The notes under the pieces: generated by a model
What the model was told of the DNA's origin: nothing
Seen by the model: the letters and a program-made list of their open reading frames with translations, nothing else
Database searches by the model: none
Assembly (NCBI GenBank): GCA_947173495.1
Contig: CAMWFQ010000003.1
Location: 172,577 to 236,576 of the forward strand
DNA length: 64,000 bases
Source: an uncultured Lachnospiraceae bacterium
GTDB lineage: Bacteria; Bacillota; Clostridia; Lachnospirales; Lachnospiraceae
Direction: 5' to 3'
Program-made: the position numbers and the translations under genes
In this document: positions 1-64,000 of the stretch, piece by piece
Position numbering within the stretch: position 1 is the first letter of the stretch
Layout of the letters: every line of letters begins with the position of its first letter

Positions 1-331
1 TGGACACGATCACATCATAAATCCTCTTATGTGTAAAGGACTCGATCCGGGTAACATACTGTTCACCGTCCAGATTAATACTCTGAGATTTTTTGGCGAA
101 CACCACCGGCACATGAAAATACTGTGCCGCAGAACAGGCAATTCCAATTCCTGACGCTTCAATCGTCAGTATTTTATTGATCTTTTCACTGGGAAATAAG
201 CGCCTGAACTCCTTTCCCATTTCATTAAACAGCTCCACATCCATCTGATGATTCAAAAATGAATCCACTTTCAGTACATTACCGGGTTTGATGTTGCCAT
301 CCCTGCGAATCCGTTCCTCCAAAAGCTGCAT
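1..331 (-). CDS. xpt: xanthine phosphoribosyltransferase (partial, C-terminus beyond window)
   Basis: The enzyme transfers phosphoribose from PRPP to xanthine in cytoplasmic purine salvage. About 110 N-terminal residues are visible, beginning [12 protein letters not shown]. They include the family's [10 protein letters not shown] segment, the [10 protein letters not shown] segment and PVVFAKK, all of which closely match Xpt of Bacillus subtilis (about 194 residues). The ATG is preceded by GGAGGA about 4 nt upstream. The gene lies 90 bp downstream of a MATE exporter on the same strand, so the two may be cotranscribed. No purine riboswitch fits in the 90-bp gap. The rest of the gene lies to the left of the window. 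Confidence 0.9.
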
Positions 332-421
332 ATGTCCTCCTTCATCCGGCCTTGCAGTTATCCTTTTGCACATCTTCCGGACGACTGCTGTCCCTTTGCT
401 CTTCTTTTGTTCTTTTTTATT

Positions 422-1846
422 TTACTCCTCTTCCCCTGTCTTTATCAACCTCTTTCTGCTCCACTTACCGGATCGGTATCGTACAAAGGAGATCAGGAAA
501 TTGGTTGTCCAGCCCATGGGAATTGCAAACCATACGGCCCGGACGCCCCATAGCGGTGAACACACAAAGGCTACCGTTACACGAATTCCCAGATTGACCA
601 GATTGGCCAGGGTAAAGACCACCACATCTCCTGCTCCCCGCAGCACCCCATCCGTGATCGCCTTCACACCGATGCAGATAAAGAAAAAGGCGATAAAGGA
701 TAAGTAGGCATTTCCCGTCTCAAACGCCGCCTGCCCGCTGCTCTCTTCCAGAAAGGCGCCGATAATGGCTTCATGGAACAGGGTAAGGCTCAGACAGATG
801 ATCACGGCAAACACTGCCGCCATACGAACAGCGGCAAAATACCCCTTTTTTACCCGTTCCGGCTTTCCCGCTCCGAGATTCTGCGCCGTAAAGGTTGAGA
901 CCGCATTTCCGGTGGCAATCATAGGGACAATACAGATGGATTCGATCCGTGTCCCCGCCGTATACCCTGCCAGCACGGAGGATCCATAGCCGTTGACCAC
1001 AGACTGCACCAGAAGCATTCCGATGGAAACTATGGACTGCTGAAGCATGGATGGAATCGCCACCCTGATCATACTTCCCAGCATCTGTACGTCAAACAGC
1101 CGAATCCTCTTCTGCCCCCTCTGGTCCGCTGTCTGCAGTTCCGCCGAATACTGTACTGTTTCCCTGATGGATTCCTCCTCTGTCCGGTGTGCTTTCAGCG
1201 CTCTCATCAGAAGCAGAAAGGATACCACCGCAGAAATGCCCTGGGCCAGAACCGTAGCTATAGCCGCCCCTGCTATCCCAAAGCCAAAGCCCCTCACAAG
1301 CGCCAGATCCATCCCAATATTAAACAGGGAAGAAAAGATCAGAAGATACAGCGGCGTTTTGGAATTTCCCATGGCATTGAAGATGGATGAGAGGATATTA
1401 TACATAAACAGAAAAGGGAGACCCACAAAATAAATATTCAGGTAAAGCAGCGCATCGCTCAGGATATTTCCGGGCGTATTGAGAGCTGTCAATATACTCC
1501 TGCCAAACACAAGCCCCACAGCTCCCATGAAGATACTCACTGCCAGAAAGCTGATCAGCGCCGTATACACAGAGGTTTTCATCTTCCCGTAAAGCCCTGC
1601 TCCCAGATATTGAGAAATGATCACAGAGGAACCAATCCCGCCGCCTATGGCAATCATAATGAAAACCGTAGTCAGCGAATAAGAAGCTCCAATCGCTGCC
1701 AGCGCATCCTCTCCCACAAACTGTCCCACTATGATAGAATCCACCGTAGAATAAAACTGCTGAAACAGATTTCCCAGAATCATGGGCAACGCAAAGAAAA
1801 ACAGAGATTTTCCCGGACTGTCCTCAAGCATGCTGTATTTTTTCAT
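422..1846 (-). CDS. MATE family efflux transporter
   Basis: A 474-residue polytopic membrane protein of the multidrug and toxin extrusion family, normally a sodium- or proton-driven exporter with twelve helices in two halves. The N-terminal half carries the typical LPMILGNLFQQFYSTVDSII and VGEDALAAIGAS segments. The second half repeats the pattern (RVAIPSMLQQSIVSIG) after a charged cytoplasmic loop at about residues 215-250. The length is normal. ATG start with AAAGGA 10 nt upstream. The substrate cannot be told from sequence. The downstream neighbour is xpt, which could hint at purine-type substrates, but this is only inference. An inverted repeat upstream is a candidate operator. Confidence 0.9.
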   Translation of the reverse strand: MKKYSMLEDSPGKSLFFFALPMILGNLFQQFYSTVDSIIVGQFVGEDALAAIGASYSLTTVFIMIAIGGGIGSSVIISQYLGAGLYGKMKTSVYTALISFLAVSIFMGAVGLVFGRSILTALNTPGNILSDALLYLNIYFVGLPFLFMYNILSSIFNAMGNSKTPLYLLIFSSLFNIGMDLALVRGFGFGIAGAAIATVLAQGISAVVSFLLLMRALKAHRTEEESIRETVQYSAELQTADQRGQKRIRLFDVQMLGSMIRVAIPSMLQQSIVSIGMLLVQSVVNGYGSSVLAGYTAGTRIESICIVPMIATGNAVSTFTAQNLGAGKPERVKKGYFAAVRMAAVFAVIICLSLTLFHEAIIGAFLEESSGQAAFETGNAYLSFIAFFFICIGVKAITDGVLRGAGDVVVFTLANLVNLGIRVTVAFVCSPLWGVRAVWFAIPMGWTTNFLISFVRYRSGKWSRKRLIKTGEEE

Positions 1847-1917
1847 AGAGATTTGTTCCTTTCATCGCTCTCATTTCATATTCCTCCCGGAAATCTCTTC
1901 CTTAATGCAGATATAAT

Positions 1918-1935
1918 AATAACTCAGTAGTTATT
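1918..1935. promoter_or_regulatory. inverted repeat upstream of MATE-xpt, candidate operator
   Basis: A perfect 7-bp inverted repeat, AATAACT-CAGT-AGTTATT, sits about 70 bp upstream of the MATE start in an AT-rich region. Its size and symmetry suit a dimeric regulator such as a MarR-type protein, a family that often controls MATE pumps. No regulator gene is adjacent. The functional assignment is inferred. Confidence 0.4.
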
Positions 1936-2026
1936 TTACCACAAAGTCATTATATAAGCATCAAAAAGATTCTTTGTGACAGTACCAAAGTACTGTCTAC
2001 AACTGTCTACCGGATTATAGACACAC

Positions 2027-2061
2027 AAAAAAATGGAAACCCTGTCAAAATCAAGGTTTCC
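2027..2061 (-). terminator. intrinsic terminator of tRNA-Thr
   Basis: On the minus strand GGAAACC and GGTTTCC form a perfect 7-bp stem (2035-2061), followed by seven T residues (2033-2027). It lies 15 bp downstream of the tRNA gene. Confidence 0.75.
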
Positions 2062-2075
2062 GCACTCTTAATCAA

Positions 2076-2148
2076 AGCTGCTGACGGGAATCGGACCCGT
2101 GACCTCCGCACTACCAATGCGACGCTCTACCGACTGAGCCACAGCAGC
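2076..2148 (-). tRNA. tRNA-Thr (anticodon GGT)
   Basis: The minus strand folds into a complete cloverleaf: acceptor GCTGCTG/CAGCAGC, D stem GCTC/GAGC with loop AGTCGGTA, anticodon stem TCGCA/TGCGG with loop TTGGTAG (anticodon GGT, threonine), a 5-nt variable loop and T stem ACGGG/CCCGT. The discriminator base is T. The 3' CCA is not encoded and must be added after transcription. It is flanked by its own promoter and terminator. Confidence 0.96.
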
Positions 2149-2177
2149 CTGCGATGCTTCTTGCATCAACGAACTAT

Positions 2178-2207
2178 ATTCTATCACAGCATGATTTATT
2201 TTGTCAA
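2178..2207 (-). promoter_or_regulatory. promoter of tRNA-Thr
   Basis: Minus-strand TTGACA (2207-2202), an 18-bp spacer, then TAGAAT (2183-2178). The predicted start falls a little upstream of the tRNA 5' end at 2148. Matches the sigma-A consensus at 11 of 12 positions. Confidence 0.75.
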
Positions 2208-2344
2208 TCACATAATGTAAAATCCTGCAAATTATCAAAATTCAGATAATTTATTCACACATGCCTTCATTTGGCCCGTACTAATTATATACTTTACCAC
2301 AAAAATGATTACGAGTCTACTCTTTTTTTAATTAATTGATACAA

Positions 2345-2545
2345 TAATAGTAACAGTTCGTTACTGTTCACGGCTCAGGAATGCGCACAGGCTGCGCATT
2401 CCGTGAGAACTTGAGGCAGGTGTGAGGGGCGATTTTTGCGTAGCAAAACCTGGAATATCGCCCCGAATTGTTGCTATGAGCGGCCCCCAGGCCGGGAAGA
2501 GTAACAGTTCAACCGGCCGGGAAGACTGTACCTGTAATTTATAGC
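2345..2545. repeat. hairpin-rich intergenic element before the ABC exporter
   Basis: The 424-bp gap between tRNA-Thr and the ABC operon contains no gene. Its right half holds three structures. AACAG/CTGTT form a small hairpin near 2352-2368. GGAATGCGC/GCGCATTCC form a 9-bp stem with a 7-nt loop (2378-2402). GGGGCGAT/ATCGCCCC (2426-2464) enclose an inner TTTTGC-GTA-GCAAAA stem. GTAACAGTTC and GGCCGGGAAGA each occur twice. No U-tract follows, so these are not simple terminators. They may be REP-like repeats or a structured leader. Confidence 0.5.
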
Positions 2546-2572
2546 AATGCTTCGTAAAGAAAGGAGACAGAC

Positions 2573-3547
2573 ATGATCGAATTTACAGAAGTAAGCAAGA
2601 TCTACCGGGTGGCAAAGCGTCAGGCGGGAATGAAAAATGCGGTAAAATCCTTTTTCTCCAGGCAGTACAACACTGTGCACGCTCTGCAGAATGTGAGCTT
2701 TTCCATCCGGGATGGCGAAATGGTAGGTTATATCGGCCCGAACGGAGCCGGGAAAAGCACTACCATTAAAATTATGTGCGGAGTCCTTACGCCGGAGAGC
2801 GGAACCTGTATGATCAACGGCCGCGTCCCATATAAGGAGAGGGTTGCCCATGTGCGCGATATCGGTGTGGTATTCGGCCAGCGCAGCCAGCTCTGGTGGG
2901 ATGTACCGGTGATCGACAGCTTTGATCTGATCCGGGACATCTACCGGGTGGATGAAAAAACCTATCGGAAGAATGTCAGCGAGCTGGCAGACCTTCTGGA
3001 TCTGGGGGAAATTCTTCAGACCCCTGTCAGGACCCTGAGTCTGGGCCAGAGAATGCGGTGCGAGATTGCGGCTTCCCTCCTGCACAACCCAAAGGTATTG
3101 TTTCTGGATGAACCCACGATTGGACTGGACGCCGTATCCAAGCTTGCCGTACGAAAGTTTATCCGGGAGCTGAATGAAAAGAAAGGCACTACCATTGTCC
3201 TCACTACCCATGATATGCAGGATATCGAAGCGTTGACAGAGCGGGTCCTTCTGATCGGCAGAGGGCGGATCCTTCTGGATGGAAAACTTGATGATCTGAA
3301 AAAGCATATTTCAGAACGCAAGACTATGGTCATTCAATACCAGGGAAACCCTCCCATATTGATGAAGGAAATGACACAGACGGAAAGTTCCCAGGGACGT
3401 ATGAAAGTCAGTTTTGATCCCGGAGAGATTTCCGTATCAGGCGCTATCGCTTATTTTGCTGCGAACACAGAACTTCTGGATGTGTCGGTCGCAGACATTT
3501 CCACAGAGGAAATGGTTGCCGAATTGTATAAGGAGTACCGCCTATGA
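2573..3547 (+). CDS. ABC-2 type exporter, ATP-binding protein
   Basis: A 324-residue cytoplasmic ATPase that powers the two permeases downstream. Walker A GPNGAGKST lies at residues 55-63, the signature is LSLGQRMRCEIA, and Walker B is VLFLDEPTIGLD, with the switch histidine in TTHDMQD. The C-terminal 80 residues form the accessory tail typical of NatA/COG4586-type proteins. The ATG has AAAGGAG 6 nt upstream. The stop overlaps the next start by 4 bp (ATGA), so translation is probably coupled. The substrate is unknown. This three-gene arrangement (COG4586-COG4587-COG3694) is widespread in Firmicutes and poorly characterised. Confidence 0.9.
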   Translation: MIEFTEVSKIYRVAKRQAGMKNAVKSFFSRQYNTVHALQNVSFSIRDGEMVGYIGPNGAGKSTTIKIMCGVLTPESGTCMINGRVPYKERVAHVRDIGVVFGQRSQLWWDVPVIDSFDLIRDIYRVDEKTYRKNVSELADLLDLGEILQTPVRTLSLGQRMRCEIAASLLHNPKVLFLDEPTIGLDAVSKLAVRKFIRELNEKKGTTIVLTTHDMQDIEALTERVLLIGRGRILLDGKLDDLKKHISERKTMVIQYQGNPPILMKEMTQTESSQGRMKVSFDPGEISVSGAIAYFAANTELLDVSVADISTEEMVAELYKEYRL

Positions 3548-4359
3548 GAGCAGAATTAAACGTATATTTTTCTATGTTCCGCATCCGTTTTAACCACAAT
3601 CTCCAATACCGGGCAGTCGTACTGGGCGCTGTTCTCAAAGGCTTTTTGTGGGCGATGATGGAGATTCTGGGTTATCTGGCAATCTACCGCACAGGCGGAG
3701 ATTCGCTGCCTATGGATTTTTCCAGTACGGTTTCTTATGTATGGGCACACCAGTCATTCATTGTCCTGTTTTCAGTGGTATTTGCAGACAGTGAGATTTA
3801 TTCCTCGATCCGAACGGGAGCCGTGGTGTATGATCTGGCCCGTCCGGTGGGACTTTACGGAAGATGGTTTTGCCAGTCGGCCTCTAACCGCTTTTCGTTC
3901 TCTCTTGTAAACTGCCTGCCGGTCCTGATTCTGGGTATTCTCATGCCCGCGCCCTTCAGGCTCGTGCTGCCTGCATCCGCCCTGCAGCTGCTTCTGTTTC
4001 TGGTATCCACGCTGCTTGCTTTCGGCGTAACGGTGGCAATTGCCATGCTGATGTATGTTTCTCTTTTCTATTTTATTTCGCAAAGGGGGATCAGGATCAT
4101 CGTCAGAATCACAACCTCCTTTTTCTCCGGAGGCGTGATTCCCCTCCTCTTTTTCCCCGGACCGGTGCGCAGGATCGCGGAGTGTCTTCCTTTTGCAGCC
4201 ATGCAGAATATGCCGCTGCAGATCTTCTGCGGCACCATCAGCGGAGCAGATGCCGTAAAGGGAATCATGTTTCAATTATTCTGGCTCTGTATATTGATTC
4301 TGGCGGGATGGGCCGCTATGGGACAGGCCACCAGAAAAGTAGTGGCGTTTGGAGGTTGA
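3544..4359 (+). CDS. ABC-2 type exporter permease, first subunit
   Basis: A 271-residue membrane protein with about six hydrophobic segments and a basic, amphipathic N-terminus containing FRIRFNHNLQYRA, as in COG4587 (ABC-2 family) permeases. It overlaps the ATPase gene by 4 bp and is followed 1 bp after its stop by the second permease. It most likely forms a heterodimeric channel with that protein. The transported compound is not evident. Confidence 0.82.
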   Translation: MRAELNVYFSMFRIRFNHNLQYRAVVLGAVLKGFLWAMMEILGYLAIYRTGGDSLPMDFSSTVSYVWAHQSFIVLFSVVFADSEIYSSIRTGAVVYDLARPVGLYGRWFCQSASNRFSFSLVNCLPVLILGILMPAPFRLVLPASALQLLLFLVSTLLAFGVTVAIAMLMYVSLFYFISQRGIRIIVRITTSFFSGGVIPLLFFPGPVRRIAECLPFAAMQNMPLQIFCGTISGADAVKGIMFQLFWLCILILAGWAAMGQATRKVVAFGG

Positions 4360-4360
4360 A

Positions 4361-5137
4361 ATGAAATTATACTGGAATTATTTTATAATGGAATTAAAAA
4401 GTCAGATGCAGTACAAAGCTTCTTTCCTTTTAACAATGATTGGACAGTTTCTGACTGCGTTCACCACCTTCTTTGGAATACAGTTTCTGTTTGACCGGAT
4501 CGATGGTGTGGATGATTTTACTTATGGGCAGGTGTTGCTGTGCTTTTCCGTCATCATGATGTCTTTTGCCATTGGTGAAATGATTGGCGGAGGACTGGCT
4601 GTCTTTCCTGATCTGTTGCGAGAAGGAAGCATGGACCGGATCCTTGTCCGTCCAAGAAGCATCCTTCTGCAGATTATCATGCCGAATATGGACTTCTCCC
4701 GTCTGGGACTTCTGGCGCAGGCCGCCATCGTGCTGGGCATTGCCATCCCTGCCAGCTCTGTTGTATGGACCTGGCAAAAGGTAGTGGTATTTATCCTGAT
4801 GATTCTCTGCGGGAGCGTGATCTTCTTCTGCCTGTTTCTTCTGGTGGCGTCGATCTCCTTTTTCACCCTGCAGTCCCTGGATTTTATGGATATCTTTACC
4901 TATGGAATGCGTGATTTCGGAAAATATCCTTTTTCTGTCTATGGAGAAAGTATCCTTATGTTTCTTACCTTTGTGATTCCGCTGGCACTGATTCAGTATT
5001 ATCCGCTGCTTTATCTGCTGGACAGGCAAAACGGCATTTTGTATATACTCTCGCCCGTTTTATCTCTCTTCTTTGTGATACCTTCCGTACTTCTTTACAA
5101 AATCGGGCTTAGTAACTACAAATCCAGCGGATCATAG
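4361..5137 (+). CDS. ABC-2 type exporter permease, second subunit (DUF990/COG3694-like)
   Basis: A 258-residue membrane protein with about six transmembrane segments. The N-terminal MELKSQMQYKASFLLTMIGQ and the LLREGSMDRILVRPRS loop are typical of the second permease in this exporter type. An in-frame TTG 12 bp further upstream is possible, but the ATG at 4361 has GGAGG 5 nt upstream (4351-4355, inside the end of the preceding gene) and is preferred. It is the last gene of the operon and is followed by a strong hairpin. Confidence 0.82.
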   Translation: MKLYWNYFIMELKSQMQYKASFLLTMIGQFLTAFTTFFGIQFLFDRIDGVDDFTYGQVLLCFSVIMMSFAIGEMIGGGLAVFPDLLREGSMDRILVRPRSILLQIIMPNMDFSRLGLLAQAAIVLGIAIPASSVVWTWQKVVVFILMILCGSVIFFCLFLLVASISFFTLQSLDFMDIFTYGMRDFGKYPFSVYGESILMFLTFVIPLALIQYYPLLYLLDRQNGILYILSPVLSLFFVIPSVLLYKIGLSNYKSSGS

Positions 5138-5168
5138 CTCCTTCGGATCATGAAGCTTATTGTAACAA

Positions 5169-5212
5169 AAGAGCGAAAGCATTGACGTAATATGCTCACT
5201 GCTTTCGCTCTT
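5169..5212. terminator. terminator hairpin between the ABC operon and the chemoreceptor gene
   Basis: AAGAGCGAAAGCA and TGCTTTCGCTCTT form a perfect 13-bp stem with an 18-nt loop. On the minus strand the stem runs into TTTTG. It separates two convergent operons and probably acts in both directions. Confidence 0.8.
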
Positions 5213-5231
5213 AACTATCTTGATGAAAAAT

Positions 5232-6167
5232 TTACTGCTCCCTGATAATGGGTGCAACCTGAGCCATCAGATTATCGATATCCTCAAACATGGCGCTTTT
5301 GGTGGTTCCCAGACGGCTTGCTCTGTTAATATGCTTTACGACTTCTCTGTACTGGCTTCTTATCTTGTCAAAAAATCCGCACAGGGTACTGAGCGCCGTT
5401 TTGGAATCTCCAATCACCTCTGATATCTGTGTATGTACTTCTGTGGCTCCCTCCGCCGCACGGGTGATCTGATCGAACATTTCGTAAGTTTCCTGTACCT
5501 TTTCAAGGCTCTGGCCCAGCGCCTTCTTTGAGCTGTCAATACTCTCGCTCAGCTTATCCGTTCCCTGCTCCACATCTTTGATATCTGAATCCACTGCCGC
5601 TGCCAGATCTTTGATCTCATCCGCAAGCTTCTTTACCTCCACAGCAACTACGGCAAATCCTTTTCCCTTTTCACCCGCCCGGGCCGCCTCAATAGATGCA
5701 TTGATCGCAAGGATATTCGTCTGATCTGCAATGGACACGATCTGATTCATCCTCTTCTTGATGTGATCCACCGATTCCTGCAGCGTCATAAAGGTACTTC
5801 CCATTTCGTCAAAATGAGTCTCTACCTCCTGAGAACTGTTTTTGAGGGTTTCTACCTCATTCTGGGCCTGAGAGACCGATTGTGAGATTTCATCCTTCAC
5901 CGTCACAAACTGTTCTGAGACATCCTTAACACTTGAAAAATTCTGTCCCATGTCTTCCAGTTTTTCCTGAAATTGTTCTGTTTCTCCCAAAACACCGTCA
6001 AAAGAACTGCCTACCAGGCTCAATTCCCACAAAGACTGTACTTCCTTCTGTACCAGATCTGTATGGTACTGTTTTAAGCTGTCCATCACATACAGAACCG
6101 GATACATTTCTTCTTCTCTGCTCTGTTTTTTCCCTGCTCCCTGTTTATTGTCTCCGCGAAACAGCAT
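5232..6167 (-). CDS. soluble methyl-accepting chemotaxis protein
   Basis: A 311-residue receptor without a signal peptide or transmembrane segment. It therefore acts in the cytoplasm. The signalling domain is recognised by the hairpin tip at residues 147-184 ([20 protein letters not shown], then [16 protein letters not shown]), which contacts CheA and CheW. Helical arms flank it. No PAS, globin or other ligand domain is recognisable in the N-terminal 60 residues, so sensing probably comes from a partner. The FIST-domain gene ends 17 bp upstream in the same operon and is the obvious candidate. ATG start with GGAG upstream. Confidence 0.9.
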
Positions 6168-6184
6168 GTCTTTTTCTCCCTCCC

Positions 6185-7240
6185 TTATTCAAATACAACA
6201 CATGTCATGGATTGATTGACAAACTGATTGTTATAGTGCTCTCCGTATCCCACAAGCCCCGCATGATTTCCCAGCGTGCTCATTTCCTTCAGATACTCCT
6301 GCATATAGCCGTTTTCAGAAAAAAGCTTATACCTGAAAAGACAATTAACAGAAAATACAGCCGACCGTTTCGGGAAATCCTGCGCTATCTTTTGAATCGT
6401 CTCCCTTACGATCTCCTTATAATCTCCCAGCTCCAGAAGAATCAGCACATCAGAATCATTTACCTGCCTGAAGCAGGCCAGCGCATTCCCGCTTACCTCC
6501 TTAATGGAAATAATACAGGTCTCGTCTCCGTTGATCTTTCCAAAGGGATTCTTAAAGGTCTGCGTTAAGATCTGCTGTTCCGTTACATGAAGAATGTCCT
6601 GATACACCTGCCTGGCAGGTTTCCCATTGAGAGCGCCCATAATGTATTTGGCTTTGTCCGTATCAGAGGCAATAAACCGATAATTCCCCATCTTGTGATA
6701 AATGTTTTCTTTGTACGCTCTGACTCTGCCGCCCTGATTTCTCACAAGAGCGTAAGCCACTGCGTCCTCATAAATCCGACCGTTGACAGATACCTTCCCG
6801 CCATCGCCGGTTCCTCCTACCAGAGAAATATTCCGCTTTCTCAAAGCTGTATGTATCGTGGTCAGCACACAGGCATCATTGCCGGAACAAAAATCAATGC
6901 ATATCGTGTCCGCCTGGGCCGCGTTTACCTTCTGCAGATCCTCCTCCAGCCTTCCAATATACTTTACCGGCATAACCGATACCTGCTCCAGCACATTCGC
7001 CGCTGCGCTGACCCCTCCCAGAAAAGCAACCACGCCCACACCATGCTCCGCCACACGGGTATCATAACACATCCCGATACATCCGATACTGGGCACCTGC
7101 GGGTATAGCTTTTCCAGTTCTTTTACATGCTTCTCAAACTGATCACTGTTAGACATCAGCATAATCAACTGAGGATTCGTCAGCCCCCTGACGGCTTCTT
7201 TCAGATCCCCTCGCTGGCTCATACCAAAAAACTGTCTCAC
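6185..7240 (-). CDS. FIST domain sensory protein
   Basis: A 351-residue soluble protein with a FIST N domain (about residues 25-200, containing [12 protein letters not shown] and the LVGGTGDGG loop) and a FIST C domain (about 205-345, with [14 protein letters not shown] and [20 protein letters not shown]). FIST proteins are proposed to bind small ligands such as amino acids and to feed chemoreceptors or kinases. The downstream soluble chemoreceptor supports that role here. The start is GTG, with GAGG 8 nt upstream; the nearby ATG is out of frame. A sigma-A-like promoter lies just upstream. Confidence 0.88.
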
Positions 7241-7288
7241 TATCCATTCCTCTCTTCCTGTTCATTCTGATATTCTTACGTAAATGTT

Positions 7289-7318
7289 ATTATACTTGAT
7301 AGGAACAAACAGCGTCAA
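7289..7318 (-). promoter_or_regulatory. promoter of the FIST-chemoreceptor operon
   Basis: Minus-strand TTGACG (7318-7313), an 18-bp spacer and a perfect TATAAT (7294-7289). The predicted start is about 40 nt upstream of the FIST GTG codon. Confidence 0.7.
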
Positions 7319-7374
7319 GAATAAATCCTCAGTTTGTAACGATAGTAACTATTTGGCCTTTTGTAAGAATCCTT

Positions 7375-8568
7375 TTACCAGACAAACAACGATTTTCCTT
7401 TCAGTCGCAGGATCGCCTCTATTAAATAGTAATCGCCATAAATTATGGGAACCTCCGTATTCTCCCCTGTCGGATCATGATAGAAAAAGGTTCCGCCATC
7501 TACAATAGAATCAACCTCCGGATCCCAATTATTAAACTTCTCATCGCAGGCTCTGAGGATACGGAAAGCAGCTTCTGTATACAGCTTCTTCTCATGTTCC
7601 CCTACATGCTCCGCCAGCTCCAGAAGCCCGCATACTGTTATCATTGCCGCTGTGGAATCATATTTCACCGGCTTTTCCGGAGCCCGGTAATCCACCAGAG
7701 GAAGCCAGTCATTGACTGCCATATTTGAAATGCAGTAATGCGCGCAGCTCTTGGCTGTATTTAAGAACGATTCATCTCCTGTATGCCGGTAGCTCAGCGC
7801 AAACCCATATACGGCCCAGGACTGTCCGCGGCTCCAGGAAGATCCTCTCTCATAACCCTGTCCTGCCGGATTATCCACAAACTCTCCCGTTTTTGCATCA
7901 AAGATTACAACATGATTACAGCTCCCATCCTCCCGCACAATATACTTCTGTGCAGTCTTTGCATGGCTTATGGCAATCTGTTCAAAGCGGGGATCATTGA
8001 TCTCCCGGCCCGCCCAATAGAGCAGCGGAATATTCATCAGACAGTCAATAATCATCCATCCGCTCACATCATCCTTTCCGTTAAAGGATTCATTCCAGGC
8101 CCGGATATATTTTCCCGCTATATTATAGCGGCCGGCCAGCAGATTCGCCACATGCAGCCCTCTGCGCCGGGAGTCCCTGTTTCCTGTCTTCCGGTAATTT
8201 GCCACTGAAGAGAGCAGATACATAAACCCCACATCATGATGCAGTCCTTCAAACCCGCTGATCGCCTCTTCAAGCCGTTCTTCCACACCCTCAGCCGTTT
8301 TTCTGTATGCCTCATCGCCGGTAGCCTCATACATCTGCCAGAGCATTCCCGGCCAGAATCCGTTGGTCCAGAAATAAATTCCTCCGGGAAAATCCAGATC
8401 CTGATACCTTCCATTGCGGGGACTGTATGGAATCATCGTCCCCACTCTGGCACACTCCTTTTTCATTTTGACCACCAACTTCTCATACACGTCGTCAACC
8501 CATTCCTGATCAGAGCATTTCATCTTCTCTAATCCGCCTGCATTTTTTTCCTGCATCGTGTCCTCCAT
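7375..8568 (-). CDS. GH88 unsaturated glucuronyl hydrolase
   Basis: A 397-residue cytoplasmic enzyme expected to release the 4,5-unsaturated uronic acid left at the non-reducing end by polysaccharide lyases acting on glycosaminoglycans, pectins or similar glycans. The (alpha/alpha)6-barrel family is recognised by GGIYFWTNGFWPGMLW, HHDVGF (Asp112) and the aspartate in WMIIDCLMN (Asp175), which match the catalytic pair of Bacillus Ugl. SSWSRGQSWAVYGFALSYRH is also diagnostic. There is no signal peptide. It is preceded by an AraC-type gene that may control it. No lyase is encoded nearby. Confidence 0.9.
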   Translation of the reverse strand: MEDTMQEKNAGGLEKMKCSDQEWVDDVYEKLVVKMKKECARVGTMIPYSPRNGRYQDLDFPGGIYFWTNGFWPGMLWQMYEATGDEAYRKTAEGVEERLEEAISGFEGLHHDVGFMYLLSSVANYRKTGNRDSRRRGLHVANLLAGRYNIAGKYIRAWNESFNGKDDVSGWMIIDCLMNIPLLYWAGREINDPRFEQIAISHAKTAQKYIVREDGSCNHVVIFDAKTGEFVDNPAGQGYERGSSWSRGQSWAVYGFALSYRHTGDESFLNTAKSCAHYCISNMAVNDWLPLVDYRAPEKPVKYDSTAAMITVCGLLELAEHVGEHEKKLYTEAAFRILRACDEKFNNWDPEVDSIVDGGTFFYHDPTGENTEVPIIYGDYYLIEAILRLKGKSLFVW

Positions 8569-8688
8569 TTCTGCACAAACCGTAAAACCCGGATTTATGC
8601 CTCGTATTTTATTTTAGTTAATTATAACACTAAAAAAAAACGCCGGTTAGAAATAACAGACAGCTTTTAGTAAAAACCCATATAAATT

Positions 8689-9921
8689 TTACAGAAGAGA
8701 CCACTGTTCCTTCCGGTAGTTCTGTGGTGAAACTCCCTTGTTGATCTTAAATACCTTGGAAAAATAATTACTGTCCTCATATCCCACATAAGCGCTGATC
8801 TCCTGCACGCTCAGTCTGCTCTCCAGAAGAAGCTCCGCCGCTATCTCACAGCGCTTTTTCGCCAGATACTGCTTGAACGTCATGCCGGTTTCCTGACAGA
8901 AGACCTTTACCAGATGCTGCTGATTGATTCCCGCCTCCTTTGCCAGCTCTTTTACGGTAATTGGCTTTGCCAGATGAATACACATATAATCGATGGCTTT
9001 CCTCACACCGGAAGAATAATGATTCTTCTGTTTCTCCTGTACTTCTCTGCAGACGCTCTCAACCAGCTCCTCTGTCAGATCCTTCAGTCCTGCGGCAAAA
9101 GTCGTACGCTGCATCTTCTGAGCATATTCCTGGCTGAGAGAATCAATGACAACCGGACTCAGTCCCGCCTTCCGCGCCCCCATTCTCACCAGCGTCCTCA
9201 TGATGGCGGCTCCGGTGATCTGATCCTTGAGTTCATCTGAAAGAAATCTCAGTCCCGCACACACTTCCCTGAATTCTTCCATACATTCCCGGGCCTTTTC
9301 TGTTTCTCCCAGACTCACAGCCGTGATAAATTTCTCCTCCACATGATAGCGCCTGTTGATCATACGAATGTCCTCTCCACATTCCGGGAAAGGCAAATCC
9401 GCCTTCTCACATTCCATATCCATATAAAGTCTTCTGACCCCGCGGACAATACCGCATTCATCTATATGCTCTGCTATAAGCAGGGCGATTTTGACCGAAT
9501 AGTTCTGTTGAGAAACCGGAAACCGGCAGCGATAGGATTTATAAGACGAGATATCCGCCTCGGACGCCCTCAATCTGATCAGAAGACGTTGGGCAGCGCT
9601 TTCATTCCATCCCTCTTCCACATAAGGCCCCAGCAGTATCCACTTTTCCGCTGCCTTAAAAAGGATTAAATGAGATTGAAAGGGCTCCACTACATCATAG
9701 ACCACTTTCTCCTTTCCCTTTTCAAAAAACTCCAGTAATCCTCCGGCTGTAAGTATTTTCTGGATCTCTGTGGAAAAGCAATATCTTCTTTCAAATTCCT
9801 TCAGAACCTCCGGATCCTCCTCATACACAGTCAGCTCCATGCCCGTCAGCGAAGGAACCAGAATCAATGCCGATTCAAGAAAATTCATATTGTTCTCCAT
9901 TCCGGAGCATGTTTTTCGCAC
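8689..9921 (-). CDS. AraC family regulator with uncharacterised N-terminal sensor domain
   Basis: A 410-residue transcription regulator. The last 100 residues are a two-helix-turn-helix AraC/XylS domain (ITVKELAKEAGINQQHLVKV; LSVQEISAYVGYEDSNYFSK; final FKINKGVSPQNYR). About 290 N-terminal residues form a sensor that I do not recognise. The start is uncertain. GTG at 9921 has AAGGAG 9 nt upstream, inside the end of the MATE gene, while ATG at residue 12 has GGAG 6 nt upstream. The gene begins 6 bp after the MATE stop. It probably controls the GH88 gene downstream, since the two are only 120 bp apart on the same strand. Confidence 0.85.
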   Translation of the reverse strand: MRKTCSGMENNMNFLESALILVPSLTGMELTVYEEDPEVLKEFERRYCFSTEIQKILTAGGLLEFFEKGKEKVVYDVVEPFQSHLILFKAAEKWILLGPYVEEGWNESAAQRLLIRLRASEADISSYKSYRCRFPVSQQNYSVKIALLIAEHIDECGIVRGVRRLYMDMECEKADLPFPECGEDIRMINRRYHVEEKFITAVSLGETEKARECMEEFREVCAGLRFLSDELKDQITGAAIMRTLVRMGARKAGLSPVVIDSLSQEYAQKMQRTTFAAGLKDLTEELVESVCREVQEKQKNHYSSGVRKAIDYMCIHLAKPITVKELAKEAGINQQHLVKVFCQETGMTFKQYLAKKRCEIAAELLLESRLSVQEISAYVGYEDSNYFSKVFKINKGVSPQNYRKEQWSLL

Positions 9922-9927
9922 ATTCGT

Positions 9928-11316
9928 CTACTCCTTATGCACTTCTCCTGTCATGACAGGGCTATCCAAAATCTTGTTCAGACGCATGAAGAGCATGGAA
10001 CCGGTCACTGCCGCTGCCAGAATATCACTCACAGGCTCCGCCACAAACACGCCAAATACCTGGTTTGAAAAGATATGCGGCAGTATAAAAATAAGCGGAA
10101 TCAGAAGCACCAGCTTCCTTAAACACGCCATCAGCAGGCTGATCTTCGCCTGGCCCAATGCCATAAAGGTCTGCTGACACCCGATCTGCACGCCTGTTGA
10201 AAAGATTCCCGCCATATAAATTCTCATTGCCCACACCGTATAATCCACCAGATCAGAATCGCTGCTGAATATCCCGGCAAAGACCCGGGGGAAGATCATC
10301 AGCAAAAGCCACATCACGGTGGAATAAGAGACACAGGCAGTAAACTGACAGCGGAATGCCTGCTTCACTCTTTCCTTTTTCCCTGCTCCGAAGTTGAAGC
10401 TCATAATAGGCTGACCACCCTGGCAGATTCCCTGCAGCGGCAATGTGATCAGCTGACTGCAGGAGGAAATGATCGTCATGGCTCCCACAGCAACATCTTT
10501 TCCATAGCGGGAAAGACTGCTGTTAAAACTGATATTCAGAATACTTTCTGTGCTGAGCATCACAAAAGTGGAGATTCCCAGTGCCAGACATGGAAGGATC
10601 ACCTGAGGAACGATCTTCATATCGGATAAGGTAAGCTTCAATATCGTCCTGGGTCCTCTCAGAAACCAGAGCACCCACACGGCGCTGACCGCCTGGCTGA
10701 GCACGGTGGCGATCGCCGCTCCCTGTACGCCCATTCCAAAGCCAAATATAAAGACCGGATCCAGTACAATGTTGCACACAGCCCCTACTACTGTCGTAAT
10801 CATACTGAACTTTGCAAATCCCTGCGTCGTGATAAAAGGGTTCAGTCCCATTACGATCATTACAAATACGGTTCCCAGAATATAGATCCTGGCATAAGAG
10901 AGCGCGTAAGGCAGCGTCACATCGCTGGCGCCGAACAGCCTGAGCAGCTGCGGCGCAAACAGATAGAACAGAACCGTCAAAAGTACTGCAAAAATCATTA
11001 ATACCGAAAAACAGTTTCCCAGAATTTTCCGGGCGCCTTCCCGGTCATTTTTCCCCATGGCAATGGCAGCCCTGGGAGCGCCGCCGGAACCTGCCAGCAT
11101 GGCGAACGCATTGATCATCATCAGAATCGGAAGGAACAGTCCCACACCGGTCAGCGCAGATGCTCCTGCATCCGGAATATGCCCTATATAGATTCTGTCC
11201 ACAATATTGTACAACATATTGATAAGCTGTGCGACCACTGCAGGGATCGCCAGATTCAGCATCAGCCGCGGAATACTTCCACTGCCCATATCCTGACTTT
11301 TCTTCTGTTTTGCCAT
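9928..11316 (-). CDS. MATE family efflux transporter
   Basis: A 462-residue, twelve-helix MATE exporter. Segments such as IPRLMLNLAIPAVVAQLINM, LYNIVDRIYIGHIPD and PLQGICQGGQPIMSFNFGAG are typical of the family. ATG start with AGGAGG 4 nt upstream. It lies between two AraC regulators in a leftward run and is only 6 bp from the downstream one, so those two genes are cotranscribed. It resembles the MATE protein at 422-1846 only at family level. The substrate is unknown. Confidence 0.9.
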   Translation of the reverse strand: MAKQKKSQDMGSGSIPRLMLNLAIPAVVAQLINMLYNIVDRIYIGHIPDAGASALTGVGLFLPILMMINAFAMLAGSGGAPRAAIAMGKNDREGARKILGNCFSVLMIFAVLLTVLFYLFAPQLLRLFGASDVTLPYALSYARIYILGTVFVMIVMGLNPFITTQGFAKFSMITTVVGAVCNIVLDPVFIFGFGMGVQGAAIATVLSQAVSAVWVLWFLRGPRTILKLTLSDMKIVPQVILPCLALGISTFVMLSTESILNISFNSSLSRYGKDVAVGAMTIISSCSQLITLPLQGICQGGQPIMSFNFGAGKKERVKQAFRCQFTACVSYSTVMWLLLMIFPRVFAGIFSSDSDLVDYTVWAMRIYMAGIFSTGVQIGCQQTFMALGQAKISLLMACLRKLVLLIPLIFILPHIFSNQVFGVFVAEPVSDILAAAVTGSMLFMRLNKILDSPVMTGEVHKE

Positions 11317-11412
11317 ATAACCTCCTGCCTTCCATTTCCAACTGCAGACTATCGTTTCCTGCTAAAAATTGTATCAGAGTTTTTCCCGCTTCGCAAGAAT
11401 GAACCGCCGCAC

Positions 11413-12291
11413 CTATATCTGAATTTTGGAATATCCTCCGCTCCGGATATAGTCGCGGAACTGTACCGGGGTCATGTTCATATGTTTCCTGAATACCTTA
11501 CTGAAATAATTGGATCCGGAAAATCCACACGCCTTTCCGATCTCCGCTATCTTCATGGATGTGGATCCCAGCAAATCCACCGCTTTTTCCAGACGCATCC
11601 TTGTCAGATAATCGATAGGCTTCATTCCGGTATTTCTGTAAAATTCCCGCGAGAGATGGCTCCGGCTTACCTTCAGATATGCGGCTGTGTCCGATATTCC
11701 GATATCTCTGCTGCTGTTTTGTCTGATATAGTTTCTTGCCCGGGCAGTCAGATCCGAATCGGAATCCACACTGCTCTGCTGCCTGGCGCACAGAAGACAC
11801 AGAAACTCAAACGCTTTACTGCTGAGAGCAAAAGCGCTTTGCGCTTTCTGTTCCTTTGCTGCAGCGTGAAGCGCAACAATCAGCCTCACCGCTTCATGAT
11901 ATACCGGCAGTTCCAAAACCTTTCCCAGATGCTCTTCTATATACCGGCAGTAGCATTCTGCACCATTACTTTCAAACATCATGTAAATGAACTCCCAGGG
12001 TGCCTGATTGCGCTCCTCATCAAAGTAATAGCTCTCCTCTCCGGGCATTTCCAGAAAAAAGGCTTTTCCTTCATCCGCCAAATACTCCTGTCCGGCGATA
12101 TTGACCATACCGCTTCCCTTAAGCGTATATTGAAACAGCCAGGCCGGTCCCCTCCCCCTCGTCTCCCAGTGGTATCGGGAGGAGTAACGGCTTTCCCTGC
12201 CGATGGCGGTCATCCGTATGAATGGTTCCTCCACATCCTCCAGAAAATGAAACCCATAGCTGTCCACGATATCTTCTCCATGTGTGTACAT
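11413..12291 (-). CDS. AraC family regulator with cupin-like sensor domain
   Basis: A 292-residue regulator. The N-terminal half resembles the AraC arabinose-binding/cupin fold (GPAWLFQYTLKGSGMVNIAG, then a FFLEMPGEE turn). The C-terminal half is an AraC DNA-binding domain (ISDTAAYLKVSRSHLSREFY; KIAEIGKACGFSGSNYFSKV; HMNMTPVQFRDY). The ATG at 12291 is chosen, with AGAGG about 10 nt upstream; an in-frame TTG at 12315 lies further upstream. It is divergent from the GH4 gene across a 211-bp region, the usual layout for a sugar-responsive activator and its target. Confidence 0.87.
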   Translation of the reverse strand: MYTHGEDIVDSYGFHFLEDVEEPFIRMTAIGRESRYSSRYHWETRGRGPAWLFQYTLKGSGMVNIAGQEYLADEGKAFFLEMPGEESYYFDEERNQAPWEFIYMMFESNGAECYCRYIEEHLGKVLELPVYHEAVRLIVALHAAAKEQKAQSAFALSSKAFEFLCLLCARQQSSVDSDSDLTARARNYIRQNSSRDIGISDTAAYLKVSRSHLSREFYRNTGMKPIDYLTRMRLEKAVDLLGSTSMKIAEIGKACGFSGSNYFSKVFRKHMNMTPVQFRDYIRSGGYSKIQI

Positions 12292-12502
12292 CAAAAATTT
12301 ACCTCTTTCTATCAAATTGTTACCATTGAAAAAATGACCGTCCTTATTTATGATAGAGAAAAATGATGATCTCTATAGATTTTCCCCGGAAATATACCAA
12401 ATTATAGCTATAGTATCATGTCAAGGAATGACTCTGCAAATTAAGTATAGCATCCGGATGTCTGAATGTAAATCATCAAAAAATTACACAGGAGGCACAG
12501 AC

Positions 12503-13996
12503 ATGGGTAACAACAGATCTTTTAAAATCGCATTTATAGGAGCCGGCAGCATCGGCTTTACAAGAGGACTTCTGGCAGATATCCTGACCGTTCCGGAATT
12601 TCGGGATATCGAAGTGGCTTTCACGGACATCAATCCGGATAATCTGAGAATGGTAACACAGCTTTGCCAGCGGGATATCGATGAAAACGGGCTTTCCATC
12701 AAAATTCAGTCAACCCTGGACCGCAGAGAGGCGTTCCGGAATGCAAGGTACGTGATCAACTGTGTCAGAATCGGGATGCTAGAAGCTTTTGAGACGGATG
12801 TGGAGATTCCTCTGAAATATGGAGTGGATCAGTGTGTGGGGGATACCCTCTGCATCGGCGGAATCATGTACGGGCAAAGAGGAATTCCCGCCATACTTGC
12901 ATTTTGCAGGGACATCCGCGAGGTCGCCGAACCGGGCTGTATCCTGCTGAATTACTCCAATCCCAATGCCATGATCACCTGGGCATGTAATAAATATGGC
13001 AACGTTCCCACTTACGGTCTCTGTCACGGCGTTCAGCACGGCCACGACCAGATCGCAGAAGCTCTGGGGCGCAAAAAAGAAGACGTGGATATTATCTGTG
13101 CGGGCTTAAATCATCAGACCTGGTATATCAGCGTAAAAACCGACGGGCAGGAGCGCACGGGCGAACTGTATGAACTGATGAAGCAGGCTGAATTTGCAAA
13201 GGACGAAAATATACGCCTTGATGTGATGAAGAATTTCGGGTATTACTCTACCGAGTCAAACGGCCATCTCTCAGAATATCTGATGTGGTACAGGAAACGC
13301 CCCGAAGATATGGAAAAATGGATCAACTACAGCTCCTGGATTCAGGGGGAAACGGCCGGTTATCTCCGCGTCTGCAGGGAAAGCAGGAACTGGTTTGAGA
13401 CAGATTTTCCCAACTGGCTCAAAGAGCCTGCAAAAGAGTTTATACCGGAAAAGCGTTCCGGCGAACACGGGAGCTATATTATAGAAGGTCTTGAAACCGG
13501 CAGAAGATACCGGGGCTGTTTTAATGTGATGAATCATGGCTGTATCACCAACCTGCCAGACGAATGCGTGGTGGAGGTTCCCTGCTATGTGGATTACAAC
13601 GGAATCTCCATTCCAAAGGTCGGCGATCTTCCCCTGGGCTGCGCCGCAGTCTGCTCCCAGAGCGTATGGGTTCAGAGGCTGGCAGTGGAAGCCGCTGTCC
13701 ATGCCGATATCCGCCTGCTCTATCAGGCTGCCATGATGGATCCTCTCACCGGCGCCGTCTGCACCCCGGATGAAATCCGGCAGATGGTAGACGAAATGCT
13801 GGTAGCCGGCAGCAAATGGCTGCCCCAGTACCAGGACGAAATTCTCCGGGCAAAGGAAAGATTAGCGAATGAAACCGTTCCCTGTCGTCCTGCCAAAGGC
13901 TTTAAGCAGCACACCAAAACCGTTGCGGAAATGGCCGAAGAAAAGGCCAGATACAGAGCCCTGGCCTCCGCGGCAGCAAAGGAAAATGTGAAATAA
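12503..13996 (+). CDS. GH4 family alpha-galactosidase / alpha-galacturonidase (MelA/LplD-like)
   Basis: A 497-residue NAD- and metal-dependent glycosidase of family GH4, acting in the cytoplasm on imported oligosaccharides. The N-terminal Rossmann motif is FIGAGSIGF (residues 11-19). The metal-binding CHGVQ cysteine is Cys174, and Asn203-His204 lie in AGLNHQTWY. FGYYSTESNGHLSEY and AAMMDPLTGAVCTPDEI match MelA closely. Sequence alone does not separate alpha-galactosidase from alpha-galacturonidase; the nearby GH88 gene makes a uronic acid substrate plausible. The ATG at 12503 has AGGAGG 7 nt upstream and is preferred to an upstream extension. Confidence 0.85.
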   Translation: MGNNRSFKIAFIGAGSIGFTRGLLADILTVPEFRDIEVAFTDINPDNLRMVTQLCQRDIDENGLSIKIQSTLDRREAFRNARYVINCVRIGMLEAFETDVEIPLKYGVDQCVGDTLCIGGIMYGQRGIPAILAFCRDIREVAEPGCILLNYSNPNAMITWACNKYGNVPTYGLCHGVQHGHDQIAEALGRKKEDVDIICAGLNHQTWYISVKTDGQERTGELYELMKQAEFAKDENIRLDVMKNFGYYSTESNGHLSEYLMWYRKRPEDMEKWINYSSWIQGETAGYLRVCRESRNWFETDFPNWLKEPAKEFIPEKRSGEHGSYIIEGLETGRRYRGCFNVMNHGCITNLPDECVVEVPCYVDYNGISIPKVGDLPLGCAAVCSQSVWVQRLAVEAAVHADIRLLYQAAMMDPLTGAVCTPDEIRQMVDEMLVAGSKWLPQYQDEILRAKERLANETVPCRPAKGFKQHTKTVAEMAEEKARYRALASAAAKENVK

Positions 13997-14011
13997 ATCA
14001 GATCTGACAAC

Positions 14012-14052
14012 AAGTCTGAGGGGGAAGCACAAAAAATTTCCCCCTCAGACTT
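14012..14052. terminator. bidirectional terminator between GH4 and PhnP-like genes
   Basis: AAGTCTGAGGGGGAA and TTCCCCCTCAGACTT form a perfect 15-bp stem with an 11-nt loop, ending in TTTT on the plus strand. It separates two convergent genes. Confidence 0.85.
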
Positions 14053-14053
14053 T

Positions 14054-14998
14054 TCAGAATGCCAGCGTCATCCCATCATAAGACACAAGAATCCCATATT
14101 TTGCCGCTTCTGCAACCAGCTCCTCATATACCTGCCCACAGTTATGGGAAAAATGATTGCAGACAATTATCGTGTCATCATCCGCCATACCTTCTTTCCG
14201 CATCTGCTCCACCACCTCAAGATTGGTTTTCAGGCTCATATGTCCGTTGCGCCACTCACCCGTCATTCCCGGGCCGCCTGTACAGTCCAGGGAAATCAGG
14301 TCATAACGCCCTTCCTCCTTAAGCATCTCCCAGGTATTCTCCGGGAAAACGCCGGTATCATGGGCATAGAGAACCTTTCCTGACCTGGGGGCCGTGTCCA
14401 TCCTGTCTTTCTCTGACAGCGGACTCTCTGCCGAAGCATTCTCTTTCAATGGGGCATCCCCTTTCCATGAAGTATTCTCCTTCTGCGGGGCATCCTCCCA
14501 CAGGATGGAATAGATCACCGGCGAGGTCTCCTGCTCGTGATTTGCCCAGAGGGGCATTACCTGATACTGTCCCCGGCTGCCTGCATAAAAGCGCCGCCCC
14601 GGCTCTATCAGCTTTACATCCGCCTCGCCATGCATCGTCGGCCTCTCTGTCATCCTGCGCAGCTTTTCATATCCGTCTTTTGCCGCATAAAAATGCAGAA
14701 CCCGGTGTTCCCCGGTATAATCGGCTTCCGCCATCTCCACATCCTCCGGATAAAGGTGGTCACTGTGGCTGTGGGTAATCAGGCAGTCGCCGATTTTCTC
14801 CCAGTCCAGCCCATACTGAATGGAATGCCACACCGTATCCGGCGGGAAATCCAGCAAAAGCTCGTCATTTATAATAGCCTGGGATCTGGAACGGATATTG
14901 CGCCCCCCCAGCGCCCGTGATCTTCTGCAGACCCCGCAGCTGCAAAACAGAGAGGGTATTCCTTCATATGCCGCTGTTCCCAAATATTGAAATTTCAT
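14054..14998 (-). CDS. PhnP-like metallo-beta-lactamase fold hydrolase
   Basis: A 314-residue cytoplasmic metallohydrolase. The THSHSDH motif (His76, His78, Asp80, His81) binds the catalytic metals. The N-terminal CSCGVCRRSRALGGRNIRSR segment matches the extra metal-binding region of PhnP-type phosphodiesterases. The ATG at 14998 has AGGAGG 6 nt upstream, so a longer upstream reading is rejected. Residues about 168-207 are a charged insert with a repeated DAP-x-KEN motif, encoded by an imperfect 36-bp tandem duplication, between the two halves of the fold. It is the last gene of the RND-TetR-spermidine-synthase-like run. No phosphonate genes are nearby, so a role outside phosphonate breakdown is likely. 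Confidence 0.82.
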   Translation of the reverse strand: MKFQYLGTAAYEGIPSLFCSCGVCRRSRALGGRNIRSRSQAIINDELLLDFPPDTVWHSIQYGLDWEKIGDCLITHSHSDHLYPEDVEMAEADYTGEHRVLHFYAAKDGYEKLRRMTERPTMHGEADVKLIEPGRRFYAGSRGQYQVMPLWANHEQETSPVIYSILWEDAPQKENTSWKGDAPLKENASAESPLSEKDRMDTAPRSGKVLYAHDTGVFPENTWEMLKEEGRYDLISLDCTGGPGMTGEWRNGHMSLKTNLEVVEQMRKEGMADDDTIIVCNHFSHNCGQVYEELVAEAAKYGILVSYDGMTLAF

Positions 14999-15103
14999 AA
15001 GGTACCTCCTGATGGTATTGTCACTACCGTCCTCCTGCCCGAAAAGGTTGCTGCTGCCTGTGTTTTCTCTCCGCACAAGACGCCTGTCGTTTACCGGCTG
15101 CTC

Positions 15104-16702
15104 TCACATGGCCTCCAGCAGGCCCGAGATGCCTCCCTGCCTGAAAATCTCCTTATAGTAACCGATCTCCTCCTGAATGATCCCGTCGATGACACGCATT
15201 CCCAGAAGCTCCACCGGCGCCCGGTCATCCGTCAGAAGATGTCCGCCTTTATCGCACCTCTGCAGTCCGGCGCTCACCCGCTCCATCATAGCGCAGAGCT
15301 GCCCGTCCTCAAGCTCCTTTGCGTTTTGGGCAAGGAGCTCCTCTATCCCGCTGTTCTGAGAGGCGAACAGCTCCCGGTTGGTAGATCCGGCCACATCCAC
15401 TGTGCAGACGGTATCAAACACCTCGCAAATCGTATCTGTGAGGTATTCGTTAATACTGCCTTCCTCCCCGGATTTCATATTCATATTTACTACCATCACG
15501 CCGTTTTCCTTCAAATGTTCCCGTACCATGGTAAAAAATTCAAGGGATGACATCTGGAACGGTATGGTAATATCCTGATAGGCGTCCACCATGATCACAT
15601 CATATTTCTGCTCTGATGCCTGCAGATAGGCCCTGCCGTCATAGGTCGTCACTTTCACCTCTTCGGGAAGCTCAAAATACTTATGGGCCAGATCCGTGAT
15701 CCGGCTGTCGATCTCCACGCCCTCCACTGAAATATGGTCAAAATATTTCCGACATTGTCTGGCATAGGTCCCGGTTCCCATTCCCAGGATCAGCACTTCC
15801 TTTTCCTCTTCCACAGACGGCGTCATCAGGGGAGCCGCCAGCGCATAATCATAATACATGCCCGTCAGGGAATCATCCTTTTTCAGGATAGACTGTACGC
15901 CAAATAGTACATTGGTGGAAAGAATCACACTGTTGTCATTCTCCTTTACCTGCAGATAATTATAAATGGACTCTCCCTCATAGACAAGATTTTTTTCCCA
16001 GAAGGCAAAGCTGTCTGAATTTCCGAAGATACTGCACAGCAGAAATAATGCCGCCGCCAGAACACAGCCTTTCCCGTTCTGTCTTTTGCTGGCAAAATAA
16101 ACGATTCCCAGAATCAGCAGTACGCCCGAAAAGATCAGAAAGGTCACCGCGGTTCCCACCTTCGGTATGGTCACAAAGGTCGGCAGAAAGGTTCCGATAA
16201 TACTTCCGATGGTATTAAAGGCTCCCAGCGCTCCCACAATCTTCCCGCTGTCCTCAAGACTTCCCATGGTGTATTTCGCCAGGGAAGGGGTAACTGTCCC
16301 CAGTAAAAAGAGGGGAAATACAAAAATAACCATACAGGCGGTGAATGCTGCCAGCACCAGGAAATTGGTATCCACCGTCAGGATCAGAAGTCCCGATACT
16401 CCCAGGATAACATATTTCCCTGCCAGCGGAATGGCCGCGATCCATACTGCCGCTATCAGGATCCTGCGATAAAGTCTGTCGGGATCGGGATTTTTGTCCG
16501 CGCTTCTTCCTCCCCACACATTGCCAAGCGCCATGGCGATCATGATGGTTCCGATGATGATGGTATAAACAATCTGGGAAGAGCTGAAGTACGGCGCCAG
16601 CAGCCTGCTCGCACCCATTTCCACTGCCATCACGCTCATTCCCGCAAAGAACTCTGTTAAATATAAATAGGATTTACTTTTTAAGATGTTTCTGCTTTCC
16701 AT
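15104..16702 (-). CDS. membrane-anchored spermidine-synthase-like protein
   Basis: A 532-residue fusion of about seven transmembrane helices (residues 12-230) with a Rossmann aminopropyl- or methyltransferase-like domain (about 245-530). The nucleotide-binding loop is LILGMGTGTYARQC (305-318), followed by the acidic strand end GVEIDSR and the DAYQ segment (373-376) that holds the catalytic aspartate in spermidine synthases. The N-terminal helices resemble the transporter-like part found in fused spermidine synthases. The reaction is unproven. It lies 25 bp downstream of a TetR gene and an RND exporter, which suggests shared control. Confidence 0.8.
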   Translation of the reverse strand: MESRNILKSKSYLYLTEFFAGMSVMAVEMGASRLLAPYFSSSQIVYTIIIGTIMIAMALGNVWGGRSADKNPDPDRLYRRILIAAVWIAAIPLAGKYVILGVSGLLILTVDTNFLVLAAFTACMVIFVFPLFLLGTVTPSLAKYTMGSLEDSGKIVGALGAFNTIGSIIGTFLPTFVTIPKVGTAVTFLIFSGVLLILGIVYFASKRQNGKGCVLAAALFLLCSIFGNSDSFAFWEKNLVYEGESIYNYLQVKENDNSVILSTNVLFGVQSILKKDDSLTGMYYDYALAAPLMTPSVEEEKEVLILGMGTGTYARQCRKYFDHISVEGVEIDSRITDLAHKYFELPEEVKVTTYDGRAYLQASEQKYDVIMVDAYQDITIPFQMSSLEFFTMVREHLKENGVMVVNMNMKSGEEGSINEYLTDTICEVFDTVCTVDVAGSTNRELFASQNSGIEELLAQNAKELEDGQLCAMMERVSAGLQRCDKGGHLLTDDRAPVELLGMRVIDGIIQEEIGYYKEIFRQGGISGLLEAM

Positions 16703-16726
16703 AATTTTCCTTTCCCCTGCACGCCC

Positions 16727-17395
16727 TTATTCCGCGCTCTCCTTTCTCCGCCGGATTTCCGGACATCCTGCCTTTTCCGCCCGGAAATTCTCCACATCCT
16801 GACATACTCCCTGACAGATCATTTCCCGCATGGTCTTACTGTCCACCTGAACGCTTTTTATCGGGTCAAGCTGATACATGGCAAAACAGACGATCCTGGA
16901 GAGAACCACCATCACCAGATACGCTTTATCCTTTTCCTCCAGTTCCCCCAGATCCTCTGTTTCCTCCTCTGCAATACGGCGCACCAGGTCCACGAACAGC
17001 ATGTCTCCCTCATCCTTTTCCTCCGCCAGTTTTCGAAGCCTTAAGCTTAAGGCGGAATGATCCATCATAATGTGCAGCGCGCGAAGAATACAGTTAACCT
17101 CTGTCAGCTCTCTTTCCATACTTGTAAGAAGCAGATCCATCCTGTTATACAGACCTTTTTCCTCCCTGATCCTGTCATACATCTGCTGACAGGCGCTTTT
17201 CATCTCAAAGAAAAGAGCTCCTGCTATCATCTCCTCTTTGTTACTGAAATACTCATACACTGTGCCCTTTCCGATTCCCGCCTTTGCAGCGATCTCGGAT
17301 ACCGTAAGATTATTCAGGTCAGCCCCTTCCAGAAACAATTCAACCACCGCTTTATAGAGCGCTCTGACCTTTTGGGGTAACTCCCTGCTTTTCAT
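16727..17395 (-). CDS. TetR family regulator
   Basis: A 222-residue repressor-type protein. The N-terminal helix-turn-helix is LTVSEIAAKAGIGKGTVYEY followed by FSNKEEMIAGAL (residues 29-62). The C-terminal ligand domain is not assignable. Its ATG begins 3 bp after the stop of the RND exporter gene, with GGGAG inside the RND 3' end, so the two are translated from one message. It probably represses the operon from the operator-like site at 21747-21762. Confidence 0.9.
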   Translation of the reverse strand: MKSRELPQKVRALYKAVVELFLEGADLNNLTVSEIAAKAGIGKGTVYEYFSNKEEMIAGALFFEMKSACQQMYDRIREEKGLYNRMDLLLTSMERELTEVNCILRALHIMMDHSALSLRLRKLAEEKDEGDMLFVDLVRRIAEEETEDLGELEEKDKAYLVMVVLSRIVCFAMYQLDPIKSVQVDSKTMREMICQGVCQDVENFRAEKAGCPEIRRRKESAE

Positions 17396-17398
17396 ACA

Positions 17399-20300
17399 TT
17401 ACTCCCCCTTATCATTCTCCTGCCCTTCTGTATGTCCTTTCCCGGACAGTTTCTTCCCGTCCGCTTTTTCCCGGGTAAAAATATCATAAATGCAGGGGAT
17501 CACCACCAGCGTAAGCAGCGTGCCATAGGTCAGTCCGCCAATGGTAACCACCGCCATGGGTCTTGCCATCTCAGATCCCATATCGTGGCTGAATACCATG
17601 GTGCACAGCGCCAGGATCGTGGTAAGAGCCGTCATCAGGACGGGACGCAGTCTGGTTTTTCCTGCCACGAGAATGGCCTGCCTCTTTTCCATCCCTTCCT
17701 GCCTCAGCTGATTCATATAGTCGACCAGTACAATCCCGTTATTTACAATAATGCCCGAAAGCATTACAAAGCCGATCAGGGCGATCACGCTCAGCTCGCT
17801 TCCGCTGATCACCAGTCCCAGAAAGCCTCCTGTAAAGGCAAGGGGAATGGTGAACATGATGATAAAGGGCGATAACAATGACTGGAACTGAGCCACCATG
17901 ATCAGGTACATAAAGATCAGGGCCAGAAGCAGCATCAGATAAAGCTGTTCCATGGCATCTGTGATCATTTCATTTTCACCGCTCATCACAAGGCTGTAGC
18001 CGGAAGGCATTTCATACTGATCCAGCTCCTTCTCCAGCGCATCCGAAACCAGTCCCACATTATATCCATCGGCAATCTGAGCGGAGACCTGAATATATCT
18101 GTTCTGATCGATCCTGTTCACCGAATCCGGAGAAATGGTATTTTCAAAATCCGCCACTTCGTGTAAGGGAATCTTTTCCTTGGTTCCATCCTGTTTGGTT
18201 CTCTCCAGTACCACATCTTTCACCAGGTTTCTGGTAAGCTCTATATCGGATCCATGCTTTACATAAACCTCAAACTCATTGTCCGCCGTCTCTAAGGTGG
18301 TGGCGCTGGCGCTCTCCGCCAGCTTCGCGGAAAGCTGCTGGAAGATCTCGGCAACCGTCATGCCATGCTCAATCGCTCTGTCTCTGTCCACTATCACACG
18401 CAGCTCGCCTGTGGATTCCTCAAGCCCATCCGATACATCTTCCGTTCCTTCCACCCTCTCCACAATGGCGGCAACCTCTACCGCAATCTCCTGCATTCTG
18501 TCAAGATCACGCCCTCTTACCTGCACAGAGATTCCGCTGCCCCCCAATGCGCTCATGTCCATTGAAGAGGTCTCGATATCGATCTCCGCTTTATATTCCT
18601 CACAGATATCCTCCATCTCTTCCAGGATTTCATCTGCAATCACTTCGTTGGTCTTCTCTTTCTCCCCGCTCAGGGCAAGATAAAGGGTGGTCGCATTGGT
18701 GGCGGCATTTCCGCTGCCTGTCAGCATGGACATGGAGGAGCTGGAAGCCATGGCTCCCACATCCACAACATCCTCCCTGGCCATGAGTCTGTCCACAATC
18801 TCGTCCGTCACTTCGGCGGTCCGGGACAGAGGGGTATCATCGGGCAGCGTCACCGTCATGCTGCACTGGGTACTGTCCATGTCCGGCATAAAGGCCGTCC
18901 CTTTTGCGTAGGACGCATAAGCGCTCACCCCGAGAAGCGCTACCACCAGCACCAGCACTACCGGCTTAAATCGCAATGCCAGCTCCAGCAGCCTGTCATA
19001 CCCATCTGTTATCTTTGTAAAGAATTTCCCTTCTGTCTGCTCCCTGGTCTTTACCAGAACCTTGGACGCCATAGCCGGCACTACGGTCAGCGCAATGGCC
19101 AGACTTGCAAAAAGAGAATAAGCGATGGTCAGTCCCATATCCACAAACAGCTGTCTGGTGATTCCTTCCGTAAACACAATGGGCAGGAAAACACATACTG
19201 TGGTCAGTGTGGAGGCGACGATAGCCCCTGCCACCTCGGCAGCTCCTCTGATGGCGGCTTCCCGGGCGGAGCTTCCTTCCTTTCTCATACGGTAGATGTT
19301 CTCGATGACTACAATAGAATTGTCCACCAGCATGCCGATCCCCAGAGCCAGGCCGGATAAGGAGATCACATTCAGCGTAACCCCGCTGAAATACATGCAG
19401 ACGATCGCCGTCACCAGACTTATGGGAATCGAGCAGGCGATCACCGCCGTAGGCCTTAGATCCTTCAGGAACAGAATCAGGATCAAAATCGCCAGCACCG
19501 CTCCAAACAGAATATTATTCAAAATGGAGTCCATCACAAGATCGATATAGACGCCCTGATCCATCAGGGTGATCAGCATCAGATCCTCATTTTCCTCCAT
19601 CAGCTCGTCAAATTTCTCCAGGATCCGGTCGGACACGTCTCCCGTGGAATACCCTGTCTGTTTCTGGAGCGTCACCATAATGCCGGGAGCTCCGTTTACA
19701 TTGGCATAAATATCCGCCGAATTGTCGGTCATGAATACATCCGCCACATCTCCCAGAGTGATCACATCCACGCCATCCATCTCGGGATTCATCAGCGGCA
19801 TTTTCTTCAGCTCCTCCAGGCTCTCCGGCTTGTCTCCCACACGAATCAGATAGGAGATTCCGCTTTCCGTCACATACCCTGCAGGCATGGAGAAGTTCTG
19901 GGCCTTCAGAAGCGACTCCACCGTCTCCACAGTCAGGATACTGTGCATATCCGCTTTATCATAGGCATTGATCCTGTTTTCTTCCACTTCCTCCTCGCCG
20001 TCCAGAATCTGCTGCAGGGCATCCGCCAGCTGTTCCGCCGTGTCATTCAGCTGCTCTTCTCCGGATTCAATCTGGTCCTCCCCGTCTCTGAGCTGCTCCT
20101 CTCCGGCATCCAGCTGCTCCCGGGCAGCGTCCAGCTGTTCCCTTGCCGCCTCCAGCTGGCTCTCCCCCGCCTTGATCTGCGCCTCCGCAGTGGTAATCTG
20201 CAGCTCTCCCAGGCTGATAGTCGTCTGGGCGTTGGCAAATTCAATGGCTGCCGTCAAGTTCCCCTGATAGATCTCCTGAAGAGCGCTGTCGAGTTTGGAA

Positions 20301-21703
20301 GCGTTCTCCTCCACCACGGCAAGCTGCTTCTCGTATTCTTCTATCACGGTTTTGTTCATGGCGACGGTAGGTTCAAGGGTGGAAACAGCGGCTACAAGCT
20401 CCTCCCTCTGCGCTTCCAATTCGTCCTTCCTATCTACAAGCGTTTGCAGCTCTTTTTCTTTTTCCTCTAATACCGGATATAAATCATCTACAGAGGCATC
20501 CGGATCCGCCGGGATTCCCATCTGAGAAAGTGCCGCTATAATCGCCTGCGCCGCCTCCTGCTTCTTATCGGCATCATCGCCTGCATCATCTATCATTTTT
20601 TTCAGATTCTTTACCGTGGATACCCCCGCCTCTGCTTCCGGTATCTTTGCCAGTGCACTGTCAATCGTCTCTATTCCGTTTTTTGACTGCTCCAGAGCCG
20701 TCTCCGCCGCCTCCGCCGTTGCAATCTCCATCGTCAGATGCATCTTCGTGGCTTCCAGATCCGCCTTTGCCGTCATGATCTCGGCCTCGGCCTCCGCAAG
20801 CTGCCTGGTCGTCGCCGCTTTCTTGTCCGCCAGCTCCTGCTTGCCCTCATCCAGCTTGATCCTGTTCTCCGCAATCTCCGCCCGTCCATCATCCAGCTCC
20901 TTCCGGGAATCGTCCAACTCCAGGCTGGAGTCCTCGATCTCCTGCCGGGAGTCGGCAAGCTCCTGCCATTTATCCGACAGTTCCTGTCTGGACTCCGCAA
21001 GATCCTTCCGGGCATCCGCCAACTCCTCCTGTCCCTCATAGACATCCTGTTTACTCTCGTTTAAATCCTCCAGGACCTCCTCCAGTTCCTCGTCAATCGA
21101 GCCGAAAATCTGCCGGTTGATCCGGTCGATCTTGTCCCTGCGGATGATCACATTTACGCTTTCCTCCAGAAGCCCGGTGGCGCTGGCCGATGCAACGCCC
21201 TCTATACTCTCCAACTCCGGTATGATAGTGTCCTGGGTCATCTTCGTCACCTGGGCGGAATCCATGTTATTTCCGCCCACCGCAGCGATCATCACCGGCA
21301 GCATGTCCGGATTCAGTTTCATGATAATGGGATTGCTTATGGAATCGTCCCAGTAACTTTTGATCTGATCCAGGTTTTCCCGTATCTCCAGGGATACTGC
21401 ATTCATATCCGTAGACTGGGCGAATTCCAGAACCACCATGGAATAATTTTCACTGGAAACAGAACTGATACTTTCTATATTGCTCACGGTCGCCATGGAG
21501 GATTCCACCGGCTTAGTGACCACTGTCTCCACCGTCTCCGGGCTTGCCCCCGGATAGCCTGTCATAACGATCACATAAGGCAGACTGATACTCGGCAGGA
21601 GATCGGTGGTCATCCTGGTAAAGGAAACGACGCCCAGAACCACTGCAAGCACTACCGCAACCAACACTGTATAAGGCTTCCTGACACTGAATTTAGATAA
21701 CAT
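17399..21703 (-). CDS. RND superfamily exporter with giant coiled-coil insert
   Basis: A 1434-residue resistance-nodulation-division transporter, about 400 residues longer than AcrB. The N-terminus (LSKFSVRKPYTVLVAVVLAV) and porter segment GYPGASPETVETVVTKPVE are typical. The proton-relay helix contains GIGMLVDNSIVVIENIYRM near residues 789-806, with one aspartate where AcrB has two. Residues about 200-575 are inserted in the first porter loop and consist mainly of heptads (ELADARK, DLAESRQ, QLDAARE and similar) in two blocks, predicted to form a long extracellular coiled-coil hairpin. No membrane fusion protein gene is adjacent, so the insert may replace that part in a Gram-positive envelope. 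It is the first gene of a four-gene operon. Confidence 0.9.
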   Translation of the reverse strand: MLSKFSVRKPYTVLVAVVLAVVLGVVSFTRMTTDLLPSISLPYVIVMTGYPGASPETVETVVTKPVESSMATVSNIESISSVSSENYSMVVLEFAQSTDMNAVSLEIRENLDQIKSYWDDSISNPIIMKLNPDMLPVMIAAVGGNNMDSAQVTKMTQDTIIPELESIEGVASASATGLLEESVNVIIRRDKIDRINRQIFGSIDEELEEVLEDLNESKQDVYEGQEELADARKDLAESRQELSDKWQELADSRQEIEDSSLELDDSRKELDDGRAEIAENRIKLDEGKQELADKKAATTRQLAEAEAEIMTAKADLEATKMHLTMEIATAEAAETALEQSKNGIETIDSALAKIPEAEAGVSTVKNLKKMIDDAGDDADKKQEAAQAIIAALSQMGIPADPDASVDDLYPVLEEKEKELQTLVDRKDELEAQREELVAAVSTLEPTVAMNKTVIEEYEKQLAVVEENASKLDSALQEIYQGNLTAAIEFANAQTTISLGELQITTAEAQIKAGESQLEAAREQLDAAREQLDAGEEQLRDGEDQIESGEEQLNDTAEQLADALQQILDGEEEVEENRINAYDKADMHSILTVETVESLLKAQNFSMPAGYVTESGISYLIRVGDKPESLEELKKMPLMNPEMDGVDVITLGDVADVFMTDNSADIYANVNGAPGIMVTLQKQTGYSTGDVSDRILEKFDELMEENEDLMLITLMDQGVYIDLVMDSILNNILFGAVLAILILILFLKDLRPTAVIACSIPISLVTAIVCMYFSGVTLNVISLSGLALGIGMLVDNSIVVIENIYRMRKEGSSAREAAIRGAAEVAGAIVASTLTTVCVFLPIVFTEGITRQLFVDMGLTIAYSLFASLAIALTVVPAMASKVLVKTREQTEGKFFTKITDGYDRLLELALRFKPVVLVLVVALLGVSAYASYAKGTAFMPDMDSTQCSMTVTLPDDTPLSRTAEVTDEIVDRLMAREDVVDVGAMASSSSMSMLTGSGNAATNATTLYLALSGEKEKTNEVIADEILEEMEDICEEYKAEIDIETSSMDMSALGGSGISVQVRGRDLDRMQEIAVEVAAIVERVEGTEDVSDGLEESTGELRVIVDRDRAIEHGMTVAEIFQQLSAKLAESASATTLETADNEFEVYVKHGSDIELTRNLVKDVVLERTKQDGTKEKIPLHEVADFENTISPDSVNRIDQNRYIQVSAQIADGYNVGLVSDALEKELDQYEMPSGYSLVMSGENEMITDAMEQLYLMLLLALIFMYLIMVAQFQSLLSPFIIMFTIPLAFTGGFLGLVISGSELSVIALIGFVMLSGIIVNNGIVLVDYMNQLRQEGMEKRQAILVAGKTRLRPVLMTALTTILALCTMVFSHDMGSEMARPMAVVTIGGLTYGTLLTLVVIPCIYDIFTREKADGKKLSGKGHTEGQENDKGE

Positions 21704-21746
21704 ATTATGTAGTCCTCTCTCTTCCGGATTTCAACACAGATGCCGT

Positions 21747-21762
21747 CCGACCAGTCAGTCGG
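21747..21762. promoter_or_regulatory. candidate TetR operator at the RND start site
   Basis: CCGAC-CAGTCA-GTCGG lies immediately downstream of the -10 box of the RND promoter, over the predicted start site. The position suits repression by the TetR protein encoded in the same operon. The binding assignment is inferred. Confidence 0.5.
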
Positions 21763-21771
21763 CACCAAAAA

Positions 21772-21808
21772 GAGTATATTGACAAAACAATTTTCTGTCA
21801 ATATACTC
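21772..21808 (-). promoter_or_regulatory. palindromic promoter of the RND operon / sigH terminator hairpin
   Basis: GAGTATATTGACA and TGTCAATATACTC form a perfect 13-bp inverted repeat with an 11-nt centre. On the minus strand it contains TTGACA (21801-21796), a 17-bp spacer and TATACT (21778-21773), an excellent sigma-A promoter for the RND gene about 60 nt downstream. The symmetry creates the same promoter on the plus strand. On the minus strand the stem is followed by CTCTTTTTGG, so it may also terminate sigH transcripts. Confidence 0.7.
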
Positions 21809-21843
21809 CTCTGATTTTTCACTGAAATTTAACATCTTTATGC

Positions 21844-22470
21844 TTATTTAAGAATTGCCTTTTTCAGCTTGGATTTAATCCTCTGAAGCGCATTATCCGT
21901 GGACTTATCGTCCCGCCCCAGCACCTTTGCAATCTGCGTGTATTTCATACCGGTGAGATACAGATCCAGTACCTGCTTTTCAAAGCTGCTGAGCTCTTTC
22001 TCCATGACTTTTTCCAGCAGCTCCACATTCTCCTTGTCGATCAGAAGCTCTTCCGGATTTCTTTCGGAGCGGGAAACCACACTGTCAATCAGCTCAAAGT
22101 CCTCCCCGCCGCCAAAACCATCCTGTTCCGAAGAGCCGGCATAGAGGGAGATATAGGTATTGAGCGGCGCATGCTTCTGCCTGCCCGCCGCCTGCACTGC
22201 CGTGTACATCTGTCTGGAAACGCACAGATCCGCAAAGGTAAAAAAACTGGCATCCCGCCCCGTATCATAGTCCCGTATGGCTTTAAAAAGCCCGATCATG
22301 CCTTCCTGTATCAGATCCTCTCTGTCAGCCCCCAGTATATACATGGACTTTGCTTTTCTGCGCACAAGATTTTTGTACTTGTCCATAATATAATCCGTGA
22401 TGGCCCCTTCTCCGTCCCTGAGACGCACAATCAGCTCCTCATCGCTGTACTTTTCATAATCTTTGTGCAT
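21844..22470 (-). CDS. sigH: RNA polymerase sporulation sigma factor SigH
   Basis: A 208-residue sigma-70 family protein matching SigH/Spo0H, which starts the sporulation programme. Region 2 contains NLVRRKAKSMYILGADREDL followed by IQEGMIGLFKAIRDYD, and region 4 is FEKQVLDLYLTGMKYTQIAK followed by VLGRDDKSTDNALQRIKSKL. The length is typical. It lies downstream of rlmB, as in Bacillus, except that an SGNH hydrolase gene sits between them. A hairpin with a T5 run follows 36 bp after the stop. Confidence 0.93.
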   Translation of the reverse strand: MHKDYEKYSDEELIVRLRDGEGAITDYIMDKYKNLVRRKAKSMYILGADREDLIQEGMIGLFKAIRDYDTGRDASFFTFADLCVSRQMYTAVQAAGRQKHAPLNTYISLYAGSSEQDGFGGGEDFELIDSVVSRSERNPEELLIDKENVELLEKVMEKELSSFEKQVLDLYLTGMKYTQIAKVLGRDDKSTDNALQRIKSKLKKAILK

Positions 22471-22478
22471 AATTCTCC

Positions 22479-23954
22479 TTATTCTTCCGCTTCTTCCATT
22501 TGCGGTTTTTCGTACAGTCTGATCAGTTCCGCCGCAAGATGCTCGGCAAGAAGCTGATAGCCTTCCGAATTACAGTGTACGCCATCCGGCATATAATTAT
22601 AGATAATCGCCGCGTCATGGGTATCCAGAATATTGGAATTATAAAGGTCAATCACCGGAATCTCATATTCCTGCGCCAGAAACTTCATGGCATTTACAAT
22701 CGCGGTCTGCGGCAGCAGATAATCTTTTTCTTTCCGCAGGATATCATGCAGAATATTCGGCAGCGGCGTCACAAATACCACCCGGGCATCCGGATAATTT
22801 TCCTTCAGCCCCCGCATCAGCTCGTCCAGATCCCCGATAAAGGTTCTCGGCTTTCTCTCCTCCATGGTGCCCAGTTCTTCCTGATCCATGCAGAATCCAT
22901 CATTGGTTCCGCCCATCACGATGATCAGATCGGTATCCTCCGGAATTTCCTTATACCTGTCCACAAAAGCATTATCCCAGTATCTGCCCACCGAAGAGCC
23001 GCCGATCCCCAGATTCGTCATTTTCTCCGCGCCCAGGATTTCCTTAAGCCTGGCCGGATAGGAATACTGCTGGTAATCCTCCAGATCGCTTAAATTAGCC
23101 GCCTCTGTAATGCTGTCCCCCAGACAGGTAATGGATATCTGAGAAAAGTCTATATTGCTTTCTGCAATCACCCTGCGGTCAGCACTGTTCTGTTTTCTGG
23201 TCTCCATATAGGACGCGCAGACCTTTCTCTTTTCCAGAAGCGTCTGCCCTGAACCTGCAGGCTGATCATTTTCCCCGTTCTCCGCCTCTCCATCATTCAG
23301 CGTGTTTCCGGAGACGATTCCCGAGGGATCAGCCGGAATCACGATAAAACCGCCTCCATACATCTCTCTGAGCGAATTTCCCGATATACTGCCGAGAAGA
23401 TTTCCCGATACATCCATAAGCATATTTCCCGATACGCTGCCAAGAAGATTCCCGGATACGTCCATAATCGCACTTCCCGATATACCGCCAAGAAGATTCC
23501 CGGATACATCCACAAGTGCACTTCCCGATATACTGCCAAGAAGATTCCCGGATACGTCCATAAGCACATTTCCAGACACACTCTCCACCCGGTTTCCGGA
23601 CACATCCTCCTGCCCTGTGCCCCAGAATCCCATGCCTTCCGTGCCCTCCAGATTTTCCTCTTCCGCGCTCTGCTTTATTTCCGCAGCTTCCTCATCCAGG
23701 TAATCCGCCAGATCTTCAAAGTAATCTCTGTGCTCCTCGATAAAGGCCTCCAGCGCCTCCTGATCCTGAGAAAGGGACCGGATCGTCATTTCGATATCCG
23801 CCACATCTGCATAAGCCTGCTCATATCTTGCCACCCGCTCCTTCTCCCATTTCCGGGTATTATAAAATTGCATTCCCCTGTCGATCCCCACCGCAGCGAT
23901 CATGATCGCCACCATTGCAATGAGCATCATTAAAAACCTGTTAATCTTTCCCAT
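22479..23954 (-). CDS. membrane-anchored SGNH hydrolase with VSGN repeats
   Basis: A 491-residue protein with an N-terminal membrane anchor (residues 6-25) and a helical segment (35-100). A repeat tract follows (117-197): four 16-residue units starting DVSGNLLG preceded by shorter VSGN units. A GDSL/SGNH esterase domain fills about 270-485. Its catalytic serine is Ser281 in CLGDSI, with GGTNDG as the third block and DGVH supplying Asp and His. The catalytic part should face outside the cell, perhaps removing acyl groups from a surface glycan. It starts 1 bp after the rlmB stop and ends 8 bp before sigH, so it is within the housekeeping operon. The substrate is unknown. Confidence 0.85.
   Translation of the reverse strand: MGKINRFLMMLIAMVAIMIAAVGIDRGMQFYNTRKWEKERVARYEQAYADVADIEMTIRSLSQDQEALEAFIEEHRDYFEDLADYLDEEAAEIKQSAEEENLEGTEGMGFWGTGQEDVSGNRVESVSGNVLMDVSGNLLGSISGSALVDVSGNLLGGISGSAIMDVSGNLLGSVSGNMLMDVSGNLLGSISGNSLREMYGGGFIVIPADPSGIVSGNTLNDGEAENGENDQPAGSGQTLLEKRKVCASYMETRKQNSADRRVIAESNIDFSQISITCLGDSITEAANLSDLEDYQQYSYPARLKEILGAEKMTNLGIGGSSVGRYWDNAFVDRYKEIPEDTDLIIVMGGTNDGFCMDQEELGTMEERKPRTFIGDLDELMRGLKENYPDARVVFVTPLPNILHDILRKEKDYLLPQTAIVNAMKFLAQEYEIPVIDLYNSNILDTHDAAIIYNYMPDGVHCNSEGYQLLAEHLAAELIRLYEKPQMEEAEE
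23364..23606 (-). repeat. 48-bp in-frame tandem repeats encoding VSGN units
   Basis: Four consecutive 48-bp units encode D-V-S-G-N-L-L-G followed by an eight-residue half such as SISGSALV or SVSGNMLM. Each unit is itself two related eight-residue halves. Shorter VSGN copies precede the tract and one follows (IVSGNTL). The tract links the membrane anchor to the SGNH domain and may vary in copy number. Confidence 0.85.
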
Positions 23955-23955
23955 T

Positions 23956-24720
23956 TTACTTCCTTACTTCCATGATCCTCTGCCTGACAATCTCATATGC
24001 CAGCACGCCTGCCGCCACAGATGCATTCAGAGAATCAATATCCCCTTTCATCGGAATGGCGGCTGTCATATCGCATTTCTCCTTTACCAGTCTGCCCAGC
24101 CCTTCGCCTTCGCTTCCGATCACCAGGCCGATGGGCCCTTTCAGGTTCAGATCGTACATTCTCGTTCCGTCCATGTCAGCGCATACAAACCAGAGCCCTT
24201 TTTCTTTCAGCTCTTCAATCGTCCTTGCCAGATTCGTGACCTTTGCCACCGGTGTATAATTGAGCGCTCCCGCCGAAGCTTTCGCCACCACTGCCGTCAG
24301 TCCCGCCGCACGGTTTTTGGGAATAATAACGCCATGAGCACCCGCCAGATTGGCCGTACGGATGACAGCTCCCAGGTTATGGGGATCCTCAATATTATCC
24401 AGAAGAATCAAAAACGGCGCCTCTCCCGCATCCTCCGCCTTCTTCAGCATGTCCTCCACTGAAGCATACTCATAGGAGGCGGCAACTGCGATCACTCCCT
24501 GATGCTTTCCCGTCACCGTCATCTGGTCAAGGCGCTCCTTTTCCACATACCGGATCTGCACATCCTTCTTCCTTGCCTCCCGCTTGATGGTCTGGACCGG
24601 ACCGTCCTGGCAGCCGTCCTGTATGTATACCTTATCTATGGGTCTTCCTGCACGAAACGCCTCAATCACAGCATTTCGCCCTTCTATCAAACCTTCCTTT
24701 ATCCTGCCATCCGCTTCCAT
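23956..24720 (-). CDS. rlmB: 23S rRNA (guanosine-2'-O-)-methyltransferase RlmB
   Basis: A 254-residue SpoU/TrmH family methyltransferase that modifies 23S rRNA with S-adenosylmethionine. The N-terminal substrate-binding domain begins EGRNAVIEAFRAGRPIDKVY. The three knot motifs are present: DNIEDPHNLGAVIRTAN, GLVIGSEGEGLGRLV and PMKGDIDSLNASVAAGVLAY. Length and position between mrnC and sigH are as in other Firmicutes. The downstream gene starts 1 bp after its stop. Confidence 0.93.
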   Translation of the reverse strand: MEADGRIKEGLIEGRNAVIEAFRAGRPIDKVYIQDGCQDGPVQTIKREARKKDVQIRYVEKERLDQMTVTGKHQGVIAVAASYEYASVEDMLKKAEDAGEAPFLILLDNIEDPHNLGAVIRTANLAGAHGVIIPKNRAAGLTAVVAKASAGALNYTPVAKVTNLARTIEELKEKGLWFVCADMDGTRMYDLNLKGPIGLVIGSEGEGLGRLVKEKCDMTAAIPMKGDIDSLNASVAAGVLAYEIVRQRIMEVRK

Positions 24721-24737
24721 TTTTCCCTTTTCCTCTC

Positions 24738-25175
24738 CTATTCTCTCTCCAGTTTGTGCAGACCGCTCTGCACCAGCTCCAGCACCCGTTCCATTTGATC
24801 TGTCAGATAAAGATACCCCACCAGCGCCTCCAGCCCCGTGGCCTTCTTGTACTCTGCCATGGTAGCGTTCTTCGCCATAGTATAAGGCTTGGCATTTTTG
24901 CCTCTTTTATACACCGCAAGCTCCTCCGGAGTCAATTCTTCCATAATTTTCTCCACAAGAAGCGCCTGGGCAGGGGCCTTTACATATCGGATCGTCTGAT
25001 GATGCAGCTTGTTTGCCGGCGCATTTCCTCTCTGAACCACTACGCTGCGGAAAATCAGATCATATACTGCATCCCCTATATATGCAAGAGTAAGAGGTGA
25101 ATATGTTCTGATATCCACCTCTTTTAACCCAAAACTTTCTTTGATCAGTGTCAGCACACCTATGCTCTCTTCCAT
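24738..25175 (-). CDS. mrnC: Mini-ribonuclease III
   Basis: A 145-residue single-domain RNase III that matures 23S rRNA. YSPLTLAYIGDAVYDLIFR carries the catalytic acidic residues, and EYKKATGLEALVGYLYL the second acidic site. It lacks the double-stranded RNA-binding domain, as is normal for MrnC. Its start overlaps the end of cysS by 16 bp, indicating coupling. Confidence 0.93.
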   Translation of the reverse strand: MEESIGVLTLIKESFGLKEVDIRTYSPLTLAYIGDAVYDLIFRSVVVQRGNAPANKLHHQTIRYVKAPAQALLVEKIMEELTPEELAVYKRGKNAKPYTMAKNATMAEYKKATGLEALVGYLYLTDQMERVLELVQSGLHKLERE

Positions 25176-26569
25176 TTGACTCCTTCTCGCGTATCCTCCA
25201 GAATAATCCCCCTGCTCAGCAGCTCTTCTCTGATTTCGTCAGCGCGGGCAAAGTTTTTCGCTTTTCTTGCCGCCTGACGCTCCTCTATCAGAGCCTCTAT
25301 CTCATCCTCCAGCATCTCCTGCTTTTTCTCTACCACAAGCCCGCAGATATCGGAAAGCGTCAGCACTTCCTCCTTCAGCTTTTCCAGATACGCTCTGCCG
25401 GATTTCTCATTTGTATTGGAATTGATAAATTTCACCAGTTCGAAAATTGCGGCAATAGCGTCCGCCGTGTTAAAGTCATCGTCCATTGCCTCGTCAAACT
25501 TGTCTGTGTACACCCCGGCTTTTTCCAAAAGCGCGCTCTCCTCCTGTGTCAGATCCGAAGATACGGCATTTTCAAGAAGATAATTCAGATTACCGACTGT
25601 GTTGACGATCCTCTCATATCCGCTTTTCGCCGCCGCCATAAGCTCCGCACTGAAATTCAGGGGACTTCTGTAATGAGCGGAGAGCATGAAAAAGCGCAGT
25701 ATCTGAAGATCATATTTCTCACTGATTTCCCTTACCGTGAAGAAATTCCCTTCCGACTTGGACATCTTTCTGTTATCAATATTCAAAAAAGCATTGTGCA
25801 TCCAGTACTTTGCAAAGGGCCGCTCATTGGCCGCTTCCGACTGCGCGATCTCGTTTTCATGATGAGGGAAGATCAGATCCTCCCCGCCCGCGTGGATGTC
25901 AATCTCCTCACCCAGATATTTTTTACTCATAACCGAGCACTCAATATGCCAGCCGGGACGCCCATTGCACCAAGGGGATTCCCAGTAAGGCTCTCCGTCT
26001 TTTTTCGGTTTCCAGAGCACGAAATCCAGCGCATCCTCCTTCTGATCTTCTCCGGTGACCAGAAGCGATCTGTTTCCTCCCTGAAGATCGTCCAGATTCT
26101 TGTGGGAAAGCTTGCCGTAGTCTTTAAAACTTCTGGTTCTGAAATAGACGGTTCCATCTCCGGCCATATAGGCGTGTCCTTTTTCAATCAGCGTGCTGAT
26201 CATCTCCAGCATCCCCCCGATCTCCCGGGTCGCCCTGGGATGGGTAGTGGCAGGCTTTACGTTCATTGCCTGCATATCCTTTTTGCACTCCTCAATATAC
26301 CTCTCAGAGATCACCGACGCATCCACTCCTTCTTCCACGGCCTTTTTGATAATCTTATCATCCACATCCGTAAAATTGGATACGTAATTCACTTCATATC
26401 CCTTATGCTCCATGTACCTTCTGACAGTGTCAAACACAATCATAGGCCGGGCATTTCCAATATGAATCAGATTATATACGGTAGGGCCGCACACATACAT
26501 CTTTACCCTGCCCTCCTCCAAAGGCACAAACTCTTCTTTTCTTTTAGATAAGGTGTTGTAAATTTTCAT
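25160..26569 (-). CDS. cysS: cysteinyl-tRNA synthetase
   Basis: A 469-residue class I aminoacyl-tRNA synthetase that charges tRNA-Cys. The HIGN motif is in [12 protein letters not shown] and KMSKS is in [10 protein letters not shown]. The zinc-ligand segments [17 protein letters not shown] and [15 protein letters not shown] are intact, and the length is normal. The start overlaps the cysE stop by 4 bp. Confidence 0.95.
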
Positions 26570-27273
26570 AACTGATCTCCTTTTATGTCACATTCCTGGT
26601 ATCTGCCGCACTGGCGTTTCATATCTCGCAGCTCTTTCTCCAGATCGATGATACAATTGGTCAGCTCCGCATTCGCATGATGCAGAATGCCAAGATCTTC
26701 TTTGACAGGATCGGGAAGATTCACCTGATCCAGCTCCTCCTGCGGAAGCGCCTTGTTGTCGCGCCTGACTACCCGTCCCGGTACCCCCACCACGGTAGAA
26801 TTGGGGGGCACTTCTTCCAGCACTACGCTCCCCGCGCCTATCTTTGAATTGTCTCCTATTGTAAAAGAACCCAAAACCTTGGCTCCGGCGCTGATCATCA
26901 CATTATTACCAATGGTGGGATGCCGCTTGCCCTGCTCTTTACCTGTACCTCCCAGCGTCACGCCCTGATAAAGGGTCACATTATCGCCGATTATGGTAGT
27001 CTCTCCTATAATAACACCATTTCCATGATCAATAAAGAATCCTTTTCCAATCCGTGCTCCGGGATGAATTTCAATTCCTGTTTTCCTCACCCCTCTCTGG
27101 GAAACCCATCTGGCCCAGAAATAATGCCCCCTGAGATACAGCCTGTGCGCCAGGCGGTAATGCAGCATCGCTTTAAAACTGGGATAAAGAAAAACCTCCA
27201 TTGACGAATGGATGGCAGGATCTCTTTCTCTTATAATCGCAACTTCTTCTTTTATTTTTCTGATAAATCCCAC
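26566..27273 (-). CDS. cysE: serine O-acetyltransferase
   Basis: A 235-residue left-handed beta-helix acetyltransferase that makes O-acetylserine for cysteine synthesis. It shows the hexapeptide repeats ([49 protein letters not shown]) and the active-site DHG/HP segments. The roughly 50-residue C-terminal tail beyond the helix is charged. The start is GTG with GGGAG 7 nt upstream. It is first in the cysE-cysS-mrnC-rlmB run. Confidence 0.93.
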
Positions 27274-27356
27274 GAGATAACTCCCTTATTCCGGTTCCTC
27301 CGCCGGGTTCGTTTTCCCATCATACGCGGTAAACCGGAAGCTTCTTTTACTTTAAC

Positions 27357-27385
27357 AGCATATTCACAAGTGCCTGTTTTGTCAA
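27357..27385 (-). promoter_or_regulatory. promoter of the cysE operon
   Basis: Minus-strand TTGACA (27385-27380), a 17-bp spacer and TATGCT (27362-27357). The implied 5' leader is about 75 nt, too short for a T-box riboswitch. Confidence 0.75.
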
Positions 27386-27401
27386 CCGCCTGAGCCATAT
27401 T

Positions 27402-27492
27402 TTAATCGAGCATGGGAATGTACTTCTCCCCTGTTCGCACGCGGCCCACACGCCGCTTTAGCGGCATACTTCCTCTGCATGGGGCAGCGCAT
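27402..27492 (-). repeat. bipartite palindromic repeat, copy A
   Basis: Read on the minus strand it starts ATGCGC, then has a small GCCGCT-AAAGCGGC stem, a C-rich joint and a longer stem from GCGAACAGGGGAGAA to TTCCCATGCTCGATT. The same layout recurs at 46035-46121 and 49061-49147. Confidence 0.6.
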
Positions 27493-27530
27493 AGACAGGA
27501 AACAGCCGATTATCTGCCGTCTCCCATGGG

Positions 27531-28679
27531 TCACTTTCCTGTAAAATCCGTCTCGCCGGCAAGCGCCACCGTATTTGCCAGAGCGCTCTGGGCGCTTTCC
27601 AGCACCACGATATCCGGCTGATATTCCGCCACTACTTCGTCCAGTATCGGAAGATTAAGCCAGTCAATACTCAGCGTCTGATAAAAGCTTTCCGCCAGAT
27701 CCTCTTTCATAAACATTCGCACAAAGCTGTCTCCCAGTATCAGAATCCTCAGATCATTTTCACAGCCTTCGTTCACATAATCATGGGTGTGCTCCTTAAA
27801 GTGCAGGAAATTCCACCTTTCAAGCGTATCCCGGGTAATTTCCACCGCGTGCGGATCCTTTACCTCATACACAGGGCACATCTCGCGATAAGGATATGCA
27901 AAGCCGTAGAGCTCCACACTCCTCTCCTCTTCTCTGATCAGGAAATCCGTCTCCTCAAGCCCTGATGCCTGTTCAAAGTCTTTATGGATCTCATCCATAA
28001 GCGCGCGGTAGCCGTAGTAAGATCCCCGCTCATTCCAGTGAAGAGAATCCACAAACTTAAAATAAATTTCTTCTCCCGCTCGTTCTGTCAGAATCTGTTT
28101 TGTCAGAATCTGCTTTACGTCCGTATATTGCTGAAGCGCATCCACAATCTGATCCGCCTTCGAAGACTCTTCCATACGGTTTATGCCCTCTGCATATTTC
28201 CCGGGATAAATTTCTTCTTTCCCATAACACTGGAAATAATAAAACGCTATCCCCTTCTCCTTCAGATAATCAGAAATATTCTGCATATCAGACGCATACT
28301 TTTTAAGCTCTTCTTCGGACATCAGATTCATTCTCTGATATTCCCTGATATATTCCGGATCCTTCACAAAAAGCCAGTGATCTTTCCCCTGCAGGATATC
28401 AGATTTTACGATTCTCTGAAACAGACGATACTGCAGCGTAGAATTCAGCTCCACCAGAGCCGTCCTTCCACGAAGATTATCGTTTAACCACTCTTCAAGC
28501 TCCGCCGGATATTCACGGTTAAGCCCTCCATCCTCCTGTCTCAGGGAGGGGTATGCCGCCAGGGTTCTGTTTTCCATATCTGAAACTCTGCCCTCCCTGC
28601 TTCTGTGCGCAAACAGACAGGGAAGCGAAATCGTCAATATAAATATCAGAATGAATATCAGATTTATGCTTCGTTTCAT
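27531..28679 (-). CDS. AlgX/AlgJ-like SGNH acyltransferase-type protein (DHHW family)
   Basis: A 382-residue protein with an N-terminal membrane anchor (residues 5-24) and an extracytoplasmic SGNH-like domain. Asp211 and His214 lie in FVDSLHWNERG and the candidate nucleophile Ser318 in ILGDSFVRMF, the three positions used by AlgX/AlgJ-type enzymes. Such proteins take acyl groups moved across the membrane by an MBOAT partner and attach them to a polysaccharide. That partner gene ends 31 bp upstream. The ATG at 28679 (GAGGA upstream) is chosen because longer readings run into the upstream gene. Confidence 0.82.
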   Translation of the reverse strand: MKRSINLIFILIFILTISLPCLFAHRSREGRVSDMENRTLAAYPSLRQEDGGLNREYPAELEEWLNDNLRGRTALVELNSTLQYRLFQRIVKSDILQGKDHWLFVKDPEYIREYQRMNLMSEEELKKYASDMQNISDYLKEKGIAFYYFQCYGKEEIYPGKYAEGINRMEESSKADQIVDALQQYTDVKQILTKQILTERAGEEIYFKFVDSLHWNERGSYYGYRALMDEIHKDFEQASGLEETDFLIREEERSVELYGFAYPYREMCPVYEVKDPHAVEITRDTLERWNFLHFKEHTHDYVNEGCENDLRILILGDSFVRMFMKEDLAESFYQTLSIDWLNLPILDEVVAEYQPDIVVLESAQSALANTVALAGETDFTGK

Positions 28680-28710
28680 AGCAGTCCTCATTCCAAAAGC
28701 ATGTGTATGT

Positions 28711-30234
28711 TTAAAACTGAAAATAAATAAACGGATTGTAGGTTCCTGTAACCACATAAATCACAGAAATGCCAAACAGAGCCAGCGTTGCAATATTTTG
28801 CAGACATATGAATCCGTTCTCCGGAAGCTTTTCCTTTAATCTGAGGAAGCAGGCTTTTCCTGCCGGCAGCATGGCGGCCAGCCCCAGGAGCAGAATGAAT
28901 ATCTCATATCTGTTTATATAATAGGAAAGCGAAAATCCCACATCCCGGGAAGCGGTAAGTCCGAACATCACCTTAAGATACTGCACACTCTGTGCCGGCG
29001 TATCCGTGCGGAAGATTACCATACTGATGATCCATAAGAGCATGGTAAATGCCCAGCGGCAGATACGGGCCGCCGCTGCAGCGAGGATCTGAAGCTTCCC
29101 CGGACTGTCTGTTTTTCCCCCTGCAGAACCATGGGAGAAGCATTTGGTCAGAAATCTCTCCGCCACCACTGCCACTCCCCAGAACAGTCCCCACACAACA
29201 TAGTTCCATGCAGCGCCGTGCCAGAAGCCGGTAAGTGCAAAAACAATAAACAGATGCAGATAAACATTTCCTCTTCTGCTTCCGCCCATAGGAATATACA
29301 CATAATCCCTGAACCAGGAGGAAAGAGAAATATGCCATCTCCTCCACATCTCCGCTACAGACGTTGATATAAAAGGATAATCAAAGTTTCTGGAAAACCT
29401 GAACCCAAACATTCTGCCCAGCCCCACGGCCATATCGCTGTAACCGGAAAAGTCAAAATAAAGCTGAAGGGTATAAAAAACCGCGCCAATCCAGGCAACC
29501 GCCACCTCATGCTGGTAAGGCGGCAGCTCAAAAACGGCATCCGCCGTAATTGCCATTGAATTGGAGATCACTGCCTTTTTTGCAAGTCCAATCGTAAAAA
29601 TGCGGATTCCCTCCGCAAAGTCATCAATGCTGTGTCTCCTCGTTTCCAATTGCTTCTGGATATCGGAATATCTCACGATCGGTCCCGCGATCAATTGAGG
29701 GAACAATGCAATATACAGTCCCAGCTTCAGGATATTTTTCTGTACAGGAACATTTTTCCGGTAAACATCGATCACATAGCTCATACCCTGAAAGGTAAAA
29801 AATGAAATTCCGATCGGAAGCATGATCTCCGGGATCACAAATTCCAGACCGGTAATGTCCCTGATGGTCTGAAGAAAAAATCCGGTATACTTCCAATACA
29901 CAAAATTTAGCAGATTCAGCAGGATGATCCCTGTAAAAATGCCTTTTCTTACCTTCTCCCTGCCGATCCTGCCCAGGATGGCCGCACTGCGCACAGGAGC
30001 CGCCTTCTGCATTGTCTCCGGCTCCTCCGCCGCTTCCAGCAGACGCCCTCCCGCATAATTCAGAAAGATCGTCCACAGGATCACCGGGAAAAAAGCATAG
30101 CCTCCCCAGAAATAGAAAAAAAGGCTGGCGATGAGCAGCCATGTGTTTTTCCATTTAACAGACGGCAGCAAATAATAGCCTGCCAGAGCCAGCGGCAGAA
30201 AGAAAAAAATGAAAATCGTTGAGCTGAATACCAT
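28711..30234 (-). CDS. MBOAT family O-acyltransferase (AlgI/DltB-like)
   Basis: A 507-residue polytopic protein that moves acyl groups, usually acetyl, to an extracellular acceptor. It contains LPIGISFFTFQGMSYVIDVY, the QLIAGPIVRY segment, the YFDFSGYSDMAVGLGRMFG block, invariant His301 in WRRWHISLSSWFRDYVYIP, and the catalytic His339 in LTGFWHGAAWNYV. The ATG has GAGGA 6 nt upstream. It sits between a GH3-like gene and the AlgX-like gene. The arrangement indicates acylation of a surface or secreted glycan that is not identified by the sequence. Confidence 0.9.
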   Translation of the reverse strand: MVFSSTIFIFFFLPLALAGYYLLPSVKWKNTWLLIASLFFYFWGGYAFFPVILWTIFLNYAGGRLLEAAEEPETMQKAAPVRSAAILGRIGREKVRKGIFTGIILLNLLNFVYWKYTGFFLQTIRDITGLEFVIPEIMLPIGISFFTFQGMSYVIDVYRKNVPVQKNILKLGLYIALFPQLIAGPIVRYSDIQKQLETRRHSIDDFAEGIRIFTIGLAKKAVISNSMAITADAVFELPPYQHEVAVAWIGAVFYTLQLYFDFSGYSDMAVGLGRMFGFRFSRNFDYPFISTSVAEMWRRWHISLSSWFRDYVYIPMGGSRRGNVYLHLFIVFALTGFWHGAAWNYVVWGLFWGVAVVAERFLTKCFSHGSAGGKTDSPGKLQILAAAAARICRWAFTMLLWIISMVIFRTDTPAQSVQYLKVMFGLTASRDVGFSLSYYINRYEIFILLLGLAAMLPAGKACFLRLKEKLPENGFICLQNIATLALFGISVIYVVTGTYNPFIYFQF

Positions 30235-30268
30235 ATTGAATCCTCTTCCATTCCTGTTTTCGTCCGCC

Positions 30269-31597
30269 TTATTCCAGCCTGTCTCTTAATTTTACCCGGA
30301 AGATCCTCTTCAGCGACTCGTTGATCCTCTCCTCGGTAAGCGTTCCGTCATTAACCGCGTTCAATACTCCGTCACAGGCCGCGCCAAAATCCTCCGGCAT
30401 CAGAATCATATCCGCTCCTGCCTGCAGCGCCTTCACTGCGGCTTCCTCTGAAGTGTAATATTCCGTAACCGCCTTCACATTCATGGCATCTGTAATCACG
30501 ATTCCCTGATATCCCAACTGTCCACGCAGGATCTCAGAGATCATCTTCTCAGAAAGCGCCGCCGGCGTGTTATCTCCCGTCACATTAGGCGCAGATACCT
30601 GGCTTACCATCACAAAGTCCGCCCCCGCATCAATTCCGGCCTGGTAAACAGGAAAATCTGCAGCGGCGAAGTCATCCAGCGACTTTTGCGTGACTGCCAT
30701 TCCATCCTGCGGATTCTCTGTGACATCTCCCGTTCCCGGGAAATACTTCAGACAGGCGCTCACGCCGCTCCCCTGAAGTCCCTGCACAAAAGATGATACC
30801 ATAGAAGATACCATATTAGAGTCCGAGCCAAAGGAGCGTTTGCCGATCCTTGCATTTTCCTCCGCCGTCACATCTGCAACCGGCGCCAGATCCACATTAA
30901 AACCAAAGGTGGACAGATAACCTCCTATAGAAGAGCCTGCCTGCTGTGCTGCCGAAGGATCACCTGCGCCTCCGATATCCGCCATATCGCCCACATCCGG
31001 CGCAAGATCGCTTTTTGACACACAGCTCACCTCCCCGCCTTCCTCCTCCACGGCGAGAAAAATCGGATACGGACAGAAATCCGCCGTATTTTTGAGCATT
31101 TCCGTAAGCTGAGCCTCATCGTTGATATTCTGGGAAGCATAAATAAGACCTCCCACCGGATTCTCTTTCAGTTTTTCGTTTGTCGTATCTCCTGCACGGA
31201 TCACAACCCCCGTATCGGTAAGCACCTCCGGCGTAATCATAAACAGCCCCTTCACTTTATCTTCCAAAGGCATTTCCGCTATATAATTCTCCACCAGCTC
31301 TTCCATCCTGTCTTCTTCCCCGACCTCTGCTTCAGGCTCGGGTTCTGTGGGTGCTTCCACCACCGGCGTCTGATCCTCCGTCCCGGAAAGCTCCTCCAGC
31401 TGCTTTTGCAGCTCCTGCGCCTGCTTTCTGTCATTCAAAACCGTAATAACCTTCCGGATTCCAATGATGCCGCCTGTGACCAGCCCTGCAAGAATAACTG
31501 TCAGAACCGCATAGCAAATGATCTGGTTTCTCACTCTGCGTTTATGTCTGTATATTTTCCTGTCTGATTCTTCCTCATACAATTCTTCTTTTGCCAT
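30269..31597 (-). CDS. membrane-anchored GH3-like protein with degenerate active site
   Basis: A 442-residue protein with a cytoplasmic basic N-terminus, one transmembrane helix (about 25-47), an acidic linker (70-100) and a GH3 domain of NagZ type (about 100-440). The fold markers PVGGLIYASQNI, DLAPVADV, IGKRSFGSD and the nucleophile segment VITDAMNVKAV (Asp370) are kept. Other hallmark residues are changed: DQEGGRV is EEEGGEV, KHFPGHG is KYFPGTG (284-290), and the DSH dyad loop reads PQDG. It is probably not an ordinary beta-N-acetylglucosaminidase; a glycan-binding or altered enzyme role is possible. It is the first gene of the MBOAT operon. Confidence 0.83.
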   Translation of the reverse strand: MAKEELYEEESDRKIYRHKRRVRNQIICYAVLTVILAGLVTGGIIGIRKVITVLNDRKQAQELQKQLEELSGTEDQTPVVEAPTEPEPEAEVGEEDRMEELVENYIAEMPLEDKVKGLFMITPEVLTDTGVVIRAGDTTNEKLKENPVGGLIYASQNINDEAQLTEMLKNTADFCPYPIFLAVEEEGGEVSCVSKSDLAPDVGDMADIGGAGDPSAAQQAGSSIGGYLSTFGFNVDLAPVADVTAEENARIGKRSFGSDSNMVSSMVSSFVQGLQGSGVSACLKYFPGTGDVTENPQDGMAVTQKSLDDFAAADFPVYQAGIDAGADFVMVSQVSAPNVTGDNTPAALSEKMISEILRGQLGYQGIVITDAMNVKAVTEYYTSEEAAVKALQAGADMILMPEDFGAACDGVLNAVNDGTLTEERINESLKRIFRVKLRDRLE

Positions 31598-32090
31598 ATC
31601 CCTTACTTTCCTCCGTACAATCTATCATAACTTATTTATCTTTCAATTTCCACATAAAATTATACAGAATTATTGGCGGGAATCATTTGATTCATAAGCG
31701 TTTTTCATAACGACTAAGCGGGTACTGATTCTTCTAAAATCAATACCCGCTTTTAAGCTATGCTGTCCAATGGTCCTGCTCCTTTCTTACGTCAGAATCA
31801 TGTTCCCTATTCAGTTGTCTTTTTTCTCTTTCGTACCTTTCTTCTTTTTCCTTTGTACTGGTGTACTGTAACGTCCATTCCTTTCTCATTGGTACTTCGT
31901 TACTTTTTCTTCTGAATCTGATACGAATTTGAAATTCGCTTTCTTTGGTACCTCTTTCTTTTGTACATTAAAAGCTTGTTTACAGTTTCACATTTTCTGT
32001 TATCTGAGAAAGGAATCAGATAACACATCTTACGTTTTCATTGGTCCATACCTTCCTTTACTTAAGATGATCTATGTGAATTTGTTTTTG
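31598..32090 (-). promoter_or_regulatory. long purine-rich leader of the GH3-MBOAT operon
   Basis: About 490 nt lie between the predicted start site and the GH3 gene, with no convincing gene. On the minus strand the leader contains a perfect GTTATCTGA/TCAGATAAC hairpin (31999-32024). A purine-rich stretch (31760-31970) follows with six GTAC sites; five have the form NGTAC-N-AA-N-GA. A stem of 9 plus 5 bp (31716-31752) comes next. That stem ends in TTTT only on the plus strand, so it is not a minus-strand terminator. It could be a regulated leader or a separate small RNA. Confidence 0.5.
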
Positions 32091-32097
32091 TGATTTT

Positions 32098-32126
32098 ATT
32101 ATAACCAGAGAGTTCTAATTTGTCAA
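32098..32126 (-). promoter_or_regulatory. consensus promoter upstream of the GH3-MBOAT operon
   Basis: Minus-strand TTGACA (32126-32121), a 17-bp spacer and TATAAT (32103-32098): a perfect 12 of 12 match to the sigma-A consensus. The first downstream gene on this strand starts about 490 nt away. Confidence 0.85.
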
Positions 32127-32358
32127 CACATTTTTTAATTTTTTTATTTATTTTTCCATTTTTTTCTATTTTATATGTTTTTATCAGCTTTTTCTTTGTT
32201 TTCTTCCAAATTATCTCATAATTTTCAAGAAATTTCATTCATGACAGCAGGATTTCTGAGAAACGTGTCAGCCCGTAGTTATGGGCAGGTCTGCACAGGG
32301 AATTTTGTCGCCGAATCAACATGCAAGGCAGCATTTGCTTCGCTCATATTTCCGCCCG

Positions 32359-32417
32359 TAAAAAGAGCTGCCGGATGATAAGCCTGTCTTTAAAACATGT
32401 GCTTTCCCGCAGCTCTT
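32359..32417 (-). terminator. terminator of glyA
   Basis: On the minus strand AAGAGCTGC (32417-32409) pairs with GCAGCTCTT (32371-32363) and the stem is followed by a T5 run. It lies just downstream of the glyA stop. Confidence 0.7.
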
Positions 32418-32441
32418 ATTATCATTTCACGATTATCTTAC

Positions 32442-33680
32442 TCAGACCAGAGGATATTTGTCTGTCAGTTTCTGCACGATTGCCCGTGCCTCCGGGATCA
32501 TCTCCTCTCCGCCCTTTACGATCATTGCAATTGCTTCCGCAATCTGGTCCATATCCTGCGTATTCATGCCCCTGGAGGTGACCGCAGGCGTTCCAAGACG
32601 AATACCGCTGGTTACAAAAGGCGATTTGGGATCATTGGGAATGGTATTCTTATTAGCCGTTATATGGGCTTCGTCCAGCATCTTCTCTACTGCCTTGCCG
32701 GTAAGTCCATAGGAAGTAAGATCCATCAGCATCAGGTGGTTGTCCGTACCGCCGGACACAATTCTGATATCACGTTCCATGAGACCTTTGCAGAGCGCCT
32801 GGGCATTCTCTATAATATTCTGCTGGTAAGCCCTGAACTCGTCTGTAAGAGCCTCTTTAAAGCAGACTGCCTTGGCGGCGATCACGTGCATCAGCGGTCC
32901 TCCCTGAATACCGGGGAAAATTGCCTTGTTGAAATTATATTTATCGGCCGCTTCCTGGTTTGCAAGAATCAGGCCGCCTCTGGGTCCCCGAAGCGTCTTA
33001 TGCGTGGTAGTGGTAACCACATCCGCATAGGGAATCGGGCTGGGATGCAGGCCCGCTGCCACAAGTCCGGCAATATGGGCCATATCCACCATCAGAACGG
33101 CTCCCACCTCATCCGCCACCTGGCGGAATTTCTCAAAGTCAATGGTTCTGGCATAGGCGGATGCTCCCGCAATGATCATTTTGGGCCTGCACTCCAACGC
33201 GATCTCCTTAAGTTTGTCATAATCAATAAATCCCTCATCGTTTACCCCATAAGGAACGATCTTGAAATATTTTCCGGAAATATTGACCGGACTCCCATGG
33301 GTCAGATGTCCGCCGTGATCCAGATTCATTCCCATAATGGTATCTCCCGGATTACAGATGGCGAACTGCACCGCCAGATTTGCCTGGGCGCCGGAATGAG
33401 GCTGAACATTGGCATAATCGCAGCCAAACAGCTCCTTTGCCCTCTCGATGGCAAGATTCTCCACCACATCCACGCACTGGCATCCGCCGTAGTAGCGTTT
33501 CCCCGGATATCCTTCCGCGTACTTGTTGGTCAGCGGACTTCCCATTGCCGCCATCACTGCCCTGCTCACCCAGTTTTCAGATGCAATCAGCTCAATGTGA
33601 CTGTTCTGCCGCTCCTGCTCGTCCACAATGGCCTGGGCAATCTCCGGATCCACATTTCTTACTTCGTCAAGTGAATACAT
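32442..33680 (-). CDS. glyA: serine hydroxymethyltransferase
   Basis: A 412-residue PLP enzyme that interconverts serine and glycine and supplies one-carbon units. The PLP lysine is Lys228 in [44 protein letters not shown] and the DMAHIAGL segment are intact. The ATG at 33680 has AGGAGG about 6 nt upstream; an upstream extension would run across the promoter and is rejected. It is monocistronic, with a clear promoter and terminator. Confidence 0.96.
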
Positions 33681-33735
33681 ATCTTTCCTCCTCTTTATAT
33701 GAATTGCTGCGTTACTTTTCACGCTGATTTCGTAT

Positions 33736-33764
33736 ATTATACAGAGTTTTCCCTGAATTTTCAA
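33736..33764 (-). promoter_or_regulatory. promoter of glyA
   Basis: Minus-strand TTGAAA (33764-33759), a 17-bp spacer and TATAAT (33741-33736), about 50 nt upstream of the start codon. Confidence 0.8.
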
Positions 33765-33838
33765 TATTCATATAAAAGACTTGCAATTCTCATATGCACC
33801 GCCTGACTGCGATTCATCCTACATCTCTGCCTATTTCA

Positions 33839-34315
33839 TTATCTTGCCGGCATCTGAAACGTTACAAGCGCTTTATTCAAATAATCGTTAAATGGTTTCA
33901 TAATCCGGAATTGTTCTGATGCCTTTGCAAGAAATGCTTCTGCATCCTTCAGTTCCTCGTCCTTCAGCGGATATTCCAGATACCAGCTCTTAAATTTCAG
34001 ATACTCCGCCTGGGGATGTTCTTTCTCATATCCTGCAGGAACATTCTTTAAGGCTGTCCCTCGTACCGTGAAACAATTTTCAAACGCCGGCTCATGTATT
34101 ATTTCTTCCCATTCTTCTCCATTCTGCACAATATAATCCCGTATCATCGCTGTTGCATCCTTAAACATATCTGCAAACAGACCGCCGCCTAAAAAAGACT
34201 GATTGCCGGGCTTTATCATAAGATAGTATCCGACCGGCACAGGCAGCTTTCCCTTAGCGGAAATATGCGCACGGAACGCAGGGTTATATGGCGATTTATC
34301 GTGACTAAAATACCT
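33839..34315 (-). pseudogene. 5'-truncated DUF2461 family gene
   Basis: The frame reads RYFSHDKSPYNPAFRAHISA and continues into VPVGYYLMIKPGNQSFLGGG and SWYLEYPLKDEELKD, matching the middle and C-terminal parts of DUF2461 proteins (about 220 residues). The first 60 or so residues are missing. The frame is blocked by a TAA directly upstream of RYF, and no start codon occurs before a GTG at 34240, inside the conserved core. The remnant abuts the end of the GH106-like gene. A deletion that joined the two is the simplest explanation. Confidence 0.75.
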
Positions 34316-34329
34316 TTATCTTCCTGATT

Positions 34330-37300
34330 TTATACCTGTTTTTCTTCCTTCCGCACAAAGCCTCCGTAAATTTCCGGGCTCGTCATAATTCCGGCATCTT
34401 TCAGCTGATATTCATAACGCCACCTGCTGCCGGTACTTCTGTAGGAGTCCGGACTCTGATAAAACCAGATCCCCGGCGTATGATGCAGCTGGGCAAACCC
34501 ATTCTGTCTGGTACCGTAAAGCCGTATGGCGATTTCGTGTTCTCCCGGCTCTAATCCTGATAAATCCGCCAGGTAAGGGGAGAACGCCACATTTCCCCAA
34601 TCTCTTCCATCTGCGAATACCTTCAGAAGACCGCCCCGGTATCCGGGAATTCTGATTTTTAACTGCCCTGTTACGCATACTCTGAACTTATAGAGCAGGT
34701 TTCCTGTATAAAAGGGAAGTCCCTGGCCGACGATACTGCCGAATCCCAGCCGGCGTACCGGCGGAATGATTGTTTTTCGGGTTCCCTCCACCTTCACGCC
34801 AAAGTCTCCCAGCAGATAATAATTTTCCAGGTTTGTTCTGGTTCCCACCGCCACTTTAATTTCCAGGATATTCACTCCTTTCTTTAAAGGAGGCAGCAGT
34901 GTTTTTTCGATACACTTATCTACAAACCAGCCTGTCCGGCTCTTTTTTACCGGAACATGATTCAGACAGATTTCCGTACCGTCCATATCTTCCAGAGCCA
35001 GTTCCGGTCTTTCTACCAAGATTTCACTGCAGATTGAAAATCGAAGCGACAGCATATCGCCGGGTACTTCCGGCGTAATACGATAGGGCTGAGTTACTTC
35101 CTTTCTGCGCAAAGGGATCCCCAGCTTTTGTCTTGCCAGATTATCGATCCGAAGAATCTCCTCCTCCGGCATGTATTCTCCCCCATTCAGTGCAAACTCG
35201 GCCATATCAAGCAGGAGCATATTCGGCTCCTCTAACTCCACCGGCACCGTACCGAAAATCATCTTTCCCTGCCCTGCCACCTGCATTTTATCTGCAGCGC
35301 AGTTTTCACCAACGCCCTGCTCCAGACGAAGCAGCATGCTTTCATGATGATGCCACCTTTTCTCCAGAACCGTATCTCCATTCCGATAAGCCGCCTGCAG
35401 AGGGCGGATTTCCCCGGTAAGTGTGTCATACAGCGTTATTTTCCAGGAGCCCTTCAATATAAAACGTACATATTCTGCATCATCCACATCCTGACAGGTC
35501 GGATTTTTTCCGGTTGCGGCAAACAGCCACAGGTATTCTCCATCCCTTCTTATCTGATGCAGAATACGGTTTTCCCGGCTGCCATCCTGTCTGTAGATAT
35601 CCAGAAAGCGCCAGGGCTTTAGAGCTGCCAGCACCGCAGTCTCCGAAAAGACGATCTTACTGCTGCTCTCATAAAGGCCCCTGACCGCATCGGAAGGCCT
35701 CGCGTCCACAAGTTCCGGGCATTCCCCAATAAACAGTACCTCTCCTCCCTCTGCCCGGAATTTTTCCAGTCTGACAAGCGTCGTACTCCTCAGCGTCTGG
35801 CAGCCGCAGACAATCACTACCTCATACTGCATCTGCCCCACCCGGAGGGGATTTCCTCCTTCCGGACAGAAATAAGGCAGCTCGTTTTCAGAAATATAGT
35901 CAAAATCGATTCCATGAAACAGCAGGATCTCCGCCAGCTCATGAAACTGCTCTTCCATATGCTCTCTCACCGCCGCCGTCTGTTCTGACGGTCCCCAATG
36001 CAGCCAGTAGCTCTCTATCGGGTGTACCACTGCAACCCGAACAAGCGGGGTTCCTCTGGTCAGCGCTGTATTCAGTCTGGCGAAATGGTCTTCGATCATG
36101 GAAAACTGATCATACCAGGGCGACTGATATCCAATGGAAGCCGGGTAATCTCTTTTTGCTTCCCCTTTCATCGTCATCCAGAACAAATGGGGCACCCTGA
36201 CCGTAACACCAAGCGCCGCCTGCCAGTCTCCCTGAAGTTTATAGGTTCTGAAGTCGCAGTCCCATCCTGTCACCCCATAAAGCTCAGAAAGCATGGCCTC
36301 TGCCCCCATCTGATGAACAATCGACTGAGCCTGCTTTGCAGTCGTGTATTCACGACGGTCACAGAGAATATCAATTCCCGGTATTCCAAAATGCCGGTAA
36401 CAACGCATGGCTTCTCCCAATGCCTGGGTCTGACTTTTCAGTTCCTCCTCGTTCAGTACATGGCCGGTCAACGCAATTTTGTTCTGCCGGCACCAGTTTC
36501 CGATCTGCCGGCAATAGGCTTTTACGAATCGATCCGCCACATGGTTGTGATACTCATACCGCAGTTCAGATATCCGCCTCTTTGGCAGCTCCCAGATCAG
36601 CTCGGGAAGACCTGCCAGAAGATCCTTTCCGTATTCCTTTAAGAAAGTCTCCTCTATATCCGTCGTCCAGGGAAGAAACAAATCCTTTTCCTCGCCTGCA
36701 AAATCCAGCGTGTTTTTGGTATTAAACTGGGGTTCATCTGTGAAAATCGCAGGGATCGTTTCTCCGAATTCTTCTCCTACCGCCCTCTTATATGCTTCAT
36801 GGGTGGTTTCCACAAAGCACTTCATGGCATCATCAGAGAGCGTGTCCACATATGGGGCATCATTGAACCAGGGATCCGCCATTCCATGCTCCAGATAGGC
36901 ATACCATTTTGTCCCTGCCGCGCTCTCCTTTTCTCCAATCATTTTCCAGGTATTCAGAGTGCCATCAGCGTTAAGAACCACATCATAAACTGCCAGAAGT
37001 TCTCCGTTATTCTGCCGCATCCCGCCGCGTCCTCTGCCTGCTGCCGATCCCTGCTGTTCCTGCTTCTCCCCGTTTTCATAGGGTCTTGTGGTAATCATCA
37101 GATTTTTTGCGGCAAACTCCGGGTGCTTTTGGGTAACGATCCCGCCGGCTGTTCCCGATGGCCATCTGTCCTCGTCATACAGCCAGGCAAGCATATCCTC
37201 CTCTTTTGCCTTTTCCACACAGGTTTTGATAAAATCCATAAATTCTTCATTGAGATACGGGCTGTCCATCCCGGTCCGCACATGCATATGAAAACCGCCC

Positions 37301-37455
37301 ATTCCCATTTTTTTCATGATATCGATCTGCTCCAGCAGTATATCCTTATCCAGTTTTCCGTTCCACGCCCAGAATGGCGTCCCACGATATTCGCTGGTGG
37401 GATTTCTGAACAACTCGTCTGAAAGTGTCTTTTCTCCGTTTTTTTTATACAGCAT
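34330..37455 (-). CDS. GH106-like glycoside hydrolase (alpha-L-rhamnosidase-type)
   Basis: A 1041-residue protein whose N-terminal barrel begins EYRGTPFWAWNGKLD and contains MGMGGFHMHVRTGMDSPY and LYDEDRWPSGTAGG, the pattern of GH106/alpha-L-rhamnosidase-like proteins. Further segments such as AIFTDEPQF, ALTGHVLNEEEL and EAMLSELYGVTGWDCDFRTY supply the acidic residues expected around the active site. The C-terminal third looks like beta-sandwich domains (IRIPGYRGGLLKVFADGRDW). There is no signal peptide, so it should act on imported oligosaccharides. It starts 11 bp downstream of the response regulator of the first ABC-sugar locus. The exact substrate is uncertain. Confidence 0.78.
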   Translation of the reverse strand: MLYKKNGEKTLSDELFRNPTSEYRGTPFWAWNGKLDKDILLEQIDIMKKMGMGGFHMHVRTGMDSPYLNEEFMDFIKTCVEKAKEEDMLAWLYDEDRWPSGTAGGIVTQKHPEFAAKNLMITTRPYENGEKQEQQGSAAGRGRGGMRQNNGELLAVYDVVLNADGTLNTWKMIGEKESAAGTKWYAYLEHGMADPWFNDAPYVDTLSDDAMKCFVETTHEAYKRAVGEEFGETIPAIFTDEPQFNTKNTLDFAGEEKDLFLPWTTDIEETFLKEYGKDLLAGLPELIWELPKRRISELRYEYHNHVADRFVKAYCRQIGNWCRQNKIALTGHVLNEEELKSQTQALGEAMRCYRHFGIPGIDILCDRREYTTAKQAQSIVHQMGAEAMLSELYGVTGWDCDFRTYKLQGDWQAALGVTVRVPHLFWMTMKGEAKRDYPASIGYQSPWYDQFSMIEDHFARLNTALTRGTPLVRVAVVHPIESYWLHWGPSEQTAAVREHMEEQFHELAEILLFHGIDFDYISENELPYFCPEGGNPLRVGQMQYEVVIVCGCQTLRSTTLVRLEKFRAEGGEVLFIGECPELVDARPSDAVRGLYESSSKIVFSETAVLAALKPWRFLDIYRQDGSRENRILHQIRRDGEYLWLFAATGKNPTCQDVDDAEYVRFILKGSWKITLYDTLTGEIRPLQAAYRNGDTVLEKRWHHHESMLLRLEQGVGENCAADKMQVAGQGKMIFGTVPVELEEPNMLLLDMAEFALNGGEYMPEEEILRIDNLARQKLGIPLRRKEVTQPYRITPEVPGDMLSLRFSICSEILVERPELALEDMDGTEICLNHVPVKKSRTGWFVDKCIEKTLLPPLKKGVNILEIKVAVGTRTNLENYYLLGDFGVKVEGTRKTIIPPVRRLGFGSIVGQGLPFYTGNLLYKFRVCVTGQLKIRIPGYRGGLLKVFADGRDWGNVAFSPYLADLSGLEPGEHEIAIRLYGTRQNGFAQLHHTPGIWFYQSPDSYRSTGSRWRYEYQLKDAGIMTSPEIYGGFVRKEEKQV

Positions 37456-37466
37456 TTTCTTTTCTC

Positions 37467-38948
37467 CTATTCATCTTTCTTTTCCGCCATCTTCCTGTTC
37501 TTATACTGAGATGGCGTCATTCCCGTATACTTGCTGAAAACCGTTCCAAAATACAGCTGTTCAAAACCAATTTTTTCAGCCACCTCTCTTACCAGCATGG
37601 CCGGATTGCGATCCAGCAGACGGCATGCAATCCGAATCTTCCATTCCTGCTGATACTCCTTATAGGTCTTTCCCGTATAGATTCTGAATATTTTCCTTAC
37701 ATAAGGCTGGCTCACCTGAAATCTGTCGCATATTTCCTGCAGAGAATGATTTTTCTCCGGATTCTTCTCCATCAGGCTGCAGATCTGGTCAAACAGCTTT
37801 TTCTCATCTTTCCTCAAATTTTCTGTCCGTGTATCTATTCCCTGAAACACCTCCTCTATCTCTTTCCAAAGATTGTCCCTTATTTCTGCAAAACTGTCTC
37901 CCTGCCAGATAATCTCATCCAGTCTCTCATTATAGGGAATACTCTCGGCTTTCAGGAAATTGCTTTTGATCAGCAGAGCCGTCAGCTCATGCATCCAGCT
38001 TCGAATTCCGGCGATTTTGGCCTGATTCTGCTCCCACAGTGAAAACAGCTCAAAAAAATGTCTCTGAAAACTCTTTTTATCTCCCGCCTGTATATCGATC
38101 CTCAGTTGGTTCTTCAATGTTCCATCAGGGATATTGTTTTCTGCGGCACAGGTACATGGTTCCGTCAGCACCTCCCGAACCGCCTTCCCCGGAATAATTT
38201 TGTAGCGAAGCACTGTCCGGTAGAGCCTGCTTACTTCCTCTATCATTCCCTCTTGTACTCGGATTTTGGGGGTCCGGATACAGGCACAGGTACGTCTCCT
38301 GTCGGATCTTGCAAGTATTTTCGTGGATATTATTTCCAGATTTCTTACGTCCTCTTCTCCATCCTGCAGGAAAAAAATCCAGTTCTTGTAGACGAGGCTG
38401 AGTATTTCCCGATTTACACCGGAAGCAATCATGCTGATTTTATCCCGGTCATCTCCACAGTATACTGCCAAAAGACAAACGCTCCTGTATGACAGTACCT
38501 GTAGAAACCTTTCCTCCTCTCTTTTCCGAAAGGCGTTCTGAAGCTCTTCCTGTCTCCTGCTCGTATCCTTTTTCCGGTATCGCTCCTGAATGGAAAAAAG
38601 GATGTCCCGCAGCTCCCCGGGATGTATGGGCTTGAGAATATAGGCTGCCGTTTCCAGCTCTATGGCTTCCTTTGCGTATTCAAACATTCTGTATCCGCTT
38701 ATGACCACAAAATACATTTCACCATTCAGCTGCCTCGCCCTGCGTATCAGCTCCAGACCGGTCATTCCGGGCATTCGAATATCCGTGATCAGCACATCCG
38801 GATGTTCTTTTCCAATCAGCTCCAGTCCCTCTTCACCGCTGCAGCAAATACCGCATACAGAAAACCCCGCAATCTCCTCTGTAATTTTTTTCACAAACCG
38901 GCTAATAGGAGGTTCATCCTCCGTAATCAATACCCTGATTTCTCTCAT
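37467..38948 (-). CDS. YesN-like response regulator, AraC output domain
   Basis: A 493-residue regulator. The receiver domain spans residues 1-120, with acidic pocket EDE, phosphorylation site Asp56 in VLITDIRMPG and lysine in YILKPIHP. The middle part is a linker of unknown fold. The C-terminal AraC domain (SLQEICDRFQVSQPYVRKIF; VREVAEKIGFEQLYFGTVF; YTGMTPSQYKNR) binds DNA. It overlaps the kinase gene by 35 bp and presumably activates the ABC-GH106 locus. Confidence 0.92.
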   Translation of the reverse strand: MREIRVLITEDEPPISRFVKKITEEIAGFSVCGICCSGEEGLELIGKEHPDVLITDIRMPGMTGLELIRRARQLNGEMYFVVISGYRMFEYAKEAIELETAAYILKPIHPGELRDILFSIQERYRKKDTSRRQEELQNAFRKREEERFLQVLSYRSVCLLAVYCGDDRDKISMIASGVNREILSLVYKNWIFFLQDGEEDVRNLEIISTKILARSDRRRTCACIRTPKIRVQEGMIEEVSRLYRTVLRYKIIPGKAVREVLTEPCTCAAENNIPDGTLKNQLRIDIQAGDKKSFQRHFFELFSLWEQNQAKIAGIRSWMHELTALLIKSNFLKAESIPYNERLDEIIWQGDSFAEIRDNLWKEIEEVFQGIDTRTENLRKDEKKLFDQICSLMEKNPEKNHSLQEICDRFQVSQPYVRKIFRIYTGKTYKEYQQEWKIRIACRLLDRNPAMLVREVAEKIGFEQLYFGTVFSKYTGMTPSQYKNRKMAEKKDE

Positions 38949-40710
38949 TCCTTTTGCTTTCCTTCATCACCGCGGACAATTCCACGTGAAAGCCTCCTGA
39001 CGGCCTGTTTTCTATGATATAGTCAAAGTCTCCGTTATAATATAATTTCAGCCGCAGAATCGTGTTTCTCACGCCGATTCCATCTCTGACCTGCCCGCCT
39101 TCCTTCAGCATACTTTTCCATGCCAGATGCAGCTCATCCTGAAGAGCGGCGAGCATTTCCGGATTCATACCCGCTCCGTTATCCTCGATGGAAATCACCC
39201 AGCGCCCGTTCCTCTCATATCCTCTTATCTGAATTTCAATGGAAATGTGTCCCCTGTCAAAGGCATGCTCAAAAATATTTTCCACAAAGGGCTGCATCAC
39301 CAGCCGCAGAACCGGCTGTTCCAGAAGCTCTTCCTCACAGCCCAGCCGGTAGGTGATTCTGTCCTCAAACCTCAGTTTCATCAGCTCCAGATAAACTTTT
39401 GTATGATCCATCTCCTCCTGTATCGTTGTGACGGTACTGTTTCTGTCAGAAATAAAGTACTGAAGAAGCCCGGACAGCTTCAGACAGGCATCATACACTC
39501 CATCATCCCCGTTTTCAGAGCCCATAATCCCTATGATATTCAGGGTGTTGTAAAGGAAATGAGGATTGATCTGCCCCTGAAGAGAATGCAGCAGTTCTCT
39601 GATATGCAGGGTTTTCAGCGTGATTTCATTTTGGATCATGGTATCCAGCCGCTTTCTCATGCTCACAAATTCTTCATACAGGTATCTTGTTTCCTCGTAC
39701 CGTTCAAAGGGCTTTCTGCTGGTAACAGTTTTCAGATTTTCCAGAGTTGTGAACTGCATTTCCTCTTTGAGTGCCACCAACGGCATGGACAATTGTCTGG
39801 AAAATACCAGAATACCGCCGATCGTCAGCGTAAGCAGCAGAATTCCTTCTATAAGAAAGGTGAGAACAGTCCTGAAAACTTTGACATAAACCAGACTTCT
39901 GGGGGAAGAAAGCGTAACTGTGATCTGGCTGTCCCCGTTCCTGGCCGATGCAATCAGATGCTCATTTCTAAGCTCCTCTGTCCCTCTCAGCAAAAACTCC
40001 TGTTCAGGAAATCCCTCCGTAACATAAATAACCTGACCCTCGCTCTGAACCATGATCTCGGAATCACTGAGCTCGTCTATCCCAAAAATATAATTCATAT
40101 CCTCCAGCCTGATCTGTACGGCCAGATAGCCCACCGCCTTTCCCGGATCCCTCACCGCCCGTACCAGCGTCAGCGCTTCTGTATCAAATTCCGGAACAGC
40201 TTTGTCAGACACAGGCAACAGAATCGCAGCGCCATTGTTCCGGTCTGTCTCCTCTTTCCAATCCAGGCATTCGATCTGCTCCGGCCTCAGCCTGAACTGA
40301 AAGGTGTACTTATTGTTATACTTTTCGCTGGTGATAAAGTGGCCCATTTCATTAAAATAGACCAGATTATAATTGGATACCACATTCGGGTAGGTGCAGA
40401 CAGATGCGGCAACCCCCTGATAATATTGTCGTTCTTCATAGGTGGTATTGTCGTTGTAAGTCAATCCCTTGGCTTTCTGAAGAAAGCCCTCCTGACAGAT
40501 CACATTCAGAGAGATAAATTCCATGGTATCTTTCAGAAAACTGAACTGCTCCTCCGCCAGAAGCACAGCTGAATCCAGCCCGGCCTGCAGCGATTTTTCC
40601 GTACTTTTTGTGATATTAGCCGCAACGACTGCCAGCACAATCATCAGTGGAACGACTGCCAGTACAAGATAAGAAAGGATCAGTTTTCTGGTAAAGTTTC
40701 CATGTTTCAC
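38914..40710 (-). CDS. YesM-like sensor histidine kinase
   Basis: A 598-residue membrane kinase: transmembrane helix at about 9-31, extracytoplasmic sensor domain (dCache-like, 32-275), second helix (277-303), HAMP-like segment, then a His_kinase domain with the phosphorylated His384 in QINPHFLYNTLNIIG and an ATPase with SIEDNGAGM and RDGIGVRN. The start is GTG, 4 bp after the permease stop, with GGGA upstream. It senses an unknown extracellular sugar or a binding-protein complex. Confidence 0.92.
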   Translation of the reverse strand: MKHGNFTRKLILSYLVLAVVPLMIVLAVVAANITKSTEKSLQAGLDSAVLLAEEQFSFLKDTMEFISLNVICQEGFLQKAKGLTYNDNTTYEERQYYQGVAASVCTYPNVVSNYNLVYFNEMGHFITSEKYNNKYTFQFRLRPEQIECLDWKEETDRNNGAAILLPVSDKAVPEFDTEALTLVRAVRDPGKAVGYLAVQIRLEDMNYIFGIDELSDSEIMVQSEGQVIYVTEGFPEQEFLLRGTEELRNEHLIASARNGDSQITVTLSSPRSLVYVKVFRTVLTFLIEGILLLTLTIGGILVFSRQLSMPLVALKEEMQFTTLENLKTVTSRKPFERYEETRYLYEEFVSMRKRLDTMIQNEITLKTLHIRELLHSLQGQINPHFLYNTLNIIGIMGSENGDDGVYDACLKLSGLLQYFISDRNSTVTTIQEEMDHTKVYLELMKLRFEDRITYRLGCEEELLEQPVLRLVMQPFVENIFEHAFDRGHISIEIQIRGYERNGRWVISIEDNGAGMNPEMLAALQDELHLAWKSMLKEGGQVRDGIGVRNTILRLKLYYNGDFDYIIENRPSGGFHVELSAVMKESKRNERNQGIDYGG

Positions 40711-40714
40711 GTTA

Positions 40715-41551
40715 TCATCCCTTTACAGCTCCTGCTGTCATGCCCTCCAGTATCTTTTTATTCAAGAACAAATATAATATAATAATCGGCATTGAAACAA
40801 TGATTGCCGCTGCAAACAAATGACCATAGTCTGTCGTCCATGCGGACTTCAGAGAGAAAACAAACAGCTGAACGGTCTGTGATCCCGAGCCGGACATATA
40901 GTACAGCGGATTTTGAAAGTCATTATATACTACAATAGAACGCAGAATCACTACTGTCGCCGTAATTGGCTTTACCATGGGAAAAATCACTCTCCAGAAC
41001 AGTGAAAAGGGACCGCAGCCGTCTATAATAGCCGCTTCATCAATTTCCACCGGTATGGTCGCCACATATCCTTTATACAGCATGGTAGCAAAAGGAAACA
41101 ATGTAGCTACTTCAACCGCGATCAGGCCCATCAGCGTATTGGCTATATGCAGCCTGTCCAGCATCCAATAAGTGGGAATGACTGCCGCAGGAACAATAAG
41201 CCCGGCCAGAATCAGCTTATTTGAAATTGCACGGATTGTTCCTGTCCTGCGCTGCAGCAGGTAAGCGGTGGAGGCAGCGGCCAGAACCAGGATCAAAATG
41301 GCCGAAACCGTGAGGATCATACTGTTTCTGAATGCTTTTAAGAGCGCTCCGTTCTGGTATTGGAGAACATATGTATAATTCTCCAGAAAATTCCACTTTT
41401 CCGGGAGCTCCAGCGTAAGCCTTGCCGCATCTGCCTTTTCTTTTCCTGATGTGATGATGGCGAAATAAAAAATGATCCAATGTGTTATCACCGTGACCAG
41501 TACGATAATAACCTCCAGAATTTTGCTCAGCAGACTTCTCTTTCTAACCAT
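40715..41551 (-). CDS. carbohydrate ABC transporter permease, second subunit (CUT1)
   Basis: A 278-residue permease with six helices. The EAA loop is present as EIDEAAIIDGCGPFSLFWRV. It matches the MalG/YesQ-type partner, ending ILEGMTAGAVKG. The ATG at 41551 overlaps the preceding stop by one base (TAATG), with GGAGAGG upstream; a longer reading is rejected. With the next gene it forms the membrane channel for an oligosaccharide. No ATPase gene is in the locus. Confidence 0.92.
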   Translation of the reverse strand: MVRKRSLLSKILEVIIVLVTVITHWIIFYFAIITSGKEKADAARLTLELPEKWNFLENYTYVLQYQNGALLKAFRNSMILTVSAILILVLAAASTAYLLQRRTGTIRAISNKLILAGLIVPAAVIPTYWMLDRLHIANTLMGLIAVEVATLFPFATMLYKGYVATIPVEIDEAAIIDGCGPFSLFWRVIFPMVKPITATVVILRSIVVYNDFQNPLYYMSGSGSQTVQLFVFSLKSAWTTDYGHLFAAAIIVSMPIIILYLFLNKKILEGMTAGAVKG

Positions 41552-42405
41552 TATAACCTCTCCTCCCACTTACCGACAAAGGAATTTAATGGAAATACAA
41601 TAACAGACACAATCGCAAAAAGGATCACGTTTCCTGCCGTAGCCAATCCATAGCTTCCTCTGGAGAACAGTTTATATACAACGGAACCTATTACCTCTGT
41701 AGAATATCCGGGTCCCCCTCCTGTCAGGGTATAAATCAGATCATAATCTCTTAAGCCGCCAATCAGGGACAACGTCAAAACCGTATTGACTGTCGGAACA
41801 ATCAGCGGCAGTGTAATTTTTGTAAATTTTTTCAGATCCGTTGCCCCGTCAATTGCCGACGCTTCATAATAATCCTGTGGAATCGCACTGAGACCCGCAA
41901 CAAATATGATCACCGCAGTGCCCATCCCTTTCCATATATCTATGGCACAGCATGCAGCCAGAGCAACAGATTTATCCGTAAGAAAGCGAACCGCGGAAAT
42001 ACCCGCCGCGGATAAAGCCTGATTGACAATACCTGTGGGTTCCAACACACTCTGAAAAGCCGTGCCGATCACTACATTTCCCAACAGTGTGGGGGAAAAA
42101 ATCACAATCTTCAGATAGTTTCCGCTCCGTATTCCACTGCATACATAGCGTGCAATCAGCAATCCGAAAATCACCTTTGCAGAGCAGGTGACCACGGCAT
42201 ATATGGCTGTGTTGATCAACGCCGCCCGTGTGCTGGTCATGGTAAAAAAGGTCCTGAAATTCTCGGTTCCGGTAAAAACCGCTGTCTTCAGGTTCCATGT
42301 GGTCATGGAAAAATAGAAGGATGCAAAGGTGGGAATCACAAATATCGTAATATAAATCAGCAGCCCCGGAATCGCCAGCCAGATGGGATATCTCTTTCTG
42401 TTCAT
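41551..42405 (-). CDS. carbohydrate ABC transporter permease, first subunit (CUT1)
   Basis: A 284-residue, six-helix permease of MalF/YesP type. The EAA motif is DYYEASAIDGATDLKKFTKI, and LTGGGPGYSTEVIGSVVY is a family marker. It pairs with the downstream permease. A perfect hairpin lies between it and the binding-protein gene. Confidence 0.92.
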   Translation of the reverse strand: MNRKRYPIWLAIPGLLIYITIFVIPTFASFYFSMTTWNLKTAVFTGTENFRTFFTMTSTRAALINTAIYAVVTCSAKVIFGLLIARYVCSGIRSGNYLKIVIFSPTLLGNVVIGTAFQSVLEPTGIVNQALSAAGISAVRFLTDKSVALAACCAIDIWKGMGTAVIIFVAGLSAIPQDYYEASAIDGATDLKKFTKITLPLIVPTVNTVLTLSLIGGLRDYDLIYTLTGGGPGYSTEVIGSVVYKLFSRGSYGLATAGNVILFAIVSVIVFPLNSFVGKWEERL

Positions 42406-42429
42406 ATATTTCTTCCTCTCTGATCATGA

Positions 42430-42453
42430 CAGCCCGGCTGTAAATCCGGGCTG
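42430..42453. terminator. hairpin between binding-protein and permease genes (locus 1)
   Basis: CAGCCCGG and CCGGGCTG form a perfect 8-bp stem with an 8-nt loop, without a following U-tract. Such hairpins often stabilise or partly terminate the upstream message, so that more binding protein than permease is made. Confidence 0.6.
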
Positions 42454-42489
42454 CCCAACTCCTGCATAAAACTTCAGAAACGACTCCGC

Positions 42490-43908
42490 TTACCAGCCTG
42501 CAATCCCTTTCTGCTGTGCGTCAATCGCATTATCCTGTTCAATTTCCGCCACTGCCTGATCCGGTGTATAATCCCCTGTTCCTACCATTTGGAGAATGGT
42601 TGCCATATTGGAACCTTTAATATCACTGAAATATTCCATGACCGGTGAAGACGCCTTATCCACCCAGCTCTGTGCCTCTGTCACTGCTGTGGATACATTG
42701 TCGGGAAGGCTTACACCGTTGAGCATAAAGGCTCCTGTAGGCGTGGTTTTCGTGCAATAAGCATCTATCGCATCGCTTGTCGTCAAAAATTCCAGCAAAG
42801 CCAATACACATTCTTCCTTTTCTGCGGAAATATTCTTATTGGCGACCCACCCGGCGGGCATCCAGGTGGCTACCCCAAGAGACTGACTGTCCAGATCCGG
42901 AAGCGGGAAAAATCCGATATGATCTATTTTTTCTCCTGCCAGCTCTTCCACTGTCGCCATTACATTTGTACGGCAGACCAGCATGGCTACTTCCCCGTTT
43001 GCCAGCTGAACCGATGCGTCTTCAAAGGACAGGGACAACGGATCCTCACACTGATATCCTTTTTCCCAGATATCATACATTTTGGTGAGTCCTCTCATAT
43101 AAGCCTCGGACTCATGTAGCTCTGTCTCCTTTGCCGTATATTGCTGAGCAAAATCCGGATTCTCGTTCTGGACATAATAATATTGTGCCAGGAACAGAAT
43201 CTGTACTCCGGAAGGCGTACTGTAGGGGGAGGCGCAGGGAACAACATCTGATTCTGCCCTGATTGTTTCGCAGTTAGCCAGAAATGCCTCCCAGGTTTCC
43301 GGAATCTCCAGATTCAGATCCCCGTATACGTTTCTGTTATAGAATACGCCCGCCACATTGGATGTTGTAGCCGGCACCGCATATACGGCTCCTGTTTCGT
43401 TATCCGTCACGATTTCCCGATAACTGTCCACGATATTGGATAGCCACTTCTGTCCGGAAAGATCGTAGATATTGTCCTGGGGTGAAATGTTCTGCAGCTT
43501 GGCGCCTATGGAGTTCTGCCAGATATCCGGAAGATTCCCCGTTGCCGCACGTACCTGAATGGTATTTTCAGACTCGTCCGCATCGCTCGCCAGATGCTCC
43601 ACCTCAATCCTGCATCCGGTCAGTTCTTCAAACGCTGCAAACTGCGCATCATAGGCATCTGATATATCTCCGGTACTGCTGTGGGCAATATTCAGTGTGA
43701 TTCCTGTAAAATCTGCTCCGCCTGCCAGCGTTTCCTGCTGTGTTTCTTCATCCTGCGTCTCCGTATCCTGTGTTTCTTTGCCAGTCTCCGCTGCTTTTGA
43801 TTCATTCTCCGCTGCGGCCGTGCCCGACGCACCGCTCCCTGACGATGAACAGCCGGCCATGCTGACTACCATGGCCGCAGCCAGTATCATTGTTGCAAGT
43901 CTCTTCAT
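42490..43908 (-). CDS. sugar ABC transporter substrate-binding lipoprotein
   Basis: A 472-residue lipoprotein with signal peptide and lipobox SMAGC (lipidated Cys19), followed by a Ser/Glu/Thr-rich linker to about residue 65 and an extracellular solute-binding domain family 1 fold. Features include ITLNIAHSST, GNLPDIWQNS and YAVPATTSNVAGVFYNRNVY. The ligand is probably an oligosaccharide, perhaps rhamnose-containing given the GH106-like gene. ATG start with AGGAGG 8 nt upstream. It is the first gene of the locus. Confidence 0.92.
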   Translation of the reverse strand: MKRLATMILAAAMVVSMAGCSSSGSGASGTAAAENESKAAETGKETQDTETQDEETQQETLAGGADFTGITLNIAHSSTGDISDAYDAQFAAFEELTGCRIEVEHLASDADESENTIQVRAATGNLPDIWQNSIGAKLQNISPQDNIYDLSGQKWLSNIVDSYREIVTDNETGAVYAVPATTSNVAGVFYNRNVYGDLNLEIPETWEAFLANCETIRAESDVVPCASPYSTPSGVQILFLAQYYYVQNENPDFAQQYTAKETELHESEAYMRGLTKMYDIWEKGYQCEDPLSLSFEDASVQLANGEVAMLVCRTNVMATVEELAGEKIDHIGFFPLPDLDSQSLGVATWMPAGWVANKNISAEKEECVLALLEFLTTSDAIDAYCTKTTPTGAFMLNGVSLPDNVSTAVTEAQSWVDKASSPVMEYFSDIKGSNMATILQMVGTGDYTPDQAVAEIEQDNAIDAQQKGIAGW

Positions 43909-44064
43909 TCGTATTACCTCCTCGTATCGTTGATGTTTTCATATTATCATTCCCAATAAAATAATCTATAGAATATCCGCAACGGTTATATTGAAAAAAA
44001 GAAACAGCACTGCAGCACATTTTATTAATTAATCCTTAAGGTTTTCCAAATGCACCAAAAAATC

Positions 44065-44093
44065 TTTACTATTGTCTGAATTACTGTTAAAAT
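44065..44093 (+). promoter_or_regulatory. promoter of the diacylglycerol-kinase-like gene
   Basis: TTTACT (44065-44070), a 17-bp spacer and TAAAAT (44088-44093), 30 nt before the chosen ATG. It lies inside a longer open reading, which supports the shorter start. Confidence 0.55.
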
Positions 44094-44122
44094 GGGAAAA
44101 GAATTTAAAAGGGACAAAAGAG

Positions 44123-45097
44123 ATGTATTATATCATTGTGAACCCGGCTTCAAAGTCTGGACGGGGCGCCAGAATCTGGTCCGCAATACAGCCGGTTTTA
44201 GAAAAAAAGGATATCGAGTACAAGGTTTTCTTTTCTGCAAGAGCCGGTCATGTGATCAAACTGGTTCGTGATCTGTGCACTTCTCTTTTGGCAAAAGATA
44301 TGGAAATGATTTTGAAGCTGATCCTGTTGGGCGGGGATGGTACTCTGAACGAAGCCCTTCAGGGAATTTCGGATTTTTCGCGGGTGCAGATCGGTTATAT
44401 TCCTACCGGTTCCAGTAATGATATGGCACGGGATCTGAAACTGCCCAAATCTCCAGACGAGGTATTAGAGCGCATTTTATCCTGCCGGACTCCTTCCCTC
44501 ATGGATATTGGATGCCTTACCTATGAACAGACCTCAGGAGAGCTTTCCAGACAGCATGATGAAGAAGTAGCGCTTCGGCGCTATTTTGCTGTCAGCAGCG
44601 GTATCGGGTTTGACGCTGCCGTCTGTGAGGAGGCACTGGCATCCGGTTTTAAAAAAATCCTGAACAAAATCGGTCTCGGAAAGCTCACTTATCTTTCCAT
44701 AGCGCTCAGGCAGCTGATCAAAGCGCCCAAAATCACCTGCAGCATCACGCTGGAAGACGGAAAACAGATCTGTCTTCCCAAATTTTTGTTTGTTGCAGGA
44801 ATGATCCACTCTTACGAGGGCGGGGGATTCCAGTTTTGTCCCGGTGCCGACAGTCATGATGGACTGCTGGATGTCTGTGCCGTAGGCGATATTCCGAAGT
44901 GGCTTGTACTTCTGGCCCTTCCAACGGCATTTACCGGTGATCATTATCGTTTTAAAGGGATCGACCGCTACCAGGCAAGACTCATACACCTTGAGACCTC
45001 GACTCCCCTTTGGGTACATACCGATGGAGAAGTCACCATGAAAAGCAGTTCTGTTACCATGTCCTGCCAGAGGAACAGACTGCAGTTTTTGCTATGA
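44123..45097 (+). CDS. diacylglycerol kinase family lipid kinase (DagK/YegS-like)
   Basis: A 324-residue soluble lipid kinase. The N-terminal ATP-binding domain shows IIVNPASKSGRGA and the LLGGDGTLNEALQG signature, then GYIPTGSSNDMARDL. The second domain contains GIGFDAAVCEEA and GGGFQFCPGADSHDGLLDVC. It phosphorylates diacylglycerol or a related lipid at the membrane. The ATG at 44123 is preferred to an upstream one because of GGGA upstream and conserved YYIIVNP directly after. The gene ends inside a 12-bp hairpin and is followed by repeats and a PAP2 phosphatase gene, so the pair may work on related lipids. Confidence 0.88.
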   Translation: MYYIIVNPASKSGRGARIWSAIQPVLEKKDIEYKVFFSARAGHVIKLVRDLCTSLLAKDMEMILKLILLGGDGTLNEALQGISDFSRVQIGYIPTGSSNDMARDLKLPKSPDEVLERILSCRTPSLMDIGCLTYEQTSGELSRQHDEEVALRRYFAVSSGIGFDAAVCEEALASGFKKILNKIGLGKLTYLSIALRQLIKAPKITCSITLEDGKQICLPKFLFVAGMIHSYEGGGFQFCPGADSHDGLLDVCAVGDIPKWLVLLALPTAFTGDHYRFKGIDRYQARLIHLETSTPLWVHTDGEVTMKSSSVTMSCQRNRLQFLL

Positions 45098-45117
45098 AAG
45101 TCTTCGACTTTCATAGC
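45091..45117 (+). terminator. hairpin overlapping the lipid kinase stop codon
   Basis: GCTATGAAAGTC-TTC-GACTTTCATAGC is a perfect 12-bp stem with a 3-nt loop; the TGA stop lies in its left arm. There is no U-tract, so it may be a repeat or RNA-stabilising hairpin rather than a terminator. Confidence 0.5.
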
Positions 45118-45300
45118 ATGGATGGCCATGCGGCCCGCCAAAGCGGCAGGCTGAGCATGATGGGGGTTACTATGATCCCGAATCCTGATAATGACTGCAT
45201 TTGCATATAGATATACAATGAGGAAAACTGTGAAAAATAAATTTTTCACAGGCAAATTTGTGCTTGCGCCCAAATTCGCGGGCTGAGCAAGCAGGGAGGT
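45116..45300. repeat. repeat-rich spacer between lipid kinase and PAP2 genes
   Basis: Contains an ATGCGGCC...AGCGGCAGG core (45128-45150) also seen in copy A and in the DUF362 gene, a GGGGGTTACTATGA block (45162-45175) found inverted at 51368-51386, and an ATTTTTCACAGGCAAATTTGTGC block (45241-45263) that recurs near 51064. No gene is seen. Confidence 0.5.
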
Positions 45301-45304
45301 TATT

Positions 45305-45985
45305 ATGAAAACATTTTTTGAAAGGTATAAGCATGCGATACCGCTTATTATTTATGCATTGATTTACTGCGTCTGGTTTGCTTATCTCGAAAAAAAGGTA
45401 AAATATCCACAGTTTATTATTCATATGAAGGTGGATGATATCATTCCCTTTTGCGAGGTTTTTATCGTTCCCTATTTTCTGTGGTTCCTATATGTGTCAG
45501 CGGCGGTTCTGTACTGCTTTTTCAGGAATAAACAGGAATACTATAAAACCTGCGTGTTCCTTTTTACAGGAATGACCGTCTTTTTAGTCATTTCGACACT
45601 CTGGCCCAACGGACACCACCTTCGCCCTTATGTCATGCCCAGAGAAAATATTTTTACAGCCCTTGTATCCGGTCTGTACCGCGCCGATACACCTACCAAT
45701 TTATGGCCAAGCATCCATGTGTACAATTCCATCGGCGCCCACCTGGCTGTCCTTCATAATCAGAGGCTTGCCGCCGGCAAAAAAGTACGCACTGCCTCCC
45801 TTGTGCTGTGCGTCTCCATTATTTTCTCCACCGTATTTCTGAAGCAGCATTCCATGTTCGATGTTCTTACCGCTTTCGTTATGGCTGTTGTCATGTATTG
45901 GATTGTATATCAGGCTGATGTTGTAGCAATGTATCAGGCTTACCGCTCCGGTATCAAACGCAACAGAAGAGTACGCCGGGTCTGA
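45305..45985 (+). CDS. PAP2 superfamily membrane phosphatase
   Basis: A 226-residue membrane protein with about five to six helices. The three phosphatase motifs are present in variant form: GHHLRPYV, NLWPSIHVYNS (usually PSGH) and KQHSMFDVLTAF, where histidine and aspartate form the active site. It likely removes phosphate from a lipid such as phosphatidate or an isoprenyl diphosphate outside the membrane. ATG start with GGGAGG 5 nt upstream. It follows a lipid kinase gene on the same strand. Confidence 0.88.
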   Translation: MKTFFERYKHAIPLIIYALIYCVWFAYLEKKVKYPQFIIHMKVDDIIPFCEVFIVPYFLWFLYVSAAVLYCFFRNKQEYYKTCVFLFTGMTVFLVISTLWPNGHHLRPYVMPRENIFTALVSGLYRADTPTNLWPSIHVYNSIGAHLAVLHNQRLAAGKKVRTASLVLCVSIIFSTVFLKQHSMFDVLTAFVMAVVMYWIVYQADVVAMYQAYRSGIKRNRRVRRV

Positions 45986-45998
45986 TAGGTACTCAGAT

Positions 45999-46026
45999 AA
46001 AGGGGGCCGCAAATGGCGGCCCCCTT
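45999..46026 (+). terminator. terminator of the PAP2 gene
   Basis: AAAGGGGGCCGC and GCGGCCCCCTTT form a perfect 12-bp GC-rich stem with a 4-nt loop, ending in TTT. Confidence 0.75.
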
Positions 46027-46034
46027 TGATATAC

Positions 46035-46121
46035 GCATGAGCGCATAGATGAAATTGTTGCTTACGCAATGTACGCCCCATATGACGAGCAGGGAGAAAA
46101 TCTTCTCTGCTCGATTTTCAA
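46035..46121 (+). repeat. bipartite palindromic repeat, copy B
   Basis: Starts near GAGCGCAT, has a TTGTTGC-TTAC-GCAA stem, a C-rich joint, then GAGCAGGGAGAA/TTCTCTGCTC followed by GATTTTC. Same layout as copies A and C. It lies between the PAP2 terminator and the glycosyltransferase stop. Confidence 0.6.
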
Positions 46122-46123
46122 TA

Positions 46124-47149
46124 TCAATTAAAGTTAAAAAAACGGCGGCAGATCTTGTATCCCTCCACAGAAATTTTTCTGCCGCTCCTGCCGGGAAGAT
46201 TGGTGCAGTTTCCCAGCAGACCATATCGCAGCTTTCGATACAGCATCCAGTCCTTTTTCTTCAGATAGTTCCAAAGCTCCTTTTTCTTCGCCAGGTTTTC
46301 CTTTGTACCTGAACGGATCAGCAAAATGGAGGATACTGTGGTGATGATATCCAGATAGCTGACCATATAATGATACATCTTCTTAACCGGAATCACCATA
46401 CTTTTCTTTTCCACCAGATAATCCATCATCATTTTGTTCACAGTGATCTGCTGGTCTATCCTTCCGATCATGATATCTTCATTTACCGACTGTCCTTCTC
46501 TGCCAATATAGTAACGATAAAAGTTTACGTCGAGATAATACATATTCTTTACATAAGGAAGGGGCTCGAACACGTAAAGGTTGTCTACATAAAAAGTGTG
46601 CTCAGGAAGACGCAGTCCGCACTGCCTGAGCAACTTTGTTCGAAAGATCACCGAATGCATCAGAATATACTGCCCTTTATGAAAATGTCTGACATCCTCC
46701 CATGTAAACAGCTCGTCCACCGGAAGCGCATGCTTATAGCGCATCACCTTGTGTCTGTTTTTGTCCGGCTTTTCATACACAAAGTTGCTGATCAGCATAT
46801 CCAGCACCTTTTCTGTACCGGTAAGATTCCTCAGCGTATCAAGGATCTGCAAATAAGCTTCTTCCTTGACCCAGTCATCACTGTCCACCACCTTGAAATA
46901 CAGGCCCGTCGCATTTTCAATCCCGGCGTTTACCGCCGATCCGTGTCCGCCGTTCTTCTTGTGTACTGCCCTGACAATTGAAGGATATCTCTCTGCATAT
47001 CGGTCTGCAATGTCTGGTGTTTCATCTGTAGAGCCGTCATCTATAATCAGAATCTCCACATCCTCTCCGCCCTTTAACAGCGAATCCACACATTTTTCCA
47101 TATATGCCGCTGAATTATAGCAGGGCACTGCAAATGACAACAGCTTCAT
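46124..47149 (-). CDS. family 2 glycosyltransferase
   Basis: A 341-residue GT-A fold glycosyltransferase. It starts with LSFAVPCYNSAAYMEKCVDS, has IIDDGSTDET for nucleotide-sugar binding and VDSDDWVKEEAYLQ as the DxD-type metal site. The C-terminal part is basic and has no clear membrane helices. It probably adds a sugar to a cell-surface glycan or lipid. The ATG at 47149 (GGAG upstream) is chosen, dropping 12 residues of a longer reading. Acceptor and donor are not known. Confidence 0.88.
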   Translation of the reverse strand: MKLLSFAVPCYNSAAYMEKCVDSLLKGGEDVEILIIDDGSTDETPDIADRYAERYPSIVRAVHKKNGGHGSAVNAGIENATGLYFKVVDSDDWVKEEAYLQILDTLRNLTGTEKVLDMLISNFVYEKPDKNRHKVMRYKHALPVDELFTWEDVRHFHKGQYILMHSVIFRTKLLRQCGLRLPEHTFYVDNLYVFEPLPYVKNMYYLDVNFYRYYIGREGQSVNEDIMIGRIDQQITVNKMMMDYLVEKKSMVIPVKKMYHYMVSYLDIITTVSSILLIRSGTKENLAKKKELWNYLKKKDWMLYRKLRYGLLGNCTNLPGRSGRKISVEGYKICRRFFNFN

Positions 47150-47264
47150 TTTGCTCTCTCCCATTCTTACTGATATTTCGGACATATGCCGTCACTTTCC
47201 TGCATATGCGCTTCTGTTTTGTCAAAATCTTTCTAAGCATATTCTAGCACTTTGTCCAAAAGAA

Positions 47265-48995
47265 TCAACTTAAGAAATTATGAAGATACGCGTTGTAAGC
47301 TGCCGGAATCGGATAGCGCTCTTTTACCTCCCGGCGTTCTACAAATATCATGTTTCCCGAGCCTTTGTTTTCCGCCAGTTCATCCACACGCACTGCATAT
47401 CCGATCATATGCCACTCCTTGTGGGTAAAAATGTGTCTGCTGTTTTCAAGGGATTCGATCTTCAGTACGGACAGACCTTCCTCTTTCAGGTAATCAATCA
47501 CCTCTTTCGGTGAACAGTGTCCCTCCAGAGAAGGGAATTCATACATTCCGGCCAGAAGCCCCTTTTTCGGCCGCTGTCTTAACGCCGCCCTGTTCTCATC
47601 ACGGATGATCAGGACCGTTTTCTCCTCTATTGTTCTGGGCTTTTTGAGCGATTTACGCGGGAATTCCAGCTCTCTTTTTTCTCTGTGAGCTATACACATA
47701 TTCTCCCATGGGCAGCTTCTGCAGTGCGGCATGCCCGTGGGTATACATACCATCGCCCCCAGCTCCATCAGTGCCTGATTGAAATCTCCCGGGCGCTCCT
47801 GCGGCATGGTCATGCGGAGTTCGCCCTCGATTTCAGTGCGAACAGCAGGTTTGGAAATATCCCTCTCATCTCCCTTCAGTCTTGACAATACCCGGAGCAC
47901 ATTGCCATCCACTGCCGGCTCCCTTTTGCCGCAGGCGATCGAGCTGACCGCTCCCGCCGTATAACTTCCGATTCCGGGAAGCTTTAACAGCTCCCCGTAG
48001 TCTTCCGGCATAACGCCGCCATAGTCTTCCATGATCCTCTGCGCTGCCTTTTTCAGATTCCTGACCCGATTGTAATAGCCAAGTCCTTCCCAGAGTTTTA
48101 AAAGCTCCTCTTCTCCGGCCTGCGCCAGGGCGGCAATGTCCGGCAGTGCCTTCGTAAAACGGTCATAATAGGGCCTGACTGCCTCCACTCTGGTCTGCTG
48201 AAGCATGATCTCCGATACCCATACATGATAAGGCGAAGGATCCTCCCGCCAGGGAAGAATCCTTCTGGAGCTGTCATACCATTCCAGCAGCGGATCCGCT
48301 GCCCGCTCCAGCGCTGAAAGCATAACCGGAACAGGATTTCGGATGATCATGGAATCGCTGGTGACACTGCAGTCATAGGCCAGAACCTTTACACCCGCTT
48401 CTCTGGCCTTCAGAAGCGCCTCTGCAAATTCCGGATGAGTCTCATTGTTTGGCGTAAAGTATCTGATATCTTCCATCTGTATCACAAAAATGACATAAGC
48501 CTTATACCCTTCTTCCAGAGCTCGGATCAGCTCCTGCACATGCTTAACGGCACGCTGGGAAGGCGCATCCGGGAACATCACCACATCCTCTTTCTCCAGT
48601 GTCACCCCTTTGACTTCAATAAATATTTTATCCTCCGGCGTCTCCACATAAAAGTCAAAACGGGAACTTCCATACTGGCTTTCCGGCTTGATCAGCAGGG
48701 CATCCGGAAACAGCGCGCCCCCGCGGATCCACTCCTCCACCGCCTTATTGGGCGCCTGAGAATCCATGTTGATAATACGGCTTCCCTTTTTGACTGCTAC
48801 CAGATCATATTCGGTACTTCTTTGGGGATTTCCGCTTCTGTTCAGATAAACTTCCGCCTCTGGCGTAAGAAGCTCTCTGCATCGCCCGGTATTCTTCACA
48901 TGAACCTTCCGACTCTCTTCTCCAAGTGTGACATAGGCTACAAATCTGTTGGGCCTGCTTTCAAACCGCCCTTTTTCTATATGGTCGTAGTTCAT
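47265..48995 (-). CDS. SfsA - MutY fusion protein
   Basis: A single 576-residue frame joins two usually separate proteins. Residues 1-225 are SfsA, a nuclease-like DNA-binding protein first linked to sugar fermentation: FVAYVTLGEESRKVHVKNTG, FDFYVETPEDKIFIEVKGVT, MFPDAPSQRAVKHVQEL. Residues about 230-576 are MutY, which removes adenine mispaired with 8-oxoguanine: the catalytic glutamate in SEIMLQQTRV (Glu262), helix-hairpin-helix KLPGIGSYTAG with Asp363 in VDGNVLRVL, the iron-sulfur cysteines 417, 425, 428 and 434, and a C-terminal recognition domain with HIFTHKEWH. The junction is seamless, so this is not a frameshift artefact within this sequence. Confidence 0.93.
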   Translation of the reverse strand: MNYDHIEKGRFESRPNRFVAYVTLGEESRKVHVKNTGRCRELLTPEAEVYLNRSGNPQRSTEYDLVAVKKGSRIINMDSQAPNKAVEEWIRGGALFPDALLIKPESQYGSSRFDFYVETPEDKIFIEVKGVTLEKEDVVMFPDAPSQRAVKHVQELIRALEEGYKAYVIFVIQMEDIRYFTPNNETHPEFAEALLKAREAGVKVLAYDCSVTSDSMIIRNPVPVMLSALERAADPLLEWYDSSRRILPWREDPSPYHVWVSEIMLQQTRVEAVRPYYDRFTKALPDIAALAQAGEEELLKLWEGLGYYNRVRNLKKAAQRIMEDYGGVMPEDYGELLKLPGIGSYTAGAVSSIACGKREPAVDGNVLRVLSRLKGDERDISKPAVRTEIEGELRMTMPQERPGDFNQALMELGAMVCIPTGMPHCRSCPWENMCIAHREKRELEFPRKSLKKPRTIEEKTVLIIRDENRAALRQRPKKGLLAGMYEFPSLEGHCSPKEVIDYLKEEGLSVLKIESLENSRHIFTHKEWHMIGYAVRVDELAENKGSGNMIFVERREVKERYPIPAAYNAYLHNFLS

Positions 48996-49060
48996 CTTCC
49001 TGCTCTCCTGATCCTGCGCTCTCCTGCAGAGCCAACTCTTTTGCAGAGCCGGCTTTTTTT

Positions 49061-49147
49061 ATGCGCAGGGGTGTGTATGGAAAATTGCTGCTACGGCAGC
49101 ATCCCCACGCGCGAGTATGGGAAGATAGCTCTTCCCTACTCGATTTC
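49061..49147 (+). repeat. bipartite palindromic repeat, copy C
   Basis: Starts ATGCGC, has a TTGCTGC-TACG-GCAGC stem, a CCCC joint and then GAGTATGGGAAGA/TCTTCCCTACTC followed by GATTTC. It lies between the SfsA-MutY start and the 5'-nucleotidase stop. A GGCTTTTTTT stretch directly before it (49051-49060) resembles a plus-strand terminator. Confidence 0.6.
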
Positions 49148-49175
49148 ACAGAGCCGGAAATCCCTTTTTTGTTTA

Positions 49176-50108
49176 TCATGGGGCGCGTTCGGACTCTGTT
49201 ATCCTCTTTTGTTTATAGGGTACTCTGGCCGATGGCACTACCTCCGATGCCGGAGCTGTATGCACCGCCTGATCGTCAAAAAAGATGTGCGCTCCAAAAG
49301 CCTTCAGCACATCCCGCTTGGTAATACCTCCCAGGAAAAATGCTTCGTCAATTCGTACATTCCATGCCCGCAGCGTGCGGATCACACGTTCATGGGCCGG
49401 AGCGCTCCTTGCCGTTACCAGCGCCGTCCGTATGGGCGCCTGATCAGGTTCGAATTCCTTCTGAATGTCGGAGATCGTCTTTAAAAACTTGGCGAACGGT
49501 CCCTGCTTCAGCGGATTTTCCGCCTGAAGTCTCTCGTTCTCTTCAAAAGCCTCCAGCCCGGATTCCCTGAAGATCTGCTCCGATTCATCGGAAAACAAAA
49601 CCGCATCCCCATCAAACGCGATCCGGATCTGGGAAATCTCCTGCTGTTCATGAAATGTCCTGATCTCATCACAGCAAATAATTCCTGCCGCAATCCCGCA
49701 GTCAATGGCGGACTGCACATCCTTCTCATCCGCCGAGAGATACAGATCGGTGTGAAACGCCTCCAGATAAGGGGTGAGAGACGCCCCGCTTGCAAGCACT
49801 GCCCTTGAAATCCCCAGCCCATAATGGGCGATTGCATTGAAAACCCGAAGGGACGTATCAGGGCTGTTGTGGGACATAATGATCACCTCGACCCTTCCCT
49901 CCTGTCCGGGAATTTTGTTAATATTCAGCAGTGCTTCGATCAGTCTGAAGCCGTTTCCCGGCTTCAGGAGGTCCTTCTCATGCTCTATCTGGTACTGGCA
50001 GTACGCCTCCACTCCCTGTGAACGGAAAATTTCATTCTCTGCGGTCAGATCGAACAGCGCCCGCGAGGACACACCGATGACCAGTTTATTCTCCAGATCA
50101 TATGCCAT
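49176..50108 (-). CDS. cytosolic 5'-nucleotidase (NT5C1-like)
   Basis: A 310-residue soluble enzyme of the 5'-nucleotidase family PF06189, which dephosphorylates nucleoside monophosphates. Diagnostic segments are VIGVSSRALFDLTAENEIFR, QGVEAYCQYQIEHEKDLLKP, EVIIMSHNSPDTSLRVFNAI, and the acidic HAD-type positions in RIAFDGDAVLFSDESE and AHIFFDDQ. It lies between a DUF1653 gene and the SfsA-MutY fusion on one strand. The position beside a DNA-repair fusion suggests nucleotide-pool upkeep, which is inference. Confidence 0.85.
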   Translation of the reverse strand: MAYDLENKLVIGVSSRALFDLTAENEIFRSQGVEAYCQYQIEHEKDLLKPGNGFRLIEALLNINKIPGQEGRVEVIIMSHNSPDTSLRVFNAIAHYGLGISRAVLASGASLTPYLEAFHTDLYLSADEKDVQSAIDCGIAAGIICCDEIRTFHEQQEISQIRIAFDGDAVLFSDESEQIFRESGLEAFEENERLQAENPLKQGPFAKFLKTISDIQKEFEPDQAPIRTALVTARSAPAHERVIRTLRAWNVRIDEAFFLGGITKRDVLKAFGAHIFFDDQAVHTAPASEVVPSARVPYKQKRITESERAP

Positions 50109-50201
50109 ACTCTGTTTTCCTTTCCACCCGCACTGCAGACCGGCTCCTTCCGTCCGCCTCTGCCCGTCCGGAGCAGAAAGAAAACTCCCTGTCCTCTGTC
50201 T

Positions 50202-50825
50202 CTATCTCTGCCTCAGACGGCTGCTTTTGCTTTCATATCTCTCGAAGGTCAGAAGACAGGTGCGGAGCTCCTCGAAACGCTTTTCCGTATCTCCATCCTT
50301 GATCTCCACATCGGCGGAGATCGCCATGATATTGATCATATCATCTGTAATACGCGGATGCAGCTCAGAAAGGATCCTGAGACGTTCCCTGTACGTCCGG
50401 GCATCCAGAAAGTCCAGTACCAGCGGGTCAATATTCAATTCTTCCTGTTTCTCTTCATCCTTTGCAGAAGCAGTCTCTTCCTCACGCGCGCTCTCCGGCT
50501 TCCTGGCGCAGGGCTCTTTCTGCATGTGCGCCTGCAAAGGCTCTTCTGCAGACTCACCCTCCACAGAGCACCCTCTCACAGGAGCCCCGATCAGCTCCTT
50601 CTGGAGCTCAAAGCGAGGCCGGCCGGCGTTCTCCGGATATTTCCTGCCATCTACCTGCTCCAAAAACATGGAAAGCGGCCTGGCATAGACCTTATACTCT
50701 CCGTAAAGCGCCTGATAGATCACCAGCGTTTCTTTCGTTTCACTGTGTTCTGCCAGTGTTACAACCCTGTACAGATTTCCCTTAAAATGTCTGTAAACCT
50801 GTCCGGGTGTTGGAATGTTTGACAT
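50202..50825 (-). CDS. DUF1653 domain protein
   Basis: A 207-residue soluble protein. Residues 4-70 form a DUF1653 domain (PGQVYRHFKGNLYRVVTLAE, LVIYQALYGEYKVYARPLSM). A charged, probably disordered linker runs to about 130. The C-terminal 75 residues (IDPLVLDFLDARTYRERLRI, HPRITDDMINIMAISADVEI) form a helical module often found with DUF1653 in clostridia. The function is unknown. It is first in a leftward run with the 5'-nucleotidase and SfsA-MutY genes. Confidence 0.82.
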   Translation of the reverse strand: MSNIPTPGQVYRHFKGNLYRVVTLAEHSETKETLVIYQALYGEYKVYARPLSMFLEQVDGRKYPENAGRPRFELQKELIGAPVRGCSVEGESAEEPLQAHMQKEPCARKPESAREEETASAKDEEKQEELNIDPLVLDFLDARTYRERLRILSELHPRITDDMINIMAISADVEIKDGDTEKRFEELRTCLLTFERYESKSSRLRQR

Positions 50826-51060
50826 AGTCTGCCTCTTTTCTGCGCAGCTTACAGAAGAAGGACCTTCCTCCTGTACGCATATAATTTAAGTCCTGTGATC
50901 TGCATCACTATATCAATTATAATCCCAGATTCAGCCATTGTCATTCTTCTTTTTCAAAACCGCTATCTTTGTCTTTCAGTATACCGTGTTAAATGTCCCA
51001 TAAAAAGGACTCTGATTATTTTCTGGCGTTTTTGCACGGAATCGTTTATACTGAGAGCAG
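50826..51060. other. intergenic region between DUF1653 promoter and repeat array
   Basis: Holds the 5' leader and promoter of the DUF1653 operon. No gene or terminator is seen. To the right it passes into a TTTTTCACA-type block shared with 45241-45263 and then into the repeat array. Confidence 0.6.
50916..50944 (-). promoter_or_regulatory. promoter of the DUF1653 operon
   Basis: Minus-strand ATGACA (50944-50939), a 17-bp spacer and TATAAT (50921-50916), about 85 nt upstream of the first start codon. Confidence 0.65.
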
Positions 51061-51539
51061 AAAATTTTTCACAAACAAATTTGTGCCGGAGCGTCACAAA
51101 TTTGTTTGATGGCAGACGAAAATCTGAGATTTGCGGCTTTGCGGCAGAAAAGTTATGCCTCTTGCAATGTAAACCCCCATATTGGCATTGCAGATACCAC
51201 CATGAATGAAAGGGGTTTACATTGAACCCTCCGGGGGATGCGCACAAAATGCCAAAAGCAGGCATTTGGGCGCTGTACGGTCAGCGCAGCAAGTGCGCAG
51301 ACCTACCGTAGAGGAAGATGTCACTTCGTGACCCCATTTTCGCGCAGTTCAGCGTCGGAGCGCTGAACTTTCATAGTAACCCCCCATATCGGCATTGCAG
51401 ATACCACCATGAATGAAAGGGATTTACTTTGAGCCTCCGGCGGATGCGCAGAAAATGGGAGAGGAAGATGTCACTTCGTGACCCCATTTTCGCGCAGTTC
51501 AGCGTCGGAGCGCTGAACTTTCATAATAAACGCTCCGGA
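51061..51539. repeat. array of direct and inverted repeats upstream of DUF362
   Basis: Fills a gap of about 480 bp without genes. A 65-bp block is perfectly repeated at 51311-51375 and 51461-51525; it contains GTTCAGCG/CGCTGAAC and GTCAC/GTGAC hairpins. A second block of about 52 bp (51174-51225) recurs at 51381-51432 with a few changes. Together they make two units of about 202 and 145 bp, differing by an internal segment of about 57 bp. A perfect 12-bp inverted repeat AATGTAAACCCC/GGGGTTTACATT (51166-51223) frames the start of the first unit. Confidence 0.85.
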
Positions 51540-51551
51540 ATGGAGAATCGT

Positions 51552-52751
51552 ATGATACAGACACTTTATCATGTTCCGGAATACAAAGAAGAACTGATCT
51601 ATACGGCTGTGTGCCGGTTTATGGAGGATCTGAATATAAAAGAAGACATACGCCCCGGAATGAAGGTGGTGATCAAGCCTAATCTGATCATAGCCAAAGG
51701 CCCCGAGCTGCCTGCCACCACGCATCCTCTTGTCATCAGGGCTGTGGCCCAATGGCTGAAGGAACAGGGCGTCAGCAATATCACACTTGCTGAAAGTTCA
51801 GGCGGTCCCTACAACGGGGAATATATGAAAAATATTTACCGTGCCTGCGGCATGAAGCAGTTAGAGCCTGATCTGAAACTGAATATGGATTTTTCCGCGC
51901 GCACTGTAAACTGCAGGGAAGGATTCGCCAATCATTCCTTCCATATCATCACACCCATTCTTGAGGCCGATTATGTGATCAATATCTGCAAATTAAAGAC
52001 CCATGCCATGACAGGCTATTCCGGAGGAATCAAAAATCTCTTCGGAACCATACCCGGCCTGGAAAAGCCGCAGATGCACTACCGCTGGCCGAATCTGAAA
52101 GATTTCTCCCGGATGCTGCTGGAACTTGCCCAGACCCTGGCACCGCAGCTCACCATCATCGACGCTGTGGATGCCATGGAGGGAAACGGGCCCACCGGAG
52201 GGACTTCTCACCCGCTTCACCTTCTCCTTGCCGCCAGGGATTTTTATACACAGGATTACTTTGCCGCCGGCCTTATGGGACTTGATCCTATGAAGATCGA
52301 AATGATCCGTCAGGCTGTGGAAGCCTCTCTTGCTAAACCGGATGAAATCCGGCTTGTGGGCGATCCCCTTCCTCAGGATCTCACTCCTTTCCAGGTTCCC
52401 GATACCAAAAAACTGGATTTTTCCAGCTCTCTTCCTGGATTTCTGCAAAAACCCTTTCTGTTTTTCGCAGGGCGGATACTGAAATCCTACCCCCAGCTTA
52501 ACAGGGAGCTCTGCGTAGGATGCGGAAAATGTGCGGAGAGCTGCCCCGCCCATGTGATCACAATTGAAAAGTCAAGCAGAGGAGGCTTTTCCCTCCACTC
52601 GCTCGCGGCCCGCATGCGGCCTCAGCGGCAGCCTTCCATATGCGAGCCTGCGCAAAAAAAAGCCCATTTTAAGAGAAAGGGCTGCATTTCCTGTTTTTGC
52701 TGCCAGGAAATGTGCCCTTTGAAAGCAATCTCTGTAAAAAAAGCGCTGTAA
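51552..52751 (+). CDS. DUF362 domain protein with two [4Fe-4S] clusters
   Basis: A 399-residue soluble protein. The N-terminal DUF362 domain (about 1-300) includes VVIKPNLIIAKGPELPATTH, AESSGGPYNGEYMK and INICKLKTHAMTGYSGGIKN. Two ferredoxin motifs follow, CVGCGKCAESC (about 321) and CISCFCCQEMC (about 377), each with CxxCxxCxxxC spacing. The proteins are thought to act in redox chemistry, but the reaction is unknown. The ATG at 51552 has GGAG 6 nt upstream; upstream readings run into the repeat array. Residues about 346-368, between the two clusters, are an unusual Arg/Pro/Gln-rich insert encoded by a palindromic repeat. Confidence 0.85.
   Translation: MIQTLYHVPEYKEELIYTAVCRFMEDLNIKEDIRPGMKVVIKPNLIIAKGPELPATTHPLVIRAVAQWLKEQGVSNITLAESSGGPYNGEYMKNIYRACGMKQLEPDLKLNMDFSARTVNCREGFANHSFHIITPILEADYVINICKLKTHAMTGYSGGIKNLFGTIPGLEKPQMHYRWPNLKDFSRMLLELAQTLAPQLTIIDAVDAMEGNGPTGGTSHPLHLLLAARDFYTQDYFAAGLMGLDPMKIEMIRQAVEASLAKPDEIRLVGDPLPQDLTPFQVPDTKKLDFSSSLPGFLQKPFLFFAGRILKSYPQLNRELCVGCGKCAESCPAHVITIEKSSRGGFSLHSLAARMRPQRQPSICEPAQKKAHFKRKGCISCFCCQEMCPLKAISVKKAL
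52596..52655 (+). repeat. palindromic repeat inserted in the DUF362 frame
   Basis: GCTCGC (52601) and GCGAGC (52647) bracket an inner GGCC-CGCATGC-GGCC palindrome. The core ATGCGGCC...AGCGGCAG also occurs in the spacer at 45128-45150 and, more loosely, in copy A near 27440. The reading frame stays open across it. Confidence 0.55.
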
Positions 52752-52801
52752 ATATTGCGTGTAAAATTGTAATTTATTTTAGATCGTGTTTCAAACACTC
52801 T

Positions 52802-54646
52802 TTAGCGGAGCTCTTCCCTGCTGTGATCTTCCAGTATAAACTTTCTGAGTACCTCAAGGCGGAACGCGCAGGGCCACGCCACCAGCCAGCGGGTCGTCTC
52901 GTAGCAGCCGGGCCATCCGGTTTTCTCCGCCTGTCCGCTCCTGCCCCAGTGCGTATGCATAAAGCCCTCGTCGCTGGCTCCGGCCGGACGCACATCCTCC
53001 GGATAAATTTCCAGATTTCCGTCTGAAATCACCTGTATCCCATTGTACCATGCCGCTAGGGCGCGCTGTTTCCAGCTGACTTTTTGCGTATACATTCCCA
53101 GCTTCCACAGATCCGGTACATAACAAAGTGCAAACGCGTCCATATGTTGATGCGATGTAGAGACAGCTGTTCCGCCAAACGTATCATAATGAATTCTTTC
53201 CAGTGCAGACCCTTTCGGAAAAGTATTGGTCTGATGCCATTGCCAGGTAGAAAGATACCAAGCTGCTTCTTCCGCTCTCTTCAGATATTGTTTTTCTCCT
53301 GTTTCTTCATATAATAACAGGCCGCTCTTCAGCAGGGGAATCACCGATTCCTTATCGATGCAGCAGGTGTCCAGCGCCCCTGACGTTCCATAGCCTTTCT
53401 GTACAAAATCCTGATAATAGTATTCATACGCTTTTTCCGCACCTGCTCTGTATCTGTCCTCACCGGTATATCGGAACGCCCGGGCAAGAGCGAGTATCAG
53501 AAAGCAGCCGGCTGTTCCTTCCTTCTGAAAAAGAGAGCCATCCCGGTTCCATGAAAATCCAGTCTCCCCTGACAGCTCCTGTCTTTCCAGAATAAAGCTG
53601 CAGATCTCAAATGCTGCTTTTTCATATTTCTCATACTGCAGGCCCAGCGCTTTGAGCTGATCCGCCGCCTCAAACAGCTGATAGCCGTAAGTTCCCAGAT
53701 TACAGGCGTCTATCAGGCTCTTTCCTTCATCATAGCATCTTGTAAGCAAAAATCCTTCCCGGCTCCTGCCGCTCTGTACCCAGCTGTCCAGGACGCCCAG
53801 CGCCATATCCAGAGATTCCTTATTTTTCGTCAATTGATGGTCATATAAAAGAGAAACTGCCAAAGATGCATTCTGCCCGCACCATCCGATCTCATATCTC
53901 TCCTCTCTGCGTTTTTCCCAGTTGGCGCCGTTCCAGCCAAAACCAATGCTGAACGCCTTAAAGCCATCTTCCTCCCGGGTATAAAGCCTTTTTGCATAGT
54001 CAACGGATCTTTCCCAGACCTCCCGGGCTTTCAGCGGATATTGCAGGGAATGCCACGCACTCTGCCAGCATTGGTCCAGCATATCCTGCCATGCGGGCCT
54101 GTCCTGCTCTCCGCTGATATGCAGACGCACAATAAATTCCTTCTCCGGTACCCGGCTTTCACGATAACCCTTTTCCCATCCGTCCGCCATAAGTACCCGC
54201 GGTCCTTCCTCCACCGGCCAGATTACTCTGTGAACGCTCCCCTCCTCCTTTGGCCACAGGCTTTCAGCACACTCTCCCGGGCTCCACATGGCAAAACCAT
54301 ATCTCTCTCCCTGTACCGCCGAGGCTCCCGGCAGTGCAGAGCGATGCCCCGCAATTACATAGGGTTCCCCGTTCCATTCATATCCTTTGTATTCATGATC
54401 CGTTCCCCAGGGATTTCCATCATACAGAACTGCCGGAATCATCGTATGCCGCGCCGTAAACAGACTTTGGACCTCCATCACCATGCGCTGCGCCGGATGC
54501 GCCGTAATCCGCTTCCACAGTATTTCCTTTTCCCGGATCTCCAGCACATCTTCCGCATCCTTCTGCCCCAAAAGACGCGCCAGAGGCTGGTTTTCGTCCG
54601 AATATATGATAATGTCCCCTTCTGCTCTCTCCCAGTGCAATTTCAT
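52802..54646 (-). CDS. putative six-hairpin glycosidase, unassigned family
   Basis: A 614-residue protein. The N-terminal 200 residues look like a beta-sandwich (ENQPLARLLG, YGFAMWSPGECAESLW). From about 215 there are repeated helical hairpins with aromatic and acidic turns (FGWNGANWEKRREERYEIGW; ETGFSWNRDGSLFQKEGTAG; ALDTCCIDKESVIPLLKSGL; TFGGTAVSTSHQHMDAF), typical of (alpha/alpha)6-barrel glycosidases. I cannot assign a CAZy family. There is no signal peptide. The ATG at 54646 has GGAGG 6 nt upstream and is preferred to nearby starts. It is the last gene of the second ABC-sugar locus. Confidence 0.65.
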   Translation of the reverse strand: MKLHWERAEGDIIIYSDENQPLARLLGQKDAEDVLEIREKEILWKRITAHPAQRMVMEVQSLFTARHTMIPAVLYDGNPWGTDHEYKGYEWNGEPYVIAGHRSALPGASAVQGERYGFAMWSPGECAESLWPKEEGSVHRVIWPVEEGPRVLMADGWEKGYRESRVPEKEFIVRLHISGEQDRPAWQDMLDQCWQSAWHSLQYPLKAREVWERSVDYAKRLYTREEDGFKAFSIGFGWNGANWEKRREERYEIGWCGQNASLAVSLLYDHQLTKNKESLDMALGVLDSWVQSGRSREGFLLTRCYDEGKSLIDACNLGTYGYQLFEAADQLKALGLQYEKYEKAAFEICSFILERQELSGETGFSWNRDGSLFQKEGTAGCFLILALARAFRYTGEDRYRAGAEKAYEYYYQDFVQKGYGTSGALDTCCIDKESVIPLLKSGLLLYEETGEKQYLKRAEEAAWYLSTWQWHQTNTFPKGSALERIHYDTFGGTAVSTSHQHMDAFALCYVPDLWKLGMYTQKVSWKQRALAAWYNGIQVISDGNLEIYPEDVRPAGASDEGFMHTHWGRSGQAEKTGWPGCYETTRWLVAWPCAFRLEVLRKFILEDHSREELR

Positions 54647-54702
54647 TTTCATCCTCCACACCGCTCTCTTTTCCTGCCGCACTTTCCCTCCTGATTTTTG
54701 TA

Positions 54703-55644
54703 TCAGGACTTGAAAATTTCAAAATCCTCATCTCGGTTGCAGATCAGCTTTCCTTCCTCCACCATAAGCCTTGCAGCCTGAATCACGGTATGAGCCTGCT
54801 TTTCTCCCATGCAAAATTTCGGATCGGATCTCTGAGCGGACAGAAAGTCAGGATGAACAAAATAAAAAATGTAACCTTTTCCATCCCTTACCACGACATC
54901 CGCATGATTTCCCATCTCCTGATCCATAGGCCGGACCCCGGGTGTCCGCAGAAGATTTCCTTCCTGTCTTTTCCAATGGGTGAAATCCTCTGATTCATAG
55001 ACGGCCTGCCCATCCCAGCAGTCTGCGATCAGCCACTTTTTTCCTTCCAGCTCAAATACATTCGGCCCTTCCTGGGCACAGTCTGTGATTTCTTCTCCTC
55101 CCAGTGTCCAGTGATATAAATCTTCACTATATGCACTGCAGGTGTGTGAGCCTCTGCGCTCATCCTTATACCACATTTTGTACTGATGCGGAGCCACTTC
55201 ATACACACAGGCATCTATCACCCGGTCTGAATCCAGACAGAGCTCGCTCTCAAAATGCCAGTTCCACAGATCCTCTGAGGTATAGTGAAGAATCTTTGCC
55301 GTTCCGGTAAACGCAGCCGGCACACCGCGCACATAAGAGACATACATATGATAGTTTCCCATGGCATACAGCACTTCGGGCGCCCAGTAAGTATTCCTCC
55401 CCGGCTCATATGCCAGCCCTGATGCGATTCCCCTGTAAAGCCACTCCTTTCCATCGGGGGAGGATGCAATTCCGATATCCGTTCCATGTACCGAAGAGAC
55501 GCCCACATTTCTTCCGTATGATCTTCTCTGGGTATAAAGCATCCACCATTCCTGTTCCTTCCGGTTCCATATCACCACCGGATCCGTGGGGCCTCCCCAT
55601 ATGGGATCCTCATAGAGCGGCGCATTTGTTTTGTACGTTTTCAT
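54703..55644 (-). CDS. beta-propeller glycosidase (GH43/GH117-like)
   Basis: A 313-residue cytoplasmic protein with five-bladed propeller signatures: GGPTDPVVIWNRKEQEWWML supplies a likely aspartate base, VIDACVYEVAPHQYKMWYKD a central acidic residue, and CAQEGPNVFELEGKKWLIAD the probable acid glutamate. WNWHFES, YHWTLGG and FTHWKRQ are repeated blade ends. The substrate may contain furanose or anhydro sugars, but the family is not certain. It lies between the second permease and the six-hairpin-type gene. Confidence 0.75.
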   Translation of the reverse strand: MKTYKTNAPLYEDPIWGGPTDPVVIWNRKEQEWWMLYTQRRSYGRNVGVSSVHGTDIGIASSPDGKEWLYRGIASGLAYEPGRNTYWAPEVLYAMGNYHMYVSYVRGVPAAFTGTAKILHYTSEDLWNWHFESELCLDSDRVIDACVYEVAPHQYKMWYKDERRGSHTCSAYSEDLYHWTLGGEEITDCAQEGPNVFELEGKKWLIADCWDGQAVYESEDFTHWKRQEGNLLRTPGVRPMDQEMGNHADVVVRDGKGYIFYFVHPDFLSAQRSDPKFCMGEKQAHTVIQAARLMVEEGKLICNRDEDFEIFKS

Positions 55645-55675
55645 CGTCCCTATGTTCTCCTTTTTTCATAATATC

Positions 55676-56503
55676 TTAATTCTTCATTGACCCCATAGTC
55701 AATCCCCCTATGATCTGATTTTGAAGAATCAGATAGAAAATCACCATGGGAAGCAGCGCAATGACCAGCACCGGCATCATCACTGACCAGTCGTTGTAAT
55801 ACTGCCCCACGCCGTTATATACCTGCATGATCAGCGTAGACTTATCAGATGAGCTGATAAACAGATAAGTATATAAAAAGTCATTCCAGGTCCACATTAC
55901 ATTAAAGATTACCAGCGTGGTCGTGATAGGTTTCAGAAGCGGAAATACAATCTTCCAGAAGATCCTTGTGGTACCGGCTCCATCAATGCGGGCCGCCTCC
56001 TCCAGATCCTCCGGCAGTGCCTTGATAAACCCCTTATACAGAAAACTGCCGAACACACAGCCGTTGCAGTGCAGAAATATCAGCCCCAGCAGGGAGTTTG
56101 TCAGCTTCAGCCCTTTCATAATGGAAAAAAGCGGAATCATTGTGGTCTGCAGCGGAATCAAAAATCCCAGAAACAGATACCAGTCCAGAAACTTTACCAC
56201 CCTCGCCTCTCTTTTCCTTGCAAGCGTGTAGGCTGCCATTGCGCTGATCACCACAATCAGGGTCACCGATATGGCGGTGACAAACAGAGAATTTCCAAAA
56301 CTCCTGAAAAAGCTGATAGCCTGAAACGCTTTGGCATAATTCATCAGAGTAAAATGCGCCGGCAGAGCAAGGGGCGCCTTCACAATTTCATTTTGTGTCT
56401 TAAAGGTACTGACAATCAGATAATAGATCGGAATAAAGAAAACCGCACATATCAAAAGCATGACGGCCTCCTGCACATGAAGCAGCGTTTTTCTCCTTTT
56501 CAT
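55676..56503 (-). CDS. carbohydrate ABC transporter permease, second subunit (CUT1)
   Basis: A 275-residue, six-helix permease of MalG type. The EAA loop reads DLEEAARIDGAGTTRIFWKI, and the C-terminus is IIGGLTMGSMKN. Its start overlaps the other permease's stop by 4 bp (ATGA). It forms the channel with that protein. Confidence 0.93.
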   Translation of the reverse strand: MKRRKTLLHVQEAVMLLICAVFFIPIYYLIVSTFKTQNEIVKAPLALPAHFTLMNYAKAFQAISFFRSFGNSLFVTAISVTLIVVISAMAAYTLARKREARVVKFLDWYLFLGFLIPLQTTMIPLFSIMKGLKLTNSLLGLIFLHCNGCVFGSFLYKGFIKALPEDLEEAARIDGAGTTRIFWKIVFPLLKPITTTLVIFNVMWTWNDFLYTYLFISSSDKSTLIMQVYNGVGQYYNDWSVMMPVLVIALLPMVIFYLILQNQIIGGLTMGSMKN

Positions 56504-57378
56504 CTCAGATTATCCTCCCTCTTCGTCATGAATTTTGTCTGTATGGTGGACACCACCGCGATCGTAAACAGGAAAATAAAGGCCATTGCCGAGGCAAATC
56601 CCACTCTGTTTGCCCCTATCCCTTCTGTGATGATGGTCTGGGTGATCATGGTAGTCGCATACCCCGGACCTCCGCTTGTAAGTGCAAAGGGCATGTCAAA
56701 AGCCTTGAGGCTCCCGGTCAGAAGCAACATTACGCTGGTGGTCATGGCAGGCGCCAGCATGGGAAAGGTTATGTACCGGAACTTATCAAAGGCACTTGCG
56801 CCATCCACCTCCGCCGCCTCATAAAATTCCGGCGAAATAGTCTGGATATTGGCAATGTAAATGCTCGCATGCCATCCCAGATTGCACCATACCGTTACCA
56901 GGATCAAAAGGAGCATGGCGCTGTCCGGATCTGAAAGCAGAAGCAGCTTCTCCATCCCCAGGCCCGTCAATATGCTGTTTACCAGCCCATATTTCGACGC
57001 CGATAAGATAAAATTCCAGATGTATCCTATGAAGAGAGAGCTGATCACAGATGGAAAGAAAAAAATCGCTCTCTGAAGATTCCTGCTTTTCATTTTTCCG
57101 CTCAGAATCACTGCCAGCGGAATTGCCAGGACTGTAACACTAACCGGCACGGCCACCGCATAAAGCAGGGTGTTGCGAAATGACTGTACGACATTTTTGG
57201 TCGTAAACGCCTGGATATAATTGTTCAGTCCTACAAATTCATATTCTGACAATCCATTAAAATTCGTAAAGGAATAAAAAAAGGTCCACACCACGGGGAT
57301 AAAGGTAATTATGGTATATATGATGATTGCCGGAGCCAAAAACAAGGCATAGGGCACATTTTTCCTGATTTCTCTCAA
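56500..57378 (-). CDS. carbohydrate ABC transporter permease, first subunit (CUT1)
   Basis: A 292-residue, six-helix permease of MalF type, with EFYEAAEVDGASAFDKFRYI as EAA motif and ALTSGGPGYATTMITQTI as a family marker. The most likely start is TTG at 57378, with AAGGAG 8 nt upstream, followed by REIRKNVPYALFLAPAII. A longer reading from 57462 would begin at the base of the upstream hairpin and is rejected. Confidence 0.9.
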   Translation of the reverse strand: MREIRKNVPYALFLAPAIIIYTIITFIPVVWTFFYSFTNFNGLSEYEFVGLNNYIQAFTTKNVVQSFRNTLLYAVAVPVSVTVLAIPLAVILSGKMKSRNLQRAIFFFPSVISSLFIGYIWNFILSASKYGLVNSILTGLGMEKLLLLSDPDSAMLLLILVTVWCNLGWHASIYIANIQTISPEFYEAAEVDGASAFDKFRYITFPMLAPAMTTSVMLLLTGSLKAFDMPFALTSGGPGYATTMITQTIITEGIGANRVGFASAMAFIFLFTIAVVSTIQTKFMTKREDNLR

Positions 57379-57428
57379 AGATACTGCTCCTTTCCGCTTT
57401 TTACCGGTTTTAATACCGCTTTTATAAA

Positions 57429-57456
57429 TTGTGGCATGGATACTTCCATGCCACAA
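57429..57456. terminator. hairpin between binding-protein and permease genes (locus 2)
   Basis: TTGTGGCATGGA and TCCATGCCACAA form a perfect 12-bp stem with a 4-nt loop and no U-tract. It has the same position as the hairpin in locus 1, and probably raises binding-protein levels over permease levels. Confidence 0.65.
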
Positions 57457-57523
57457 TCTCACATAACTTCTCTTTCCCTTAATCCACAGAACTGTTCCAT
57501 ATCTTCACAGTTAACCAATCGTA

Positions 57524-58888
57524 CTACTTGTTATTTCTCAGCTCAGTTTCCTTTTCATCCAGCGCCTTCACCAGCTCCTGGGGCGTCGTTGTTCCAAGAA
57601 TAATTTCCTGAACGCCTTTTTTGATCATATCACTTAATGTCGCCTGAAATTCCCATGTCACATCCGGATAGGCAAACTGACCGTTTGCCGCACACTCTCT
57701 GATCGGATCCAGAACAGGGTCGATCTCATAAGATACTGTGTCCACGCCAAGGAAGTTCCCTGTCATACTCTGATAAGCACTCATTCCTTCCTCTGAACCC
57801 AGATAGTTGAGAAACGCCTCCGCAGCCGCCTGATTTTGGGGCTGGGCATTCATGGCGATCGCGACGTTCAGAGCGCCTACCGTAAGAACCTGCCCTTCGG
57901 TGCCAACATAAGGAAAAATGCTGAAGTCAAGATCGGGATTTTTCTCCTTAAATCCTGATACTGCCCAGGGACCGCTTATGGTCATAGCCGCGTCACCCAT
58001 TGCAAATTCTGTCATTCTCTGGTCGTCTGTGGTTCCCACCACATCCTGCCCAATGTACCCTGTATCAACAAGATCTTCCTTGAAAATCGTCAATGCTTCC
58101 AGATATCCTTCTTCAAACGTTTTTTCACCAGTGTCAATTTTACTGTTAAATCCTATGTCTTCCGACAGAACCTCCGTATTGTGGAGCCAATATACATAAT
58201 CTATAACACTGTTCGCATCAGCCGCCAGCGGTTTGATTCCCGCATCGCTTAAGGTCTTGCATATATTCAGGAAGTCATCATATGTTTTCGGTACTTCCAG
58301 GTTATGATCTTCAAACATGGTTTTGTTATAGAAAACACCGCCTATCCATGCATCCGGGCAGTATGCGTGCACACCGCCTTCATAGGAATAGCTGCTTTGA
58401 TACGTTTCCGGCAAAGCTTTTACAGCATCAATCCCGCTGATCTCCGCCAGATATCCATTGGACGCCATCAATGTGATCGGCGGCTGAAGATAAAACAGAT
58501 CGGGCAATTCCCCGGCATTTGCAAGCAGTGTCAGTTTCTGCGCGTACTGGCTGTTCTCACTGGACACATGCTGGAAATCCAGCGTCACATCCGGATATTG
58601 GGCCGTAAAACCATCGAGAATCGGCTGCATCTTGTCCTCCGCATACCAGGAGAGAATGCTGAGTGTTCCGGAGACATCTCCTTTTGCAGCGGTGCTTTCC
58701 TCTCCCGCCTCTTCTCCGGTTTCTGTATCCGGCGCTTCTTCCTGTTTTTCCTCTGTTCCGGACTCCGTCTCCTGCTGATCATCCTGTGCAGGTGAAGCCT
58801 CCTGAGTGGACGCGCCATTACCACACCCTGCCAGAAGCAGAGCCGGCACCATAAGCAAAGCTGCCAAACGAGAATTTCTTATTTTCAT
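57524..58888 (-). CDS. sugar ABC transporter substrate-binding lipoprotein
   Basis: A 454-residue lipoprotein: signal peptide, lipobox LLAGC (Cys22), an acidic Glu/Thr-rich linker to about residue 70, then a family 1 solute-binding domain with TLSILSWYAEDKMQPILDGF, GELPDLFYLQPP, GGVFYNKTMFEDHNLEVPKT and MTISGPWAVSGF. It should capture an oligosaccharide outside the membrane for the two downstream permeases. It lies 105 bp downstream of the response regulator gene. Confidence 0.93.
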   Translation of the reverse strand: MKIRNSRLAALLMVPALLLAGCGNGASTQEASPAQDDQQETESGTEEKQEEAPDTETGEEAGEESTAAKGDVSGTLSILSWYAEDKMQPILDGFTAQYPDVTLDFQHVSSENSQYAQKLTLLANAGELPDLFYLQPPITLMASNGYLAEISGIDAVKALPETYQSSYSYEGGVHAYCPDAWIGGVFYNKTMFEDHNLEVPKTYDDFLNICKTLSDAGIKPLAADANSVIDYVYWLHNTEVLSEDIGFNSKIDTGEKTFEEGYLEALTIFKEDLVDTGYIGQDVVGTTDDQRMTEFAMGDAAMTISGPWAVSGFKEKNPDLDFSIFPYVGTEGQVLTVGALNVAIAMNAQPQNQAAAEAFLNYLGSEEGMSAYQSMTGNFLGVDTVSYEIDPVLDPIRECAANGQFAYPDVTWEFQATLSDMIKKGVQEIILGTTTPQELVKALDEKETELRNNK

Positions 58889-58993
58889 AATCTTTGTTCC
58901 TTCCCTTTCATCTTTTTTTTAGTTACAAACTGATTTTATAAGAAATTCTCTCCGTGCAAAATGACAATTATTCCTCTTTCTTGCCAACTATTC

Positions 58994-60508
58994 CTATCTT
59001 CGGTATTCTCTGGGTGACATGCCCGTCAGAACTTTAAACTTTCTGCTGAAATGATATTCACTTTTATAGCCGATCTCCAGCGCAATCTCATAGTTTGTCA
59101 TCCTTGTCTCCCTTAAAAGCTTTTTTGCTTTTTCAATACGGTATTCGGATAAGTAATCCCAGTATTTTTTATCTTTGTATTCTTTAAAAAGCGTACTGAA
59201 ATAGTTACGGCTCACCCCTGCATAATCAGCCACATCCTGAAGACTTAAGTCCGCTTCGCTGTAATGGCCGGCAGTATATTCCACAGCCTTTCTTATAATC
59301 GCTGTTTCCTGCTGCTGTGTTTCCACATCCATTTTTTCTGCAATACTGTGCAGAATCTGTATGATCCGTTTCTCAAATATTCCTTTCACCGCCGCACCTT
59401 CAAAATACTCCGGATCCAGATGCCGCAGGACAGCAGCTGTTTTCTCCGGATATAATTTTGTGATATACAGCTTCACACAGACAAAAAAATCAAAAGCAAG
59501 TCTGGCAAGCTGGCATGGAAGCAGTCTCCTTGCATATTCCTTTTCCAAAATGGAGAACAATGCTTCTTCCAGCCCCGCCCAGTTCTTTTGCATACAGTAT
59601 TCCTCGATATCCTCCTGAAAATCCCCCATCTCCACCGAAGGATGACTGGCAAAAAGCAGATCCTTTTCATACCATTCCACTGCCCTGCCCGAATAAAAAC
59701 ACCGGCTTCTGGCCAGATATGCCTGTGTATCACATTCCCTGAACGCTTCCTGCCGCAGCGGCGCTGCTCCGAATACCATCTGCATGCCGTTTTTTTCCAG
59801 CTCGAACTTCAATTTCAGTTCATTCCTCTGGTAAGAATCCCATTTGATGATCCCTCTGATTTCTCTGTCCCGTACAATCAATAAAACCGCTTCCGGCATG
59901 ATACTTTTCAGTACACCCTTCAGCTGTTCGTACGCCAGATCCATATTGGCAATATAGCTGTTATCCATAATAACGCAGGAAATGAAGCAGCTTTGTTCCT
60001 CCTTCATGTTACGGAGTATTTCCTCTTCCGCTTCAGATAAAGGCGCATCGGAGCACAAAAGCTTTCTCAATATTTTTTCCTGTTCCCGGACGAATTTACC
60101 ATCTTCCTGCCTGCTTTCGTGATCCAGCTCCTCCACAATTTTCTTGATTCTCTCCTCAAGCTTCCTCTCATCCACCGGTTTCAGAAGATAGTCCGCCGCA
60201 TTCAGTTCCAGAGCATCCCTTGCATATTCAAATTCCGCATAGGCGGAAAGCATAATTACCCGGCATTTCCTGCTTTCATTCCTGATCTCCTCCAGAATAT
60301 CCAGGCCGCTGCATTTGGGCATCCGGATATCCGTGATGACAATATCCGGATTTACCTCCTTTATCAAAGCAAGCCCGCGCCTGCCTTCATCAGCCGTTCC
60401 GCATACACTGATCCGAAGCTGCTCCCAGTCCAGCGCATATTGCAGATATGTTAAAGTACTGACCTCATCGTCAATAAATATAATTTTATATCTGTTTTTT
60501 TCAGACAT
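58994..60508 (-). CDS. YesN-like response regulator, AraC output domain
   Basis: A 504-residue regulator: receiver domain 1-130 with DDE pocket, phosphorylated Asp60 in IVITDIRMPK and lysine in YLLKPVDE; an undefined middle region; and a C-terminal AraC domain (LSLQDVADYAGVSRNYFSTL; MTNYEIALEIGYKSEYHFSR; LTGMSPREYRR). It overlaps the kinase gene by 8 bp and presumably controls the second ABC-sugar locus directly downstream. Confidence 0.93.
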   Translation of the reverse strand: MSEKNRYKIIFIDDEVSTLTYLQYALDWEQLRISVCGTADEGRRGLALIKEVNPDIVITDIRMPKCSGLDILEEIRNESRKCRVIMLSAYAEFEYARDALELNAADYLLKPVDERKLEERIKKIVEELDHESRQEDGKFVREQEKILRKLLCSDAPLSEAEEEILRNMKEEQSCFISCVIMDNSYIANMDLAYEQLKGVLKSIMPEAVLLIVRDREIRGIIKWDSYQRNELKLKFELEKNGMQMVFGAAPLRQEAFRECDTQAYLARSRCFYSGRAVEWYEKDLLFASHPSVEMGDFQEDIEEYCMQKNWAGLEEALFSILEKEYARRLLPCQLARLAFDFFVCVKLYITKLYPEKTAAVLRHLDPEYFEGAAVKGIFEKRIIQILHSIAEKMDVETQQQETAIIRKAVEYTAGHYSEADLSLQDVADYAGVSRNYFSTLFKEYKDKKYWDYLSEYRIEKAKKLLRETRMTNYEIALEIGYKSEYHFSRKFKVLTGMSPREYRR

Positions 60509-62282
60509 ACCTGTTTCCTCTTACCCTTATCACAAATATTGTTTTTTCACACGGCTGGCTGTGGATTTTAATCAGTCCGTATCCGGATCCATCCTCTATC
60601 TGTATTCTCCGATGAACATTGATCAGCCCGACATGATTCATATTTGATTCATCCCGCATGCTCTGTCTGATTTCCTCTATCCTCTTTTTGGTAATTCCTT
60701 CACCATTATCTTCCACTTCAAACTGAATATCCCCTTTATCTTCATATCCTCTGACGATGATCCTTCCATTTTCCGATACATCCCTTAATCCGTGCTTGAT
60801 GCAGTTCTCTACAATGGGCTGCAGGATCAGCTTCAGAATGAACCGGGATTGAATTGCCTGATCGATTTCAATCGCATAAGAAAATTTACCGGGAAATCTC
60901 CTGTGATAAATATTCAGATAATCTTCTATATTTTCCTTTTCCTGCTGTACACAGACCCACTTAATCCCTCTTTCCAGTGAATACCGGAGCAGATTGGAAA
61001 AAGAGGTTGTAATCTCGCTGATCTCCCGGTTTCCCTTTATCAGAGCTTCTGTTTTAATCAGCTGCAGAGAATTATACATAAAATGCGGTGTAATCTGCTT
61101 CTGCAGAACCTCATACTGAGCATTCTTCTGGCGGATTTCCGCCACATACACTTTTTCAATCAGCTCCCTGATTTTACTGTAAGAATCCTCAAACTGAACG
61201 GCCAGCGCGTTGATCACATCCACGCCGTAATCTCTTTCCATATATTCATAGCTCTCAATATCCACGCTTTCCACTCTTTTTGACAGTTCATGGATAGGCT
61301 TTCTGATCTGACTGGAAAGAATCATGGAAAGAATAACGGAAAGTATGGTAAATGCAGGTAATATGATCAGCCAGATGATTTTCAGCACATAATCGCTGGC
61401 ACTGACAATGGACTCGTATGAAATGCTGGCGATCAGGTACCATCCCGTCACATCCAGCTTCTGATATACGACCAGCCTCTTTTGTCCATCCTGCTGTATG
61501 GTAAAGGAACCGCTTTTCTCTGTCAGAAGACAGTGCACAGACTGATCCAGCTTCCGGTCCAGCTTCTCTTCTGATTTATCAAATACGATTGTTCCATCTT
61601 CGTTTACAATGGTGATATCTGTCTCTTCCTGACTGTATATCCCGTACAGCTGGCTGTTTAACGCCTCATAATCCATATCCGCCTGGATATAGCCGTAATA
61701 AGTCCCCTGATATTTCAGGGGGAGCAGCACGGATACCACCTGTCTGATTCCTTCGCCCTGGTTATAATAGTCATTTTCGTGTGAGGTCGTATAAAAAAAT
61801 CTTGTAGCCTCCGGCTCTATAAAGCTTTCGATCCATTCTTTTTCCTCATTATATTTCTTCTCATCAAGCGCATATCTTGTAGGCAGGTTAAACAGGTATC
61901 CATTCTTTCCCACAATGATAATATCCGTCACATAGTCTATGAATATTTCAATATTGCTTAAGTTTCCTCTCAGTTCTTCTCTTAAAAAATATTGCTCCGC
62001 CACACTCATCTTCGGATATCGTTTCAGAGCATTTTCGATCTGCTGATTCAGTGTGAGGAACGAAACCGGAGACTTTGCCGCCTTGAACTTTGCATCAAAC
62101 TGGACGCCGATCTGATCGATCAGAATCTGCGTACTTTCCAGCTTTTCTTCCTTAAAAGCCTTATAGAAAATGTAATAGCAGCACATCGATATAATCATAA
62201 TAATCAGGATCATGAACGGAATAATGAAAACAACTATTCTGTTTCTGAAGTCCTTTCGGATGAATCCCCTTAATGCGTTCAT
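60501..62282 (-). CDS. YesM-like sensor histidine kinase
   Basis: A 593-residue kinase with two transmembrane helices (about 15-39 and 300-323), an extracellular dCache-like sensor with INEDG-like VNEDGTIVFD, a HAMP segment, the phosphorylated His400 in QITPHFMYNSLQLIK, and an ATPase with EVEDNGEGI and NHVGLINVHRR. The ATG at 62282 follows GAGAGGGA and is preferred to one 45 bp upstream that lacks a good site. It is the first gene of the locus. Confidence 0.92.
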   Translation of the reverse strand: MNALRGFIRKDFRNRIVVFIIPFMILIIMIISMCCYYIFYKAFKEEKLESTQILIDQIGVQFDAKFKAAKSPVSFLTLNQQIENALKRYPKMSVAEQYFLREELRGNLSNIEIFIDYVTDIIIVGKNGYLFNLPTRYALDEKKYNEEKEWIESFIEPEATRFFYTTSHENDYYNQGEGIRQVVSVLLPLKYQGTYYGYIQADMDYEALNSQLYGIYSQEETDITIVNEDGTIVFDKSEEKLDRKLDQSVHCLLTEKSGSFTIQQDGQKRLVVYQKLDVTGWYLIASISYESIVSASDYVLKIIWLIILPAFTILSVILSMILSSQIRKPIHELSKRVESVDIESYEYMERDYGVDVINALAVQFEDSYSKIRELIEKVYVAEIRQKNAQYEVLQKQITPHFMYNSLQLIKTEALIKGNREISEITTSFSNLLRYSLERGIKWVCVQQEKENIEDYLNIYHRRFPGKFSYAIEIDQAIQSRFILKLILQPIVENCIKHGLRDVSENGRIIVRGYEDKGDIQFEVEDNGEGITKKRIEEIRQSMRDESNMNHVGLINVHRRIQIEDGSGYGLIKIHSQPCEKTIFVIRVRGNRYV

Positions 62283-62408
62283 TCCCTCTCTCCCATATCT
62301 TTTTCGTCGCGGCTGTCTCTGCTTCATGCCTGCGGTATTTCTTTATTTTATAACAGAATGATTAGAAATTACAATATCCTTCCTGCTCCTCCGCTCTCTT
62401 CTTTAAAA

Positions 62409-62453
62409 CCGGGAAAGCGTTCATTGGTTTTCTTCCAACAAACGCTTTCCCGG
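62409..62453 (-). terminator. terminator of the ECF sigma / anti-sigma operon
   Basis: CCGGGAAAGCGTT and AACGCTTTCCCGG form a perfect 13-bp stem with a 19-nt loop. On the minus strand it is followed by TTTTAAAG. Confidence 0.75.
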
Positions 62454-62517
62454 ATTAATACCTGATCCCATTACGTATCAGGTATTTCTTTTATTTCTCA
62501 GATAAAATTTTGTCCCC

Positions 62518-63699
62518 TTACTCTATATGAATTTCCTTTGAAATGACCGCCCTGTCTGCAGCGCTGCTGTTCATTCCTTCCTGCTCCATCTGCGTCCAGT
62601 CATCAAGATTGTCAAAAATGAATACATGTAATATTTTGATCTCTTTCCCCTGAACCGCAAATCCGGCTCTGCCTGCCATTTCCATATCCGGATAGAGCAT
62701 TTCCCCGTCCTGATTAAAACAGATCGTCTGGCAGGGTTCATAAGACCATCCAAGAAGTTCAAACATCTCCGCATCCGTCATATCAGGATCTTTTGAAAGC
62801 AGTTTTTCCCTCCTGTCGTCTGTCAGCTCCCGCTGCTTTCCCGGTGTTGTCGCATGGACAATTACCTGATACGGAGATACCACTACATCTTCAAGCGTAA
62901 TATTCCCCTCTTTTTCACCCACTTCAATTGTTTTTACATCTGTTTCGTTTACCTCAAAGGGAATGGCAAGATTCCAGCTGCCGTCCGTCCAGTGAGACGC
63001 CGATATATCTTCGCCTTCAAGCATCCTGTCATCATCATAGCCAAGACCGTTTACATTTAAGTTAAGTTCGCCGCTGCCTGCATGTTTCTCCGCCAGATTG
63101 ATCTTCAGCATGCCTGCAAATGTATGGCTGTCAATTACTTCTCCGTCGAACGTATTCTCGAGCCATTCGGGTGAACTTCCATCCACACTCCATGTTCCGC
63201 CTATATAAAATCCCGCGGCTGTCCGGTTATCTGCAGCATTCATTCCTGTATAATGCTGGGGAATATGAGTAAAATCTGCATCTTCTGATTCAATATTTAC
63301 TGTAAGGAATATGGAATATCCATCACAGTAGGCCTCTGATGCAGTCAGTGTGATTCCTTTATCAGATACAGTGTAGTCCGATGTATCCAAATCTCCCGCA
63401 TGATCCTCATTTGTCAGAACCGTTTTCTTATCCGTATAATCTCCGGAATATGTGGCATCATCCTCAACCTTCTCAAAAATCTTTCCAATCAATGGAATCT
63501 TTGCTGCCAGAACCGGATTGGCGAATCCCAGTCCAAGGGTTCCAATAATCGCTGCTGCCACTGCCGCAGCCGCAGCCTTTCCTATTATGCCCAATTTCTT
63601 CACTTTATCCTTCCTCCTTCTGTGTATCCGGATTTCTCTGTCACTTATTTCAGGAGCAAGGGCCTGCTTTAAGATCTGATCTAACTTTTCATCTGTCAT
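62518..63699 (-). CDS. DUF4179 domain anti-sigma factor
   Basis: A 393-residue protein with a short cytoplasmic N-terminus (MTDEKLDQILKQALAPEISD) that should hold the sigma factor, one alanine-rich transmembrane helix (about 40-62) and a large extracellular domain of DUF4179 type beginning ANPVLAAKIPLIGKIFEK. The extracellular part is rich in Asp and Thr and probably senses envelope conditions. It overlaps the sigma-factor gene by 11 bp, the usual layout for such pairs. Confidence 0.88.
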   Translation of the reverse strand: MTDEKLDQILKQALAPEISDREIRIHRRRKDKVKKLGIIGKAAAAAVAAAIIGTLGLGFANPVLAAKIPLIGKIFEKVEDDATYSGDYTDKKTVLTNEDHAGDLDTSDYTVSDKGITLTASEAYCDGYSIFLTVNIESEDADFTHIPQHYTGMNAADNRTAAGFYIGGTWSVDGSSPEWLENTFDGEVIDSHTFAGMLKINLAEKHAGSGELNLNVNGLGYDDDRMLEGEDISASHWTDGSWNLAIPFEVNETDVKTIEVGEKEGNITLEDVVVSPYQVIVHATTPGKQRELTDDRREKLLSKDPDMTDAEMFELLGWSYEPCQTICFNQDGEMLYPDMEMAGRAGFAVQGKEIKILHVFIFDNLDDWTQMEQEGMNSSAADRAVISKEIHIE

Positions 63700-64000
63700 A
63701 TCCTATCGCCTCCAATTTTTCCTTTAAATGCTTCTTTGCTTTCCGCATCCGGCTTTTAACGGTTCCTTCCGGCAGTCCAAGAATCTCAGATATCTCATTG
63801 ATCTGCATATCTGCTGAGTAATACAAATAGATTGGTATTCTGTACTTCTCAGGCAGAGTTTTAACGAATCCCTGAATCATGTCTGTCTCATCCTGCCTTA
63901 ATACAATATGTTCCGGGGAGGCTTCGTTATCATGATCAGAAAACTCATATCCCTCATCAGACATCTCGTCCATACTGTCAATCGGAACCAGTCTCATCCT
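63689..64000 (-). CDS. ECF RNA polymerase sigma factor (partial)
   Basis: The C-terminal 103 residues of a sigma-70 family ECF factor; the N-terminus lies beyond the right edge. Region 4 is clear: FVKTLPEKYRIPIYLYYSAD, MQINEISEILGLPEGTVKSR, MRKAKKHLKEKLEAIG. The stop overlaps the downstream DUF4179 anti-sigma gene by 11 bp, which confirms the pair. Confidence 0.92.
   Translation of the reverse strand, partial: RMRLVPIDSMDEMSDEGYEFSDHDNEASPEHIVLRQDETDMIQGFVKTLPEKYRIPIYLYYSADMQINEISEILGLPEGTVKSRMRKAKKHLKEKLEAIGYDR

What the first reader, a model, noticed from the sequence alone, without database searches (positions are those of the whole stretch)
47265..48995. SfsA fused to MutY in one polypeptide
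The frame encodes a complete SfsA-like domain followed directly by a complete MutY adenine glycosylase, including its iron-sulfur and 8-oxoguanine recognition domains. The linker is only a few residues. SfsA's role is poorly defined, although its fold is nuclease-like; a fusion to a base-excision enzyme suggests it works on DNA intermediates, for example processing the abasic site or strand after adenine removal. A 5'-nucleotidase gene lies next to it.
Basis: partly seen in the sequence, partly recalled or inferred. Interest (0 to 1): 0.72.

Follow-up and report, generated by a model that had tools for sequence, protein, structure and literature searches.

The report
SfsA–MutY fused DNA-repair enzyme
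In many gut bacteria of the family Lachnospiraceae the poorly understood protein SfsA is joined end to end with the DNA-repair enzyme MutY in one chain, which would put a predicted DNA-cutting unit right where MutY likely removes a wrongly paired base.

Summary
Window 47265-48995, minus strand, is one 576-residue frame: SfsA (OB fold plus PD-(D/E)XK nuclease domain) followed, with about five residues between modelled elements, by complete MutY (HhH-GPD, [4Fe-4S] cysteines, NUDIX-type 8-oxoG-reading domain). It is the only sfsA and the only mutY found in this genome. It is no assembly artefact: 79 of the 80 best public loci carry it as one frame, and 23 of 200 sampled family genomes carry it intact. 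Eleven more have separate sfsA and mutY side by side; 0 of 140 sampled genomes of other families in the order and class have it. The MutY tree rejects a single fused clade, so the fusion formed (or broke) more than once from a neighbouring gene pair. Both catalytic sets are conserved. Shown: architecture, conservation, history. Inferred: that SfsA cuts or trims the strand MutY has opened. Against strict dependence: the genome has AP endonucleases Nfo and Xth, each half occurs without the other, and elsewhere SfsA is fused to RNA enzymes (RNase III, ThpR). The adjacent 5'-nucleotidase looks like a syntenic bystander. No open-access paper describing the fusion turned up. New domain architecture of known families; moderate interest.

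The parts
47265..48995 (-). sfsA-mutY fusion gene, 576 aa
   Evidence: one open frame; SfsA and MutY models over cut-off
48768..48956 (-). SfsA N-terminal OB domain (PF17746), residues 14-76
   Evidence: 75.6 bits
48354..48758 (-). SfsA PD-(D/E)XK nuclease domain (PF03749), residues 80-214
48609..48656 (-). stretch with the predicted metal-binding residues D114, E127, K129
   Evidence: the same in 23 of 23 genus representatives and 89 of 89 rows of A1; in 79 named loci plus reference the same except one undetermined residue (X) at 129
48315..48329 (-). junction, residues 223-227, between the last SfsA strand and the first MutY helix of the model
   Evidence: strand 215-222, helix 228-243
47826..48218 (-). 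MutY HhH-GPD glycosylase domain (PF00730), residues 260-390, with E262, Y345, D363
   Evidence: 78.4 bits; residues conserved
47694..47747 (-). iron-sulfur cysteines C417, C425, C428, C434
   Evidence: the same in all rows
47280..47618 (-). NUDIX_4 domain (PF14815), 8-oxoG recognition, residues 460-572
   Evidence: 84.4 bits
47421..47429 (-). F523-T524-H525 loop, counterpart of the MutY FSH loop
   Evidence: role of the FSH loop from passages of PMC10993402
49176..50108 (-). neighbour: 5'-nucleotidase (PF06189), conserved synteny, not part of the mechanism proposed
   Evidence: found in 62 of 80 related loci
50202..50825 (-). neighbour: DUF1653 protein
   Evidence: 78 of 80 related loci
46124..47185 (-). 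neighbour downstream: family 2 glycosyltransferase
   Evidence: 80 of 80 related loci; also beside mutY in several genomes without a linked sfsA

Best explanation
This is one protein with a complete SfsA half and a complete MutY half, and it would likely work as a two-step repair enzyme: the MutY half is predicted to remove adenine mispaired with 8-oxoguanine, and the SfsA half, a predicted metal-dependent nuclease tethered to it, would then cut or trim the opened strand. Shown here: one frame, end-to-end joining, conservation of the catalytic residues of both halves, and more than one change between fused and unfused states in a family where sfsA and mutY are often neighbours. Established for the families: MutY chemistry; DNA binding by SfsA. 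Inferred and untested: that SfsA is a nuclease in the cell, that its substrate is MutY's abasic-site product (or the strand beside it), and that the tether speeds the hand-over, since the human MutY homologue is product-inhibited.
Against: The own genome has Nfo and Xth over cut-off, so no missing AP endonuclease needs replacing. 12 of 92 SfsA genomes lack MutY and 67 of 147 MutY genomes lack a close SfsA; 43 of 80 with both do not have them adjacent by the listed coordinates. In G037 a MutY that falls among the window-type fusions has no SfsA at its locus (L030/L112). In other lineages SfsA is fused to RNase III and to ThpR, pointing to RNA or to mere operon fusion. Linker length varies (12 to 60 residues between L226 and W239), against a rigidly shared active site. 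Kinship of the SfsA half to mismatch nucleases could not be tested (single-sequence model failed).
Confidence: 0.4

Rival explanations
1. Operon fusion without a joint function: sfsA and mutY are neighbours in what looks like one transcription unit of Lachnospiraceae, the boundary between them was lost several times, and the two halves keep separate jobs (SfsA perhaps on RNA).
For: Eleven genomes with the two genes adjacent, candidate Met starts of mutY 1 to 226 bp after the sfsA stop; more than one change of state; SfsA fused to ThpR, its neighbour in E. coli, and to RNase III; halves occur apart; adjacency seen only in this family in the samples.
Against: Fusion kept in 23 sampled genera with both active sites intact; no other recurrent partner of sfsA in the 19 unlinked loci.
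Confidence: 0.4
2. SfsA half as a DNA clamp: its OB fold and nuclease-fold surface hold DNA and help MutY search or stay, without cutting.
For: SfsA binds DNA (PMC1189080 passages; 4dav title); variable linker.
Against: Conservation of D114/E127/K129 is not needed for binding alone.
Confidence: 0.12
3. Assembly or annotation artefact.
For: Single genomes with interrupted copies exist (L192, G005).
Against: 79 of 80 loci in one frame from independent assemblies; 120 of 120 listed database hits match both halves.
Confidence: 0.01

Closest known systems
MutY, A/G-specific adenine glycosylase (TIGR01084; solved bacterial MutY-DNA structures such as 6u7t, 4ypr)
   Different: carries a 226-residue SfsA in front; C-X7-C-X2-C-X5-C where E. 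coli MutY has C-X6-C; Thr instead of Ser in the FSH loop
SfsA, TIGR00230 / PF03749 (E. coli SfsA 4dap, Pyrococcus SfsA-DNA 4dav)
   Different: not a free protein; continues directly into MutY
Other SfsA fusions: RNase III-SfsA (P0251, P0252, P0254) and ThpR-like-SfsA (P0245, P0246, P0253)
   Same: SfsA joined to another nucleic-acid enzyme
   Different: partner in front of SfsA, and an RNA enzyme; here the partner is behind it and a DNA glycosylase
Bifunctional glycosylase/AP lyases (endonuclease III type)
   Same: would couple base removal and strand cutting in one polypeptide
   Different: strand cutting would come from a separate nuclease domain; the position of the lyase Lys (recalled) holds Tyr345

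Membership tests
MutY | HhH-GPD core with catalytic Glu and Asp | tested here: met
   E262 and D363 the same in all rows (residue roles recalled; E43 and D144 variants appear in PDB titles)
MutY | four iron-sulfur cysteines | tested here: met
   C417, C425, C428, C434
MutY | C-terminal NUDIX-like domain with FSH loop | tested here: met
   NUDIX_4 84.4 bits; F-[ST]-H in all rows
MutY | adenine excision opposite 8-oxoG | not testable with these tools
   needs an assay
SfsA | SfsA_N OB domain plus SfsA RE domain | tested here: met
PD-(D/E)XK nuclease superfamily | intact D...(D/E)xK motif | tested here: met
   D114, E127, K129; motif assignment from passages of PMC1189080
PD-(D/E)XK nuclease superfamily | metal-dependent cutting of nucleic acid | not testable with these tools
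   needs an assay
PD-(D/E)XK nuclease superfamily | structural kinship of this SfsA half to Vsr-type mismatch nucleases | tested here: inconclusive
   list for the fusion model is filled by glycosylases and SfsA; SfsA-alone model pLDDT 51.8, not used
Endonuclease III-type glycosylase/AP lyase | catalytic Lys at the HhH-adjacent position (recalled) | tested here: not met
   Tyr345 in all rows

The most novel reading that the evidence does not exclude
SfsA is the missing strand-processing nuclease of the 8-oxoguanine repair pathway in Lachnospiraceae: fused to MutY it makes a self-contained enzyme that removes the wrong adenine and then incises or resects the daughter strand, giving a patch-repair machine unlike any known MutY.
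Probability: 0.25. Interest if true: 0.75.

Novelty: new variant of a known kind. Interest (0 to 1): 0.5.

Why it matters
SfsA is widespread and, as far as the papers I could search show, has no settled role since its naming for sugar fermentation. A natural fusion, formed or broken more than once, to a DNA glycosylase with a well-defined substrate turns the question into one assay: does SfsA act on the A:8-oxoG repair product? A positive answer would name the function of a broad nuclease family and show a new way to couple base removal to strand processing; a negative one would show the fusion to be co-expression only.

Tried and rejected
Artefact, rejected. Missing AP endonuclease, rejected. 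5'-nucleotidase as a functional partner, thought unlikely: absent beside the fusion in 17 of 80 loci, with DUF1653 then directly upstream (an 18th locus, L165, ends at the fusion), and kept beside mutY in G037, where SfsA is absent. Single origin without later breakage, rejected on the MutY tree; the SfsA tree is too weak to decide (5 changes, only 1 forced by well-supported branches). A recurrent partner of unlinked sfsA: in 19 loci none beyond a family that looks like an ABC transporter (judged by its letters, not scanned) in 5. A MutY fusion among E. coli-like SfsA: 0 of the 38 long SfsA proteins found. SfsA-only fold: single-sequence model poor, no fold search made with it. In the VIA list no Vsr or other nuclease of that fold appears; that list is filled by glycosylases, so this says nothing. 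Literature: SfsA with MutY gave 2 papers, unrelated by title and abstract start; in the listings no title or abstract start points to the fusion; only open-licence PMC papers are searchable.

Limits of counts: one search lists only its strongest rows; my first MutY count from it (139) was too low and is replaced by 147 from a MutY-only search of the same 200 genomes; five of the eight added are fragments at contig ends or in pieces. Two remote SfsA-like hits (G103, G112) were left out of the 92. The 43 'not adjacent' genomes include draft assemblies with the genes on different contigs. Trees left out 3 cut or split fusions (G163, G113, G005). Row L116 (G060), labelled unlinked, ends at a contig edge and may be a cut fusion; one search repeats the test with it as fused. 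Samples overlap in part (G371 and G341 are in all three).

Full report

Is it real and how common. In the window's own genome (52 contigs, 97% complete) the fusion is the only full match; the second, 32% identical over 278-434, is best matched by the endonuclease III model (201.5 bits, cut-off 211.7; mutY model 86.5 bits, cut-off 286.5), so no separate sfsA or mutY was found. Database search: the 120 listed proteins, the first being the window's own, all match both halves, the other 119 at 68-77% identity; 7995 candidates sharing most words were scored and only the best 120 are listed. A second search from another fused lineage again lists 120 of 120 with both halves. Where a source gives a name it is mostly that of one half; two JGI records name both (P0066, P0197). 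Records not labelled MAG include Parablautia muri D42-62, Parablautia intestinalis D8-82 and Lachnospiraceae bacterium 10-1.

Distribution. Among 200 genomes of the family, each of another genus (counted), 92 have a close SfsA (94 with any; two remote ones dropped), 147 a MutY, 80 both, 12 SfsA only, 67 MutY only, 41 neither. The association is positive (odds ratio 4.1, p 9e-5) but not corrected for kinship. Of the 80: 23 fused in one frame, 3 fused but cut by a contig end or split in frame, 11 with sfsA directly before mutY on the same strand, 43 not adjacent by the listed coordinates. Outside the family: order sample, 76 genomes, 69 of other families, 15 of these with both genes, 0 fused or adjacent by the listed coordinates; class sample, 74 genomes, 72 of other families, 13 with both, 0 fused or adjacent; together 140 different genomes of other families. 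The phylum sample of 398 genomes lists no fused match but the window's own (its list is cut, but fused proteins sort first).

History. On a MutY tree of 61 rows the fused state needs 7 changes, at least 4 forced by well-supported branches; 6 if the uncertain row L116 is counted as fused or left out. Fifteen fused rows form one clade (100/100); the window's type falls in another group, mixed with adjacent and unlinked rows. Holding all fused rows together is rejected (p-AU 3.7e-6; 7.5e-4 with L116 counted as fused, 1.0e-3 for the two main groups with L116). The SfsA tree (53 rows) has 5 changes but little support and forces only 1. In the 11 adjacent pairs candidate Met starts of mutY lie 1 to 226 bp after the sfsA stop; in two pairs the frames are the same. 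Synteny agrees: DUF1653 - 5'-nucleotidase - fusion - glycosyltransferase - PAP2 - diacylglycerol kinase, with the glycosyltransferase in 80 of 80 loci, DUF1653 in 78, PAP2 in 70, the nucleotidase in 62 and the kinase in 57 (some loci are short); the glycosyltransferase is also found beside mutY in genomes where sfsA is elsewhere or not found. The fused lineage of 15 does not share this block beyond PAP2 or the kinase in some. So the fusion most simply formed by loss of the boundary between two operon neighbours, more than once; gains and losses cannot be told apart by the counts. A loss of the SfsA part is likely in G037: its mutY falls among the fused window-type rows, but the nucleotidase and mutY matches lie about 120 bp apart with no SfsA between.

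Are both halves kept working. In 23 of 23 genus representatives D114, E127, K129 (SfsA) and E262, Y345, D363, the four cysteines, H521, F523 and H525 (MutY) do not vary; the same holds in the 79 named loci plus reference except one undetermined residue at 129, and in 89 of 89 rows of the model alignment. Position 524 is Thr in 5 and Ser in 18 of the 23, Thr in 74 and Ser in 6 of the 80. The FSH loop reads 8-oxoG, with contacts by Ser and His (passages of PMC10993402); Thr keeps the hydroxyl (inference). Linker length (residues between L226 and W239) is 12 in the window, 14 in 15 of 23 genera, up to 60.

What it does. MutY removes A opposite 8-oxoG and leaves an abasic site; its mammalian homologue is product-inhibited (abstract start of PMC8373069 in the listing). 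SfsA: published analysis finds a typical PD-(D/E)XK motif, an OB fold, kinship to the YraN family by profile and Vsr, an endonuclease of very short patch mismatch repair, as best template by fold recognition, and cites non-specific DNA binding by E. coli SfsA (passages of PMC1189080); the authors allow that it might act on something else. I saw no paper demonstrating nuclease activity (listings). The working model I favour is a two-step enzyme in which SfsA cuts or trims the strand opened by MutY; every step after adenine removal is inferred. An equally weighted rival is operon fusion with separate functions. The own genome's Nfo (292.7 bits, cut-off 129.65) and Xth (334.9 bits, cut-off 99.05) remove the need for a substitute AP endonuclease; the one Fpg-type match is below cut-off (120.2 of 203.3 bits; as a protein again best matched by Fpg, 122.3 bits).

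Other SfsA fusions. A search with E. coli SfsA restricted to long proteins gave 38 hits, none matching MutY. Pfam scans of 10 of the 38 and the precomputed domains of the rest show RNase III-SfsA (3 proteins), ThpR-like-SfsA (3; P0246 by precomputed domains only), SfsA-T2SSE (1) and SfsA-methyltransferase PF04445 (1). In E. coli thpR lies directly before sfsA. SfsA thus fuses with several enzymes that act on nucleic acids, in one case its known neighbour, which both weakens a MutY-specific reading and supports a nucleic-acid substrate.

Verdict. Observation confirmed; interpretation partly supported. A new domain architecture of two known families, not found in the open papers I could search (listings), with a clear test for the role of SfsA.

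Noticed in passing
proteins P0251, P0252, P0254: RNase III-dsrm-SfsA fusions of 470-472 aa: SfsA joined behind a double-stranded RNA nuclease.
   Followed up: partly
proteins P0245, P0246, P0253: ThpR-like (LigT phosphoesterase) fused in front of SfsA; in E. coli the two genes are neighbours.
   Followed up: partly
window 47421-47429: The 8-oxoG-reading loop is F-T-H in the window and most of its near relatives and F-S-H in most other fused genera.
   Followed up: partly
window 47694-47747: Iron-sulfur spacing C-X7-C-X2-C-X5-C, one residue longer in the first gap than E. coli MutY.
   Followed up: no
L192 (4001-5833); L075 (4372-6212): Interrupted copies: in L192 the fusion is not one frame; in L075 (G005) the NUDIX part lies in another, overlapping frame.
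   Followed up: no
G000:C3:116233-117009 (L208): The only Fpg-type glycosylase match of this genome is below the Fpg cut-off; it may be another member of that family.
   Followed up: partly
window 51429-52751: DUF362 protein with a C-terminal ferredoxin-like part, close to the repair locus; seen in 10 of 80 loci, whose flanks may not reach that far.
   Followed up: no
G037 (L030, L096, L112): mutY of the fused lineage without SfsA at its locus, with a more distant sfsA (53% identical) on another contig.
   Followed up: partly
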